A stretch of DNA of 64,000 nt, from the NCBI GenBank assembly GCA_963575745.1, contig CAUYUJ010015741.1, positions 45,001 to 109,000 of the forward strand. Reading direction: 5' to 3'. Of this stretch, positions 1 to 64,000 are shown in pieces. Position 1 is the stretch's first letter. Every line of letters begins with the position of its first letter. The position numbers and the translations under genes are program-made. Source of the DNA: Prorocentrum cordatum. Lineage: Eukaryota > Sar > Dinophyceae > Prorocentrales > Prorocentraceae. The notes below the pieces were generated by a model. That model saw only the letters and a program-made list of their open reading frames with translations. It did not search any database and was not told the DNA's origin.

Positions 1-129
1 CCAGGCTCCCCAGCCCGCCGCGCCGCGCCCAGCCCCGTCGGCGTCGCCAGCAGCGCGGCCAGACGCCCTCAGCGCGCCCAGCCGTCGCCCAGCGCTGGCC
101 TGCGCCCGGGCCAGTTCAGTTCAGTTCGG

Positions 130-546
130 CCAGCTGGCTCTGTCTCTCCCTGGTCAAGCCCCAGCAGCGCCAGCCTGGGCGGCGCCCCGCGGCCGCCCCC
201 GCTGGGCCAGCAGAGCCGCTCAGGCGAGGCCCGCTGCCCGGCGGCTCTGCAGGGCGAGTTGAGCTTGCACCGCGCAGCTGACCACCCTGTAGGCTCGGGC
301 CAGCTCCGCGGGCTGCCGGTCGGCAGGGAGCGTGCGCACCTGCCTCAGGAGCCATTGCCGGGCTTCTCCGCCTAGGCGGCCCCGGGTCTCTACCACGAAG
401 GGCGTGAGGCGGTCCCCCGGGTACCTGGCGTGCTTCTGCCGTTTTGCCCGGCGGGCGGCATCGCCGGCGCGGCGCGCCGCCGCTGGCGCCACGTCGTCGG
501 CGGCGGGGTGGCAGACCGACACGTCGATCCAGTCCACATCGAGGAC
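130..546 (-). pseudogene. LINE C-terminal domain fragment
   Basis: On the minus strand the frame running down from about 546 reads a block containing KRQKHARYPG, LTPFVVETRGRLGG and EARQWLLRQV. Dinoflagellate non-LTR retrotransposon polyproteins often end in a similar block (Lys-rich stretch, then a P-hydrophobic-E-T-x-G-R-x-G core); this is from family memory. No reverse-transcriptase core is present upstream, because the reading frame runs straight into a TCC microsatellite at 547. I read it as the 3' scrap of a LINE facing left and cut off by the repeat. It could instead be an exon of an unrelated gene. Confidence 0.45.
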
Positions 547-797
547 CGCGCGCTCCCTCCTCCTCTTTCCTCCTCCTCCTCCTCCTTTTCCTCCTCCTCC
601 TCCTCCTCCTCCTCCTCCTCCTCCTCCTCTTTCCTCCTCCTCCTCCTCCTCCTCCTCCTCTTTCCTCCTCCTCCTCCTCCTCTTCATCCTCGTCCTCCTC
701 CTCCTCCTACTCCTCCATCTCCTCCATCTCCTCCTCCTCTTCCTCCTCCTCCCTCCCTCCCTCCCTCCCTCCCTCCTTCCCTCCCTCCCTCCCTCTT
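547..797. repeat. TCC/TCCC microsatellite
   Basis: Nearly pure (TCC)n with CTTT interruptions, changing to (TCCC)n at about 748-795. All long open frames over it (poly-Ser, poly-Pro, poly-Leu, or poly-Glu on the other strand) are artefacts of the repeat. Confidence 0.97.
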
Positions 798-802
798 AGC
801 TG

Positions 803-905
803 CCGCCCCTGTTCGAGATGTTTCGGGCGTTGTACTAGGTACAGCGAACCTCTCTCGGGGCGGGCAGCCACGCGCGCCGGCCCGCGCCCGCACATCGGGC
901 GTGGG
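803..905 (+). repeat. Dispersed GC-rich repeat R1, copy 1
   Basis: Contains CGAACCTCTCTCGGGGCGGG followed by alternating CG-rich sequence. Two further copies lie at 18638-18755 and 18985-19105 in the same orientation. All three share the order GAGATGTTTCGGGCG-like start, GCGAAC core and GCCCGCGC tail. Confidence 0.75.
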
Positions 906-970
906 GGGCCCGCCGCGCCGCGGCGCACTCCTGCGGGCGGCACGCCGCGCCAGCAGGGCAGCAAACCAGC

Positions 971-2833
971 GTGGCACAGGCGTGCCCGACGGCAGCGTGT
1001 TCAGGCCCGACTTGTACTGCGTCTGGTGAACGCCGCGAAGTGTCTCGCAACGCACCACAGCGCCATGGCGTGGCAGGCCAGAGGCAAAGGCGGCGGAGGA
1101 AAGGGCGGTCAGCAGTCCCCACCGTCCCGCCGCCCCCGCCGTGGTGGTGTCCAGCATGCGGGCACGCAAATGTTGCCAACGACCTGATGTGCAGGACCTG
1201 CTACCCGCTGCCGCAACAGAGTCCCGCGACGTTCAGCGTGTTCCGCGATCAGCCGCAGCAGCAGCAGCAGCAGCAGCCGCAGCAGCAGCAGCAGCATGCA
1301 CCAGCGGGCAGAGGGCGAGATCAGCACGGAGGAAGTGGACGTGACCAGCGGCGGCGCAGGCGCGCTTCAAGGCCAGCGCACAGCAGCGCTCAGCCCAGTC
1401 GTCAGCGCAGCCCGAGCCGTGCTCCGCCGCCCGCCCATCCATAGCAGCGAGATGGCGAGCCTGCGGAGGAGCCAGCCCCAGAGGTGCCCTCCCGACGCAG
1501 GTCATCCCGTCGGCGCTCGCCAGCCACAGACGTCACGTTCGACGAGAGTGAACCTGAATCGACCGAGGAGACGGCGGACCGTCCAGCAGGCCCGCAGGAG
1601 GCCCTCGGTGTGCTCCCTGCAATGCCAGAGCAGGCGCGTGCGCACCAAGCCTGGGTGCAGCCACCGGCGGGTCCCGCCGCCTTGGTCGACCACAGGCGCA
1701 ACCTCCGCCGCATGGCGGTGGCGTCGGCAAAGACGCATCGCGCGTCTCGCGAGCTCGGCCTGCCGACCAGCATCCTTGAGGCACAGGAGCAGGAAGACTC
1801 GGTCCTCATGACAATGATCATCGTGGCCAGGACCCCGGAAGTGCGCCTGGCGAGGCAGCGGGCATTCGTCGAGCGTGCCCAACGCCGCTCCGATCGTGCA
1901 GAGTAAGTGGCGCACGAGGCCATGATTGAGCACGGGGCTCGCCAGCTGGTCCAGCAGCATCGTGCCAACGAGCTGACTCGCGCACAGGTCTTACTTCAGC
2001 AGCTCGAGACCCTCTTCCCGCTGCCAGCTGCCGCCAATGACGTCGAAACGAAGGGCGCCGCAACGCCCGTGATGGGGGGCGCGGCGCCCGCCGCGCCCGT
2101 GGCGAACGCACCTAGCCAGATGTCAGGTGCCTCGGTTGCAGCCATCGCCAAGCTCCAGCAGGGTCAGGTGAGTGCGGCGCAGCAGATCGCGGGGCCGGCC
2201 ACGGCACTGCGCGGACTGCAGTCGGCACTGCCGCAGATCACGGCAGCAGCGAGTATGGCGGCGACTACGGCTACGACGACTCCAGCTGCACAGCCAGCGG
2301 CTGCCAATATTGCCCAGGCTGCGCAGCCCATGCAACACGTCGCAGCAGTGCCACAGGCTGCTGCTGCACAGCCCCCTGCCGCGGAATGTCTTGCGATGAC
2401 TGCAGAGCAGCTCCAGGCACAGGCAGCGATTGACGCAGCCGATGCCAGTCAGACTGCGTCCGACGAGCGCAAGGCGGTTCGCTGGGCGCGCGCCCGCGCT
2501 GCTGCCGAGGCTCGCGCGAAGGCTGCAGCGGACGAGAAGGCAGCCCTGCGGGCCCAGGGCTTGGCCGCTGCTGGGCAGCCCCGCCTGAAGACAGTCACCG
2601 CGGCGTCGAGTGCTGCGGCGGTTCCAGGAGGCGCGCTTCCGCGCGCGGTGCCGGGCGAGGAGCGACCCGAACCAGCGGGGGGAGATGGGCCGGCAGGCGG
2701 CGGAAGCCGTGAACGCAGCCCGCGCAGCGCGAACGCGGACGAGGCTCGCGCTGGCCAGGATTCCGATGCCGATATTGAAGTGACGCAGGCGAGCCCGTCG
2801 AAGAAGGGGTGGGCCAGCCTGCGGAGCCGCTAG
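971..2833 (+). pseudogene. LINE A ORF1-like protein with RanBP2-type zinc finger
   Basis: One reading frame is open from 971 to 2833 except for a TAG at 1442 and a TAA at 1904. Early in it, at about 1139-1200, is WWCPACGHANVANDLMCRTC, which fits the RanBP2-type zinc finger rule W-x-C-x2-C-x3-N-x6-C-x2-C exactly. A basic and Gln-rich stretch follows, then an Ala/Gln-rich helical region (about 2000-2600) and a Ser/Glu-rich tail. Such low-complexity proteins with a nucleic-acid-binding finger are typical first ORFs of dinoflagellate LINEs. RNase H and endonuclease domains follow directly downstream, which supports this. The first codon is GTG, so the true start is not known. The two stops indicate decay, though a spliced host gene is possible. 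Confidence 0.6.
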
Positions 2834-3090
2834 GCGCCAGTGGGGGTCAGCCCGCGTGGGTTCCGAGCGCCGCGGCTCTGCCGGGGCACCCGGCCCCGTC
2901 TCGTTTTTCGGGCATGCTGCCCGTCAGTCCAGTTCGTGATTGCGGCGACTTAGCAGCGTTGCTCGCGGCCCAATTGCAAGACGCAGTGCTCTCCCCCATC
3001 TTCGTGGCGCCGCCATCCACGAAACATCCCGTGCCATGTCTCTTTCACCATCGTCTCCATTCTAGCGCCTTCGATTTCCTGACGCAGCAT

Positions 3091-3570
3091 GCCTGCTCCA
3101 ATGATGTGCACGACGATGACATTGATCATTTTGTAGTGTACACGACGGGTCGGGGGGTCAGACAGCACGGACATGCAGCGGCCACCATCATGGGCGTTTG
3201 CTGTTAATTACATGGCCAGATCTGCCCCATCACTTAAAGCAGATTACGTGGGCCCGTCGAGCCCCGCCGAGTTTCATGCTGCTCTTGGGTTTGTCTGTTG
3301 GCTGCTTCAGGCACCTTCGATATATCGCTCGAGGCGCATTACTGTTCGCTCGGATAACATGATGGTGGTAGAAGCTGCTGCAGGAGATGCGATGCATAGG
3401 TCTTGCGGTGCGTTGCCCATCCTGTTGGATTCACTCGCAGAGCTCGCGCGAGTGCGCGCTGTGATAACACGGTTGCATGTTCCAGGTCGCACTGCGTATC
3501 CACTGAACGAACTTGTAGATAGATTTGCTCGCCTAGCGTCGGTCAAGGATATATCGGATTGTCCAGAAGA
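3091..3570 (+). pseudogene. LINE A RNase H domain
   Basis: The first strand reads HFVVYTTGRG at about 3129-3160 (frame 1). This corresponds to the YTDGS motif with the catalytic Asp lost. After a frame change near 3190, frame 2 continues with AEFHAALGFVCWLL (catalytic Glu), ITVRSDNMMVV (Asp) and LHVPGRTAYPLNELVDRFA (the His-side loop and final Asp). This is the ordered set of RNase H-like motifs. The domain lies between the ORF1-like frame and the AP endonuclease, not after the reverse transcriptase as in I-clade or plant LINEs. The frameshift and the D-to-T change at the first motif imply an inactive copy. Confidence 0.7.
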
Positions 3571-3789
3571 CGCGGCGCCCTGGTCGATACTACTCTCTCA
3601 TATGGACAAGGTTCCATGGTGATGGTTGACGGACGACGCCCACCGCGGTGCGAGGGAGTTCCCAAAGCTGACCCCGGCCCGCCTCGACAAGATTGCTCCT
3701 GCAGAGGTGCCCCCTCTGCGAGCCCTCTTGCCGCCAGCTGCTGGATCGACAGTTCGAGATAGTCAGCAGCCATGCCCCGACAGTCCACA

Positions 3790-4575
3790 GGATACCACGC
3801 CATCGTCTGTCTGTGAACTCAGGTTTGCAGTGGCTAACGTACCTACACTGCGACCACGGAGACGACCTACACGCTCTCAAGGTATGCGTTTACGGTGCAC
3901 GCATCGGGATGCAGCTGGCATTGATGTCCCCGGCGGCATGCTGGCCCTTGCGCATCAGTTTACACGTTGCCAATATCTTTTCGCAGGCGCGGTCGAGACG
4001 CGACTGAGGCACGACGCATGGCGCGAAGTTGATCCGTATCTCGTGATGACGTCAGCGGCCGAATCAAATTTATGCTACGGAGTTGCGTTGTGGGTTAACA
4101 TCGGATTGGAGTACCTTCCGGGTTGTACGCTAATCGCATGATTCGAGGCGTTTGCTTGTAGCTGTGCTGGCCCCCTTGCTACGCATCGATGTTCTTGTTG
4201 CACGCGCGCCGCGTGCGCGTGCGACGGGAGGTCTCGACATGGTAGCGCAGTGGTGGACGCGCATGCGTGATGTTATACTCACGCGGCCTAGTCAGGCCCC
4301 GCTGTTTTGTCTACTGGATGCAAACGCCACTGTCGGAACGGCTCAGTCCAGCCACGCGGGCCTTGTGGGCGCCGAACAGGAAAACGACATTGGACACTTG
4401 TTTCGCGATTTCCTACGAGCAACCGGGCAGAGTGCGGCGTGTACTTTTTCGGAACCTCTCCACGTCACACACGCAGTGCGCGGATGCCGCTTGGCGCGGC
4501 CCCCCTGGAGCCGAAACGCCGCATTGACTATGTGACGGCGCCTCGACCCTCTCTCAATTCGATCAGTCGACAAGG
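3790..4575 (+). pseudogene. LINE A AP-like endonuclease domain
   Basis: Domain order is visible across three frames. RFAVANVPTL (about 3820) is the first strand, corresponding to the WNV/NVRSL motif. LAHQFTRCQYLFAGAVETRL (about 3945-4005) carries the catalytic Glu. CLLDANATVG (about 4308) is the DxN motif. AEQENDIGHLFRDFLRATG follows, and RRIDYVTAPRPS (about 4520, next frame) is the late Asp motif. This is the exonuclease-endonuclease-phosphatase fold that nicks target DNA for LINEs. Frame breaks near 4141 and 4440 show decay. No reverse transcriptase follows; the sequence ends at a T7/A12 tract (4594-4615) and then a satellite, so the element is truncated. Confidence 0.72.
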
Positions 4576-4706
4576 GGTTGATCCGACAGTGGGTTTTTTT
4601 GCAAAAAAAAAAAACGCGCGCTGAACGGGGCGCTGTTGCGGTAGAAACTAACTCCGGCCGAGGGAAGTCGGAGCAGAGACATCCTCACAAACATTTTATG
4701 GATTTG

Positions 4707-5470
4707 GCCGTTTCGCTTGAAACATCCTCACATTTCTCGTTTCTGAGTTGGCCGGGATTGGCCGTTTCGCTTGAGACATCCTCGAACTGTTGCGCTCCGG
4801 GACGCCGCGCGAGAGGTGGTCCGGGCCGTTTCGCCTGAGACATCCTCAAAAAGTTGGTCTCCGGGACGCCGCGCGAGAGGTGGTCTGGGCCGTTTCGCTT
4901 GAGACATCCTCGAAACTCTGAGCCCCGTGGTGCCGTGCGAGAGGTGGCCCGGGCCGTTTCGCTTGGGACATCCTCGAAAAGTTGCGCTCCGGGGCGCCGC
5001 GCGAGAGGTGGTCCAGGCCGTTTCGCTTGAGACATCCTCAAAAAGTTGCGCTCCGGGACGCCGCGCGAGAGGTGGTCCGGGCCGTTTCGTTTGAGACATC
5101 TTCGAAATTCTTGAGCCCCGAGGTGCCGTGCGAGAGGTGGTCGGGGCCGTTTCGCTTGAGACATCTTCGAAATTCTGAGCTCTGCGATGCTTTGCGCGAG
5201 GTGGTCTGGCCCATTTCGCTTGAGACATCCTCAAAACTCTGACTTCGGAGATGCCGCGCGAGAGGTGGTCCGGGCCGTTTCGCCTGAGACATCCTCGAGC
5301 TTCTGAGCTCTGAGATGCCCTGCGCGAGGTGGTCCGGCCCGTCTCGCCTGAGACACCCTTGCAACTTTGAGCTCTGAGATGCCGCGCGCAAGGTGGTCCG
5401 GTCAGTTTCGCACAAGACATTCTCGCAACTATGAGCTCTCAGATGCTGCGCGAGAGGTGGCCCAGCCTGG
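4707..5470. repeat. 64-bp tandem satellite, about 12 copies
   Basis: The marker GCCGTTTCGCTTGAGACATC recurs at 4761, 4825, 4889, 4953, 5017, 5081, 5146, 5210, 5274, 5338 and 5401, so the period is 64 bp (one unit 65). A diverged first copy starts at 4707. Each unit ends with CGCGAGAGGTGGTCCGGG. The minus-strand frames across it spell repeating Ser-Gln-Ala-Lys-Arg protein but have no other support. Confidence 0.97.
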
Positions 5471-5479
5471 GCGCCCAGA

Positions 5480-6200
5480 AAACCACATGCGACATATCCT
5501 CCATGGGGCCCTGCGAGCCTCAGGGGGCCCCAGAGAGGTCCAGGAGGCCGCAGGGCGCCCAGGACAGGCCCCAGGGCCCCCCAGGAGATTCCTAGGAGGC
5601 CCCCAGGAGGCCCCTGGAGGCCCTCTATCAGAATGTGTCAAGCTAATACACATCCGGTGTCGATTCGTTGATTTTTCTTGCTCTTGTGCCCCCCCCTCCA
5701 TTTTGAGGGGCCCAAGCGGCCACAGGTTAGATATCCCCCCTGGGGGCCCCAAGAGCCTTCAGGAAACCTCAGGTGGAGTTCAGGAGGCCACAGGAGGCCC
5801 AGGAGGAAGCTCCAGGAGGTCCCCAGGAGGCCCCAGAAGGCACCAGGAGGCCGCAGGACACCCAGGACAGGCCCCAGGGGCCCCAGGAGGCACCAGGAGG
5901 CCGCAGGATTCTCAGGAGGCTCCCAGGAGGTCCCAGGAGGCTGCCTATCAGAACGTGTCAAGTTAATACACATCCGGTGCCGATTCGTTGATTTTTCCTG
6001 CTCTTGTACCCCCCCCCCTCCATTTGGAGAAGCCCAAATGGCCACAGGTTAAATATCCCGGCTGGGAGCCCCAAGAGGCTTCAGGAAGCCCCAGGCGGGG
6101 TCCAGGAGGCCACGTCCTGCGCCCGTCCCGGGCCCCGGGCCCCACCGCGGTCGCCCTGGCCGGGCCCCGGGTTCCGCTCCGGTCCCGGGTCGCGGGCCCC
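5480..6200. repeat. CAGGAGGCC-rich region with two 140-bp direct repeats
   Basis: Degenerate CAGGAGGCCCC repeats fill the region. Two copies of a unique-looking block (5625-5770 and 5944-6085) start with CTATCAGAA and include AATACACATCCGGTG and CGATTCGTTGATTTTTC. They are 319 bp apart and about 90% alike by eye. The stretch 6105-6200 changes to CCCGGG-rich sequence like that at 15265-15700. No gene is visible. Confidence 0.85.
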
Positions 6201-6232
6201 GCCTTGAGATTCCAAAGTTGTACTATAATGCC
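6201..6232 (+). repeat. Left arm of a perfect 32-bp inverted repeat
   Basis: GCCTTGAGATTCCAAAGTTG followed by TACTATAATGCC is the exact reverse complement of 15228-15259. GC-rich CCCGGGTC sequence adjoins the outer side of both arms. The minus-strand multi-exon gene lies wholly between the arms. Confidence 0.9.
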
Positions 6233-6422
6233 TTGCTGTATTATAATGCGGGGGTGGAACTTTTGCTTGGGTTGATGTTTTTTTTTTTTTGCGCAGGGAA
6301 AAATTGTTCGATACAGATCTTTTGCTTTGAATTGGTTTGAGCCCCAACTGGGAGGGGTCTCAAAACCCCAACTGGGAGGGGCTGCGTACATGATGACAAT
6401 GATGATGCCCAAGGTGTTTCTT

Positions 6423-7270
6423 TCAAAGCATGCGCAGAATCGGCTGGCCACAGAACTTCGCGATGCATGCCAGCGAAAATGCCCTCATGGATCTCTTCTG
6501 ACCCCGCGTTCGGCCAAAAGCAGCTACAGATCCACCGAAATCCTCGTCCTTGTAATTCCAGTGTTTCGCTGGCTCGCCGCCTTCCATGCAGAGCTCCTGG
6601 AACATGTGCATTTTCGGTTTAACTTTGAAATGCGTTGGGAGCGCGTCTTCCAAAGCTGCCACCTGCGTGCCAAACTTCATTGAATGCTCACGAAGAATAT
6701 CCACAGCAAATGGATGGTTATCAGACAGCGCGTCGTAACACCGACTCAAGCTTTTCATCCCAGCGTGACTTGACGATTCCACATGATTCCACAGCTGCCC
6801 GCTGGTCGGCGCCACCCCGACGATCAAGGAATTCATCCGCAATTTCCATCGCCCATGGAACCGTGCGCCTGAGCATCCCCGCGCCGCACCTCATCTTAGC
6901 CGTCTTCGCCTTCTTCCCCATTCACGACGCCCCGCGTCAGCTTCGGCAAGCGGCTGGTCTTCCCACCTGGCGGCTGCCTGTCGTAGAACGCCATCAGATG
7001 ACGATGCAGCGTCAGCACGCGGGCTTTCTGAGCAGCTCCTGCAACCTTTCTGTGCGTTACGAGGTACCAGACCAAGCCGCCGATGAAGTCAGCCGCCGCT
7101 CCAAGGTCAACGACGCGCGGCCAGTCTAACTTCAGCAGCTTCTCGTTTGCAAACGGCACTTGGAAGAGAGGGCACACAGTCTCGCCTAAAGCAAGGATCT
7201 TCCAAATGATGTCCGACCACGTGCGGCGGTTTGTTCTCCACGGCGCGTCTCTCCCAGTCTGTGACTTCAC
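6423..7270 (-). pseudogene. 3' exons of a dinoflagellate DEDFGG-family gene
   Basis: Minus-strand frames 7270-6896, 6921-6721 and 6842-6423 give successive blocks of one protein. VCPLFQVPFANEKLLKLDWP and RVVDLGAAADFIGGLVWYLV come first. Then TVPWAMEIADEFLD, and last LSRCYDALSDN, FKVKPKMHMFQELC and KHWNYKDEDFGGSVAAFGRT. I recognise this order from a protein family present in very many copies in dinoflagellate genomes and not assigned a function; the D-L-G and DED blocks might be catalytic acids of a transposase-like fold, but that is a guess. At least two frame changes occur (about 6900 and 6740), so this copy is broken or carries sequencing indels. The last frame stops at 6423, and an A12 tract lies on the same strand at about 6279-6291. 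Confidence 0.6.
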
Positions 7271-7289
7271 CTGAATGGGGGATTCTCAA

Positions 7290-7545
7290 AGCGGTGGCGG
7301 CCACCTCCTGCTCCTCCCTATGCTCCTCCTCCTCCTCCTCCTCCTCCTCCTTCTCTTCCTCCTTTTCCTCCTGCACTTTCTCCTCCCCTCCTCCCCCCTC
7401 CTCCTCCCCCCCCCCTCCTTCCTCCTCTCCTTCCCGCCCGCAAGACGACGATCTCCTGTAGCAGGGGGCGCAAGACGGTTTCCTCCATAAGTTCCCTCCC
7501 TCGAAAGGGATTTGCATCCCTAACCCCCCCATCCAAGAGGGGATT
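7290..7545 (-). other. Intron with CT microsatellite and end hairpins
   Basis: Sequence between the 7558 and 7270 exon blocks. It holds a CTC/CCCT microsatellite (about 7311-7430) and, near the upstream exon, the inverted pairs CCCTCCCTCGAAAGGG (7489) and CCCCCATCCAAGAGGGG (7527-7544). The same hairpin type marks the other introns of this gene. Confidence 0.55.
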
Positions 7546-7557
7546 TTGACTTATAAG

Positions 7558-8437
7558 TTCCCGTGATGGTTTGGGTGCCCACGGGCCTCGCCCTTCTTGA
7601 CGTTGCACAGGAAGCAAAAATCTCGTCGTCCTGCCAGCCAGGTAGCTTGAGCACCTCCTTCATCATCTTCCAGTCCCCCTTGATCTGGCAAAGCACCCCG
7701 CCAATCGGTAAAGAACCCTGCTGGCGCTTCCTCCAGGTGTCTGCGTTCACGACAAAAGGGGGCCCGTCGCGCCGCGCCGTCGGCCAGCGCTTCACAGCCA
7801 AATGAATTAAACTCCATTGCACCACGGCGAAGATATCATCAAATGTGTTGGGGCCAACATGCTCTTTGAGGAACGCAGTTAACGGAGCGCGCATGTTTTT
7901 CCAGCGGCCTGCAGCACCTGGCAGCATGATGCTGATGATTTCTGCGCTCATGGATCGGTCCCAGAAGCAGGGGACTTCGTCCTGCCACACGCCCAAGGCC
8001 GCGAGATCGTCGCAACCGCTCTCAACCCTCGCTTTTTGCACGTGGCGCAAATACACGCCGTCGAGGCTCGACGTCTCCAGAAGCGCGCTCTCATCGCCGG
8101 AATGATGTAGCTTAGCCAGGATTTCGTGCGGAAGCATCATAGCAATATCCATCAGCTGCTCTGTTTCAGACTTGGGGTCCCAGCCCCTCACCTTACAGTG
8201 ATACAGCGGAGGCCACCCCTTCTTGAAGAACTGGCGCCTGGATCTCCTGGCAGCGTTTTTCATGCCCCACGTGGTCTCAGAGGTCTGCAGGTCGGCAACG
8301 CCTGCGGCAGACGCAGAGACGGCGTCATTGATCAACTGAGCACCGCGCTGCCCGCTGATCGCGCTGCTGCTGATCAGGTCCCCCGCGTTCGCTCTCAGCC
8401 GCCTCTGCGGCGGCAACTGCAGCCTGTCATAAGGCAA
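7558..8437 (-). pseudogene. Central exon of the DEDFGG-family gene
   Basis: The minus frame from 8437 (first codon TTG, so probably an exon interior) reads PPLYHCKVRGWD, LPHEILAKLHHSGD, GCDDLAALGVWQDEVPCFWD, RSMSAEIISIMLPGAAGRWK, APLTAFLKEHVGPNTFDDIF and GDWKMMKEVLKLPGWQDDE. This is the central part of the same widespread dinoflagellate family (small-hydrophobic-LPG, then a conserved W, then GDWxxxKE). At a run of five A on the plus strand (7616-7620) the frame must change to continue into CFLCNVKKGE, the family's paired-cysteine motif. One extra base in the run would restore the frame. This is a single homopolymer indel, either real decay or an assembly error. The protein's role is unknown. 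Confidence 0.6.
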
Positions 8438-8954
8438 CGTACGCTTCGAAAGTATGCCGACGGCCCTCGAGCCCCCTCGCGGGAGGCGAATGCGACTACG
8501 GATGTGCCTTGAGCCAGCGCTACGGAAACGAACGGATGAGGCTAAACGATATTTCTCTGTGCCGCGCCCTTCCTGGATGGGGATCCTGCAATCTCCTCTG
8601 CCGCGCGCCCTTCCGCTTCCCCCCCTCCTCCCCCTCCCCGCCCCCTACCGCCGCCGCCTGTCCAGAACCTGCCCGCCTCGTTCTAAGCGCGGCGATTGCT
8701 GTCCAACGCCCTTCTCCACGACACCCCCCTCCTCCACCCCCTGCGGCGAAAGGTTTTTTAAGATTTCAACCAGGGCAGGCGCAGAAACGCGCGGCCCCTC
8801 ACGAAGGGGTCCTCTGCGAGAAAAGATACTGGCGCGATGTGCTTTTTATGTGGGTCGACGCACATGCTGCAATGAACGCGACAGCTGTCGGGCGAGGCAG
8901 TACTTCCCACCCTACACATGTAAGTGAAAATGGATATGTGTTGATGCCAGCAGC

Positions 8955-9290
8955 TCAACTGAGGAACCTCTTGAAGCGCGTGAGCGACAGCTGGGTCCCC
9001 TCGTACATGTGCTCCATCGTGCTGTGGGCGGCAAAGGCCTCGTCCTTCAGCTTCACGTACATCTCCGGATCCTTGCCGACAGGAGCAGTGTTGTCAATTT
9101 TTGCCAGGAGGATCTCCATTTTCGTCTCGTGCTCATCCGCATTGTCCACGCACTTCTTGCATTCATTCGCCCAGTTCTCGTACTGCGCGCGGTCACTCTG
9201 ATCCTGATCTGCAGCCTTCGCGAGCAACTGAGCCTTCGCATGCTTCATCTCCTCGAGCTGCTTCTGATACTTGAAGAGCGTTGACCTCAG
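8955..9290 (-). CDS. Helical exon of the same minus-strand gene
   Basis: About 110 residues from LRSTLFKYQKQLEEMKHAKA to SLTRFKRFLS, with EEMKHAKAQLL and NADEHETKMEILLAKID in between. They are charged and helical, consistent with a coiled coil. The frame ends in TGA at 8955, but the exon may end earlier, at GAAGAGGTTCC. Neighbouring blocks on both sides are on the same strand. No family assignment. Confidence 0.5.
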   Translation of the reverse strand: MRSTLFKYQKQLEEMKHAKAQLLAKAADQDQSDRAQYENWANECKKCVDNADEHETKMEILLAKIDNTAPVGKDPEMYVKLKDEAFAAHSTMEHMYEGTQLSLTRFKRFLS

Positions 9291-9439
9291 CAGGGAACAC
9301 AACGACAAAATCAGCATTGATGAAAAAAAAAGACTAGCGGACGATCCCCTCCAGGAGGGGCAGCATGCGAGACGAATGAAGGCACCCCTCACCATAAACA
9401 TAGGGGCCTGGCGGAACAGAAAAGGGGGAAGTGCCGATG

Positions 9440-10078
9440 GGAGCGGCTGCCGAGGGCCGCGCGCGATCTCTTCCTTCTTGCTGGTGATCTGCGGCCAGCG
9501 CGGATTCTCGAGCTTCCACCGGAGCTGGACGACGGGGGCTGGGACATCCTGGCGCCCGCGGTTTCGAGCTGCTTCATGTTCTTCAAGTTGGATGATCCCT
9601 TGAAGCTGCGGGAATCTGTCGGCACCAGCTTGTCATCGTCCATGTTGCGCTCCACGAAGTACCACTGCTTCCATAGAGGTCTGTTCTTTGGATCTTCCTT
9701 TACAGGGTATTCTTCTTTGGTTCCATGCTCCTCGCTATTCTCCTCCCACCAGTCCTGCGCGAACTGCATGGCCTCCTCGATGGTACTTAAATCTGTGATG
9801 CGGAGGCTCTTGAGAGCCAGCGCCTGCGACGCGTTCTGGCACCCCCTCTTGGCAGACTTGGTGCGCACCTCCTCGTTCGTGAAATTCTCTTCGAAGGTGG
9901 TCAACCAGTCCAGCGTCTTCTCTTTGTCGCTTGCGAAAGATTGCAAGAAATTCTTCCGATCGGTTGGATCTTTCATGTCGCTCCACATGGCCTGCGCCGC
10001 CTTGGCTGATTCTGCGCTGGACGTGGACTTGCCGTTGGCGTCCTTCTTCTCGGACTGGTAGCGGAGCCACGACCTCAT
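9440..10078 (-). CDS. Helical N-terminal exon of the minus-strand gene
   Basis: ATG at 10078 gives MRSWLRYQSEKKDANGKSTS. Long charged segments follow: DPTDRKNFLQSFASDKEKTL, LSTIEEAMQFAQDWWEENSE, and KQWYFVERNMDDDKLVPTDS. After about 9560 a second frame gives LRWKLENPRWPQITSKKEEI, so a short intron or frameshift lies near 9540-9560. The plus-strand hairpin CCCCTCCAGGAGGGG (9345) marks the following intron. The protein is soluble and hydrophilic with no signal peptide. Its function is unknown. Confidence 0.5.
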
Positions 10079-10664
10079 CTTGTCGGCCTCCTGCTTGTCG
10101 AGCCCTTCGCCCTTCGGAGCAGCCTTCGATTACTTTGCCGCTGCTGTGCCTGCAGGGGGGCCATCGGGCTTCCTCTTCGCGGCCATGCTGCACAACGACG
10201 AGAGAAGGCTGCCCACCAGGAGCAGAGGAGCGATGCTGGCCGGGCCGCCCATGGCTGCTGTGAGCGGAAGCGTACTCAGCGATTGAAAGAAAAATCTAAG
10301 CGAACCCGATGGCCTTGCAGCCGCAACAGCTGCGAATGGATTGCAAGTTGGTCGTCGCCGTCGTCGGCGTCGTCGAGGCATCCCCTCAAAGAGGGGTTCG
10401 CTCCTCTCCCCTCCAAGGGGTTCGACGCCCTCGAGGGGTCTCCTTCCCCTCCCAGAGGGGCCCTTCCCATCGCAAAGGGGCAGCGCGCCCCCACAGGAAA
10501 GGACCCATCCCCCCCCCTTCCTTCTCGTAAGGGCGGGCCTTCCCCTCAGCAATGGGGTTCGCCATGGCTACATCGAACCCCGCCCCGTTTCAGAAACGAA
10601 CGCTTACCCCTCAACAAGGGGTCGACCCCAGATCTGGATCCCGCTGCAAGCGAATCCTACAGGA

Positions 10665-10830
10665 GCGATTCTCTTGAGAGAATTCTCAGCGATTCTCTTA
10701 ATAGAATTCTCTTAAGAGAATTCTCTCAAGAGAATCGTTGGTTTCGCCTGATACATCCTCACAATTCTCTTTAAGAGAGTTCTCTTAAGAGAATTCCCTT
10801 AAGAAAATTTCTCCTTGAGAGAATCGGTCC
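10665..10830. repeat. Cluster of nested palindromes in an intron
   Basis: Repeated palindromic units such as AGAGAATTCTCTTAAGAGAA alternate over 165 bp. The outer arms CGATTCTCTTGAGAGAA (10666) and TTGAGAGAATCGG (about 10814) point inward. In the middle (10741-10762) is GTTTCGCCTGATACATCCTC, a lone relative of the 64-bp satellite unit at 4707-5470. Confidence 0.85.
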
Positions 10831-11176
10831 GGCCTTCAACCTGCCCCTCTGAGAGGGGTTGCTGAGGGTCCCCTGCGGTGAATGGGGGTTCACTTATGAC
10901 GATGTCTTCTGTTGTTCTGGCGCGAGATATCGCGCTCCTGTATATGGATGTCGGCGGCTCAGGGCGCGCCGACCTCAGGGCCCGGTGTCCCCGGGCGGAT
11001 GCGAAAGCAAATGGGAGAGACGCACTGCGGAGAAGCATCAACAGAAATCACGGCGATGGGGGCGCTGGCGACGAGCAGGAGCAGGAGGAGGGGACGACAG
11101 TGAGGAGGAGGAGAAACTGTCCTAGCTCCTCTTCTACCGCTTCGACCTGGAGCCCTTGCTCTTGTCTGCGTCCTTG

Positions 11177-12040
11177 TCATTGCCCCCCTTCCGCGCCTTT
11201 TTTCGCGGGTTTTTCCTGTCCTTCTGCGGACTTCGCGGCCTTCGCTTCTGCTTCGGCCTTCGCTGCTGCTTCGGCCTCTTGCGCCTTCGCTGCTTCTTCG
11301 GCTTCTTTTGCCTTCGCCGCCTCCTCAGCTGCTCGCTGTGCTCGCTCCGCCTCCTCAGTTGCTCGCTGTGCTCGCTCCTCCGCGGCCTGCGCAGCCGCCG
11401 CGGCTCTCGCGTCCCTCTCTGCCTTTAGAGCCGCTTCTGCCTCCGCTGCTTCCCTCTCTGCCTTGAGAGCTGCTTCGGCTCGCGCGGCTCGCTCCTCGGC
11501 GTCCTTCCGCATCGCAGCGTCTCGTTGTGTCTGTTGCAGCCGCCTCTGGCGGGCGATCAGCTGTTGCGCCCTCCTCTCTGCTGCCTGCCGCATGCGTTCC
11601 TCGATCGTTTCCAGGGTTGCTGCAACATTTTCTGCCTCCGCCAGATGGCGCTGGAGCCTGGCGCGGCGATTCCTCAGCTCGGCAGTGAGCCTGCGATGCA
11701 TCTCCTCGTCCCATTCCTCGCCCGCCTCTTCATCCATCGACTCCTCCTCGCTCTCTTCGTCGCACTGTGAGGAATCGACTTGCTCCGCTTCGTCCGCCTG
11801 GAGTGGCGGCGCAGCTGCTGCTGCTGCTGCTGCTGCTTCTCCGTGCGCTTCTGCTGCACGCGCGGGCGGTTCTGCTGCTGCTGCTGCGGCTGCTGCTGTT
11901 CCTCCTCCTGCAGCTGCGTCGGCGGGTGCTGCTGCTGCTGCCGGCACTGCCGCGGGCGGTGGGGGCGGCGGTGGCATTGGCTGTAGGGGCGGTTGTTGCT
12001 GTTGTTGCTTCCCCTCCGCTTCTCCTGCGGCGCCGCCCAT
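11177..12040 (-). CDS. Poly-Gln/Pro/Ala and coiled-coil exon
   Basis: ATG at 12040 opens a 287-residue frame. The N-terminal 100 residues are Gln-, Pro- and Ala-rich (CAG/CTG-type and GCC repeats). An acidic stretch with DEESEEESMDEEAGEEWDEE follows. A continuous Ala/Glu/Arg helix then runs to the end, with heptad-like segments RRLTAELRNRRARLQRHLAE and KAEREAAEAEAALKAERDAR. It ends EKPAKKGAEGGQ before a stop at 11177. This is a long single helix or coiled coil. It is flanked by hairpin-bearing introns (CCCCTCACGAGAGGGG at 12117, CCCCTCTGAGAGGGG at 10845), so I place it in the same gene. Function unknown. Confidence 0.5.
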   Translation of the reverse strand: MGGAAGEAEGKQQQQQPPLQPMPPPPPPPAAVPAAAAAPADAAAGGGTAAAAAAAAEPPARAAEAHGEAAAAAAAAAPPLQADEAEQVDSSQCDEESEEESMDEEAGEEWDEEMHRRLTAELRNRRARLQRHLAEAENVAATLETIEERMRQAAERRAQQLIARQRRLQQTQRDAAMRKDAEERAARAEAALKAEREAAEAEAALKAERDARAAAAAQAAEERAQRATEEAERAQRAAEEAAKAKEAEEAAKAQEAEAAAKAEAEAKAAKSAEGQEKPAKKGAEGGQ

Positions 12041-12399
12041 TTCCTCGGGGCGCAAACTACTTCAGCTCCCCTCACGATCAGGGGTTCTCGTTGCGTTAAC
12101 TCTCCTTCACCTCGCCCCCTCACGAGAGGGGTTTCTCCTGGCATTTCACCCCTTGCACAGGGGATCGGAGGGGTCGATCCCTTCTCGTCTGCGTGGAGGG
12201 AGGGGGGGAGGACGGTCCATCAGCATGTCGCGCAGCGAGTTCTCCCTGCCATCGCATCTGCGCCGCCAGTGCCTTCAGGGTGCAGAGTTAGTTATCATCG
12301 ACGAAAAAAATATCCTCAGAACATAACTTCAAAAAAAATCCCCGATGCTGAGGGGTCTTTAGGTTCACACCCCGATCGGAACATATTTTACCCTTGCGT

Positions 12400-12710
12400 C
12401 GCCTCGCTCGCTCCACCTCGCTTTTGCCGCCGCGCCACCGCCTGCCGTTGCGGTCAGCGTCGCCCCGCTCGTGGAACCACCGCGTCGCGTGGTGCTCCTG
12501 GCAGGGCTTCGCCACGCATGCGGCGTAGTAGCTCTCCCTGCCGCACCGCCAGCATCTGCGTGCATTCTGGCGAAGCCAGAGGCGGTGTTCGGAGCGGCTG
12601 TGCTTCAGCCACCACTGCTTCGCGTCCTTCTCGAACTCTTCCTCCTCGGACTCTTCGCCGAAGTCAGGCGCGAAGCCGTCCTCCTGGGAGCTGGGACACC
12701 AAATCGTCAT
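12400..12710 (-). CDS. Cys/His-rich exon
   Basis: ATG at 12710 starts MTIWCPSSQEDGFAPDFGEE. An acidic run leads to KDAKQWWLKHSRSEHRLWLR and then CWRCGRESYYAACVAKPCQE with HHATRWF. The pattern C-x2-C...C-x4-C...H-H suggests a structural zinc site but matches no family I know. Hairpins CCCCTCTGACAGGGG (12735) and CCCCGATGCTGAGGGG (12339) lie just outside each end, as expected for intron borders. Confidence 0.5.
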
Positions 12711-13099
12711 TTGCACAGGTTTCAATCGATCTCCCCCCTCTGACAGGGGTATCTGCTAGCGAATCCCCTCATGCAGGGGCTCCTCACGCGATTTCCCCCC
12801 TCCACCGCCCCCTCCCCCGTGTCCTCGCGAGGCCGCTCGCCGCCGCCGCCGCCGCCGTCGCCCGGGGGCAGTCCGCCGCCGCAGGCGCCAGGCGCCACCA
12901 TGGCGCAGGCCTGGGAGTCAAGAACAATTTATATTTTCGAATTCCCATTCCCCTCCCACAGGGGCCTCCCTCTGTCACCTCCTCTCCACCTGTTCCCCCC
13001 CCCGCGGCCTGGGGCGCCGAGAAGCGCAGGATGGGCGCCCGCGTTCCTGCGAGCTCGCGTCGGGGCGGGGGGCGGCCCCCCAGGCGTTGCTGGTTGCCT

Positions 13100-13520
13100 G
13101 CTTTATCAAACGGTTGCAGATAACAAGAATGTCAAACAGAAGACGGATGGGCTTCAGGAGGGGGCGAAAGGCCGCACATCTTGCCTTATCTTAAATGCGC
13201 CGCCTGTTTCACTTACATGCCGTGGCGGCCCCCTCCCACAGGGGATCCCCTTCGCCCATGGGGGCGCTGCTAATGCTCTGTTCAAACACCGTCGAAGGTT
13301 TCCCTGCTTGCAATAGCGTTGCACTCTGTCACGCGATCGCCCCGTCACAGGGGATCCCCCTCACGAAGGGGCGCGCGCCCCTGCGACGAAGGGGCCTCGT
13401 CTCTCTCTTGCCAGACAACCGAAGAAGACGACGAAGACGACTGTAATGCTGATGGATGTGATGATGATGGATGTGGTGCTGATAGATGTGGTGATGGTTT
13501 CTTAGCCATCTACGCGCTGT
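13100..13520. other. Intronic stretch without a gene
   Basis: Contains several CCCCTCACAGGGG-type hairpins (13231-13395) and a GATGATGGATGTGGTG minisatellite (about 13435-13500). No coding signal on either strand. Confidence 0.6.
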
Positions 13521-13525
13521 GCTAC

Positions 13526-14140
13526 TCAGCGGTCGGCCTCCGCTTTTGCCCCCTCCTCCGTCACGGTGCCCATGAACAAAGCCGCCTTCAGCTCTTCCCC
13601 AAGCTCCCTGAGCGCATCCTCATCCAAGGTGTCCTTGTACCTCTTCCCGCCGAAACTCACGAATTGGTTCTTCTCGCCGTGCTTCCGCCTCAACCCGATG
13701 GCGTGCTCCTCCTTGTAATACATCGCGCCGTGCCCTCGGGGGCCGCCGACAGCGGGGGGCGCAGCGTCGACAGCATCTGCTTCCGCGGGGACGTCGGGAT
13801 CCAGCTGCTCTTCCTCCCCCCCTCCTCGTCCGCGTCCTTCTCCACCGGCGGCTTCGGTTGAGCGCCTGCTGGTTTTTTGGCCACTGCGGGCTTCTTGAGC
13901 ACCGTGGCTGCTGGCTTCCCCATCTTTGCCACCGCCTTCGCCTTCGCCTTCGACCCCGCCGCCTTCGCTGCAAGCAGCGCGTTGGGCTGCTCCGTCTTCT
14001 CCTCCCTGCCGTCGGGGAACACCGCTTTCAAGAAACCATCGTCTCCTTTGGCCAGCTCCCCCCGCTCCTCCACGTCCGCGAACTTCAGCAACAAGCACGT
14101 CGGATCGGCATTGAAGTCGAAGAACTTCGCCAGGGGGTCC
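13526..14140 (-). pseudogene. Lys/Ala/Pro-rich exon with RRKHG...SFGGKR domain
   Basis: An acceptor-like CCCAG at 14141 precedes the exon DPLAKFFDFNADPTCLLLKF. Next is a basic KAKAKAVAKMGKPAATVLKK stretch, typical of the KKPA-rich linkers in dinoflagellate multi-domain proteins. After a frame change at the C7 run at 13816-13822 comes MYYKEEHAIGLRRKHGEKNQ, FVSFGGKRYKDTLDEDALRE and LGEELKAALFMGTVTEEG, then a stop at 13526. The RRK-G...FGGK block recurs across dinoflagellate proteomes and has no known function. The frameshift sits in a homopolymer, so it may be a sequencing error. Confidence 0.55.
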
Positions 14141-14359
14141 TGGGCGGGTAGACACTTATTTGCCCCACTGGGGTTACTCAAACGCACGACGCCACAATCT
14201 ATTGCCCCTCATCAAACACAGGTGCGCGTTGTTATGTTCAAAAACAGGCAGAACTATCATGCCGCTCCTCCTCCTCCCCCTCCCCCCACGCCTCCCCCCT
14301 CCTTCCAGCCCCCCCGCCCCCCTCCGACCGTTCCTCTTTCGGGGCGTCCGCGGCGGGCG

Positions 14360-15007
14360 GTTCAACGAACTCGCCCTCCGACATGCCGACGTCCTGCGAC
14401 GAGAACGCCATCATGGGGCTGCTGGCGACCTTCTGCTTCTTCGGCTTCGGAGGGGGGCTGATGCCGAACGCGTTCTTGATGACGTCGCGCCTGCAGCCCC
14501 CGCTGGAAGACGCGGGGGCGCTGGGCGACGCGGCGGCCGCAGGAGCGCTGGACGACGCGGCGGAAGGCGAGACCTCCAGGTCGGAGCTGTCGTCGGCGCG
14601 TTTGCCTTTAGATCCCACTGTGCTTGGGCTATCCTTCCCGAACTTCAAGCCCATGGCTTCACCCAGCAACTTCACGTGCGCATCCAACTTGCTCCCCGTC
14701 CTCGCCTGTAGAATTTGTTGCACGTGTGGCTGAATGAATTGGTTACTTCCTGGCAAAAACGCCTGCGCTCATCCGCGTGCATGTTCGGCTTCTGCTGCAG
14801 CGCAGCGCCCTGGAAGCTCTTCCACCTGACGCGCGTGGCGTGCTCTGCAAGCCCAAGGAGGAGGGGCATGTTGTTCTCCATGAACTCATCCGTGTCCCCC
14901 TTCAGCTGGCGACGCTCGATCAAGCCAATGTGCTGTTTCACCAGCGACTTCAACTGATCGGCGCTCACCGTGGAAGGCCGTATCTGCATCTGCTTGTCCT
15001 TGGCCAT
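14360..15007 (-). pseudogene. 5' exon of the minus-strand gene
   Basis: ATG at 15007 gives MAKDKQMQIRPSTVSADQLK. Helical segments LVKQHIGLIERRQLKGDTDE and FMENNMPLLLGLAEHATRVR lead to NMHADERRRF. At the A5 run on the plus strand (14755-14759) the frame shifts by one to LPGSNQFIQPHVQQILQART and LDAHVKLLGEAMGLKFGKDS. A Ser/Ala-rich tail with KNAFGISPPPKPKKQKVASS follows, and the frame then dissolves into a G-rich intron near 14350. The reading is coherent on both sides of the run, so one base missing from the run explains the break. Function unknown. This is the most upstream exon I can see. Confidence 0.55.
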
Positions 15008-15227
15008 GTTGGCCGCGCCCGCGCGAAATGCGCGAACAAAGGAAGCGCGATGCACTCGAGCCTTCGCTGCTACGGATCGCGCATGTGCGGATATGATATG
15101 CGATGCCCCTCACTCAGGGGATCCAAGAAGGATGCGCTAACGAAAACAAGTACAATACATTCAAAAATCCTGGGTTGCTCTATAGTGCGGCCCACGGAAA
15201 TCATAGGGTTGATCTATAGTTCGTCCT

Positions 15228-15259
15228 GGCATTATAGTACAACTTTGGAATCTCAAGGC
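15228..15259 (-). repeat. Right arm of the perfect 32-bp inverted repeat
   Basis: GGCATTATAGTACAACTTTG then GAATCTCAAGGC; exact reverse complement of 6201-6232. Confidence 0.9.
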
Positions 15260-15745
15260 GGGTCTCGCGCCAGTCGGGTCCCGGGACGATCCCGGGTGCC
15301 GCGGCAGGTCCCGGGCCCCGCGCCGGTCCCGGGTCTCGGGCCCCGCGCCGGTCCGGGTCGCGGGTCCCGGGTCCCGGGGCCGGAAAAACGTCAGCCCGCG
15401 TCAGCTCGCGTGAGTCCCCCCCCCCCCCTCGCCAGAGCGGGTCCCGCGCCGGTGCCGGATCCTGGGACTCGCGCCGGTTCCGGGTCCCGGGTCCTGCGCC
15501 CGTCCCGGGTCCCGGGTCCGGCGATCGTCCCGGCCGGGTCCCGGGTTCCGCTCCGGTCCCAGGTCGCGAGTCCCGGGTCTCGCGCCGGTCGGGTCCCGGG
15601 ACGATCCCGGGTGCCGGGTGCCGGGTCCCGGGTCCCGCGCCGGCCCCGGGTCTCGGGTTCCGCGCCGGTCCCGGGTCGCGGGTCGCGGGCCCCGGGGCCG
15701 GAAAAACGTCAGCTCGCCGCAGCCCCCCCCCTCTCGCCAGAGCGA
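15260..15745. repeat. CCCGGGTC-rich repeat block
   Basis: Degenerate GGTCCCGGGTC/GCGCCGGTCC units. Two longer direct repeats (about 15378-15440 and 15690-15745) share GGGGCCGGAAAAACGTCAGC and a C-run followed by CTCGCCAGAGCG. No gene. Confidence 0.85.
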
Positions 15746-15789
15746 AGCTTGAGCGAGCTCAAGCCCGCGCTCTCAGGAACTCACGCGCT

Positions 15790-16240
15790 GAATCGGCGGA
15801 TTTTACGGGCGCTGCGCACTAGGGTTTTCTCCACCAAGGCTCTTGCCGATTTGACATGTATGATGTTTGCCGACAGACTTGTGTTATCGGGGCGTCTCTA
15901 CAGCTCGGGCGCTTGGACTATGCTAACAACGGCGGAGGCCAAAATGGCGGACGCTGAAGTCATGAAAGTTTACCGAGCGGCGGCGAAGGTGCGATTTGTG
16001 GAAGCCGAATCGTGCATACGCGATGGTCAAGTGCTGGCCAGACTCAGAAGACCCCCGCCTGACGTTCTAAGAAGAGCTGCACGTTTGCGACTGCTGGTTC
16101 ACTATTGCACACAGGGCCCAAGCTTGTTTTTGCCTTGCTACGGGCCGAGTGGTACGACACTACTCACAACAGTTGCCGCGCCAGGACATGGCTGGGAATG
16201 GTCATGGATGATTGCTCGCGGTTATGTGCTGCGGCTGTAG
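15790..16240 (+). pseudogene. LINE B: reverse-transcriptase C-terminal region
   Basis: The frame ending at 16240 reads RRILRALRTRVFSTKALADL, FADRLVLSGRLYSSGAWTML, TTAEAKMADAEVMKVYRAAA and PPPDVLRRAARLRLLVHYCT. This corresponds to the thumb and connector region after the RT core of dinoflagellate LINEs, where a phrase of the form LxS-x-LY-x-xxAW-x-L and a P-P-x-xLRxARLRLL block are conserved. The RT palm is absent; GC-rich repeats lie upstream. The following frame (16212-16439) has FPPPPLEDFSGWGPS and LMLEMLRRPYWRPFF and probably continues the same polyprotein after a frameshift. Confidence 0.55.
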
Positions 16241-16439
16241 CTTGCGCTTCCCTCCGCCACCGCTTGAGGATTTCAGTGGATGGGGTCCCTCGTCCTACGA
16301 AATCAAACAGCTTGGAAGCGCATTGTCAAGACGGCGCTACACGCTACGGCCCAATCTCATGCTCGAAATGTTGAGGCGGCCATATTGGAGGCCATTTTTT
16401 CAGGACGTCCGTCTCCTGGGAGTGCCAGAAACTGTTTAG

Positions 16440-16690
16440 ACGGACGTTAATGAACTTCTTGTAGATCCACCTACGTGCGCAGCAGGCGACACAGAAGATG
16501 ACAGCGTCAAGTGTCCATGGTGTGCGCGTGCTTTCCGAAAGCATGGAGCATTGCGCGCGTAGGTGGCGCGTGCCCACCGTCAGAGCGCAGCTCTGGCACG
16601 TGCATGGGCGTCACCAGGCGGACAGTGCCATGCGTGCCTATCTGTATTTTCATGCTCGGACACACCTAGTCGATCACCCAGCACATGATT
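16440..16690 (+). pseudogene. LINE B: C2H2-type zinc-finger region
   Basis: One frame reads DVNELLVDPPTCAAGDTEDD, then KCPWCARAFRKHGALRA (Cys pair at about 16512-16523), then a TAG stop. It resumes with a second pair, CHACLSVFSCSDTPSR (about 16625). The spacing C-x2-C-x3-F matches the C2H2 fingers that follow the RT domain in dinoflagellate LINEs, but the histidine side is poorly kept. Position after the RT tail and before the methyltransferase-like domain fits the element order. Confidence 0.5.
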
Positions 16691-17113
16691 CCCCACGGTG
16701 TTCATTTATACGGATGAGTGATCCTACCACGGCAGTTGCTGTACCAGGTGTTACTATTTCACGAGCTGCGCCGTGTTGCCAGATCACGCATCCCGATTTC
16801 TCAGGGCAGGCAGGATCCCAGGTGTGCAGGTGTCTCGCCGTCACGATGTTGTGCCGACAGTTCGTGCAGCTGGCCCCATTGCAGAACATGCGTTTGCAGT
16901 GATGGTTACGATGGGCCATGGCACTTGACCGCTGACCCCGCTCTCCCAGCTGGCATTGCTGCTTGCCTACGAGCTCCTGTGAATGCCGCTGTTGTGCCGC
17001 CGCCGCTGGCCAACCATGTGCAGTGCGCCGCTGAGAGATGCCCCAGTCGTTTTTTCTTGGCAGAACGGCGCACTGGCATTGCAGCCGAGCCCACGCCGAG
17101 GGCCGTCAGACGA

Positions 17114-17870
17114 GTTGAATATTTTGATCTGAATCTGCTTTGTGGACGGAGGAGGGCGGGGGGTGCGCAGGCACAACTTGAATGGGGGGCGCTATAGCTC
17201 AGACTATGCGATGTATGTCCTATCTGTGGATATAGCCATACATGCAGTGGACGGGGGTCATGAATCGGGACGCACTTGCAGACTTGAGGTCTCGCATCCT
17301 TGCACGACGGGTGGTGGTGGTGTCGGGTGGCGCGCCTCCGTGCGAGACCTGGTCTGCTTCTCGATGGGCAGAAGGCCAAGGCCCACCGCCACTGCGTACG
17401 CATGACAAGTTCTGGGGTAAGACGGCAGTTACTGAGCGTCAGATGGAACAGTCGTGGGTGGGCAATGCGGCATACCATGCTATGCTGGAGCTCTTCGCTT
17501 CACATATCCAGGCTGCAGACTGGGACGCCATGTTGGCTTGGGCACCTCCAGCCGTGTGAATGGAGGCTCCAAGCCGTCAGCTCGTCTCCAGTCGCCCCCA
17601 GCAGTCTCGACGACCGATTTTGATCAGTGTGAACATGGTCAGACGCCATGGGCCCCCACTAGGATCATTGCACTCGGACTGCCAGGGCTGCACGCCGCCC
17701 TGCTTGCGACCCCTAGACACGGCAGATGTTCGCACGGTAGGGGCGGACACGAAACGAAATTCTTCTTGGGTATGATAGGGGTAGGAGGGGGTGGCGCACA
17801 GCTAAAAAGAAGACGTACCCCGCCGGCCTGTGCAAGCGCATCGCCGCTGCCACCGCCGATGCATCACGTG
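17114..17870 (+). pseudogene. LINE B: cytosine-C5 methyltransferase-like domain
   Basis: Ordered motifs are spread over three frames. EYFDLNLLCGRRRAGGAQ (17117-17170) corresponds to SAM-binding motif I. MYVLSVDIAIHAVDGG (about 17210) is the acidic motif II region. VVVSGGAPPCETWSASR (17314-17364) is motif IV with the catalytic Pro-Pro-Cys (Cys codon 17341-17343). FDQCEHGQTPWAPTRIIALG (about 17613) and GRCSHGRGGH follow. Last is TAKKKTYPAGLCKRIAAAT (about 17798). The same motif series occurs in methyltransferase-carrying LINEs reported from Symbiodinium. Frameshifts near 17190 and 17560 and within 17780-17800 show that it is dead. It would have methylated cytosine in DNA if intact. Confidence 0.68.
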
Positions 17871-18400
17871 CCATGTGGGGAGGAGATGTGGACGGTATTG
17901 CGCCCATTGCTCCAGGCGGCAAGGGGGGGGGGATGGTAGAGTGCGTGACGGACTGCTACGCTTCCTCGTCTCTTGGGATCCTTATTCTGGCACAGGCGAG
18001 GGATGGGCCCCTCACTCTTTTTCTCGGCGCACACGCCGTGTCCGACGCGACCCCGAACTTGATCGCTTTCGACCGCTACATGTCCCCCCGACATCAGACC
18101 AGGTTACCTCTGCCAACTCGCAGGTTCGCGATGACATGGCGGAGGTTAGACCAACAGGCCCGCCTGGGGCTGATGAGGAGCAGGAGCATGTAGAGGCACG
18201 TGCTTTTCTTGGTGATTCGCAGAGGGAAACAGATCCCCCCCCCCACCCGCCCCCGTGCCGCTTTCGCCTGAAGCATTGTAGCGCATTGCGCAGAACCGTG
18301 CGGACTGCTAAACTCCAGGAAGAGAGACAGGCTCGCTTGCGCGAAGTAGCCCCTTGGACCCTGGATCCTAATTTTGGCAGAGGCCTGTTTGGATAAGTTG
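17871..18400 (+). pseudogene. Possible tail of LINE B
   Basis: A frame open to 18396 contains a Pro-rich segment (TDPPPHPPPCRF) and a Lys/Arg-rich helix (KLQEERQARLREVAPWTLDP). Nothing is recognisable. It follows the methyltransferase-like domain on the same strand and may be the end of the element. No poly(A) tail is seen. Confidence 0.3.
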
Positions 18401-18637
18401 CTGCCTGCCATCTATCATGAGATGTTGGGGATTGTTGTTCAGTCTTGTGCGGAAAGTGGAGGTGCAAAATGGCAAGTTGCCGCTGTCTTCTGTGCCGCTT
18501 CTTTCAGCCACCTCTCTCTGTCCGCCCGCTCTCTGGTGGCATGCAACGCCGGGGGGCCTACGGCATGATGACTCAGGACCATGCTTTTGCTGCCGTCTTT
18601 GCCTCGATTACGATCTCGGCGCTTCTCTCTGTTCCGT

Positions 18638-19230
18638 CTCCAGCTGCCGCCCTAGCTCGAGAGGTTTCGGGCGCCGCACCTTGTGCGGCGAACCTCTCTC
18701 GGGGCGGGCAGACGCGCGCGCGCCTGCCCGCGCCCGCGCGTCGGGCGCGCCAGGCCATCTCAACCCCCCACTTCCCTGCCTTGCTTCCAGCTTACCATGG
18801 TCGGGGCCGGGTGCGGGGCTGGCGCGTTGACAGGGACGGGGTTGCTATTGTGGCGTTGGAGCAGGCACTGGCCGCTGGTCGAGCGCACGAAAATCGCGCA
18901 CTCCCGCTGGCCCCTGCCTCGCCCCCGCCCCCAACTCAGCTGCCTGTTCGTCGGCCTCCTTTGCTTCTTGGTGCTTCTTTCCGTTCGATCTCTAGATGCT
19001 GCCCCAGGTCGAGAGATCTCGGGCGCCGTGCCGGGCGCGGCGAATCTTTTTCGGGGCGGTCAGACACGCGCGCAGGCCCTGCCCGCGCATCGGACAAGCC
19101 AGGCAGTTTCACCTTCCCTACTTCCCCTGGGTATAGATTTGTTGGCGGGGACGTAGTTCGCACTGCGGCGATGAGGTAGGCATGGGGCACAGGTCGAGCG
19201 CGCGAAAATCGCGCACTCCCGCCGGCCCCT
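18638..19230 (+). repeat. R1 copies 2 and 3 with a second repeated block
   Basis: R1 copy 2 (18638-18755) and copy 3 (18985-19105) both carry the GCGAAC...GGGGCGG core and alternating CG tail. Another block, TCGAGCGC followed by ACGAAAATCGCGCACTCCCG or its close variant, occurs at about 18875-18940 and 19185-19250. The region is therefore an imperfect tandem duplication of about 330 bp. Confidence 0.7.
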
Positions 19231-19377
19231 GCCGCGCACGCGCCCACTTACCTGCCCCCTTCTTTGGGGATTCACCAAACCTTGGCGCCCGTGCTGCTAG
19301 ATGCCGCGCGTTTCTGCCAGCAGCTAGTGAGTGCCGCGCCAAGCTGACCGTCTCCTCGGCGAATCAGAGCGAAACCC

Positions 19378-19640
19378 TAAATTCCTCCCCCCCCCCCGCC
19401 CCTTCCCCCCCCCCCCCCCCCCCCTTCCCTTCCTTTCCCCCCTTCCCTCCCCCCCCCCTCCCTCCAGTGCCACCGACCAGAACCGCGTGCCAGACACAGC
19501 CTCCTGAGGCCTCCTGGGGCCTCCTGGAGCCTCCTGGGGCCTCCTGGGGTCTCTTCGGGCTTCTTGGGGTTTGGAACCTCTTGGGGCCTCCTGGAGTCTC
19601 CCGGGGGTTCCTGGAGCCTTCTGGGACCTCCCAGGGAAGT
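19378..19640. repeat. C-run and CCTCCTGGGG low-complexity region
   Basis: Long C runs (19385-19470), then GCCTCCTGGGG/GCCTCCTGGAG units to 19640. These are the reverse complement type of the CAGGAGGCC units at 5480-5940. Confidence 0.85.
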
Positions 19641-20940
19641 TCAGATGCAAATTAGCCTTCTAAGTCAGCGGTCGCGCGGAGGACCCGCGGACAATGCACT
19701 CGGGCTCATGCGCATCATGGAGGGCGCTACCAGCTCAGCCGGCAGCGCCGCTCACACGGCTCACGCCGGGCCAAGAGGAACAACGGAAACGGGGCCTGCA
19801 GCTAGCGAGCCCACCGGCTCAGATGGTGGACAGCCAACTGTTTCCCAACTGCTGCTGTGCTGCTGCCTGCGCAGATGGCTGCGGCCGCTGATGGGCGGCG
19901 CCTCCGGCACCCTTCGCCGCCCGGGCAGGTGCCGCGCCGCTCCGCGCTGCCTGCGCTGCCATCGGCGCCAAGAAGCCGCAGCCGCGGTTTGCGCGTGCAC
20001 GAGGGCACGACGCAGCACCCCGGCCCCCCTGCAGCTACGAGGCGCAGGGAAGGGCCGACTATGGACACGGCGAAGCAGATGATTAGCGGGCAAGACGCTG
20101 GGCACGTTCCATTTCTGCCCGTGGAATGGAGCTCGTGCGCGCCATCGCCGAGCTGGCCCAGATACTCGCAGAGCCGAGATGTTGCGGGTGCTGGCATGCG
20201 GGGCACATCCCGGCAGTAGCATGCAAGGGGCGGATACTATTGAGTTTTCAGCAATGCCAAACAGGGGCGGCAATAGTGGCACGGCAACGATGACAATGGA
20301 TCCTGCAGCCGTTGGCAAATGCAGAGAAGGAGACGAGGCTGGTTTATTTGGTATTGCCCCCAGATCGCGGCGACGTTTCAGATTCCGACGGCAGCGTTCA
20401 CTTTTGATGCCGTGCGCTGATTGGGCGTGGGATTCGTCGGTCTGCTTCGGCCTACCGCAGACTCATGGGAGCTCCACGGTAGCACCGGCACCCCGCCTTT
20501 GGCGCCGTAGAAGTTGTGGGAATGGCGCCAGGGGGGCCAGAGTGCCTGGGGGGGCCAAAGTGCTTGGGGGTGCTCCGAGGAGAGCCGAAATTACGGGCCT
20601 GCGCATCTCGCCGAGGGGGGAGTTGTTTAGCATCTTCCCCTGTCGTCTTTTTGCCGCCGCAGCCGCCTGCTGCTGTTGCACCACATTGTGCTTCCGCAGC
20701 TGTGCAGCAAGTGAAGGAGTGGGTTGGCACCGCGGGCCAACCTTGCGCGTGCAAACGAGTGCATCGGGTCATCGCCTTGTCGCCGTCCCTCCTCCTGCGC
20801 TCGCATATCCTTTACTTATCAGCTTGCCGGATATCGTCGCCATGTCGATGCGACAAGGACACAGCAGTAATGATACTTATGCTGTATCATCTTCACACCC
20901 CATGTTTTCTGAGGAGCCCGTTCGCAAATTACTCATGAGT
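19641..20940 (+). other. Unidentified region, possible retroelement gag/ORF1 remnant
   Basis: Several short plus-strand frames, rich in Ala, Arg and Pro. One frame reads MELVRAIAELAQILAEPRCC (from about 20126) and continues CGCWHAGHIPAVACKGR, which looks like a zinc knuckle with one residue too many before the last Cys. Nothing else supports a family. I see no promoter or intron signal, and I do not call a gene. Confidence 0.3.
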
Positions 20941-20959
20941 TAATCATACCTGCCTTCGC

Positions 20960-21588
20960 GGATGTTTTCCATATGCGAATCTCTTGGCAGTTTGCGCAGA
21001 CCCAGGGGTCAACCATACATGCCTTCGCGGACTTGCTCCACGTGCGAGGCCTCTTGGCCGCTTGCCTGGGCCATCCCGGGGCCACTTTGGAGGCCTTCGG
21101 GGCCCTCTGGCCCTCTCGGGGCCCTTTTGGGGTCCTCTTCAATGGACCATCTTGGAGGCCATCGGTCCAATATTCACAAGGGCCGCCCATCTTAAAATTG
21201 CATCTTGGGGTCTTACTGGAGCGTTCATGTAGCGTTCTTGGGCGCCATTGGGGCCGTCGCGGGGCCTTCTTAGCCCCGCCTAGGGCTCCATTGGGCCATC
21301 CTGGAGCCATCTTGAGGCTTCAAGTCTCATTGGAAGCGAAAGGACGAGACATCACAAACCAAGGATTGCCAACTGTTTTCGCATTCATTTTGGCCTCTCG
21401 GGGGCGTCCTTCGGGGGCCCCGTGTCGATTCGTAGTTGTCTCGGCACGTCTCTGGGGCAATTTGTAGGCAACCTGGAGGCCATTTTGGAGGTTGCCTTTG
21501 GTTTTCTATGGTATTCTTGGAGCCACCTTCGGCCATGGGCCTGCCTTTTACTCCGAGTCGATGACGGTCGTCATCTGGGGGAGCGGGG
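20960..21588. other. Degenerate GGCCATCTTGGAGG repeats, no gene
   Basis: Imperfect units around GGGCCCTC, GGAGCCATCTTG and GGAGGCCATTTTGG. Some resemble the minus-strand-type CCAAGACGGCCC units at 50275-50400 and the CCGAAGG units at 24640-24720. No coding evidence. Confidence 0.6.
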
Positions 21589-21942
21589 GGCGATGACGTC
21601 ACGTTTCGCGCCGGCGGCGTCTGGGAATGCCTAGGCATAACCGAGGGCGGGTAGCAACAGCATGTAGGTGGCGACCTGCATCACAGCGCCTGTGTACACC
21701 ACAGCGACGCGTGCACCGCAGCGCCTGTGCGCCCACGCGCACCACAACAGCCGCGTGCAACACAGCGCTTAGTTTTTGCCACATTGTTTGCGTGCACCAT
21801 AGCGCTGGCGTGCACCACAGCGCCCGCGCACACCACGCCAATCGTGTGCAACACAGCACCAGTGTACACCACAGTGCCCGCGTGCACCGCAGCGCGTGTG
21901 TACACCACGGCGCCTGTATGCACCACAGCTACCGTGTGCAAC
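21589..21942 (+). repeat. Left arm of an inverted array pair
   Basis: Outer end GATGACGTCACGTTTCGCG, CCGGCGGCGTCTGGGAATGC and CTAGGCAT, then AGCATGTAGGTGGCG, then about 270 bp of GTGTACACCACAGCGCC-type units. The right arm at 23520-24046 reads the same on the other strand, in the same order. Confidence 0.88.
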
Positions 21943-22975
21943 ATTATCCCAGTGCGACCCTACCTAGGAGTTGGAGCCCCTAGGAAAACAGCATTAGTAG
22001 TAACAGTAAAGCTAAACTAGCTAAGCTAAAGCTAAGCTAAAACTAAGCTGAAGCTAAGCTGAAGCTAAGCTAAAGCTAAGCTAAAGCTAAGCTAAAGCTA
22101 AGCTAAAGCTAAGCTAAGGCTAAGCTAACACTAACATAAAGCTAAGCTGAAGCTAAGCTAAAGTCAAGCTAAAGCTAAGCTAAAACTGAGCTAAAGCTAA
22201 GCTAAAGCTAAAGCTAAGGCTAAGCTGAAGCTAAGCTAAAGCTAAGCTAACACTAAGCTAAAGCTAAGCTAAAGCTCAGCTGAAGCTAAGCTAAAGCTAA
22301 GCTAGAGTTAAGCCAAGGCTAAGCTAAAGCTAAGCTAAAGTTAAGCTAAAGCTAAGCTGAAGCTAAGCTAAAGCTAAGCTAAAGCTAAGTTAAAGCTAAG
22401 CTAAAGCGAAGCTAAAGGTAAGTTAAAGCTAAGCTAAAACTGAGCTAATTCTAAGCTCAAGCTAAGATGAAGCTAAGCTAAAGCTAAGCTAAAACTAAGC
22501 TAAAGCTAAGCTAAAGCTGAGCTAGAGCTAAGCTAAAGCTAAGCTAACACTAAGCTAAAGCTAAGCTAACACTAAGCTGAAGCTAAGCGAAAGCTAAGCT
22601 AAAGCTAAGCTAAAGCTAAGCTAACACCTAGCTGAAGCTAAGCTAAAGCTAAGCTAAAGCTAAGCTAAGGCTAAGCTAACACTAAGCTAAAGCTAAGCAA
22701 AAGCTAAGCTGAAGCTAAACTAAAGCTAAGCTAAAGCTAAGCTAAGGCTAAGCGAACACTAAGCTGAAGCTAAGCTAAAGCTAAGCTAAAGCTAAGCTAA
22801 AGCTAAAGCTAAAGCTAAAGCTAAAGCTAAGCTAAAGCTAAAGCTAAGGCAAAAGCTCCCAGGGGACTGGGGGAACCGCGGGGCGGGGACTGGGGGAACC
22901 GCCTGGGGCGGTTTCCATTGCCCGGCCCTTTAGTTAACAGAGTAAGAACCCTTCTAGGCAGAGCCTAGGTAGGGA
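21943..22975 (+). mobile_element. GCTAA composite element, copy 1
   Basis: The left module is ATTATCCCAGTGCGACCCTA followed by CCTAGGAGTTGGAGCCCCTA and AGTAGTAACAGTAAAGC (21943-22012). The internal satellite is mostly the 11-mer GCTAAGCTAAA with variants (22013-22850). The right module (22855-22975) has CCAGGGGACTGGGGGAACCG, GGGGCGGGG, TGCCCGGCCC, AGTAAGAACCCTTCTAGGCA and ends GAGCCTAGGTAGGGA. CCCTACCTAGG near the left end is the inverse of CCTAGGTAGGG at the right end. It interrupts the GTGTGCAACACAGC array of the left arm. There is no coding capacity. Confidence 0.85.
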
Positions 22976-23282
22976 CTAACACCATTCTTGTATATAAAAT
23001 GTTTTGGCAGAATCCTTATGACAACATGGGGCGCTTATGATTCCACAAGAAACAAATGTTGGATTAGGATTTGGAGAGGAGTCCGTGTAGAAAAAGGAAC
23101 GCCGCTGGACGAGTCCTCCCGGGTCCCCCCGCATCATCATAACGTTTCCCCTTTGCGACCAGAACGCTCTGTCAGAATTGGCCGCCGGAGGACCACATGA
23201 ATTGATTAAATCGACAATTCTGTGGTGCAAACTGAGACACGCAGGTGCGCTGTAGCGCCGACCCGCACGTCTGGGGGAAGGA
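22976..23282. other. No gene seen
   Basis: AT-richer unique sequence (CTTGTATATAAAATG at 22987) between the GCTAA element and a GGA microsatellite. A minus-strand frame runs through it into the microsatellite, but it has no recognisable domain. Confidence 0.5.
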
Positions 23283-23425
23283 TGAGGGAGGAGGAGGAGG
23301 AGGAGCAAGAGTTGGAGGAGGAGCAGGAAGAGGAGGGGGATGAGGGGGAGGGAGGAGGTGGAGGTGGAGGAGGAGGAGGACAGGGTGAGGAGGAGGAAGA
23401 GGAGGAGGAAGACGGAGGACGGAAA
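23283..23425. repeat. GGA microsatellite
   Basis: GAGGAGGAGGAGGAGCAAGA-type sequence; poly-Glu or poly-Ser/Leu frames here are repeat shadows. Confidence 0.95.
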
Positions 23426-23519
23426 AACATCGCATTCCACTATCAGCAGTTCTCTGGCGTGTTGATCAGCCGCCGGCAGCATATCCTCACTTACGTGCTC
23501 CTTTTACTTGTCCTATCTT

Positions 23520-24046
23520 GTCCTGTGCACGCAGGCGCTGTGACTGTGGTATACACCAGCGTTGCGTTGCACGCGCATGCTGCGGTGTACACAGGCGCTG
23601 TGGTGTGCACAGGCGATGCGGTGCACGCATTGTGGTGTACAAATGCGCTGTGTTGCACGTGGGTGCTTCGGTCTACACATTCGCTGTGGTGTACACAGGC
23701 GCTGCGGTGCACGCGATCACTGTAGTGTTCACAGGCGCCGCATTGCACACAGCTGTTGCGGTGTGCGCAGGTGCTGTGGTGTACACGCGCGTTGTGGTGC
23801 ACGCGGGAAGTGTGGTGTACACAGGCGTTGTGTTGCACATGGTTGCTGCGGTGTGCACATTCGCTGTGGTGTACACAGGCGCCGTGGTGCACGCAGTCAT
23901 TTACACAAGCGCTGCGTTGCACACGGCTGTTGCGGTGTGCGCACGTGCTGTGGTGCAAATCACCACATACATGCTGCTGTTTCTTGTCCCCAGTCATCCC
24001 TAGGCATTCCCGGACGCCGCCGGCGCGGATCGTGACGTCATTTGGG
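23520..24046 (-). repeat. Right arm of the inverted array pair
   Basis: About 420 bp of GGTGTACACAGGCGCTGTGG-type units, then ACATACATGCTGCTG, CCTAGGCATTCCCGGACGCC, GCCGGCGCGGATCGTGACGT and CATTT. Read on the minus strand it matches the left arm at 21589-21942 from its outer end inward. Confidence 0.88.
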
Positions 24047-24264
24047 GAAGGCGGGGGTGGGGCCGATGTCGGCCGCTATGTCGGATGTTGTTTTTTGTTA
24101 AAAAGGCTCCACCTTGGACGCTCTGACTGGTCGGGCCCGCCCCCGTCCAGACCCAGGAGCAGGGTCAAATTGCCCGCAAGCCGCAAGCCGTCTCGCTCAC
24201 TCCCACCCGCTCTCCCAACACATAAGTAGCAGTGGGGTCTCAGCATACTCAGCGGTCGCCAACT

Positions 24265-24420
24265 ACAGACGCCAGGTGCGCGACGCTGGCGAGGTGCGCC
24301 ACGCGTACCAAGCGCACCAGAGGGTGCGCCAGATGCGCCGCGTGCTCCACAGGCGCCAAGTGTGCCACGTGCTCCAGCCGCGCCAGGGGCGCCACGCGTG
24401 CAGAGTGTGTAGGTGCGCCA
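24265..24420. repeat. GCGCCA minisatellite
   Basis: Imperfect units of the type CAGGTGCGCGACGCTGGCGA / GCGCCACGCGT. No gene. Confidence 0.75.
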
Positions 24421-25153
24421 GCGCACATGACAGTACATCTCTGGGAGCACGTCGGCTCCCCGTAATACCGCCATCCTTTTCAAAAGCAAATGCCACATGG
24501 AGGCGACAACTCCCAGAAACTTCAGGACCCCCGCGCCGTTGCCGAAAACGTTAAAACATCGCCGCGATGGTCGGAAACAAACAAAAATAAGAGAACATCC
24601 TCGACGGTGGCGGCGACGGCGACCACTCCTTCCAGAGGTCTCCAAAGCCCATCCAGAAGCAACCAGAGGCCCCAGAAAGCCCTCCAAAGGCCGAAAACAT
24701 CCGAAGGTCTTCGGCCCCTCGAAGGCCTTCTAAGCCGCCGCCGCCGCGGCCGTGATCGTGGCCGCCGCCGTCGCCGCCGCCGGCCCCCTCCCCCCGCAGG
24801 TGCGGGTGCTGCAGCGGTCGGGCTTCCAGGCGGCCGCGCAGGCGGAGACTGGCCCCAGCCCGAGGTCGCCCAGGGCGGGCCAGATTTTTTCAGAGCTGCG
24901 CCTGATTCCCGCTAGCGTTTTCTTGGTCGTCCCCCTTCGTTTGGCGTCTCTCCCCGTCTCTCTTCGCCTCGCCTCTCGTAATTGCCCTTCGTGCGTCCCT
25001 CTTTTCCTTCGTGCGTCCTCTCCTTCCTCCCCTTTTCGGTGCTTGGCTAACGAAGCAGCAATAGCAGAACTCATTCTGCGTCGTCCGTGTAACTGTTTCA
25101 CTCCGGGGCCAATATGGTGCCAGGTTTTGTGCTTGTACGGGGCGGGGTGAGGG
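24421..25153. other. No gene seen
   Basis: Includes short GGTCTCCAAAGCCCATCC-type repeats (24600-24720), a GCC run (24730-24790) and CT-rich sequence (24920-25030). Open frames here have no domain. Confidence 0.5.
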
Positions 25154-25301
25154 TGCTGCTGATCAGGGCCCTGTTGGGCCCCATAAGGTAAGACATTGAC
25201 CATGTTTTACTTCATGTGCGTATTGTGTCTGCAGCATGTTGGCTTGCTTCAGGAGAGGTAAAGAGGGAGCCGGCGCGTCCTCTATCGGAGCCCGATCTGC
25301 A
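25154..25301 (+). repeat. 5' LTR of the Copia element
   Basis: Begins TGCTGCTGATCAGGGCCCTG and ends CCCGATCTGCA (TG...CA). Shared segments with the 3' LTR include CAGGGCCCTGTTGGGCCC, GACCATGT, GCTTCAGGA and CCTCTATCG.AGCCCGATC. The conserved TGTTGGGCC...GCA core is 130 bp long in both. Confidence 0.78.
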
Positions 25302-25317
25302 TTGGTATTGCAGAGTG
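25302..25317 (+). promoter_or_regulatory. Possible primer-binding site
   Basis: TTGGTATTGCAGAGTG directly after the 5' LTR resembles the initiator-tRNA-Met primer site used by many Copia elements (TGGTATCAGAG), with two inserted bases. Confidence 0.45.
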
Positions 25318-25441
25318 TGCCGCGCGATAGCAGGTGCTGTCGCACCAGAAGGTACCGAGAACAGGACCGGCGGACGCTGTGCGGTGAGACATATCCACGG
25401 ACAACACTGCATCCAGGTGTGCGATCAGGACGTTTTCAGGG

Positions 25442-26240
25442 AATGATGTTGATACGTTCAAAAACTACCGCTACTGGAAGAAGTGGTCCGGAGCGTACCT
25501 CATCGTCCAAAAAGTCACGGGTGTTCCATAGGCGGCTTTTAGATTTCTGTTATTCACGCTGCTTATGGGCGACGTCGTTGCCAAAACCATTGAGGTGATA
25601 GATGTGGACGACTTGGAGCAGGACGCCGGCGAAAGCTCTGTGTACGAAACGCCAGACAACAGGGTCACCGACCTGGCGGCTCACGACAGGCTCAGTGAAG
25701 CCTTGCAGAACATGTTTTCGATCAAGCTGGCCAGGACTGGGCGCAGGCGTTTCTCGCGAAGGGCGAGTAAGAGGGTGTGGTTTTGCCGGACATGGCCCGC
25801 GGTTCTGTGCTGTTGCAGGGTGCCCACATGCTGTCTCAGGCCCTGGCTGCGTTTTTTGGCGGCGTCGACCAGGAACGCAACATGGCGACGGCGCTGCGAA
25901 CGACCTACCAACATGGAATGTCGGACTTCGGCTGCGGGGGCAAGTCCTACGGCGCACACCACGTGTAGGATCTGGACGGTCACCCTGACATCGATTCCTT
26001 CATCGCCGGATTCGACGTTGCCGAGGACAACGAGGGAATATCATAGGCGAGAGCGAGGCAATCGAGAATCGAGACCCCGGTGGCTTAGCGAAATCATCGA
26101 AACAAGACCTCCGAAGGGCAGCTGTCCAGAGGTTCTGGGCCCAAGAAGCCGGACATTGCGACGATGGCCAGGCAGTGACGAGATCGGACATGCCAATAGG
26201 GACTGCAAGAAACTGCGACGCCAGCGCCAACCCCCACCTC
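25442..26240 (+). pseudogene. Copia gag remnant
   Basis: Frame 2 gives FKNYRYWKKWSGAYLIVQKV, then an in-frame TAG at about 25529, then MGDVVAKTIEVIDVDDLEQD and LAAHDRLSEALQNMFSIK. After a frameshift near 25745, frame 1 gives LPDMARGSVLLQGAHMLSQA and NMATALRTTYQHGM. These match the capsid region of dinoflagellate Copia elements (YxxWkxW, LLxGxA, LPxxARGxxLL). A nucleocapsid-like GHANRDC (about 26183-26210) survives, but the first cysteines of the CCHC knuckle are lost. Confidence 0.68.
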
Positions 26241-26286
26241 GAGATGGCATGGCAAATGGCAAGGGCAACCTGCGAAACGCGTCGAC

Positions 26287-26625
26287 ATGGTCGCGATGGT
26301 TCGAGACGTCGAACTGGAGCCAGTGCATGTCGCAGACGAGCCGAGGACGGATAACGAGGACGCGTCCTACGAGGGCAAGGTGTGCGACGATGAGCTTGAC
26401 GTGACCATCGACGAGCTGCGCGATGCCTTCGACGCGCTCGATGCCGAGGCGGACTCTTCCGACTCGGACGTCGGCCAGGCGATCGCCGAGTTCCAAAGCC
26501 AGGTGCAGGGGCCCGAGGAGGAGGAGGAGGAGGAGGAGGAGGAGGAGGAACTGCCCGAGGTCCTGGCCGCGACGGCGCGCGAGGCAGGCCAGGGGTTCAT
26601 CGGGGACGAGGCGCCGGACGACTGA
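26287..26625 (+). pseudogene. Acidic linker of the Copia polyprotein
   Basis: An ORF of 112 residues, highly acidic, with DELDVTIDELRDAFDALDAE and a (GAG)n-encoded Glu run (26516-26549). It lies between the zinc knuckle and the protease-like region and is probably part of the polyprotein. Confidence 0.45.
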
Positions 26626-26629
26626 CAGG

Positions 26630-26910
26630 TGGTCATGGAGAAGGCGGGGCACGTGGAAAATATTATCGCGCAGGAGAAGCCGACGGTGTTCAGGTTCGGG
26701 AACCAGGGTACTTAGAGCTCTATTCACATGGTCGACCGCGCGTCGCCCTGGGAAGGATTCCAATATTGTTCAGCACGCCCATGTTGAAGAACCTCCGCGC
26801 GGTCTTCGACGTGGAGAAGGGTGAGATCCCGCTCGCGAGGACCAACTTGTCGGTGCCATTGAAGGTGGCGGCCAGCGGCCACTATCAGCTCAACCTCGCG
26901 AGGTGACGAG
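26630..26910 (+). pseudogene. Copia protease-like region
   Basis: VVMEKAGHVENIIAQEKPTV then FRFGNQGT, a stop, and in another frame MLKNLRAVFDVEKGEIPLAR and KVAASGHYQLNLA. The FRFGN phrase, the later LL-x-LxAxxDxExxxI strand and the GHYxxxL end match the retropepsin-containing segment of dinoflagellate Copia polyproteins. The catalytic D-S/T-G motif is not visible, so it is inactive. Confidence 0.55.
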
Positions 26911-28360
26911 CGAGGCGGGCGGGCGTATCCAGACTTCCGAGGTGGGCGCGATGTCGAGCGAGGAAACGACAGCCGCAGAGGCGTTGGGCGTTCGGCGCGG
27001 CAGGCGCAGCGGTTTTTTTCTAGAGCTGTGCCAGCGCCCAGAGGCCAACATCGACGGCAGGGATTCGGGGGTCAAGAGATGGCATGGCATCTGCGGGGGG
27101 CGACGTCGACGACGTCGGAGGTGGCGCGGCGTCTGCAGGGGGCGGCGTCGAACATGTCGACAGTGGCATGGATTCGCACGGGGTGACGTCGACCGTGAGA
27201 TGGAATGCGGGGCACGTGGCGACGTCGATGCCATGTGGACCACCGGCGTCGCCGATGTCATGAGCCAGCGTGCCGAGCGAGATGCGGTGACAGGATTCAT
27301 GGTTGCCTGGGCGGCTGCGGGGGATCGCCCACGGCGCCCAGAGGTGCTCGCAGGTCCGATGGGCGCCCCCCAGAATGGAGACCATGAGCTTTAAGAACCG
27401 CGGCGCGCTCGACCTCGAAAAGCCGAGGTGCTCGACGCGGAGGGGGCCGACGTCGCATCTTGAATCTGAGTCGCGCCGAGGAGCCCAACCGCGCGGGCGC
27501 GAGCCCCCCCGCGTGGCCCTCTGTCGGCCTTGCAAAACCTGACCATGGATGACGCTCGCCGAGATCCAGACAAGCATCGTTTCATCGGTGAGCGAAGCGG
27601 CGGGCCCATTCAGATTTTGCGCGGCGGTCGCCCGCGCGCAGTCGCGAGGGGGGAGTTGCTTCGCGATCGAGGCCCCCGCGTCGACCAATTCCTGGATCTG
27701 CGCGTCTTTTCTGGGCCTGCGTGTCATGGCTGGCGCGCGTCACGTCTCCGCGAGTGGGCGCCAGGTCGTCGCCGAGGGCCCGGTGGCAAGGGTGCCCATG
27801 TCGAAGAAGCCGTGCTTCGCAACGAACGCTGACATGGCCGCGCGGGGCGAGATGGCCACGCGCCCGGGAGGTCGCGAGCGTCGACGGTGCTGGGATAGCC
27901 TGCGAGGCATCGAGAGGACAGTCTTATCTCTGAGGTGCCCAGCGGGGCTGCGCCGACGACTCGCGCCGACCATGGCGCGCCAGCTGGGGCTGGACACCGT
28001 TGACTCGGCATATGAGACACCGGCGACTTCGGAGGGTGGGGGTCATCGAGCGCCGCAAGCACACGCGGGAGACGTCGCCGAGGAGGCCCCGCGCGAACCT
28101 CGGCCCCCCGAGCAGCGAGGGCCCGGCGCGGGTCCTGGGGCGCGCCGAGGCGAGCGAGTTGGCACAGTGACGCGACAGCTTTCTTGCTCGGCGCGCGAGG
28201 GCCGGCGGCGGCCCAGGCCCGCGCGGCTTGCGCGGGTGCCGCCCAGGACGGCGCCGCTGACGACGTCGGAGATCGACGTCGAGGAGTTGCCCGGCTGGTC
28301 AGGGGGCACGAAGGCGAAGGCGCGGCGCGCGGTCTGCCCGAGCAGCTGGCCGCGGCAGAT
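26911..28360 (+). pseudogene. Scrambled protease-integrase interval
   Basis: Many short frames rich in Arg, Gly and Asp. GACGTCGA-type repeats occur at 27105-27240. No motif can be assigned confidently; the integrase zinc-binding part should fall here. Confidence 0.35.
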
Positions 28361-28399
28361 TGCCCCGCTCTTCAGGCCACAACCTGCATGGTGTTGGGG

Positions 28400-28960
28400 G
28401 GGCTGTTCGAGTCCAGGTGGCGGGGGCCCACGGTGCTCCCAAGCTCTGCAAGTGCATTGCTGGCCAGACGAACCCGGGCTGGGACACCCTTGGCATTTTC
28501 GAGGTGGTGGGCGTCGAGGTGGCGGATGCCGCAGATGAAGCTCATGATCAGGCTGGGCGCGTCGAAGGACCTGGTTCCTGGTTCAATGATAGTCTGTGGA
28601 GAGGATGGGACCTGTCGGTGCCTAAGTCCAGGGGCGAGCGTTTCTCGCGCGCGCGGTGGCCCTCGTGAAGAACTCTCTGCCGCGCCCCAATGGGTTCTCG
28701 CAGTTCTGGATCTCGCTGGGCAGGGTTCCGGAGGCTTCCGCCGACGCGACGCAGGAGGGGCCGGACATCGCGGCGAGCAGCGCGGTGCTCCCAAGGGCAA
28801 TCGCGCGGCCAGAGTGGCTCGGGATAGTCGCCCCGGGGTCGCCTAGACGGCAGGGGATAGAATGGCGGCGCGGCGGCGTGGCTGGAGCACCCCGGGGAGG
28901 GAGGTCCACGCAAGATTCGGTGCTCAAGAGACGGGGGTCAATGAAGACGGGGGCCAGCCA
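28400..28960 (+). pseudogene. Copia integrase core remnant
   Basis: Frame 28360-28668 has KLCKCIAGQTNPGWDTLGIF and EVVGVEVADAADEAHDQAGR followed by VEGPGSWFND. In Copia integrases this interval holds C-x2-C and then the first catalytic strand (hydrophobic-G-hydrophobic-D). Here GVEV has Glu where the catalytic Asp is expected. The next frame continues with NSLPRPNGFSQFWISLGRVP. Assignment depends on order and general resemblance. Confidence 0.45.
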
Positions 28961-29054
28961 GGGCACGGGATCCCGCGGGATCCCGCGAAGACTCTCGATT
29001 CGGGTCAGCGAGTCGCTCGTGGCCGCGAGGCGGCCGCGTATATTGGCTGACCCG

Positions 29055-29130
29055 GGTTTGCGAAGACCTGCGTTGCAGTTTTTCTTTTTGCGAAGACCTG
29101 CGTTGCAGTTTTTTCCCTGCATCGCAGTTT
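29055..29130. repeat. Short tandem repeat in the Copia element
   Basis: GCGAAGACCTGCGTTGCAGT occurs twice, followed by a partial third copy (CTGCATCGCAGTTTTTGG). Confidence 0.85.
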
Positions 29131-29839
29131 TTGGTTTCCTGCTGGCCCGGGTCTGGATTGACCCGGGCCAGAAGATCCCCGAAAGATGGCGCCGTTCAGC
29201 CGCCGCCCGAGAGGGGAGGAGAGGCTCGCCGCGGAGATGGCCCAGCAGGAGCTGCGCGCCACGGCGAAGAAGTTCACGGGGGGCCTGGGCCCCCAGAGGG
29301 GATTCATGGATATCGCGGCGGAGGAGCGCCCCCCGGGGCTAACGACTGGCAGCTGTGAGATGGCAGCAGAAGCTTCGACGGCGCCAGTTGCTCCCGAATC
29401 GGCCCAGTCGGAGGCTGGGGGGCTGGGGCGCCTCGCGTTCAAAAATGCGATGACGACGTTCCCGAGCAGGAGGAGGAAGCGGGGGTCGACGAGCCTGCGG
29501 CCGGGGCCGGCCAGGAGGTGGATCAACGAATCATCGGGAGAAGATGCGTAGATCCGCGGCCGCTCGACCCAGGCAGGGGGGCGCGGACAACTGGCGCCGA
29601 GATCCCGTCGCCAGCGCGTTCTGCAAAGGCGCCGCGCCTGGCGGGGTCTGCCGCGGCGCGTCGTTGGAGGTCGAGGCGGGGTTGCGAATGCTGCGCGTCG
29701 ACCAGGACAACGATGAGTTGCCGGTTGCCAGAGGGGGGGGGCCGTTGGCCGGCGGCAGGAGAGAGCTAAGCCGGAAGGGCCCGAAGTGGGCGAGCTGGGA
29801 GGGCCCGGTGGAGATCAGCAAAGCGCCGAGAAGAGATGG

Positions 29840-30330
29840 ACAACCTGTTGACGAAGGCTCTGGCGGCTGTGACCAGGGAAGAACTGGGCGCCGCGCGACG
29901 GGCGAACTTGGGGGGGACCGCCAGCAGCATGATAATCCCCACAAGCGATATCGATGGCTCACAGACGGAGGCGACCAAGGGGCGCCCGTGCAGGAAGGGC
30001 TACGCGGGCCCAGACCTGGCGCGGCTCGCGCGGGAGAACGACACGCCCTCCCCGACGATGTCGCGGAACGGGGGGGTCTCGGCCCGCCAGCTGCAGGCGC
30101 GCCAAGGCTTCCAGGTCCAGATCGGTGACGTGGAGGGGGCGTTCCTCGAGGCGGGTCCCTTCCGGCGCTACGGCGGCGATCTGTTCTCGAAGCTGCTGCG
30201 CGGTGGCCTTCCCGGCCTTCGCCCCGACCAGCTGCTCGTGGTCTCTCGGCCGGTCTACGGGTTCAACGGCGCCCCCGTTCAGAGGCGGGGGATCATCGAA
30301 CGACCATGCTGAACTGGAAACCCAAGAACG
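29840..30330 (+). pseudogene. Copia reverse transcriptase N-terminal half
   Basis: A 158-residue open frame (29836-30312) reads GRPCRKGYAGPDLARLAREN, DTPSPTMSRNGGVSARQLQA and VQIGDVEGAFLEAGP, then GLRPDQLLVVSRPVYGFNGA P. This matches the RVT_2 pattern R-L-hydrophobic-x-G-x-xDPD, then a D-x-P-T box, motif A D-V-x-x-A-F-L, and Y-G-L-x-D-A-P. The frame then shifts, with GEGWRQSKLGPRIFSF continuing the palm. The HVDD motif C is not seen. Confidence 0.72.
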
Positions 30331-30499
30331 GTGGAGAAGGCTGGCGCCAGTCCAAGCTGGGCCCGCGCATCTTTTCTTTCTCGAGGGCTGGGCGCGGCGC
30401 GCCCTCATCTCGACGCGCGTCTACGTTGTCCTGACTGGTGGAAAAAGGGGGAAGTGGCGCGTCTTTCCCCAGTGCCTCAGGTTCGAGCCTGCGCCCCAA

Positions 30500-31400
30500 A
30501 CAGAAAACCATCGAGGGTGAATTCTGCGGTTCCCATGCCGTCCAAGATGAGGCGTCCACGGGGGGCGCGGCATCTCAGAAGGAGTTCGCCGACCCCATGA
30601 AATCAGTTAGCGCGACGCCCCGGGCCCCCCCCCCCCCGAAAGTCTTGCCACGGCGAAGGAGATTTCAGGGCGACGCTTGGAAGCGGCAACTGGTTGCCCC
30701 GTGAATCTCGGCCAGATCCTGCAGCGCAGGCGCCGGCGGGCCAGTCGGCAGCGCGCGCCCTGGCCCGCGGCGGGCGAGGCGAGGCGCGGAAGCGCGATCC
30801 TGCGCCGGGCAAAACAGCTTCACACCCTATCCTGGAAGATTCGATTCAACCGATTTCGATCGAGCGGCTCCGACTCATCATGCGAGCCGACGCTTCGAAC
30901 CAGAACGCGACGAAGTTCGGGGCCCAGGCAGGTTGATCGATAGCGGCGACCGATGAGAACGCGATGGGAAAGGAGCGGACCCCCTTGTAGCCCCCTAGTC
31001 TGGAAAAGCCACCGCGCGTTGCGTCTTCGGCCCTCGCCGCCAAAAGTCAGGCCTCAATGGGCGGTCCGGGGCGCCGGGAATTGATGGCGCGCCTGATCCT
31101 GGAGGGGGGCGTCGGGGACTTCTGCTTGCGCCCGCGTTCCGAGTGCATGCCTGCGCTGGCCCCCGTCGCTGTGGCGGGCTGCGAATCTCTGCGCGTTCAT
31201 GCCGCTAGCTGTGGGGGCGCGAGCGTGGCCGTGGACTCGGTCGTTGCCGAAGTGCGTCTGACGTTTGGGGTTAATTGCCGCCAGGCCCCCGCCCTGCAGC
31301 TAGCTGGCGTTCCGACGAAAGACAAAGCTGAGCCGTCCAATGCATCAAGAGCTTCGATGCGAGCGGCGCGCGCCCGCGAGCCGACGAGCAATCAGTCGCG
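30500..31400 (+). pseudogene. Copia reverse transcriptase end and RNase H
   Basis: EFCGSHAVQDEASTGG and ASQKEFADPMKSVSA (30515-30605) correspond to the region after motif C. Then RLRLIMRADASNQNATKFGA (about 30865-30925) carries the RNase H first Asp, with IAATDEN downstream. PPRVASSALAAKSQASMGGP follows, with the StLAAE helix changed so that Glu becomes Lys. LAGVPTKDKAEPSNA (about 31300) is the late VPTxxxxAD segment. The Asp-to-Glu and Glu-to-Lys changes and stops show decay. Confidence 0.62.
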
Positions 31401-31936
31401 GCTGCAGCGGCCCAAGAGCGCGCCCGTCGCCAGCTTCTCTCGACCCGAGCCAAGCAGGCTTGACAGGCCAGGCCTCGCCGCCGCACCTCCTACGCTGGCA
31501 GAGCGGACCCCAGACAAGTACGACGGTCAAGTTCGAGAGCAAGCTCTCCGAGGGCGAGGCCCAGAGCATTTTCGAGAGCACCCAGGTGGATCCAGGACGC
31601 ATTCAGGAAAGACGCGCAAGGTGGCGACCACAATCCGACGCCCGGGAACGTCGAGAACCGCGGCGCCAGGAACAAGGCGGCCGCCACATGGAGCAAGGGG
31701 GCCAGCGACATCGCGATCAGGACTGCGGCGATCGTCGAGGACTCGGACCCGATGGCCTCGAGGCGTGGAGCCGCGCGCGCGGCGATGCTAGTGGGAAACG
31801 ATCCGGAGTTGCTGGGCTGGACGTCGGACAAGCTGTTTTCTTTCGAGGCCGCTGCGCGGCCCCGTCATGTTTGTTACAAGGGAGTGTCTCGGGCCCGCGC
31901 AGTTTTCATGACGCGCGAATGTTAACGAGTGATCAG

Positions 31937-32081
31937 TGCTGCTCAGGGCCCTGTTGGGCCCTTTCGGGCAAGGCGCTGACCATGTGATTGTTCATGCGCG
32001 TGTTGCGCTTGCAGTATTCTGGACTGCTTCAGGAAAATAAAAAATGGAGCGGGCGCCTCCTCTATCGAAGCCCGATCCGCA
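31937..32081 (+). repeat. 3' LTR of the Copia element
   Basis: TGCTGCTCAGGGCCCTGTTG start and CCCGATCCGCA end; alignable throughout with 25154-25301 with about 25% differences by eye. Confidence 0.75.
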
Positions 32082-32850
32082 AATACTGACCCGCGCCTTG
32101 GGTTGGGGCACCATGTTTGGGCCCAGAAGTGCGGGGGGGGCCGTTTGCCAAAAAGTGAATGCACGTTGGGCTCGGTGCGTCAGTCGACCCTCTTAAGAAG
32201 GGCAGCTAACCAAACATAAAAAGGCCCGACACGCTAATCGTTGCAAGCACGCTGGCGGATGTTTGGGCGAGGGGGGCGGAGCGTCCAGATGCCCTCCATA
32301 TTGTTTTGAGTTACCTCCGCTACGCCGTCTCGGCCGCCATGTCTCAAGGGGGGCAGGAGGACAACGAACAAAACAGAAAAGAGAGGGGAGACAGCTGGAG
32401 AGGGCCACTCGTTGGAAGAGGGACCTTGCGACCTCCGCTAGGCGGTGTGAGGTGCCTCTGCGCCCCCTCGGGCATCATCCCGGGTGCTTCCAGAGTGAGA
32501 GCAGCGATCGTTGAAACACGCAGACCCACGCGCACAAGCACACGCACACACGCATGCATGCATGCATGCATACATGCATGCATACATATGAGCTATTCCA
32601 CGGCTGCTACAGTCAGGTCGCACAGTAAAGATGAGCAGTTGTCCAAGCCTGTCCTTGCATTCTTGCCCCGTCCGCTCATCCGTTGCAGCTGTCGCTGGCC
32701 AGCCCTGTTTGCGAACCGTCAAACTTGGTCCTCCGGGCCATTGCATCCTTATCGCGCATCTTTATTTTGGGATTTCATTGTACAGCCAAACGCAGCAGTA
32801 AGAACTCAGTAGATCGTTCGGGCAATCCTTCTTCATGACACAGCGGAGGA
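32082..32850. other. No gene; TGCATGCA microsatellite
   Basis: Unique GC-rich sequence with a GCATGCATGCATACATGCAT microsatellite at 32549-32590. No domain on either strand. Confidence 0.6.
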
Positions 32851-33215
32851 TGAAAGTACCGACGCCGCTACCATTTCCACGTGGCCACGGGTGGAGTCGC
32901 TTCGACATATTGGTCAGAACGCTTCGAGATCTGGGGAGCAGCGGTGTCGGTGTACCTTTTAGTTGCCCCCCCGTCGGCTGCCTGTTCGACCCCCCCAATG
33001 GCTCTGCCCGCCGCTGCTACAGACGGACCCCCAAAGGGTCTTTCAGAAGAGATAAAGGTACGCATGCCGCTACCCTTGCCTCGTTTTCCCTTTTTCGGCC
33101 TGGGAGGTCTCCGTCGCCACCACTGGATTCGCTCCGAAATTTTGTTCAGATCGCACCCCAGGAGAGGTCTGGGGAGTAGCGGTATCGGTACCTTTTGGTT
33201 TCCCCAGTCTTGCGC
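32851..33215 (+). repeat. Two copies of dispersed repeat R2
   Basis: Copy 1 (32851-32975) and copy 2 (33050-33215) share GCCGCTACC, a GGATTCGCT/GGAGTCGCT block, TTCAGA/GGTCAGA, GGGGAG.AGCGGT.TCGGT and ACCTTTT. A third copy is at 63555-63710. Confidence 0.75.
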
Positions 33216-33447
33216 GGGACGTCTTGGAAATGGTCCCCGGAAGCGCGCAGAAGGAACGGGGCGTGGCGAGGGGAGGGGCGGTCTCTGAGAAGGCTCCCTG
33301 GAGGCAGCCCTGGCACGCCGCCGCCGCCGGCAGCCGGTCAGCGCCTCACTGCTTCGCTTTTACCCGACCCCAGCTTCTTCAGCAGTAGCGCGCGGCTGGG
33401 TTCCCCACTGTGGCGGGTCGTTGATCACGCGTCTGCTTCCTTTCTTA

Positions 33448-33572
33448 AAACCCATAAAACTTTTTAGAACCCCTTTAAACCTCCTAAAACCCCCAACCCC
33501 CCCAAAACCTTTCAAAACCCCTGAAAACTTCTAAAACACACTAAAACCCGCTGGAACCCCCTAAAACCCCAG
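33448..33572 (+). repeat. Degenerate telomere-like CCTAAAACCC tract
   Basis: AAAACCCATAAAAC, CCTTTAAACCTCCTAAAACC and CCCTAAAACCCC recur irregularly. CCCTAAA is the complement of the TTTAGGG telomere repeat of dinoflagellates and plants. The tract is imperfect and interstitial. Confidence 0.6.
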
Positions 33573-33759
33573 GTTCCGTCCGGGAGGCCTTCTCAGAGGC
33601 CCCCGGGCCCCTCTCTGAAGCTGTCTTTGGCCCGTGCGCGGGGAAGGCCGCCGCCTCTCGCCTGTCACAGCCTCTTGGCGCCGCCACCAGCTGTGGCCTC
33701 GCGTGAGTGGGCCGAGTCGGGTGTGAGTACGTTTGCTCGGAGGGCACCAACTACACACC

Positions 33760-33800
33760 AACACCGATCCTGGCCAGGATCGGTGATGGTGTATAGCTGG
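33760..33800. repeat. CCGATCCTGGCCAGGATCGG palindrome
   Basis: Perfect 20-bp palindrome at 33768-33787 followed by TGATGGTGTATAGCTGGCGC. Related hairpins with GTATGCCTGGCGCCTCC-type tails lie at 55236-55340 and 56684-56800. Confidence 0.8.
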
Positions 33801-33964
33801 CGCCTTCCTATCTACGACGCTGAAATCAGGAGCAGTTCGGGTTCAGGAGGGGCTCGCTGTTCCTCAGGCCATTCCACGATTGTTCTTTTCCAGTGCTCCT
33901 CGTTAACAGTGCACCCAGGCGCTTTTGAGGGCCAAAAGGGGGCTTCGTTCCTTGTGTAGCGTTC

Positions 33965-34165
33965 CTTCTGCTTCGGCGGCGAGCCCAGGGGGAAGCGAGA
34001 GGGGGCAAGCCTTCTGAGAAGGCGGCGGGGCTTCTCAGAGGCCCTCGCGTCTTCTGAAAAGTTGTCTGTGTCTTCGGGGAAGGCTCAGAGAACGTCTCAG
34101 AAAGGCCGAGGCCTTCTGAGAAGGCCCGCCCCCTCTCACCTCTCCCCGTTGCTCGCCGCCGAACC
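33965..34165 (+). repeat. Repeat R3 copy 1, directly before a coding exon
   Basis: CCTTCTGAGAAGGCGG, CTTCTGAAAAGTTGTCTGTG, AGGCCTTCTGAGAAGGCCCG and TTGCTCGCCGCC. Copy 2 lies at 59450-59655 in the same order. Both end within 50 bp of a cyclic-nucleotide-binding-like coding block, so they may be related intron ends. Confidence 0.7.
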
Positions 34166-34201
34166 CTTGGGCCCTGTGCATCGCGTCTCGTGTCCTCTGC
34201 A

Positions 34202-34960
34202 ATGCTGGGGCACTGTGGCCTTGGGAAGGGTCTTGTGTCCTCTCGAGTGCCCCCTCCAGTCAAACTTGGCAGCGTGAGAGCCTGGCCGAGGCATCCTTCT
34301 TTGCTGGGCTTGTCGGACGCGGATCTGCTGGTCGCCAGGGTGACGGAGGGGCTGAAGGAGGCGGACGTGACCGACTTGCTGCGAGGCGTCAGCTTCCTCC
34401 ACGATGCAGGGCGACCGTTGTTGGATTTCATCGCCTCGCACATGGATGGACACGTCTGTCTGCCCGGGCAGGATATATTTGGCCGCCGGTCTGCAGGGGA
34501 CAGGTGCATCCATCTGTTGGCGCGCGGCTCGGTCACGGTGGTGGCAAGTGGTCAGGCGGCCACCACTCTACAGAAGGGAGCCGTTTTTGGCGAGGACTAC
34601 TTTCTGAGTGCACCCTGGGATCAGTTGGAGGTCGCCGAGGCCGCGGAAATTTGCTTCGTTCGCAGGCTCCGCATGGACGTAGTGTGTTGCGCTCTGGAAC
34701 TTTTTCCGGACGAGCGTCGAGGTGTGCTGCATGCTTTGACCCAGAAGACCACGCAAGCATCTCATGCATCGGAGCACGTTTCTCACGAGGAGTTAGATAC
34801 GTCGTTCTGTACATTCTATCGGTCTTTACATCAGCCTCCTTTCGGTGGTTGCGCATCGCTTCTTCAAGAACTCAGCAAGGTTGCCGTGAACCGGATTTAT
34901 TTACCCGGTGACCATGTAGTCGTCCAGGGAGAGATTGGCGAGTCTCTTTATCCTAGAGGT
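34202..34960 (+). CDS. Cyclic nucleotide-binding domain protein, 5' exon
   Basis: The frame with ATG at 34202 (MLGHCGLGKGLVSSR) encodes a CAP_ED/CNBD fold. TDLLRGVSFLHDAGRPLLDF and HMDGHVCLPGQDIFGRR form the lead helix and first strands. DRCIHLLARGSVTVVASGQA is the G-hairpin. QKGAVFGEDYFLSAPW is the FGE part of the phosphate-binding cassette, lacking the usual R-A/S. LRMDVVCCALELFPDERRGV is the C helix. A second CNBD begins with LLQELSKVAVNRIYLPGDHV and VVQGEIGESLY and then breaks at about 34950, where a neighbouring frame reads FILEVCANM. It likely splices, or is shifted, here. The rest of such a domain appears at 54463. Ligand binding is doubtful without the cassette Arg. Confidence 0.75.
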
Positions 34961-35303
34961 TTGCGCCAACATGCCGACTGCAAGGGATTGTTTGCGGGTC
35001 TGGACGAGGAGAAATGAGGGAAGTCGTAATAACCACCCCGTCGTACACCTGGATCTCGGACCCGAAGATGGGGGTGAACAGTCCGAGGGGGGAAGGGCGA
35101 AGATTTTGTGCCGATGTGGGGAGAAACCTGGTCAGCCCCTCTTCAAAGCACCCCGAACTGGGAGGAGTTCATGCATGTTCTGGTTGCCGCAGCCACTTTG
35201 GGCCATTGGGCAATCAGGCACTCCTTTCAACCAGTGGGCCCAGGAACTCTCGACCCCTATCCCAGGAACCAGTTTTTCACCGCCCCGGGGCCGAAGACTG
35301 AGG

Positions 35304-35352
35304 CAATCCTCCTCATCCTCCTCCTCTTCCTCCTCCTCCTTCTCCCCCAGTT
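35304..35352. repeat. CTC microsatellite
   Basis: CCTCCTCATCCTCCTCCTCT-type run; no gene. Confidence 0.95.
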
Positions 35353-35489
35353 GACGTGACAGCCCCAGGCAGAATCACAGCCGCGCTCATGAGGCCGACC
35401 AGGGGACCCGTCCGGCCTTCCGCCGACCACCGCGCCGGACAATGGCGGCCTGCTGGCCCATGACCTTTCGCGCGCTTGGATCTCCAGGT

Positions 35490-36260
35490 GCCTGGATTCA
35501 ACCCACTCAATTTGTCAGGGGCGCGTATGGAAGAAGTCATCAGCGCTTGCCCGAACATGGATATCATTGCATTAGCTGGGACCAGATCGAACCACCGTCA
35601 GGGTGATTAGATTTTTGCCAGGCTCTCGAGTCTGAGGCCGCAGAAGGATCCTACACTTATCGATCGGCAGGCTGTGCAGTGATACTCCACCCCGCCTTCT
35701 CCCACAAGCATATCCGCAGACTATGGGCCAGCCCCCCAGGGACGTATGGGCGCGCGATGGCAGTGCGACTCCAGCAAGGCCCTCTCGACATCACGATCAT
35801 TGTGCTAGATTTCCCACCTCAGCCGAAGTATCCGAAGGAAGCGCCGAACTACCTCCCGACAGTTTGAAATAGACGAACTTGCACGATGGAGTATTATCAG
35901 CAGTGCCATTTAAGAGTTCACCAAACCGTACACCGACCTCAATGACGGGCAAGGCATCAGCCGTGCCACAGGATCCTGGACTTGAAGAGCCTACTGCCGT
36001 GGGCGAAGGCCGCACCCGAGAGCATAGACGACACGTAGCTGGTGAACGATTACGGATGTTCGACGAGCAACATCACATCTCGGCAATGAATACGAGATCG
36101 GCCGACATCCAACCAATTGTTGTTCGACTCATCGGGCGGCCAGAGCTGCATCACTTTCATATGCGCACCATTGGGAATCTCAGACTTTGCGAAGCAGCAC
36201 CAGCCACTTTCACGATTGGGAGCCTCCATTCAAGCATACCGATGGAGACCACCAGGAGAT
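35490..36260 (+). pseudogene. LINE C AP-like endonuclease
   Basis: NLSGARMEEVISACPNMDII then ALAGTRSNHRQG (about 35505-35605) is the N-terminal part, with Gln-Glu-Thr replaced by Ala-Gly-Thr-Arg, a variant seen in related LINEs. After stops, frame 35679-35867 reads TYGRAMAVRLQQGPLDITII and VLDFPPQPKYP, the central strands. YTDLNDGQGISRATGSW (about 35928-35975) is the D-x-N motif. RLRMFDEQHHISAMNTRSAD (about 36045) is the N-T-F motif. The late DYI and SDH motifs are not clear. Several frameshifts, so a dead copy. Order and strand continue into the linker and RT start below. Confidence 0.62.
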
Positions 36261-36396
36261 CACGTACCAGTCTACATGGAAATGAGTTGCTTGAAAGACT
36301 AAACTCCGCGAGAACAGCAGGTACGCTTACAGAGGAACATGGGCGCCATCATGGAGGCCGTGCGGAAAAGCATCAAGCGTAATTAGGGAGTCCCTC

Positions 36397-37105
36397 ACTG
36401 CTGTGAACACAAAGCTTCTGGAGGAGGAAGACACGTGGAGAGAAGTGTTGACGCGTGGACGACCTGACGAGACTTCTGCATATATTGAGGCGACCTTCAC
36501 TGAAGCAGGACATCGTTATTTCCAGTTGAAGATCACAAAAGAAGACACCGACCAGCAGGGAAAGCACCAGAGGGAACAGCTTCTTCGAGAACGAGCAAAA
36601 CTACGATTCGCGAGGACCGAAGCACTTGACGACACGTTGGAGAAATTCGAGTCCAGGCTGAAGCAGATATTACAACAACCCCGACTACAACGGCAAGCGG
36701 TGCTACGACGTCGGCGTGATAGTTTAGTAGAAGAAATTGAACAGGCTTGGAGTGCAGGCAAGTTGGCGGAAGCGCTGAGATTGACCAGACTGGCGGGAGC
36801 ATGTAGATACGGCGCCAAAAAATTCGGATGGCATATTAATGCGTGGTGCTGCTTTTGTTCGACAGAGGAGCTAATTCAATGTTGCACCCTCCCTGGTAGC
36901 GAAGGGGGCATGAGAGCAGTACCAACAACGGCGCAGCAACTTCCCGAGGAGCATCCTGACCCTGGCCCTGCTGCGCACATTCCCCCCGACGATTGTGAGC
37001 TGGCGCAGATGGACGTGTGGCGAGTCACCGAATATTTCCGGCGTGCCAGTAAAAAAAGCGAAGAGTGCCCACATATACGTCCTCTTCGGAGCTCTGGTTG
37101 ATGCG
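36397..37105 (+). CDS. LINE C endonuclease-RT linker region
   Basis: A 232-residue open frame, MNTKLLEEEDTWREVLTRGR at its start. It contains helical segments RERAKLRFARTEALDDTLEK and LVEEIEQAWSAGKLAEALRL, then TRLAGACRYGAKKFGWHINA. In LINEs the segment between endonuclease and reverse transcriptase is helical and contains an ARR-like turn of this kind, so I assign it by position and character. It has no stop for 700 bp, unlike the endonuclease before it. Confidence 0.5.
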
Positions 37106-37289
37106 CCTCGCCCCGACGGACACTGTGGATAAAAAGGCGTGCGGACTTGGATGGGGTCATTCTTCACGAGACATGGATGTTGTTGTCAAAGCTGCTGGGG
37201 GCAGCTTGCAGACAGATCACATCGACCAGTCAGGCACCGATTGCTTGGCACCACAGCCGAGGAGCTCAATTGCGAAAGAAAGCGACGCC

Positions 37290-37515
37290 TGGCCAGGAGG
37301 GTCTGCGCACGGTGTGCATGATGAGCGCGATGGGCAATGCGTTCTGCCACGACGTGTTACATGCGCCCCATGAAGTATCCGAGCATGGTAACATACCAGC
37401 AAAGAGGAGAAGGGATGCGATTTTGGTGAACAAGCTCTTTGGATGGCGTCGTCGCAAAGCTGGCTGTTATTTTGCCGTGAGCTACAAAGATTTGAGCAAC
37501 GCGTTCGCAGGTGGG
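37290..37515 (+). pseudogene. LINE C reverse transcriptase start
   Basis: Frame 37147-37545 gives MSAMGNAFCHDVLHAPHE, then AGCYFAVSYKDLSNAFAGG (37455-37510). The latter fits RT motif A (hydrophobic-x-D-L-x-x-A-F). The reading ends there, and the sequence passes into the end of LINE D on the other strand. LINE C is therefore truncated inside the RT. Confidence 0.5.
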
Positions 37516-37549
37516 AGGCAAGGGTGGTCATCGCGATGTCGATGAAGAG

Positions 37550-38799
37550 GATATATGTCTGCGTTGCAGCCGGTGGCTGGGGGTGCTCCATCCACTCTTG
37601 CATGTCCCCATTTTCGTTTATGACCGCTGCTGAGGTGCAGGACGAAGCGAACGGGTCCTCCTGGAGGTCGCGGTATACTTGCGTTGTGCACGTTTGGATC
37701 GGTTTCTGGAATTTCGTTGGGTGGTATATTGTTGTGAGCCGCAGTCTTATCCTTGATGTATGTCGGACTGATGTCAGTCTTGTAACTCGGGACTTGGGCG
37801 TAGTCAAATGGTCTGCCTGCTTTGATGCTGCAGCGTTGGATCATGCGTATGCTCTCGCGGTTTTCTTCGGTTTCCTCGTAGTTGACTGACCGTGCTGCTG
37901 TTAGCCATGGTACTGCACATGATGGTGTCGCTTGAAGGTGCTTGACGAGTCGTGCGTAAGCATGGCTCTGGTAGCTGCAAGTCTTGCAGCTGGTTCCTCG
38001 TGCCTATCGTTTGGGGTGCGTGTGCCGCTTTTTTGTGGTGCTTTCCCAGATGGGTGTAGTAAGCGTTCTTCTTGTAGAATGTCGCTCCGCACTGATAGCA
38101 CGTGTGGCTATGTTGCGATGGTGGTGGTGGCGTGGTCGGTAATGACGGCATGTCTTCGGTGTTCTGGTGTTGTTCAAGGGCGTGATACCATTGTTCCTGG
38201 TGAGCTTGGTCTGCTTGCCGCCGTCGATGCCTTGTGACCACTGTCGTGTCTGCAGATTTGAACCTCTCGGGACTCGTTCTTGCAATTCGGAGTATTTCGC
38301 ACATGTCTGTTGAGTCGGTTGGCTGCTCCGCATTGTCCAGGTGGCTGCGCATCCATTGCATGTCGTCTTTGATCTTGCTGGCCCAGTTTGCTTCGTGGTG
38401 GAGGTCCAGGTGGATGAGTCTCACGAGCATTGAGGGTCCGTGTGGCAGCAGTCGCGGTAGGTGACGCAGTCTGCGCGCTCGTCTTGCCACAGTCGGAGAC
38501 AGGCGATTGGCGGTTGTGAGCACCTTGATATTGGATGCTCGTGTGGCGCTGATGTCAGTGGCGTGGTGCCCAGGCGCTTGTCGGTGTCCTTTCATGTATT
38601 CCATTGCGAAGGTCTTGTGGTCCGTCTCCGCGAGATTGGCCCATGCGCGGTCGCTGTAGGTCAGCGCGAAGGGCGCGAGGGAACCGTTGTAGATGATTTG
38701 TTCCCCACAGAGATGCTCTTTCGTCTGAAAGACATGCTTTCGTCGTGGACCTCTGCTGATCATTGACTTGTCGCTTCCCTTCTTAATCTCCGGCCCCAC
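37550..38799 (-). pseudogene. LINE D C-terminal region with C2H2 finger
   Basis: The minus frame 38799-37804 is open for 331 residues. It has IIYNGSLAPFALTYSDRAWA, NRLSPTVARRARRLRHLPRL and MLVRLIHLDLHHEANWASKI, the connector of the RT tail. CYQCGATFYKKNAYYTHLGK HH (about 38100-38030) is a textbook C2H2 finger with C-x2-C-x12-H-x3-H spacing or close to it. A basic tail follows. Frames below 37800 (to about 37550) may extend it. The first codon of the frame is not ATG; it continues from the RT domain. Confidence 0.65.
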
Positions 38800-38879
38800 G
38801 GCTGCTTTTGAAGTGCGGACTGTGCCGAGTGCCGCTTGAGGGTCGGCGAGCTAGACGGTCTGGTCGTTCTAGGTGGTCG

Positions 38880-39972
38880 GCATGCGTGTCGTCTCCTCCT
38901 TGGCCATGTGTCCCCTTGGTGTCCTTGGCCCGCTGCCGAAGAGTAGCATTATGATTTTTTTTTTCTGCGCGCTGAGTCGCATGCCAGGCCCTCGTACTCT
39001 TGATTCCACTATCTGGAGCAAGGTGGTTTCCATGTGCGCGGCCTGCTGCAGGGTTGTTGCGGCGCGCGCTGCGAGGTCACCCACGAAGGAGGCGTCTGCG
39101 AGGGCTGAGTCGCCGTCGGGTCCTCCGGTTGGCTGGTGCTCCCGCGCGAAAGTAGGTCGTTCGTCGTTGTCCCAGCCGATGTCGCATTGGATGCCCTGTT
39201 CAATCATGTCCGCGGAAGCGGCTGCGGTGATCCTCGCGAACGCGACGTTGAAGGAGAAGTCGGGCATTGGTACACCTGGCCTCGTAACTGCACGTGGTTG
39301 GGCAATGTGTGCCGATCTTCTCGTGGTCGCCCGCAAGTCGGCGTGGGCGTCTCGGAATTGGGCCGAGCGGTGCTTGTCGTCGGTGCCGGTGTCGATGCGC
39401 TGCGTTTCTTGGAGCGCCTGCCCTAATACTGGTTGGAGCACGGGCGGTGCGCCCATGCTGTCCAGCAGTAAGTCGCCCTCTTCACCCGGCAGCTTGCATA
39501 GAAAGTCAATCGCAACAGTGTAGAAGGCGCCAATGAGGTCCAAGAGCAAGAGAATGCCGCATCTTCCTTGGTTATTCATGATGGTGGTGTAGGTGAAGGT
39601 CGAGTGAGTGACGAAATCCGTGCTCCTCTCGGGCCTGGCTCCGCACTGAACATCGCGCAGTAGATCAAGAGTGACTTGTCGTAGCTCGATTATGAGGAAT
39701 CAGTGGTAGTGCTTGGCTATCACACTGATGAGCGCGATCATTCGTCGGTCTTAGAGTTGTCTGCTGCCTGTTGCGCTCTTGGCACATGATGCTTGCCATC
39801 GTCCCTTGTGGGATAGTGGCCCCACAGTAGCGAACTGGCACTTGACGAGCAAGGGGCGGCACAGGCGGGCCATCTCTTCATTGGCCGCGCGGCACATGTC
39901 GTCTGTGATATTGTCAGGTCCGCCATGACGATGTGGTTTGGCGACGTGAAAGCTCGCCCTGAGCTTGGTCAT
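38880..39972 (-). pseudogene. LINE D reverse transcriptase
   Basis: The N-terminal frame (39972-39750) has EEMARLCRPLLVKCQFATVG. The next frame has DVQCGARPERSTDFV, then LLLLDLIGAFYTVAID (motif A), GVPMPDFSFNVAFARI (motif B, G-x-P-x-x-D) and ADASFVGDLA (motif C with Gly in place of the first Asp of the usual pair). GMRLSAQKKKIIMLLFG follows (motif D). The order defines a non-LTR RT. Loss of the motif C Asp and a stop near 39700 mean it is inactive. An A9 tract at 38957 falls inside the frame as QKKKI. Confidence 0.72.
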
Positions 39973-40134
39973 GGCGATGGTGTTCGCGATGGGGGTGTCC
40001 TCGCTGGTTCGCGCGTTGGCGCTGTCCTTCGCGTTTCTGGCATAGGAAAGAGGGCGTTCTGTGGGCGCTGGGGGGGGGGGGCGTCGGGAACCAATCCCCC
40101 CCCCCCGCCCGGTTCAAAGGGGGAGTGGAGCCCC

Positions 40135-40667
40135 CCCCACCCCAGCGGGCGTGGTCGTAGGCATGGGCGCGAGCGTGGGCGAAGGCGCGAGCGCGGGCGC
40201 GAGCGCGGGCGTGGGCTCGGGTGTGGGCGCGGGCGTGCGTGTGAGCGTTGGCGTGGGCATTGGCGTGGGCGTGGGCGTGGTCGTTGGCGCGGGCGTGGGC
40301 GCGGGCGTGAGCGTGGGCGTGCGTGTGAGCGTTGGCGCGGGCGTGGGCGCGGGCGCAGGCGTGGGCGTGGGCCTGGGCGTGGGTGTGGGCGTAGGCGTGG
40401 GCGTGGGCGCGGGCGTGGGCGTGGGCGTGGGTGTGAGCGTGGGCGTGGGTGTCTGGGCGTGAGCGTGACCTGGGCCTGAGCCTGGGCCCGGGCGTGAGCG
40501 TGGGAGTGTGCGCGGGCGTGGGCGCCGGAGTGGGCGTCGGCGTCGGCGTCGGCGCGGGCGTGGTCGTTGGCGCGGGCGCGGGCGTGGGCGTGGGCGTGGG
40601 CGTGCGTGTGAGCGTTGGCGTGGGCATGGGCGTGGGCGCGGGCCTGGGCGCGGGCCTGGGCGCGGTT

Positions 40668-40698
<31 letters not shown>

Positions 40699-40760
40699 TG
40701 GGCGCGGGCGCGGGCGCGAGCGTCGGCGCTGCCAACCGCCGCCGCAGCCGCCGCCGCCGC
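40135..40760. repeat. GGGCGT/GGGCGC minisatellite inside LINE D
   Basis: GCGTGGGCGCGGGCGTGGGC-type hexamer repeats for about 600 bp. They give His-Ala, Pro-Arg or Gly-Val dipeptide frames on either strand, which are artefacts. They separate the linker from the RT of LINE D. Confidence 0.95.
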
Positions 40761-40979
40761 TGCCGCCAGCGCCAGCGCGCCGGTGCCGGCGCTGGCAGGG
40801 GCGGGGGGGAGGGGGGCCCCTCGGTTCTGTTCGACGGCGCCGAGTGTTGGGGAAGGTGTCCCACGCGCAGCCGAATGTTCCCGAGGCAAGCGTCCGCGCT
40901 GCGAAACGCGCTCCCTGTGATATCGGTGATGGCAATATCCTCAGGTTCTCGTATCTTGGCGTGGTCGGCGGCGGCGAAG

Positions 40980-41571
40980 TCATCGAGTTCCGCCTCCGCT
41001 TGGGCCTGCTCGCATGTGATCGCCCCCCTGTTGGCGTCGACGTTGTATCTGTGCTACATGGCTGTTATGCGTGGTGGTCAGCCATAGTGCCGTAGTAAGC
41101 TGACGTTGAGTACGTTCTTCGCGAAGCCGTCCAGGTAGGCATCCTTGTCGGCGCGGATCGTTGACGTTAGATCTTGTCTGTATTGGAATAAGAAAGCATT
41201 GGCGGCAAGCTGCAGTTTTCATTCTCCGCGTGGTGTCGTACAACGCGTATCCCAGCTTACATGAGGTTGGTGAGCGTGGTAGGGTCTTATATTGCGCAGT
41301 ATGCTGTAATCCTCGGCATGGTTGCTTCCGTCAGCTGGTAGGCAAGCTTGGCTGTGCGTATCCGTGCACACGTTGACTGTGGCGCAGCCTTCCATTCTCT
41401 ACATGGTTGGTGGCATGACCTCCGCACCCTGATCCGCGCGAGTGTCGTGTCGGTAATGTACGGCTTTCGTATCCGAATCGGGTCCAGCTTGTGGGCCGTC
41501 TCGGCCGCTTTTTGACCCTGTTTGTTCAGGTCGTGGGCGTGGTCGTTGATGTCGTACTCCCATGTGTGCAA
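40980..41571 (-). pseudogene. LINE D endonuclease-RT linker
   Basis: Frame 41571-41287 reads MHTWEYDINDHAHDLNKQGQ, then AHKLDPIRIRKPYITDTTLA and RIRVRRSCHQPCREWK. The RKPYI-x-x-x-TL-x-x-I-R phrase marks the start of the post-endonuclease segment in dinoflagellate LINEs. Frame 41243-40980 probably continues it. Confidence 0.5.
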
Positions 41572-41623
41572 CGGAATCTCGCTGAGCTGCTGGCGGAATA
41601 GGTTATTGTGGGTCGGCGTACTT

Positions 41624-42410
41624 CTAGTTTATCACTACTGGGAGGTGGTTCTCGTCTTCGTGTGCCATGTCCATGTCGCTGATGACTATGATGTCTGTTG
41701 CTGTGTCGAGGTTGGCGGTTGGTGTGACGAAGTAGTCGATGCATGCTTTCTTGCCCTTCTTCGTGTAGGTATACTTTGGTCTTCTGCGCTCGATTGCCGT
41801 GTTTTCGGCGGTCAGGTGGTATGCCAGGAGGAACTCGTGGATGCGAGCGCTAGCCTCGTTGTCCTCGATCGTTTTTTCCATAGTGCCCGATAGCATCGGT
41901 GGCCCGCTCCCCAGTTGTAGCGTTGGCGTCGATCATGATGAAGTCAATGTTGAACTTGTGGGTCATGTTGCTGATGCTGGCCCATAAGTTGCCATTCTTT
42001 TCCTCGCCCGAATGTCCGCGGGTAGCGTGAGCAACTGTCGCGGGCCTGCTAAAACCAGGTGGCGTAATGCGTACGACGAGGAGTTTCGGGTCCTGGTATC
42101 GGATCTTGAAGTGACTGGGGCGCAGGTGTTGCTCGGTGCCGTTGGTTTCCGCGTGCGGCAGGTCAGGATTCACGAAGTCTGAGCATCCCAGATTGTAGTT
42201 GTCGTGGCCGCTCGAGATCACGTGGAAGCCGTGCATGTTTGTCGTGCCTCTTGGTAGCTTCGTTTCTTGCATCCCGATCAGGTGGGTGTCCATGGACTGC
42301 AGTTGGTGGCTGGCGACCTTGATCCTGGCAACCTGTCTCGACCGCCCCCTGCCAGCATGGGTCGGTTCCCTGAAACTGCCGACGTTGAAGGTAATCGCTT
42401 TGAGGTTCAC
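41624..42410 (-). CDS. LINE D AP-like endonuclease
   Basis: The best-preserved endonuclease in the window. ATG at 42410 gives MNLKAITFNVGSFREP (first Asn motif). HLIGMQETKLP carries the catalytic Glu, and IDFIMIDANATTGERA is the D-x-N motif. The frame moves by one near 41890, where EKTIEDNEASARIHEFLLAY and ENTAIERRRPKYTYTKKGKK ACIDYFVTP give the N-T and late Asp motifs, and HLPVVI the final His. This is the exonuclease-endonuclease-phosphatase fold. The N-terminal ATG may start ORF2, although an RNase H block (48705-49190) lies upstream beyond the insertion. Only one frame change was needed to read it all. Confidence 0.75.
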
Positions 42411-42654
42411 GTTGATTATTTGTGGGGTTGGTTTCGTTGACGTCTGAAGTGTTCTGGGGTAGCCGTTGCGGTTGGAGCCGTCGCCTTCGCGCCCTGGTCA
42501 GTGGAGTCTGGGTGGGCTTTCCGCGTGCCGTCGTCGGTCTGCTGTAGCCATTCCCACAGCCGACGATGTTCTGCGTCAGATACTCCTGTCCACCTCCTTG
42601 GTTCGCCCGTCTCCTCAATTTGCCCCTCCGCTGTGCTGCCGCCACTCCTGCGGC

Positions 42655-42790
42655 GATGCAGTCGGGGCGCTGAAGAAGGAACCGTTTTCGTTGAGGGGGG
42701 GCTCGGTGTTCCTTAATTGTTCCACACCTTGCCCAAGGTTGCCCTCAAGTTTTCGATGGGAAATCGAAGGTTAACTTATGAAAATTAGCC
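42655..42790 (+). repeat. Repeat R4 copy 1
   Basis: GCAGTCGGGGCGCTGAAGAA, GGAACCGTTTTCGTT and TCGGTGTTCCTTAATTGTTC. The same order is at 55455-55600. The end, with CCTCGTTCCTT, is also seen at 47395 and in changed form at 33945. Confidence 0.7.
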
Positions 42791-42819
42791 CGGCGAAGGA
42801 CCCAACCATACTGCAGCCG

Positions 42820-42940
42820 CGAATGCCGCCATTGTGCATGCAATCTTCGCCCGCGCTCCCTATGGGGCCACGAACCGCGCAAGGGGCGCGCCGAAATGCG
42901 TGGCGGGGTGCACCGCGCGAACGCAGACGATCGGTCTGAG
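42820..42940 (+). repeat. Left arm flanking the LINE E fragment
   Basis: Reads CGCTCCCTATGGGGCCACGA, ACCGCGC, GCGCCGAAATGCG and ACGCAGACGATCGG. Its inverse lies at 44045-44165. The CTCCCTATGGGGCCACGAAC core is also the core of the 101-bp satellite at 45380-47285. Confidence 0.85.
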
Positions 42941-43880
42941 CGCGCGTGCCCCCTGTCACCGTTCTTGTTCGCCATGACGATGACAGTCATAATCGAAGAC
43001 GCTGCAGCGCAACTTTCTGAAGAGCACCGCCAATTCTGGGAACGCGGATCCTTGTCAGTGCTGCTGTACGCGGACGACGCGCTTATATTGGGAAGGACCA
43101 AGGAAGGCGTTGAACAGTTGCTTGCGGTTATTCAAAACTCTGGAAGATCGCGCGGCATGGAGCTACACCCAGACAAGTTCCAGCTGCTGCAAGTCAGACG
43201 TCAGAACAATATTCAACACACGCAGGGTAACATCATACTGGCGCGGCAGGACATAATATATTTGGGGGCCTTGATTTCTGGAGCAGGGGATTCGAGCAAC
43301 GAGCTTTCTCGGCGTCTTGGCGCGGCCCGGGCTGACTTCGACAAGCTTTCCAAAGTGTGGCGACATTCCAGTCTTAGCCGGCATCGAAAAATCGAGGTGT
43401 ACAAAGCCGCATATCTGGGCGCGTTGACGTAATTGTCAACTTTGTGGTTGAACGCAGCTGGCCGGAGGCGTTTGGGCGGTTTTCATTGCCGGTGCCTCCG
43501 CGCGATCTGGGGTATCGCGCCAGCTTACATCTCAAGAGTGAGCAACGTCTTAGACAAGACGGGGCAATCCCCTTGTATCAGAGACAGTAGCTCGACAACA
43601 GCTTCTCCTGCTAGGGAAAGCCGCCAGGTCGCCAGAAGGGAGCCCCCTAAGAGAGGCCACCTTATGCCCAGGGTCTTTTCGGCCAGCTTCAGATAGGTGC
43701 GCGAAGAAAGTTGGCAGGCCGCGCGCGGACTGGACGACCCAAGTGCAACGTGTTGCGTGCGCAGCGGCAGGCGGCATTGCCAATCTGACCCCACTCCTGA
43801 GTAGCGAAGCTTCCTGGCGGCAATTTGTCCGCGCAGCGAAGCTGTCAGCATAGCGCGGCGCTGTGCATTTGTATTGTAGA
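42930..43880 (+). pseudogene. LINE E reverse transcriptase C-terminal part
   Basis: An open frame of 178 residues (to 43432) reads CPLSPFLFAMTMTVIIEDAA (motif B tail), SVLLYADDALILGRTKEG (motif C with intact YADD, codons 43067-43078), GMELHPDKFQLLQV (motif D) and IIYLGALISGAG (motif E). ELSRRLGAARADFDKLSKVW is the thumb. Next is VYKAAYLGALT, then a stop. Further frames continue LNAAGRRRLGGFHCRCLRAI and the tail to about 43880. This is a non-LTR RT from a different family than LINE D. It lacks the fingers and motif A, so it is a fragment. Confidence 0.78.
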
Positions 43881-44381
43881 ATCAATATAGTTAGTTGCAG
43901 ATTTTCCCATCCAGTGTCCTACGCACCTCCGGGTGCATGACTTCTTGCTCGCTTGCTTGCGAGAGACTGATGAGCACGCAGACTCGTTCACAATCAGACG
44001 CACTCGCGCTCAGGCTCACCCGTTCTCAGTCTCTCGCACCCGGGCCGATCGTCTGTGTTCGCGCAGTGTACTTCGCCGCGCATTTCGGCGCGCCCTTCGC
44101 GCGGTTCGTGGCCCCATAGGGAGCGCGGGCGAAGATTATATGCGCAATGGCGGTGTTCACAGTTGCACAGGGGGCCTTTTTCAGGGTCCCTCCCCGACCA
44201 TACAGAACTGCATACACGGGCACTATTCAACATCATGTAGAGCCAAGGGGCGCTTGCGACGAGGTAGAGGAGGCCGTTCACAACGCCGTCTCACAAGTTC
44301 TGCGAACTGGAATTCGCACCGCGTCGTTGGGAACCAGGCTCCAGACCCGCGCAGGCCAGGAGGCAGCTCCGTTGGAAACAA
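43881..44381. repeat. Right arm flanking LINE E and adjoining unique sequence
   Basis: 44045-44165 is the inverse of 42820-42940 (GTGGCCCCATAGGGAGCGCG then GGCGAAGAT). The rest is unique, with no domain. Confidence 0.75.
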
Positions 44382-45255
44382 ATTATCCCAGAGCGACCCT
44401 ACCTAGGAGTTGGAGCCCCTAGGAGAGCAATATTAGTAGTAACGATAAACGCCGTCCTCCTTCTCCTCATCGTCGCAGTTGTAGCAGTAGAGGTAGTAGT
44501 AGTGTTATGCTATGCTATGCTATCCTGCGCTATGCTATTCTCTGCTATGCTATGCTGGGCTATGCTATGCTAGGCTATGTTATGACATTATTTGCTGCGT
44601 TATGCCATGCTATGGTATGTTATGTAACGCTATGATATGATATGCTATACTATGATATGATGTGTTGTTTTGTGATATGCAATGCTATGATGCGCTGTGT
44701 TATGATAATCAATGCTATGTTATGATATGCGATGCAATGTTACGATATGCTATGCGATGCTATGCAGAACTATGATATGATGTGCGATGATATGCTATGC
44801 TATGCTTGGCGATGCTATGCTATGTTGTGCTCATGCTGCGCTGCGCTATGCTGCGTTAAGCTAAGCTAAAGTAAGCTAAGGTATGCTAAGCTAAGCTAGG
44901 CTAGGCGAAGCTAAGCTAAACTAAGCTAAGCTAAACTAAGCCATGCTAAACTAAGCTAAGCCAAGCTAAGCTCAGCTAAGCTAAGCTAAGATGAGCTAGG
45001 CTACGCTTAGCTAAGCTAGGCTAGGCAAAGCTAAGCTAAGCTAAGCTAAGATGAGATAAGCTAAGCTAAGCTAAGCTAAGCCAAGCTAAGCTTAGCTAAG
45101 CTAAGCTAAGCTAAGCTAAGCTGGGTGAACCCAGGGGGCGGGGGCTGGGGGAACCGCGGGGCGGGGACTGGGGGAACCGCCCGGGGCGCTTTACACTGCC
45201 CGGCCCCTTTATGCTAAGAGAGTAAGAACCCTTCTAGGCAGAGCCTGGGTAGGGA
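44382..45255 (+). mobile_element. GCTAA composite element, copy 2
   Basis: The left module ATTATCCCAGAGCGACCCTA to GTAGTAACGATAAACG (44382-44451) and a CCTCCTTCTCCTC linker are followed by a (TATGC)n array (about 44505-44850). This turns into (TAAGC)n (44850-45122). The right module (45123-45255) contains GGGGGAACCGCGGGGCGGGG, AGTAAGAACCCTTCTAGGCA and GCCTGGGTAGGGA. The interior differs from copies 1, 3 and 4 while both ends are conserved. Confidence 0.82.
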
Positions 45256-45379
45256 ACATTGGAGCACGTGATATTGCGTGAATTACAGTGCAAAGGGTCT
45301 CTGGCGGCTCTCTCGCACCGGCAGAACGTTCGCAGATTGGTTCAAGAGGCCCACGGGGGGCGAAAGTCTCCGCTGGGGC

Positions 45380-47285
45380 CTTCGGTGGAGCTCGATGTGG
45401 GGCCAGGGGCCACGAATCGCGTGAGGAATGAGGGGTGCGCCGAAATGAATGGTGGGGAGGCATGCGGACGCAGCCACAGGCGCCTTCGGCGATGCTCCCT
45501 GTGGGGCCACGAAGCGTGTGAGGGGCGTGCCGAAATGGGCGCGGGGGCGGCATGCGGACGCTGCCACTGGGGCCTTCGGTGGAGCTCCCTATGGGGCCGC
45601 GAAGCGTGTGAGGGGTGTGCCGAAATGGGCGCGGGGGCGGCATGCGGGCGCAGCCACTGGGGCATTCGGTGGAGCTCCTTATGGGGCCACGAACCGTGTG
45701 AGGGGTGTGCCTAAATGGGCACGCGGTGGGCGGGGAGGACGCATGCGAACTGTGCCGCTGGGGCCTTCGGTGGCGCTCCCCATGGGGCCGCGAACCGTGT
45801 GATGGGGTGTGCCGAAATGGGCATGCGGTGGACGGGGAGGACGCACGCGAACTGTGCCACTGGGGCCTTCGGTTGAGCTCCCTATGGGGCCACGAACCGC
45901 GTGAAGGGCTGCGCCGAAATGGGCATGCGGTGGGCGGGGAGGACGCATGCGAACTGTGCCACTGGGGCCTTCGGTGGCGCTCCCTATGGGGCCACGAACC
46001 GCGTGAGCCGTGGGCGGGGAGGACGCATGCGAACTGTGCCACTGGGGCCTTCGGTGGAGCTCCCTATGGGGCCACGAACCGTGTGAAGGGTGCGCCGAAA
46101 TGGGCCTGCGGTGGGCGGGGAGGACGCATGCGAACTGTACCACCGGGGCCTTCGGTTGAGCTCGAATTGTGCCACGGGGCCATTCGGTGGAGGACGCATG
46201 CGAACTGTGCCGCTGGGGCCTTCGGTGGCGCTCCCCATGGGGCCGCGAACCGTGTGATGGGGTGTGCCGAAATGGGCATGCGGTGGACGGGGAGGACGCA
46301 CGCGAACTGTGCCACTGGGGCCTTCGGTTGAGCTCCCTATGGGGCCACGAACCGCGTGAAGGGCTGCGCCGAAATGGGCATGCGGTGGGCGGGGAGGACG
46401 CTTGCGAACTGTGCCACTGGGGCCTTTGGTGGAGCTCCCTATGGGGCCACGAGCCGCCTGAGGGGTGTAACAAAATGGGCCTGCGGCGGGCGGGGAGGAC
46501 GCACGCGGACAGTGCCACTGGGGCCTTCGGTGGAGCTCCCTATGGGGCCACGAGCCGTGTGAGGGGTGTGCCAAAATGGGCCTGCGGTGGGCGGGGAGGA
46601 CGCATGCGAATTGTGCCACTGGGGCTTTAGTATGGGGCCACGAACCGTGTGAGAGGTGTACCAAAATGGGCCTGCGGTGGGCGGGGAGGACGCATGCGAA
46701 TTGTGCCACTGGGGCCTTCGGTGGAGCTCCCTATGGGGCCACGAACCGCGTGAGGGGTGTGCCAAAATGGGCCTGCGGTGGGCGGGGAGGACGCATGCGA
46801 ACTGTGCCACGGGGGCCTTCGGTGGAGCCCCCATATGGGGCCACGAACCGTGTGAGGGGTGTGCCAAAATGGGCCTGCGGTGGGCGGGGGGGACGCATGC
46901 GAATTGTGCCGCTGGGGCCTTCGGTGGAGCTCCCTATGGGGCCACGAACCGTGTGCGGGTTGTGCCAGCTTGGGCCTGCGGTGGGCGGGGAGGACGCATG
47001 CGAATTGTGCTACTGGGGCCTTCGGTGGAGCTCCCTATGGGGCCACGAGCCGTGTGAGGGGTGTGCCAAAATGGGCCTGCGGTGGGCGGGGAGGACGCAT
47101 GCGAATTGTGCCATTGGGGCCTTCGGTGGAGCTCCCTATGGGGCCACGAACCGTGTGAGTGGTGTGCCAAAATGGGCCTGCGATGGGCAGGGAGGGCGCA
47201 TGCGAACTGTGCCACTGGGGCCTTCGATGGAGCTCCCTATGGAGCCACGAACCGTGTGAGGGGTGTGCCAAAATGGGCCTGCGGG
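45380..47285. repeat. 101-bp tandem satellite, about 19 units
   Basis: The anchor ATGGGGCCACGAACCG recurs at 46441, 46542, 46632 (a short unit), 46733, 46835, 46936, 47037, 47138 and 47239, so the period is 101 bp. The first units (45501, 45591, 45681) are 90 bp. Each has GCCTTCGGTGGAGCTCCCTA, CCAAAATGGGC and GGGGAGGACGCATGCGAA. All frames are open because the unit has no stops; none is credible as protein. Confidence 0.96.
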
Positions 47286-47534
47286 ATGGTGATGGGAAGG
47301 GAGGAGGGGGAGGAGGAGAGGAGGAGGTGTGACGCGGGGCGCTGTCTCTTCAAAACGAGGACCCAACACCACAGGACGGTTGGGAAAAAGGGGCCTCGTT
47401 CCTTTTTTAGGGTTCCTTCGGTCAACGCCTCGACTGTATCGGCACCGTCCGCTCTTCAGATGGCCCCGCCCGTGGGGCCAGAGGAAGGCTACCTCTGCCG
47501 CCACCTCGCTCCCATCCCAGCCAGTCTCCTCCCT
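47286..47534. other. No gene; part of repeat R4-like sequence
   Basis: GGAGGAGG run (47300-47330) and GGGCCTCGTTCCTTTTTTAG (47390-47410), which resembles the end of R4. Otherwise unique. Confidence 0.5.
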
Positions 47535-47680
47535 CAGGGCTGGACCTAAACTGTGTTTTTGGTGATTTCGTTGACCGTTTTTGTTTCGACTTCGTTTTGC
47601 GGTAAAGGCGGATTCGAGACAAAGGCGAGGGAACACGAAAACAAAACGAAAACGAAAAATACCGTTTAGGTTCAGCCCTG
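47535..47680 (+). mobile_element. 146-bp hAT-like MITE, copy A
   Basis: Terminal inverted repeats CAGGGCTGGACCTAAACTGT at the left and ACCGTTTAGGTTCAGCCCTG at the right. The flanks TCCTCCCT and TCCCCCCT agree at 7 of 8 bases, as expected of an 8-bp hAT target duplication. Copy B at 53697-53842 is exactly the same length. Confidence 0.8.
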
Positions 47681-47689
47681 TCCCCCCTC

Positions 47690-48068
47690 ATCCAGAGTCC
47701 TAGCGGCAGCGAGCTGTGCAGTTCGTCTCCATCTCTCCGTCCGTGCGTTTCTGGCGGCTGGCGTCGGCTGCGGCCGACCAGCAGCGCGCCACGTCAGCAT
47801 GACATCATGCTTATCGTGCGCTGTCTTGGGCAGACGTGGCTTGGAGGCTGGCGGTGGGGTCGGGGCGCTGGTGGGGGTAGGCGGTGGCATGGGGTCCTCC
47901 AGGCAGGCGAGCCTCCATGCCCTCGCGCACGCAGAAGCTTGTTGCTCCCGGCGGAGGGCAGCCACCGCGCCCTCTGCGGGGCGTTGGAGCCCTCATCCGC
48001 GGAGGGGTTTTCTGGCCCGATCTCGGCCGCCATTTCACCCTCCAGCGCGTCGAGCACGACGAGCAAAC
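47690..48068. other. No gene seen
   Basis: GC-rich unique sequence; open frames on both strands have Pro/Ala/Arg composition and no domain. Confidence 0.5.
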
Positions 48069-48668
48069 ATTATCCCAGTGCGACCCTACCTAGGAGTTGG
48101 AGCCCCTAGGAAAGCAGCATTGGTAGTAACAGTAAAGCTAAGCTAAGCTACAGCTAAGCTAAAGCTAAGCTAAAGCTAAGCTAAAGCTAAGCTAAAGCTG
48201 AGCTAAAGCTGAGCTACAGCTGAGCTAAATCTAAGCTAAAGCTAAGCTAAAGCTAAAGCTAAAGCTAAAACTAAGCTGAAGCTACGCTAAAGCTAAGCTA
48301 AAGCTAAGCTAAAGCTAAGCTAAAGCTAAGCTAACGCTAAGCTGAAGCTAAGCTAAAGCTAAGCCAACGCTAAACTAAAGCTAAGCTAAAACTAGCTAAA
48401 GCTAAGCTAAAGCTAGGCTAAAGCTAGGCTAAAGCTAAGCTAAAGCTAAGCTAAAGCTAAGCTAAAGCTAAGCTAAAGTTAAAGCTAAGCTAAAGCTAAG
48501 CTAAAGTTAAGCTAAAGCTAAGCTAAAGCTAAAGCTAAAGCTAAAGCTCCCAGGGGACTGGGGGAACCGCGGGGCGGGGACTGGGGGAACCGCCCGGGGC
48601 GATTTACACTGCCCGGCCCCTTTAAGCTAAGAGAGTAAGAACCCTTCTAGGCAGAGCCTGGGTAGGGA
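48069..48668 (+). mobile_element. GCTAA composite element, copy 3
   Basis: The left module ATTATCCCAGTGCGACCCTA to GGTAGTAACAGTAAAGC, the 11-mer GCTAAGCTAAA satellite (48138-48545) and the right module from CTCCCAGGGGACTGGGGGAA to GCCTGGGTAGGGA. It lies at one edge of the block inserted in LINE D; LINE D sequence resumes directly after it. Confidence 0.85.
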
Positions 48669-48704
48669 AAAACTCCTGTCCATTCTGGCTGTGGGCTTGT
48701 CTCA

Positions 48705-49190
48705 TCACGGTGGCTTGACCTCTTCGTCACAGAGTCCGCCAGCTCGTTCCAAGGGTGACCTGTGTGGGCTGTGGGCGTATACATGGTCAGTGCAGAGGAC
48801 GGTGGCGGTGGATGCCAGCTGGTGCATCTGGGTCGTGAGTGCGGCTAGGTCGTGGCTGCTGTGTGGTGCGTGCACTCTCCTGGCCAGTCCAACAGCAGCT
48901 TTAGAGTCGGTGTGCACTACTGCTGGAATGTTGTAAGTCTCATCTTGGCTGTATATCCATGCGTATGCCCGGATGAGTGCCATCATTTATGGCGGTTGTA
49001 TCTATGTAGGTTTATCTATGGCGGTTGTCGTAGAGTCCGTGACTTCCGCTGACATGGTGCCAAGGTATGCAAAGCTGCTATCGTCTTCGATCGTGATTTG
49101 CACGGAGCAAGCGTCTTTGGTGGAGTCAGTCTGGTGGGTACCGGGTACCGTCGGTGTATTGGTGGATCCGCTTGATCATTCCGTGGGTTC
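48705..49190 (-). pseudogene. LINE D RNase H domain
   Basis: Reading down from 49100: TIEDDSSFAYLGT, a frame change, then MMALIRAYAWIYSQDETYN, VVHTDSKAAVGLARRV (catalytic Asp), LTTQMHQLASTATVLC, DHVYAHSPH (the H-V-x-x-H element) and LCDEEVKPP (final Asp). The codon before MMAL is TAA (48987-48989) where RNase H has its catalytic Glu, so a single G-to-T change from GAA may have ended it. The domain lies upstream of the AP endonuclease of the same element (42410), as in LINE A. Confidence 0.65.
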
Positions 49191-49199
49191 TGGGTGAGG

Positions 49200-50918
49200 C
49201 AAGTTCAAGTGCCATGATGGCTGCTGGGTTGAACCGCTCTGGTTCGTGTAAAGTCGGAGAAGTAGGTGGTAAGATGGGGCGTGGAGGTGCGCCTGAGGAC
49301 GTCGGCGATCGGCTCAGTCACTGCGAATGTGGACCGAACCGCTTTTCTCGCTGGACACCTCGAAATGGTCTCTCGATGGTTGGCCCTCTCGCACGACGCA
49401 GGGTTGCTCGTCGGTTGACGTCTGTCGCTCGTGGATAATGTTACTGACCGCCTCGATGGCAGGCCCTTCACCACGGCGATGCGATGGGGTGTCCCTGCCG
49501 CTGCAGGGGACCTTCATACGCATCCGTGAGGTACTGGTCGTGGGGTCGCCGTGGCTGATGTAGGTATCCCACATCCTGCCTCAACTCTCGGTCGCTCGGT
49601 CCCAGCTGGTGCTGGTGTCGTCGTGCCCTGTGGCACTGTTTAGTTTGGCGGTGGCGGTAGCCGTCGTGTGTTCACTACGTCGTCCGGCATTCCATTGCCC
49701 TGACTGTGGGATGTGCTTGGGTTTGCATGCCGTCTGAACGGCGTCATGGCAGGTCCCCTTTGGTTGGTCAGGGCCTTTTGGTCTGACCATCTGAATTACG
49801 TCCTCCACATGTCGCTGGAGGTCGCGAACGTACTGTTGCGGTGGGTCATGCCGGTCTGGGTAACTAGTAGGTAGTGCTGCGCCAGACTCACCACGTGCAG
49901 CGTCTTCCAGAAGCGGTCCAACGCCGCTGTGTGACCGTCAACAGGAGTCCGTTGGGTCCCCAGCGGCCTCGGCTTCGTCGTCGGTCGTAGCCTTGTCGGT
50001 GGGGGCGTAGGCCTCGGGGGTCACCGCGACGATCATGTGGGGCTCGTTGGGATCGACTGTGGCCCTTTTGGTTCTTCGTGCGCTTAAGCTCCGTGTTGTC
50101 GGCGCTGGGTGTTTCCGTGATGGTGGCGCCGATGATCCTCTGCCAGGCGTGCCAGTGAAGCTTCTGAATGGGTCTACTGCTTGTGGCGTCGTCTGCTCGG
50201 TCGGGGTGCTGTTAAGAAGGACAAACAATAGTCAAAACGAGTACCCCAGACCAGCCGAATTGTAATCGAAAAGTCGTCCCCACACTCGGCTTTCCAACGC
50301 TCCAAGACGGCCCAAGAAGCCCCCAAGACCGCCCCAAGACGGCCCAAGAAGCCTCCAAGAGGGCCCCCAGACGGCCCAAGATGTCCTCCCTCCTCTTCGC
50401 GGGGGACGGCGTGTCGATGCCGATGGTCACAGCGGCATGGTCGGGTGCCCGGTGTTGCTGGCCTGGCAGTGTGGAGAGCCCAGTGCCCACGCTGGTGGTG
50501 TTGGCCTCGGTCATGTCGGTCTGCTGGGGTTCTGCTGGTGGCGTAGCCGTGTCTCTCTGCGTCCTTGGCGGCGCGAACACGTGGTGCTGTCCCCGGTCAG
50601 GTTCGACTGGTCGCGATGCAAGTGTTGCGTGGACGTCGGCTTCTCGGACCATCTCGCTGGACTGAGTCTGGGTCTGCTGTGTTTCTCCTTCCTCCAGTGG
50701 GTGTTCCAGTGGTGGTACGGGTGGGAATCCAGCAATAGCAGCGGTGGCGAAGTCCTCGTCATCCGTGCCGATAGGTATGTTGAGAGCGTCGCTGATGGCA
50801 TCGACCATCTCGACACTGTTGAGGCGCTGCTGGGCGATGAGAGTTGCATGTCGGGCGTACTGGAATTCCCCGTAGCTTCCTCGGTCCTCTTCGCGTGGGT
50901 CCCCTTCATGACTCTCCA
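49200..50918 (-). pseudogene. LINE D ORF1 C-terminal half
   Basis: Frames 50919-50212, 50228-49938, 49808-49581 and 49574-49314. The first has AISDALNIPIGTDDEDFATA and a Pro/Gln/Thr-rich region with DHAAVTIGIDTPSPAKRRED. It is interrupted by a CCAAGACGGCCCAAGAAG repeat block (50275-50400). The next has TKRATVDPNEPHMIVAVTPE. These are hydrophilic, low-complexity segments without a named domain, assigned to ORF1 by position and strand. Confidence 0.45.
50275..50400. repeat. CCAAGACGGCCCAAGAAGCC repeat block
   Basis: Six imperfect units of about 19-22 bp inside LINE D ORF1. They resemble in reverse complement the GGGGCCATCTTGG units near 21100-21300. Confidence 0.7.
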
Positions 50919-52166
50919 CTAGGTCTCCTTGTGCCAGTACGCTTGTATCTCATGTTGGAAGGTTTCGTATTGTTCTGCTGTGCCCATCGCAGTTCGCTGT
51001 AGTGTGAGCTGAACGTATCCTTCAGCTGGTAAAGCTTTGCAGTTCATTTGCTGCTCGTAGTTGAGCATGTCGGTGATGACACTTTGGGGATATCCTTCTT
51101 GCTGCTTTGCGCTCTCAGCGTCCCTTTTACGCATGTGGTGCTCGATGTTGGCGAGTCTTTGCTGGTACTCCTCGTTGGTCGTGTGAATGGTGGCCTCCAT
51201 GCGCCTGTTTTGTTCCCGTAGCTCTTCCTTCGCTTGTCGGTTTGTTTCTTTTGCATCGCCCCACTTCTGGTACAGGACGTTGAAGTCGTTCTGGTCCTCG
51301 ATCCTGGATTTGGTTGTTTTGGCTTCGATGTTGGCGATCGAGAGTCATGTTGTAGTATGTTTTTTTTTCTGCGATTGTTTCTGCCACCCGTAGATTCTTC
51401 TCTATGTTGGCCCTCGTGTCTTTGCTGTCGGTGAGCTTATTCTGCATTTCTTGGGGTTCTTTCTGTAGTTGACTGTCGGCTGTTGTGTGCGGCTGCTATC
51501 ACATATCTCTTGTTGATCTCCGCATGGCTTCCAGCTCCTCCTCCGCCCTTGTAAGCTTCTCCGCGTTGGCGGTCTGCATGTGCTCGTGGTGTGCCATCAT
51601 ATTTTCTGTCGCCTGATTAGAGTTTTGTATCTCGTTCTTGAGCTCGTTATGGTACTTCATGGCTTTAGTCGCTTCGTGCTGTTGATTATGGTCGTGTTTC
51701 TGTGTTGCTGCTTCCGCTGTTCGGAGGTGTCTTTTGAGGTCGTTGATCTCGTCGCTGGCATCAGCCTTGTTTTTCTGTTTTTCTCGATGTCGTTGGCCAT
51801 GCGCTGGTTGTCTTCCTTCATGATCCTGATCATGGTGCCGACGTCCCGTCCGCCTGCGGTTTCATCTGCCCTCGTTTGCCTCCTTGGAGCTGGGGCTGGT
51901 GTAGGCGACCTTCTTTCGGGCGTGTTCCTTTGTGGTTGATCTGCTTCGTCATCCGAAGCTCCTGTGTCACTGTAATGGTCGTCCCTGGCGTTGCTGATGT
52001 CGCGCTGGCGGGTAGTGATCTCCTCGATGTTGTTTTCAAGCTCGTTCATGTATATCGTTATTTGTTGCCGGTGGATCTTGGCATGCGCGCAGTATTCCTC
52101 CAGGGTTCTTTTGGCTCCGTCGATCTCACTCGCCTGGTGTGCCAGGGGCATGCTGTTGAGGACCAT
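50919..52166 (-). pseudogene. LINE D ORF1 coiled-coil segment
   Basis: Frames 52166-51657 and 51447-50919 contain AKIHRQQITIYMNELENNIE, TRQRDISNARDDHYSDTGAS, GTMIRIMKEDNQRMANDIEK and, further on, LRVAETIAEKK and VLHRDRQ-like charged segments. Heptad-like spacing of hydrophobic residues suggests a coiled coil for trimerising or packaging RNA, as in other LINE ORF1 proteins. One or more frameshifts join the two frames (51450-51657). Confidence 0.5.
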
Positions 52167-52316
52167 TGCTTTGGTGAAGATAATCTGTGTGACTGCGTCG
52201 GTAGTAGGTAGTCATGCTGCGCTGTTCTTGACGATGGTTGCTGCCGCTCTTCGTTCCTCCGCATGTTTTATCCGTTTCCAGTCGTGTCTCAGCTTGTGGT
52301 CGTTTGGCGGTAGCTC

Positions 52317-52985
52317 TCAGTCGTGCCTCTTGACGGTGTAAATTTGCCTCATGGCTATGACGTTGTTGATCGTGTTTGTGATGTGGTCGCTGTAGTCCTG
52401 GCCGTCGTCCTTCTTCTTGGACGTCTTTTCCTTGTCGAGGTGGGTCTTGCCCTTTCCCTTCTTGTTCTTGTCCTTGCCCTTTTGGTTGCGGCTGGCGGGT
52501 TCTTGGTGGTCGGTCCTCCCCTGGCCGTCCTGGTGGTTGCCTTTCCCCTTGTGGCTCTGGCTCCAGGACTTGTCTGGGTGGTTGTTGGCCCACTGGTCCG
52601 TCCAATTGTAGTTCCTCCAGCGCTCGAGTCCTGCACCAATAGATGGTGTTGTGGGCCTCGGTGGTGTAGCACTGGATCGTGGTCGGCCCGATGCTGATCT
52701 CCACGGTGGTGGCACGGTTCCCGATCCAGTCGCGGTCGCTCGCCATGATGTCGCCATGTTTGGAGCTTGAGGTGGATGTCGTGGTGGTTTTTGTGCACTG
52801 TGGTGAGCCTGTAGTAGCTGGTGTGCTGAGTCGAGCTCGTAGTGGGTGTGCTGATCGAGTAATTCGCGTGCTGATGCTACTCGTAAGAGCATGCGTGCTG
52901 CATTTTTCTTTTCTCGTTCCCTGCGGTGCCAGGCAGGGTTGTTCGACATGATCGTCGTGTGCTGGTTGGTGTGGGCGTAAGACAT
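52317..52985 (-). CDS. LINE D ORF1 N-terminal region
   Basis: ATG at 52985 opens a 222-residue frame, MSYAHTNQHTTIMSNNPAWH then RREREKKNAARMLLRVASAR. Then comes ELLDQHTHYELDSAHQLLQA, a tryptophan-rich ERWRNYNWTDQWANN and a Lys/Gly-rich KGKDKNKKGKGKTHLDKEK. The AWHRRER-x-xxxAAR-x-LLR start is shared by first ORFs of many dinoflagellate LINEs. The basic Lys-Gly tract would bind RNA. The frame stops at 52317 and the following frame is offset. The longer frame to 53474 runs through a CTC microsatellite and is not real. Confidence 0.6.
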   Translation of the reverse strand: MSYAHTNQHTTIMSNNPAWHRREREKKNAARMLLRVASARELLDQHTHYELDSAHQLLQAHHSAQKPPRHPPQAPNMATSWRATATGSGTVPPPWRSASGRPRSSATPPRPTTPSIGAGLERWRNYNWTDQWANNHPDKSWSQSHKGKGNHQDGQGRTDHQEPASRNQKGKDKNKKGKGKTHLDKEKTSKKKDDGQDYSDHITNTINNVIAMRQIYTVKRHD

Positions 52986-53229
52986 GGTCGTCGAATCCGA
53001 TGTGATGCTTGGCCAAAATGGCCCTGCAAGTGGTGCTGTGCTGGCGTAGATGCTGTCCTGGATGTAGTGAGGTCGAGGACAGATCGCCTGATGTACCTCA
53101 GAATCCTGCGGGTGGAGGGGGAAGTAGCCGAAAAGGAATGCAAGACTGCAGATGGGAAAAGCATGTCTGAAGTAGACGGGTAAACAGGATTGTGTTTCCG
53201 TTTGCGGCTGGCCCTCTGTGGGCGTGCAC

Positions 53230-53695
53230 GCCTGGCCGCGGCTTTTTGGACCCGCGGTTCCTCCTCCTCCTCCTCCTCCTCCTCCTCCTCCTCCTCGTTT
53301 CACTAGCAAGTCAATCCGTCGGAGGTCTGGACCGTACGCCTCCTCACCACTGGCACCGCGGGGGTCGGCGGACATGGTCGCTTCTGGCAGGGCCGCCGTG
53401 TTTGCGTCCTCGGCGGAGGCGGTCGGTGCACGGCCGCCCGCCGGGGCATCCGCCCGCAGAGGTGCCGGCGGCATCCCACAGGTGCGCGGCGGAGGAGGAG
53501 GGGGAAGACGAGGAGGAGGAGGAGGAGGAGGAGGAGGAGGAGGAGGAGGAGGAGGAGGGAAGAGCAGGAAAGGGAGAGGGGGAGGAGGAGGAGGAGGAGG
53601 ACGAGGAGGAGGAGGAGGACGAGGAGGAGGAGGAGGACGAGGAGGAGGAGGAGGACGAGGAGGAGGAGGAGGAGGAGGAGGAGGAGGAGTCAGAC
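53230..53695. repeat. CTC and GGA microsatellites
   Basis: (CCT)n at 53257-53298 and (GGA)n with GAC interruptions at 53485-53692, abutting MITE copy B. Confidence 0.95.
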
Positions 53696-53696
53696 C

Positions 53697-53842
53697 CAGG
53701 GCTGGACCTAAACGGTGTTTTTGGTAATTTCGTGGGCCGCTTTCGTTTCGATCTCGTCTTGCGGTGGAGGCGGGCTCGAGACGGGAGCGATGGAGAACGA
53801 AGACGAGACGAAAGCGAAAGACACCGTTTAGGTTCAGCCCTG
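53697..53842 (+). mobile_element. 146-bp hAT-like MITE, copy B
   Basis: CAGGGCTGGACCTAAACGGT left end and ACCGTTTAGGTTCAGCCCTG right end. Flanking TCAGACC occurs on both sides, two bases offset on the right. Alignable over its whole length with copy A. Confidence 0.8.
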
Positions 53843-54462
53843 CCTCAGACCCGGACGCGGTTGGTTTGGGACAACATGTGTCGGGGGCGGCAAAGAGGGG
53901 GGTGATGACTAGGGAAGGGTGGATATCATGGCCGGGGCCATGATATTTCCCCTGATTTCATGGTGCCTCTTCTTATTCCATTACGTCCCTGCCCCCCCCC
54001 GCTGGGCCGCGCACATGCCGCCGGTCATGATTTGCACCCCCCCCTCTTGGACACCCCCCTCTTGGCCGCTCCCGAATTTGTTGTTGGGCATTGTGCCCAT
54101 GTTTTCCGTGCCCACTTCGGGCGTCCAAAACTCAGAGCCGGACGTCGCCACAGAAAACATGGCGAGCATTGCGGCACTGCGGCTCCGTTTTGTGGGCTTC
54201 GGGCTGCCGCGGGGCCCTCCCGGATCGGTCCGGCTGGAGAGGGATTCAAGCAGGAGAGGTCGACGGTGCTGGCTGTTTTCTCTTCGCGACGTCGGGCATC
54301 GAAGTAGCCGGGAGTCTCTCCTGTAGTCTCCTCTCTGCTCTTCCCCCCCTACTTTCTGCCTGGAGGGAGAGCGGAAGGGGAGTAGCGTGCGCTCTGTGTG
54401 CACATTTGGCCTCCCGACACAGGGAGCCCATCGCACGCGCGAGCGGGTTGGCGCCTTGTCCA
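53843..54462. other. Intron end before the CNBD exon; no gene
   Basis: Unique sequence with a GGTCATGATTTG and CCCCCCTCTTGGAC region (54020-54070). It ends in TTGTCCAG before the coding block. Confidence 0.5.
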
Positions 54463-54990
54463 GAGGCGGCGTGTTCGGCCAGATGGTGATGCTGGGCGTG
54501 GCGGAAGTCAACCTAGTCACGGTCGAAGCCGAGACGCTCAGCACGATGTGGGAAGTCCCAGGTAAGAGTGCCGTGCCATTGGTCGCGCGCTTCAGAGGTG
54601 CACGAGAGCATTTCAGGGGGCTGGTGATGGATCACTTGGCAAGCACCGCAGTGCCTCGCATGTCGTCGTTGCCTGTTTTCTGCAAGCTCAGCCACACTAT
54701 TCGGGAGGAGCTGGGCACGTTGTGCACGCAGCACGTTTATTTCCCAGGCCAGGCCATCGCGGAGGAAGGCCAGTCCGGCTCCGGCTGCATGCACGTCATG
54801 AACGCCGGCAGGGCGGAGGTGACCAAGAAGGGCGTCAACATCAAGACGTGCTTGCCTGGCAGCTTCTTCGGTAGTGCCGTCATGCTGCGCGTCGGCGAGG
54901 GCGTGTACGCTGGCACCCTGACGGCGAGGTCGACGTGCCACGTGCTGAGCCTGTCCGCGGATGCGTTCCAGCAGGAGCTTGGCTTGGGGA
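54463..54990 (+). CDS. Cyclic nucleotide-binding domain protein, internal exon
   Basis: GGVFGQMVMLGVAEVNLVTV then EAETLSTMWEV is the second half of a CNBD (FG-x-x cassette start, last strands). REHFRGLVMDHLASTAVPRM leads into a complete next domain: LPVFCKLSHTIREELGTLCT, FPGQAIAEEGQSGSGCMHVM, NAGRAEVTKKGVNIKTCLPG, SFFGSAVMLRVGEG and TARSTCHVLSLSADAFQQEL. The cassette has FGSA and no R-A/S pair, so nucleotide binding may be lost. Multi-CNBD proteins of alveolates include cGMP-dependent kinases and their regulatory homologues; no kinase or channel part is seen here. An AG acceptor precedes it. Confidence 0.75.
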
Positions 54991-55235
54991 ACGTCCGTTA
55001 CCGCCACCCCCCTCTGCCCACCTTCCTCCCCCCGTCCCCCCCCGAACGGCCACGATCACCCGGGAGGGGTTCCTCCCCTCACGAGGCAACTTATTGCGAT
55101 GGCCTGGCCGCGCGCTGTGCATGCTGCTGCGCTCGCGCACCATCGGTGCGCTCGCAGGCATGATACGGCGCGCGCAGGCGTACTCTGGTGCTCAGCACGC
55201 GGATCGGTGCGTCTAGCTTCCTGGCGAAGCCAGAA

Positions 55236-55340
55236 GGGCGTGCACACCGATCCTGGGGCATGGGTGGGCCCGGCCGGTATCAGTGCAGGTGTATGCCTGG
55301 CGCCTCCAAGGGTGGGCGCGGCTGGGCGCCAGTCGGAGAA
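55236..55340. repeat. GATCCTGG hairpin repeat, copy 2
   Basis: CACACCGATCCTGGGGCATG, GTATCAGTGCAGGTGTATGC and CTGGCGCCTCCAAGGGTGG. Related to 33760-33800 and 56684-56800. Confidence 0.6.
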
Positions 55341-55454
55341 CAGCATAAACACGTACACATGAGCTTTCGAAGGTCCACGCGGAGTTCTTGGGTCGGCGTT
55401 GGACCCCCATGGTCAGCTCAGGGTAGCGGGTGCCGCCCGCGGTGGAGAATGTAC

Positions 55455-55600
55455 AGTCGGGCCGCTGAAGAAGGAACCCTTTTCGTTTGGGAGGAGCTCC
55501 GTGTTCCTCAGTTGTTTTACGGTATTCTTTTGGTTTTTCCTCAGGTTTCCCACGGAACATCGGAGTTCGACTTATGGGAAAAAGCGGCCTCGTTCCTTAG
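55455..55600 (+). repeat. Repeat R4 copy 2, ending at an exon
   Basis: ACAGTCGGGCCGCTGAAGAA, GGAACCCTTTTCGTT, CTCCGTGTTCCTCAGTTGTT and CCTCGTTCCTTAG. The final AG directly precedes a helical coding block. Confidence 0.7.
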
Positions 55601-55765
55601 GCCAGCGCCCCGACTGGAAAAGCTCGGCCTCTCTGGAGGCGCTGGCGCGGCAGCACCCGCCGGAGGCGGGCGAGCAGCAGCTGCGGGCGCAGGCGAAGCG
55701 CCGGGAGCACGACCTGCTGCGCGCGGCGCAGATGCTGGCCCTCGAAGTGCCAAGCAGAAGCTGTG
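55601..55765 (+). CDS. Possible helical exon of the CNBD gene
   Basis: After the CTTAG acceptor-like end of R4, one frame gives RPDWKSSASLEALARQHPPE, AGEQQLRAQAKRREHDLLRA and AQMLALEV. It is charged and helical with no stop until a minisatellite begins. Assignment to the CNBD gene is by position and strand only. Confidence 0.4.
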
Positions 55766-55930
55766 CAGACACACCTCTCCGAGGATATTCGAAGAAGAGG
55801 ATCTTCGAGGATCTTCGAGACACACCTGTCAGATCTTCGAGGATCTTCGAGGATCTTCAAAGAAGAGGATCTTCGAGGATCTTCGAGGATCTCAGACACA
55901 TATGTGCAGACACACCTCTCCGAGGATCCT
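55766..55930. repeat. GATCTTCGAG minisatellite
   Basis: GAGGATCTTCGAGGATCTTC and ACACACCT-containing units alternate; highly self-complementary. Confidence 0.92.
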
Positions 55931-56093
55931 CGAGTCGACGAGCGCGTTCCACTGCTCGCAAAGTGCCTGCTCGCAAGCGTCCGAAAAGCCCACGTTCGCC
56001 TCGCTGTAATTAATGTATCGTAAGTCCCCCACGGCGGATGCGGACGTTTGCGAGTAGTGACTCTGCGAGTAGCGGAACGCGCTTGTCTATCGA
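55931..56093. mobile_element. Fold-back MITE with about 50-bp arms
   Basis: Left arm GAGCGCGTTCCACTGCTCGC, then AAGCGTCCGA (55936-55981). The right arm is GGACGTTTGCGAGTAGTGAC, then GCGGAACGCGCTTGTC (56041-56088). The arms are inverse copies with about 80% identity by eye; the spacer is short. Confidence 0.78.
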
Positions 56094-56419
56094 AGAAGAA
56101 GAAAAAACGCCATACAGATAATTGTTTGGCGCTCTGCGCGGATTCCTTGCATCGGCGTCTGAGGCCCCTTGGCGGCGCCTCCAGCGCCGCCTCCGGCGCC
56201 ACCCCTGGCGCGCTCCGCGAGCCAACAGGCCCCGCGATCAGTCCGGGGCGGCATCGGCACCACAGCCCGAAAGCGGCGCCGGGGTGTTGAGACCGCCCAG
56301 GGCAGCTCGGGCGGCGGTGCGGGTGTTAACACCCGACGCTATGATTTTTCGATGCACGGCCCCAGGTGTCCCACTCCACTCCCTGGGGCAAGTGTTCCGC
56401 CCTGGGCTCCTTCTTGACG

Positions 56420-56572
56420 ACCCCAGAGCCCAGAAACTGTCCCTCGAGGCTGAAATCGCGGATCGACAGAAAGGCACACATTTGGAGGAAGAAAAATTGC
56501 ATAAACATAAACTGTTGGAGGTCCGCGCAGAGTTCGTGGATCCGCGCTGGGCCCCACTCCCTGAGGCCAGCT
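56420..56572 (+). CDS. Possible short helical exon
   Basis: The frame ending at 56572 reads DDPRAQKLSLEAEIADRQKG, THLEEEKLHKHKLLEVRAEF and VDPRWAPLPEAS before TAG. Charged and helical. It could be an exon of the CNBD gene or chance; nothing specific supports it. Confidence 0.25.
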
Positions 56573-56683
56573 AGGGCTGCCCAGGGGGGGCACGTCTGTG
56601 CGCAGCCCGAGGCAGTTCCGAGTTTCGAGATTAGCGTGGGGGTGTCCCCCAACCTCGGGAGAAGAGAGCTGTGTACAAACACC

Positions 56684-56800
56684 AATCCCGGCCAGGCCCA
56701 TTCTGGGCTCAGGATCGGTGTATGTATGCCTCCCTCGCCAAGCTAGGAGAGCGTGTGCACCGATCCTGGGCCCAGGATGGGCCTGGCCAGGATCTGTTCA
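56684..56800. repeat. GATCCTGG hairpin repeat, copy 3
   Basis: CAATCCCGGCCAGGCCCATT, CAGGATCGGTGTATGTATGC and CACCGATCCTGGGCCCAGGA with GGGCCTGGCCAGGATC: the two halves are partial inverse copies. Confidence 0.75.
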
Positions 56801-56802
56801 TG

Positions 56803-57010
56803 GTAGGTTCATGCGGTGTTGGCGCGCCGGCGACGCGGGCGAAGGCGTTCAAGGTTGAATTCTGCGACGCGGAAACACCGATGGACGGTGACGCCACTGG
56901 GCCCGACGGACTGCAGCCTGGAACGATCGGGGCCGCGATCGACTCGATGCTGGCGATCGACGCGGTGTCAGAAATCTTTGTGCGCGCGTGCGCGAACCTT
57001 CCGTGCGTGC
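56803..57010 (+). repeat. Dispersed repeat R5, copy 1
   Basis: GGTTCATGCGGTGTTGGCGC, GCGAAGGCGTTCAAGGTTG, AACGATCGGGGCCGCGATCG and GACGCGGTGTCAG. Copy 2 is at 60930-61190 with the same order. It might instead be a duplicated coding segment, but no shared protein frame was found. Confidence 0.7.
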
Positions 57011-57119
57011 ACAGTCCCCCCCCTTGTCTGCCAGCCGGCGTGGGTCGAGCGCACCACGTGTCGGCGCGCCGCGCCCGGCGGGCCAGAGGGGTATCTCTCA
57101 CTCCTCCGTTCGCGCCCGA

Positions 57120-57368
57120 ATTGCGGGGACGTTTCCCGCGGTTTGCCTGTGTTGGTTCCCATCATCCTCCGCTTCCGGAGCAGATTCTGAGGATGTCGCG
57201 GGCGACGCGTTGTTTTCCGCACCCTTGGGGGCACAGATTGCGAGGACGTCTCGAGCGGCTTGCTTGTGTTGCTGGCCAGATTCGTTCGTGTTCAAGGCAG
57301 ATTATGAGGATGTCTCGGGCGAGGCGCTGGCTTTCGCACCCCAGGGGTCCCAGACTGCGAGGACGTAC
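57120..57368 (+). repeat. About 119-bp tandem repeat, 2 to 2.5 copies
   Basis: AGATTCTGAGGATGTCGCGG (57181) and AGATTATGAGGATGTCTCGG (57300) start similar units, each with a GCGAGGACGT end. A partial copy precedes them. Confidence 0.8.
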
Positions 57369-57377
57369 AATATTCAT

Positions 57378-57915
57378 TTGTGCTCAAACCTACTCGTGCT
57401 CAGACTCACTCATACCCAGACTCGTACTCATCAGACTCATACTCGGACTCACTCACACCCAGGCTTGCGCACACTCAGATTCACTCACACTTCTACCCGC
57501 CCACCCTCAGACTCACTCGTAGTCAAACTCGCTCGTCCTCAGACCCATTCAGATTCAGTTTCATATTTATCATACTCATTCTCGCATTCAATCGCGCTCA
57601 CATTCAGGCGCGCTAACACTCATAATCATTTACACTCAGGCCCACCCGCCCTCACATTCACTCGTGGCCAGACTCACTCGTACTCAAACCAATTCAGACT
57701 CAGACTCGTAGTCGTTATACTCACACTTGTATTCGCTCATACCCAGACTTACCCACAGATAGAGTCAATCTCACTCACACTCACCTATATCCAGATCTAC
57801 GCATTCTCAGACGCACTCGTACTCACACTGTCTCATCCCAAGACCCAGTGGCACTCACACTCAACCATACACGGGTTCATTCACATTCAGACTCATTCAC
57901 ATTCAGATCTTTCAT
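57378..57915. repeat. ACTCA-type degenerate minisatellite
   Basis: Endless variants of ACTCATACTCAGACTCAC for 540 bp; ORFs full of Ser, Thr and His here are artefacts. Confidence 0.93.
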
Positions 57916-58549
57916 GTTCAGATTCGCCAAGTCTTCTCCTTTTTGGTGGTCCAATGCCCCCTCGCTCTTCCATTTGTGCTTCACTCATCTCTCCTGGAAT
58001 ATGCTTGCCGAAATCACCGAAGTCGTCGCTGTCGCCGTCGTCGTCGTCGCGCCCGTCGCCCACGCCGACCTCGCTCTCACACCCAGATGCTCACAGGCAG
58101 AGTTTTTCAACGAGAAGAGGCGGGAATATGAGATGCACACCTGGAGAGCCCCACGCAGGGATGAATTGTTCTTCCAACGTCCGCCTGTAGGCGGACATGC
58201 CCAAGCCAAGGCAACAATTGGGGGGGCTGGGGCGCGAACGGGGGACCGCGAGCCGCGCACCCGCGGGGGCCGCGGCCGCGCAGCCCGCGAAAACGGGGGG
58301 TGGCCCAGGCGTCTGTCGGCGGCGAGCCCGGGGGGGGGGGAGCGAGGAGGGGCACAGGGGCAACGATAGGAGGAGGGGGGCAGGCACAGGAGGAGGACGA
58401 GGAGGAGGAGGGGGGGGGAGGGGGGGGGAGGGGGGGAGAGGAGGGGGCGGCGAGGAAAGGCAGAGCAGGAGGGAGGCGGAGGGCGGAGGATCGGATCGGA
58501 CTGGACACCCAGACATCCGACGGTGCGTTTTTATCCAATTGAGGGGGAA
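57916..58549. other. No gene; G-rich low complexity
   Basis: Includes a GTCGTCGTCG run (58025-58065), GTCCGCCTGTAGGCGGACAT (58178-58197, a palindrome related to the ends of the 61628 element) and a GGAGG/GGGGG block (58370-58470). Confidence 0.6.
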
Positions 58550-58675
58550 CGATGGGGGGATAGGTATGGGGGGAACGCATCGACACCCCATCGCCCATGG
58601 ATCGCCGATATAGGGCCTGATAGCCCCATCCCGCCCACGAGCGTGCGGATTTGCTACCCAGGGCCTGGGGATGTA
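58550..58675 (+). repeat. Dispersed repeat R6, copy 1
   Basis: ACGCATCGACACCCCATCGC, CCATGGATCGC and TTTGCTACCCAGGGCCT. Copy 2 is at 63876-63990 at the window's end. Confidence 0.8.
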
Positions 58676-58677
58676 AT

Positions 58678-59216
58678 TCCCTACCTAGGCTCTGCCTAGA
58701 AGAGTTCTTACTCTCTAGCTTAAAGGGGCCGGGCAGTGGAAAGCGCCCCGGGCGGTTCCCCCAGTCCCCTGGGAGCGGTTCCCCCCAGTCCCTGGGAGCT
58801 TTAGCTTTAGCTTTAGCTTTAGCTTAGCTTTAGCTTAGCTATAGCTTAGTAGCTTAGCTTTAGCTTAGCTTAGCGTTTCGCTTAGAGCAGCTTGAGCTTG
58901 AGCTTAGCTTGAGCTTAGCTTGAGCTTAGCTTTAGCTTAGCTTTAGCTTAGCTTTAGCTTAGCTTTAGCTTAGCTGTAGCTTAGCTTTAGCTTAGCTGTT
59001 GATCAGCTTTAGCTTAGCTTTAGCTTAGCTTTAGCTTAGCTTTAGCTTAGCTTTAGCTTAGCTTTAGCTTAACTTTAGCTTAGCTGTGGCTTAGCTTTAG
59101 CTTAGCTTTAGCTTAGCTTTAGCTTAGCTTTAGCTTAGCGTTACTGTTGCTACTAATGCTGCTTTCCTAGGAGTTCCAACTCCTAGGTAGGGTCGCACTG
59201 GCAGCACTGGGATAAT
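58678..59216 (-). mobile_element. GCTAA composite element, copy 4
   Basis: Opposite orientation. The right module comes first (TCCCTACCTAGGCTCTGCCT, AGAGTTCTTACTCT, GGGCCGGGCAGTG, two GGTTCCCCCAGTCCC), then (AGCTTAGCTTT)n at 58798-59140. The left module, CTACTAATGCTGCTTTCCTA then GGTAGGGTCGCACTG, ends at GGGATAAT with an 11-bp insertion (GGCAGCACT region). Confidence 0.83.
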
Positions 59217-59449
59217 GTTAATAACAACGGCGAGTTCGTGCATCAATTTATTCATACATTAATCATGCATTAAGCATCCTATACTTTTCAAAATCCTATA
59301 GATTAAAAACTGCCCTGTAGGGTCGGCGTCGGATCGTCCTCCCTGGGCGCGAAGCGCGCAAGGGGCGGCGCCTGAGGTGTGATCAGGGGGGCCAGCGCCG
59401 ATCCCCAGAAATCAGCGCGGAGCTCCGACCGTTTTTACGTTTTGGTGCT
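59217..59449. other. No gene seen
   Basis: AT-rich patch (TTTATTCATACATTAATCAT at 59248) followed by GC-rich unique sequence. Confidence 0.5.
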
Positions 59450-59655
59450 CGGCGGCGAGCGAGGGGGGGCAATGAGAAGGAGAAGGCCTTCTCAGAAGGC
59501 GGTGGGACTGCTCCGAAACGCGCGCGCGCCTCCTGAGAAGTGTTTTCCTGTCTTGGGGGGAGGTCAAGAAAACCTTGCAGAAGGCCGGGAAACTTCCGAG
59601 CCTTCTGAGAAGGCCCGCCCCGTCTCACTCCCCCCCGTGCTCGCCGCCGGTATGC
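59450..59655 (+). repeat. Repeat R3 copy 2
   Basis: GCGAGCGAGGGGGGGC, AAGGCCTTCTCAGAAGGCGG, GAGAAGTGTTTTCCTGTCTT, GAGCCTTCTGAGAAGGCCCG and GTGCTCGCCGCCGG. See 33965-34165. Confidence 0.7.
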
Positions 59656-59677
59656 GATATGCAGTCTTGCTGTTCCT

Positions 59678-59875
59678 CCAGGTCTGGAGGGTGACGAGCA
59701 TGGCCTCCGGCGACGTGGTCATCTCGTGTGGCGAACACGTCCACGCCCTCGCGGTCTGGACACCGAGGCGGGATCCCACGGACGCGCGATCCCCCGGGTA
59801 CGCTCCGCGCGGGGCAGCCGTGCAAAGTTGTCCCGCCGAGGCCCAGGGGACCGTGGCCGAGGAGCCTGGACCGTG
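59678..59875 (+). CDS. Possible CNBD-type exon
   Basis: After TTCCTCCAG (acceptor-like, ending 59683) the frame reads VWRVTSMASGDVVISCGEHV and HALAVWTPRRDP, up to a stop at 59874. The G-D-V-V-I-x-x-G-E piece matches the start of a CNBD jelly roll, as in the exons at 34202 and 54463. The downstream half of such a domain is not visible. Confidence 0.35.
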
Positions 59876-59879
59876 AGGT

Positions 59880-60795
59880 GACCCAGACATCCAACGATGC
59901 TTTTTTGTTGTTCCCCCCCGAATGCGCGGCCCCAGAGGTCCCGACCCATTCCAGCGGCACTGTTCTCTCCCGGGTGCACTTATGACGGTCCTCGGGCCCG
60001 ATCACGCGCCCAGGCCTGAATGAGGGAAGAATGCAGGATTAGAAAAAGCAAGCACGTCTCCGGGGATCTGGGGATGTGGCTCCCGCCCTCGATGGTCAGG
60101 CTTCGGGTTGCGCACAGACAGCCCCCCAGGTAGTCCCAGCTGGCCTTAACAACCCCTGGGGCGGCGGCGGCGGCGGTGGCGCGTGTTGAGGCCGCCCCAG
60201 GCTGCTCGCAGGACTACTCGACGGCCTCTCGCCCCCAAACGCCGTGTTCCTTCCAAACGAACTGGCGGTTTGGAAGAGAAGGGGAACCCGAGGAGACGCA
60301 CACAATGGGTCGTCTTGACGCACCCCATGGAGGATGGACGACCGCCCATCGCACATCTCCAAGTTGAGCGCCGAGTTGCTCGGGGGGTTGTCTTTGCGCA
60401 GCCTTACAGTGGGGATCTTTTGCTTTGCGTGTCGCGCCGCGGCTTCTGGCCCACTACGCTTTGGCGCGACACGCTAGCCACGTCCCAATTCCCAGGCGTC
60501 AACATGCCGAGCCTTTCCCAGCCTGCCGCCCCGCAGAGCAGAACATCACGCCATCAGCTTGCAGGGCATCGCGTTTCGCTGGGGCCGCGACGCGCTAAGC
60601 AAAAGTTCCTGACCGTAAGCCTTGCGGACCCACGAGGTCACCAGCTGCGCGAAGGATTCGGGTGCCCGAAACGGGAGCGGAAAAAAGGGCACGATGACCA
60701 GCAGCCAATGTTACCTCAAGCCGACAGCGGCTGTTGTTTGGCAGGCGGCCTTCTGTCTCAAGTGGACAACGCCCGCTGCGACGCCGTCATCGAAC
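59880..60795. other. No gene seen
   Basis: GC-rich unique sequence. GGCGGCGGCGG at 60165. Frames have no domain. Part of 60120-60200 resembles 56280-56330 (GTGTTGAG.CCGCCC). Confidence 0.45.
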
Positions 60796-60799
60796 CCTC

Positions 60800-60890
60800 C
60801 CCCCGTCCTCCTCCTCCTCCTCCTCCTCCTCCTCCTCCTCCTCCTCCTCCCTCCTCCTCCTCCTCGTCCTCCTCGTCCTCTGTTCAAGAT
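60800..60890. repeat. CTC microsatellite
   Basis: (CCT)n with a few CGT changes. Confidence 0.95.
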
Positions 60891-60929
60891 GGACAGGAAC
60901 TGATACCGCTCTTTGCAACCATTCTTTGC

Positions 60930-61190
60930 GTACGGTGGGTTCGTGTGGCGTCGGCGCGCCCGCGACGCTTTTTGCGAAGGCGTTCGAGGTTGCACTCTGC
61001 TTGTTGCGGCACCGGGCGCGCGCGGGAGCACCGCACGGCAGAACGACGCGGAGGCACCGAGGGACGCGCAGCGCCGCTGGACCCGACGGAAGTCAGCCGC
61101 GAACGATCGGGGTCGCGATCGATTCAAGGCTGAACGCTCGACGCGGTGTCAGGAAGCTTAGCGCGCGCCGGTGCCGCACGAACCTGCCGT
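60930..61190 (+). repeat. Dispersed repeat R5, copy 2
   Basis: GGTTCGTGTGGCGTCGGCGC, GCGAAGGCGTTCGAGGTTG, GAACGATCGGGGTCGCGATC and ACGCGGTGTCAGGA; see 56803-57010. Confidence 0.7.
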
Positions 61191-61419
61191 ACCTACATGT
61201 ATCAGACATCTCAAGGAAGAGGCATCAATTTCCATGGACTCCAGATTTGGTTCAAGAAAAGCAAGAATGTGGACTGAACCCTGGGAGTTGCCTTGGAGTT
61301 TCTCTTCTTAGTAGAATGTTGGTATATGTGGACCTGGACTACTGGTTCAGAAGACGCTTCGAGTGAAGTCCGCTTTCGCGGCCGAAGATTGTCCCGATTC
61401 TGCGCAGGGGTGTACCAAT

Positions 61420-61625
61420 TTCGACCGCACCGAAAGGAGGCCAGCTTCTCCACGATCGCCCGGCAGGCCGCCCGGGAGGCGATGTTCCGCCAGCTGTTCG
61501 GCGCCTGGCGGGCGCACGCGGGCGGGTGCGCCTCCGCCCGCGCGCAGGCCGCGGCGCGGCGCGCCGAGGCGCTGGGGGCAACGTCAGGCAGAGGATTGCC
61601 AGCTTGGAATATTTCCCTTACTCTT
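61420..61625 (+). CDS. Possible helical exon with F-x-x-W motif
   Basis: The frame reads RPHRKEASFSTIARQAAREA, MFRQLFGAWRAHAGGCASAR and AQAAARRAEALGATSGRGLP. The A-x-x-x-M-F-x-x-L-F-x-x-W-R pattern recurs in helical, coiled regions of dinoflagellate proteins. It may be a late exon of the CNBD gene; no link is proven. Confidence 0.35.
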
Positions 61626-61682
61626 AAGTCGGGCATGTCCCTCTACAGGAGGAGCATTCAATGATACCAGAGAAAACACCCA

Positions 61683-62105
61683 ATCATAATCTATGTTAGG
61701 GCTATAGGGCCATGAGGCTATAGGGCTAGAAGGCTATAGGGCTAGAAGGCTATAGGACTATATGGGCGATAGGGCTATAGAGCTATAGGGCTAAAGGGCT
61801 ATAGGGCTATAGAGCTATGGGGGTTTGGGGCTGTAGGGCTATAGGGCTATAGGGCTATAAGGCTATAGAGCTATGGGGCTATAGGGCTATAGGGCTATTG
61901 GGCTATCGGGCTATAGGGCTATAGGGCTATAGGGCTATAGGGCTATAGAGCACCAGGGCACCCCGTCACCCGGGCACCCCCGGGGAACCTCCAGGACCTG
62001 GACACTTCCGGGCACCCCCGGGCACCCGGGCAACCCCGGGCACCCCCGGGCACCCCCGGGCACCCCCGGGCACCCGGGCACCCGGGCACCCGGGCTGGCC
62101 ACCGA
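61683..62105. repeat. GGGCTATA satellite and CCCGGGCAC block 1
   Basis: CTATAGGGCTATAGGGCTAT to about 61950, then CACCCCCGGGCACCCGGGCA to 62095. Confidence 0.96.
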
Positions 62106-62159
62106 AATCGGCGACCCACCTCACCTAACCATCTGATACGGGAGAAAGGCCCCAATCAT

Positions 62160-62512
62160 ATTTTTGAGGAATATAGGGCTATGGGGCTATAGGGCTATAG
62201 GGCTACAAGTTTATAGGGCTATAAGGCTATATGGGGTATAGGGCTATTAGGGCTATAGGGCTATGGGGCTATAGGGCTATCGGGCTATAGGGCTATGGGG
62301 CGGCTATAGGGCTATCGGGCTATAGGGCTATAGAGCTATAGGACTAGAGGGCTATAGGGCTAGAGGGCCATGTAGGGCTACCGGCTGCCGTGTACCCGGG
62401 CACCTGGGCACCCCCGGGCACCCCCGGGCACCCCCGGGCACCCCCGGGCACCCCCGGGCACCAGGGCACCCCCGGGGCACCCGGACACCCGGGCACCTGG
62501 GCCCGCCGACAC
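62160..62512. repeat. GGGCTATA satellite and CCCGGGCAC block 2
   Basis: The same two repeat types in the same order, so the pair is a larger duplication of about 460 bp. Confidence 0.95.
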
Positions 62513-62891
62513 AATTCATTGTCGATTCCAAAGAAAATGTGGGAAAATATGGGATTGGGGAGGAAGACAAAAACCCAGAAAAATATGGGAAAATATGGAA
62601 CATCTTTTTCTTTGTGTGTATTTACTTGTGTGGTTTACTTGTGTGGTCCATGGCCCCTTCACATATGAATCCGCAAGGACCCCTAAACTCTGATTGGGGA
62701 GTGAATCCGCTTGGACCCCTACAGAGGCAAGCTCTGATTGGGGAAGATAGTCAAGAGATAGTCTGGGGGCGATGTTTCCATTATTGCTTGACTGTTCTAG
62801 AATATCTGTTTTGAGTATTTTTGTTTTTCGTATCAAAGCCGCCTGTAGAGGGACATGCCCGACCGAACCCTATTCCTATGCTTGGCTTTCT

Positions 62892-63116
62892 AGGCCTCCC
62901 AGATGGGGTCGGAGTAGATGGGGTCGGAGGATCGCGCCGCATCGCCGATGCGGCGCGATGTGGGGCCCGATTTGCTTTACGTCGACGTCGCCGATGCATC
63001 GCCGACGTCGACAATGCATCGCCAGTGCATCACCGATGCATCGCCGATACATCGCCGATGTATCGGCGATGCAGCGCGATCCTCCGACCCCATCTACTCC
63101 GACCCCATCTAAGAGG
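62892..63116. mobile_element. Fold-back element, 46-bp arms
   Basis: The left arm AGATGGGGTCGGAGTAGATG then GGGTCGGAGGATCGCGC pairs with the right arm GCGCGATCCTCCGACCCCAT then CTACTCCGACCCCATCT. The interior is CATCGCCGATG-type palindromic repeats. AGGCCTCCCAG and TAAGAGGCCT extend the pairing outward. Confidence 0.9.
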
Positions 63117-63289
63117 CCTCTGGACATGACCTTACCTCGGTGCCAATCTTAGGGATTCCGTCTCTTTCTGAGGGCACATCCCCAAGATTGTCATCGCCTC
63201 TCCCTTGCCTATCTCAAGGGTAATTAGGAATAAGTTCGAGGCTAGTCAAAGGAGGAGAAGGTACCAATACAGCTAGCAGCTACCAGGGC

Positions 63290-63380
63290 AACGTTAGTCA
63301 GAGCAGGACAGGGTAACGACGACGACGTAGTCATAGTAGTAGTGCGACGACATCGGAAACGACGACTACGACGACGGAGA

Positions 63381-63411
<31 letters not shown>

Positions 63412-63420
63412 TGCCCCCGA
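63290..63420. repeat. ACG microsatellite
   Basis: ACGACGACGACGACGACGAC with TAGTAGT interruptions. The flanking 63117-63290 and 63420-63555 hold nothing recognisable. Confidence 0.9.
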
Positions 63421-63554
63421 GAGGTGTTTAATAATCCCCTCCGCGGCAGCGGCATGATAATTTGCGAGTTTTGTTGGGTGTACTAATCCTTCAACTAGCC
63501 TCCGGAAAAGTAATTATTTCCTTATTATTGCAAGGGTGGTCGTAAAGCAATTCT

Positions 63555-63710
63555 TGCGGTTGCCGATGCAGCTACCCTCGCCTCGTTTTCGCTTTTTCGG
63601 GGGCATCTTGGGAGGCCCTCGTCGCCACCGCTGGGTTCGCGTAGGAGTTCTGGTCAGAGCGCACCCTGGCAGAGGTTCAGAAAGTAGCGGTATTTGTATC
63701 TGTTGGTACC
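63555..63710 (+). repeat. Repeat R2 copy 3
   Basis: GCAGCTACCCTCGCCTCGTT, TTCGCTTTTTCGG, CGTCGCCACCGCTGGGTTCG and GTAGCGGTATTTGTATCTG; see 32851-33215. Confidence 0.72.
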
Positions 63711-63875
63711 GAGGCTTTGCCTCCTCCCGGCCTCGTTCTGAGGCTGCGCCCCCCCCCCCCTTCTGCTCCCCCTCAATGGTTAATTCAAGCTTCGCGCGGC
63801 CCGTTTAGCTTCGACCGGAAGAGGTGCGCTCTCGACCCGCGACTCAAAACATTGTATCTGTTGGTACCGCCAGTT

Positions 63876-63990
63876 TGGGGGGAATAGGCTCGGGGGGATG
63901 CATCGACCCCCCATCGCCCATGGATCGCGACAGGGGCTTGACAGCTCCATTCAGCCGAGGAGGGTGTGGATCTGCTACCCAGGGCCTATC
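63876..63990 (+). repeat. Repeat R6 copy 2
   Basis: GATGCATCGACCCCCCATCG, CCATGGATCGCGAC and GATCTGCTACCCAGGGCCTA. Confidence 0.78.
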
Positions 63991-64000
63991 GCCGATCTGT

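Follow-up and report, generated by a model that had tools for sequence, protein, structure and literature searches.

In a 64,000-nucleotide stretch of Prorocentrum cordatum DNA (here, the window), four sequences share conserved ends and differ in the short tandem repeats that lie between them. This raises the question of whether the four are insertions of a mobile element, and of how their internal arrays came to differ. The origin of new satellite DNA is a long-standing open question, and related but different arrays between near-identical ends could make the history of an array reconstructable once the genome can be searched. We consider the four copies to be insertions of one non-autonomous, non-coding DNA element whose array has changed in place, and give this reading a probability of about 0.7.

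Four paired copies and their flanks

An earlier note on this DNA had described four copies with conserved left and right modules, and their positions were confirmed (Table 1). BLAST searches against the window returned four left and four right modules, all paired and in constant relative orientation, with no solo module; the possibility, raised in that note, that the modules occur mostly apart does not hold within the window. The further matches were either weak and at most 30 bp long (E ≥ 0.3) or were due to inner repeats of the right module and to fragments of adjacent arrays that the query flanks included. A masked self-comparison of the window also gave a family of four. The left module could be aligned over 67 bp and the right module over about 75-120 bp in the four copies, with core identities of 85-97% on the left (c3 being compared over 62 columns only) and 89-97% on the right. 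The left end of c4 carries a 9-bp, duplication-like insertion. The enclosed arrays measure 343-841 bp, in line with the 340-840 bp reported before. The sample for all of these comparisons is four copies in a single 64-kb window.

Table 1. Coordinates of the four copies and of their parts; copy lengths were taken between the ends ATTATCCC (left) and TAGGGA (right).
Feature	Position	Strand	Remarks
Copy c1	21943..22975	+	1033 bp; ends set at ATTATCCC and TAGGGA
Copy c2	44382..45255	+	874 bp; pentamer array
Copy c3	48069..48668	+	600 bp
Copy c4	58678..59216	-	539 bp; inverted
c1 array	22007..22847	+	11-mer GCTAAGCTAAA; TRF
c2 array	44506..45122	+	5-mer; TRF
c3 array	48135..48544	+	11-mer; TRF
c4 array	58801..59143	-	11-mer; TRF
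c1 left subterminal inverted repeat	21958..21968	+	CCCTACCTAGG
c1 right inverted repeat	22964..22974	+	CCTAGGTAGGG; 1 bp from end
c1 left palindrome	21963..21984	+	CCTAGG...CCTAGG
c1 right hairpin	22954..22968	+	CTAGGC-AGA-GCCTAG; predicted in 4/4 copies
c1 G-rich part of right module	22862..22911	+	23-bp unit, about two times
c2 right-module word	45208..45220	+	TTTATGCTAAGAG

The surroundings of the copies are unrelated. Across the six pairs of copies, ungapped identity over 100-bp flanks was 20-25% on the left and 19-33% on the right. The copies are therefore not one duplicated block, and segmental duplication, which the earlier note would have accepted had the flanks been the same in all copies, is rejected on this flank identity. 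The right boundary is not quite sharp: over the 20 bp next to it, identity between flanks rises to 45% in one pair (c1/c3). On the left the boundary may be off by 2-3 bases, with AAC standing before ATTATCCC in three copies; in c1 this AAC also fits the adjoining 18-mer array. That array forms the left arm of an inverted structure of larger size (21593-24041). A dispersed 113-bp repeat, with a second copy at 63878-63987 (81%), is 12 bp away from c4.

Over the first four bases of the right flanks, 14 of 16 positions are A or T, against an A/T share of 39.5% in the window (P = 0.0002 when four places are taken at random); over the first six bases the count is 18 of 24 (P = 0.0007) and over the first eight 20 of 32. 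Two candidate target duplications, AACA/AACA and AAAC/AAAC, were rejected as no longer than the matches found in mismatched flank pairs: matched left and right flanks share 4-5 nt (n = 4) and mismatched pairs 3-6 nt (n = 12), and hence there is no evidence for target duplication. When 60 + 60 bp of joined flanks were searched for each copy, only the copy's own two flanks matched well, and no empty site was found in the window. In the same search the left flank of c1 also matched other 18-mer units, and the right flank of c4 matched the dispersed repeat, which stops 12 bp before the junction.

The longest stop-to-stop stretch within any copy is 70 aa. Short open reading frames of this kind, together with conserved asymmetric ends and dispersed paired modules, argue for a non-autonomous element, and from this pattern we infer mobility. 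The proposal of a non-autonomous DNA element thus keeps its dispersed composite family with conserved ends and unrelated flanks, but receives neither a target duplication nor an empty site from the window. The conserved ends may serve as recognition sites for an enzyme supplied in trans. The window contains 250 stop-to-stop segments of at least 120 aa, repetitive ones omitted; among the 127 that were scanned, no transposase or Rep/helicase family was matched at E 0.01. An Rfam scan at the gathering cut-off and a tRNA scan returned nothing.

Structure of the ends and mode of movement

The 11-bp sequence CCCTACCTAGG starts 15 bp inside the conserved left end, and its inverse ends 1 bp inside the right end. 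On either strand it is exact at six of the eight ends and has a single change at the other two; all six of its exact occurrences in the window fall within these elements, where 0.04 would be expected from base composition. Since the outermost 15 bp of the left end, beyond the repeat, are conserved in 4/4 copies, the inverted repeat is not terminal on that side. Of the terminal inverted repeats suggested earlier, an inverted pair near both ends remains, with a left member that is subterminal. At both ends the repeats are nested in predicted hairpins in all four copies. The left hairpins are predicted to be weak in c1 and c2 (about -4 kcal/mol, vs -12 in c4, where the palindrome arms are longer, CCTAGGAGTT/AACTCCTAGG), and in the right hairpin of c2 and c3 an A->G change leaves a G-T pair.

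Rolling-circle movement of the Helentron type appears to be the most likely mode, and we favour it tentatively because of the subterminal inverted repeats with nested hairpins, the asymmetric ends, the A/T-rich flanks and the lack of a visible target duplication. The earlier note knew of no named family like this. For the design, this does not stand: HINE/DINE-1 (PMC4067079), Cg_HINE (PMC7492417) and Tetris (PMC4079207) are all non-autonomous elements that carry satellite arrays. The design is already known and the present element looks like another family of it, with an architecture closest to the Helentron-associated HINE elements (DINE-1, Cg_HINE) except at one end.

Cg_HINE elements, non-autonomous Helentrons of the Pacific oyster, have conserved flanks on either side of a central satellite array whose orientation is constant, and related flanks may enclose different arrays, both as in the four copies; some have two consecutive arrays, comparable to the two pentamer blocks of c2, and their sites are T-rich, with target duplication not reported (PMC7492417), to which the A/T-rich right flanks seen here may correspond. 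They differ in their monomers, with consensus lengths of 138-181 bp against 5 and 11 bp here, and in a right flank composed of a subterminal inverted repeat (subTIR) plus a palindrome, whereas here the palindromes are nested within the repeats (PMC7492417). DINE-1 and the HINE elements of mites have central repeats in some copies, as here, and insert into T-rich targets with no target duplication (PMC4067079), which may also be so for the four copies. Their subTIRs measure 13 bp and 12-15 bp, respectively (PMC4067079); taking 12-15 bp in described families, with 11 or more bp identical among the members of a family, as the measure of a HINE subTIR, the 11 bp found here lie at its short limit. 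The DINE-1-type inverted repeat, which has its 5' side nested in the 5' subTIR and its partner about 3-22 bp away (PMC4067079), is present with a spacing of 4 nt on the minus strand as CCTAGG-CTCT-GCCTAG, a hairpin predicted in 4/4 copies with a wobble pair in two.

The 3' end is where the likeness stops. In mite HINE about 38-60 bp separate the 3' subTIR from the 3' end, and a palindrome lies between the two, 8-35 bp from the subTIR (PMC4067079); here the repeat is 15 bp from the end, with its palindrome on the inner side and no stem-loop farther out. Because the subTIRs, the central repeats and the inverted repeat nested in a subTIR match the HINE class but the 3' end deviates, we propose that the element works like a HINE and do not assign it to that class. 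Canonical Helitrons start with 5' TC, end in 3' CTRR preceded by a palindrome at a distance of about 11 bp from that end, and insert between A and T; here the minus strand starts TCCC, the other end is GGGATAAT, and CTRR is absent from all four copies.

Cut-and-paste movement of a MITE-type element by a TIR transposase, with CCCTACCTAGG as the transposase site and the outer left 15 bp as an accessory end, is the main rival, possible but doubtful. It would account for an 11-bp inverted repeat near both ends and has company in the other satellite-bearing inverted-repeat structures of the window, but it has to accommodate a left repeat that is not terminal, 15 conserved bp outside it in every copy, and flanks without target duplication beyond the mismatched-pair control. 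Under a strict TIR rule the repeats would stand at the very termini; they lie 1 bp (right) and 15 bp (left) inside. Among elements with terminal inverted repeats, miDNA4 and the Xmix/Xstir MITEs of Xenopus resemble the copies in that they carry a satellite whose copy number varies, or repeats derived from the element, but their inverted repeats are terminal (PMC9659126, PMC12628747). The Tetris foldback of Drosophila virilis is a further likeness, being non-autonomous and modular, with internal tandem repeats that became satellite arrays; its repeats of about 220 bp, located inside the TIRs, fit the neighbouring structure at 21593-24041 better than the four copies (PMC4079207).

Introner elements of dinoflagellates are similar in that inverted repeats of 8-20 nt stand close to either end, in having no transposase gene and in residing in repeat-rich protist genomes; introners are defined by their location in introns, and those of Amoebophrya have direct repeats of 3-5 nt at their boundaries (PMC7789003, PMC10666404). 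Judged by titles and the beginnings of abstracts, a literature search returned no satellite-carrying element of dinoflagellates; a broader one had no title on dinoflagellates among the 15 of 588 records listed, and the words satellite and Helitron do not occur in the available text of a dinoflagellate genomics review (2024, PMC11453091) or of the Prorocentrum cordatum genome paper (PMC10666404). In the literature examined, elements that carry satellites come from animals and plants, and the units given for oyster (PMC7492417) and fly (PMC4079207) are longer; with units of 5-11 bp and several satellite-bearing inverted-repeat structures in 64 kb, the present host would be a good test case. The patterns of the right and left ends had no match in viral contigs, nor the right end in prokaryote genomes, nor the right module among phage records; these zeros say little, since the collections hold little eukaryotic DNA. 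The family matched none described, within the sequence collections and literature searched.

It is improbable that the copies are loci fixed in place for a functional or structural role, with modules kept alike by selection or gene conversion, or that they are segmental duplications old enough for their flanks to have eroded. The conserved G-rich module, with a G-quadruplex pattern matched in the right modules of c1, c2 and c3 and not in c4, is what such loci might display. The fall in identity from 85-97% within the modules to 19-33% outside is not, nor are the inversion of one copy and the placement of two copies at or near other repeats.

A short retroelement moved by a LINE is the least likely origin, whether SINE-like or a composite like SVA, a LINE-moved retroelement with an internal VNTR to which the array would correspond: reverse transcriptase pieces in the window (42782-43429, plus strand; 38872-39699, minus strand) and the A-rich start of the right flanks speak for it, but neither end has a poly-A or microsatellite tail, target duplication is not above the control, the modules have no similarity elsewhere in the window, reverse transcriptase regions included, and both ends are present in 4/4 copies, while 5' truncation is frequent among copies made by LINEs.

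Internal arrays and the right-module word

The arrays of c1, c3 and c4 consist mostly of alternating GCTAA and GCTAAA (pentamer + hexamer = 11-mer) in constant orientation, and close at the right module with a run of GCTAAA; in c1 a single GCTAA breaks this run and a degenerate unit comes last. In c2 the unit is TATGC and, from about 44826-44866 onwards, TAAGC, with a one-base register shift at the junction. All four arrays can be read as forms of a single pentamer, TAAGC, rather than as unrelated satellites. The unit does change among copies, as had been claimed (the 11-mer in three, TATGC/TAAGC in one), but this reads as variation within a single pentamer lineage and not as a set of different satellites, and for this reason the capture of unrelated satellites is disfavoured. 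Sharing the alternation, the orientation and the closing GCTAAA run, the arrays of c1, c3 and c4 look inherited with the element. The element may also seed satellite DNA elsewhere, as the earlier note suggested; outside the modules, no GCTAA array was found in the window (TRF score ≥ 50).

If the copies are insertions of one element, their common ancestor probably already carried a TAAGC/GCTAA pentamer array, which would have been altered in place through slippage or unequal exchange. The pentamer + hexamer dimer may have arisen within the array in c1, c3 and c4, while in c2 two pentamer variants, TATGC and TAAGC, may have been homogenised. The events that a genome-wide comparison would have to order are pentamer vs pentamer + hexamer and TAAGC vs TATGC.

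The right module itself contains a related word, which reads TTTAAGCTAAGAG in c3 and TTTAAGCTAGAG in c4 and is degraded in c1 (c2 in Table 1). The single-copy right module of c3 thus contains TAAGC-TAAG (that of c4 is similar) and that of c2 TATGC-TAAG, the A->T change being the sole private substitution of c2 across the 73-bp right core. The word and the array agree: c3 and c4, with the word TTTAAGCTA(A)GAG, have arrays built on (T)AAGC, and c2, with TTTATGCTAAG, has TATGC followed by TAAGC, in the same order as in its word. The agreement was noticed post hoc; the chance that one random right-core substitution would yield the c2 word is about 1/219, or about 1/60 when the seven private substitutions of c2 are counted (six left, one right; 140 columns). 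That the element makes its own satellite, with the array founded from or kept in step with the pentamer word of the right module, is a long shot: c1 combines an intact array with a degraded word, and in no copy does the word include the hexamer of the 11-mer. Were it to hold generally, elements of this kind would generate new satellites from a template of their own, and the varied short-unit arrays in several inverted-repeat structures of the window would be accounted for.

Other repeats and coding remnants in the window

Inverted pairs with at least 13 exact bases, 60-2600 apart, number 47 in the window vs 2-7 in eight Markov shuffles, many of the 47 stemming from a few repeated structures. 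Eleven of 17 arrays sit between the arms of inverted pairs, a descriptive count and not a test, the arrays having been hand-picked from 108 TRF rows and the pairs also picked after looking. Besides the four copies, three inverted-repeat structures enclose satellites. The first, 21593-24041, is foldback-like, with outer ends of about 110 bp (TGACGTCACG... with CCTAGG) that are 79% complementary and, inside these, inverted arms of an 18-mer satellite; c1 lies at the inner edge of the left arm. In the second, 61628-62863, a perfect 22-bp inverted repeat, GTCGGGCATGTCCCTCTACAGG, surrounds 8-mer (TAGGGCTA) and 10-mer (CCGGGCACCC) satellites in two blocks each; this repeat had no match in viral contigs. 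The third, 62892-63119, has a 58-bp inverted repeat (95%) that contains tandem AGATGGGGTCGGAGT and encloses an array of the 11-mer TCGCCGATGCA.

A 133-bp inverted pair (85%) is found at 42812-44167 and 45653-47284, and its core is also the monomer of a 102-bp satellite beside c2. The reverse transcriptase match at 42782-43429 (E 1.4e-11) lies in and beside the left arm of 42812-44167. A piece of the dinoflagellate spliced leader, searched with up to 3 mismatches, had six matches in the window, at 3 mismatches, against 1.9 expected; all six fall in the 102-bp satellite and are therefore no evidence. A degenerate LINE occupies 42500-37400 on the minus strand, with a GGGCGT array between its pieces. 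Endonuclease-like and zinc-finger-like pieces were recognised by eye, with no family match, and the reverse transcriptase match at 38872-39699 is weak (E 0.0018, below the curated cut-off); a protein search with this region gave nothing at E 0.001.

The ORF at 34058-35014 matches a cyclic-nucleotide-binding family weakly, with E 0.00016, which misses the curated cut-off, and had no homologue at E 0.001 in a protein search. The best match other than reverse transcriptase among the 127 of 250 segments scanned was to a cyclic-nucleotide-binding domain as well (E 7.6e-14), in a segment that is neither of the two at position 34 kb that were rechecked. A MITE-like hairpin is present in two copies, 33973-34162 and 59449-59649, which are 73% identical, and direct repeats of 157 bp (87%) at 5625-6101 stand on either side of a 10-mer array (5781-5941).
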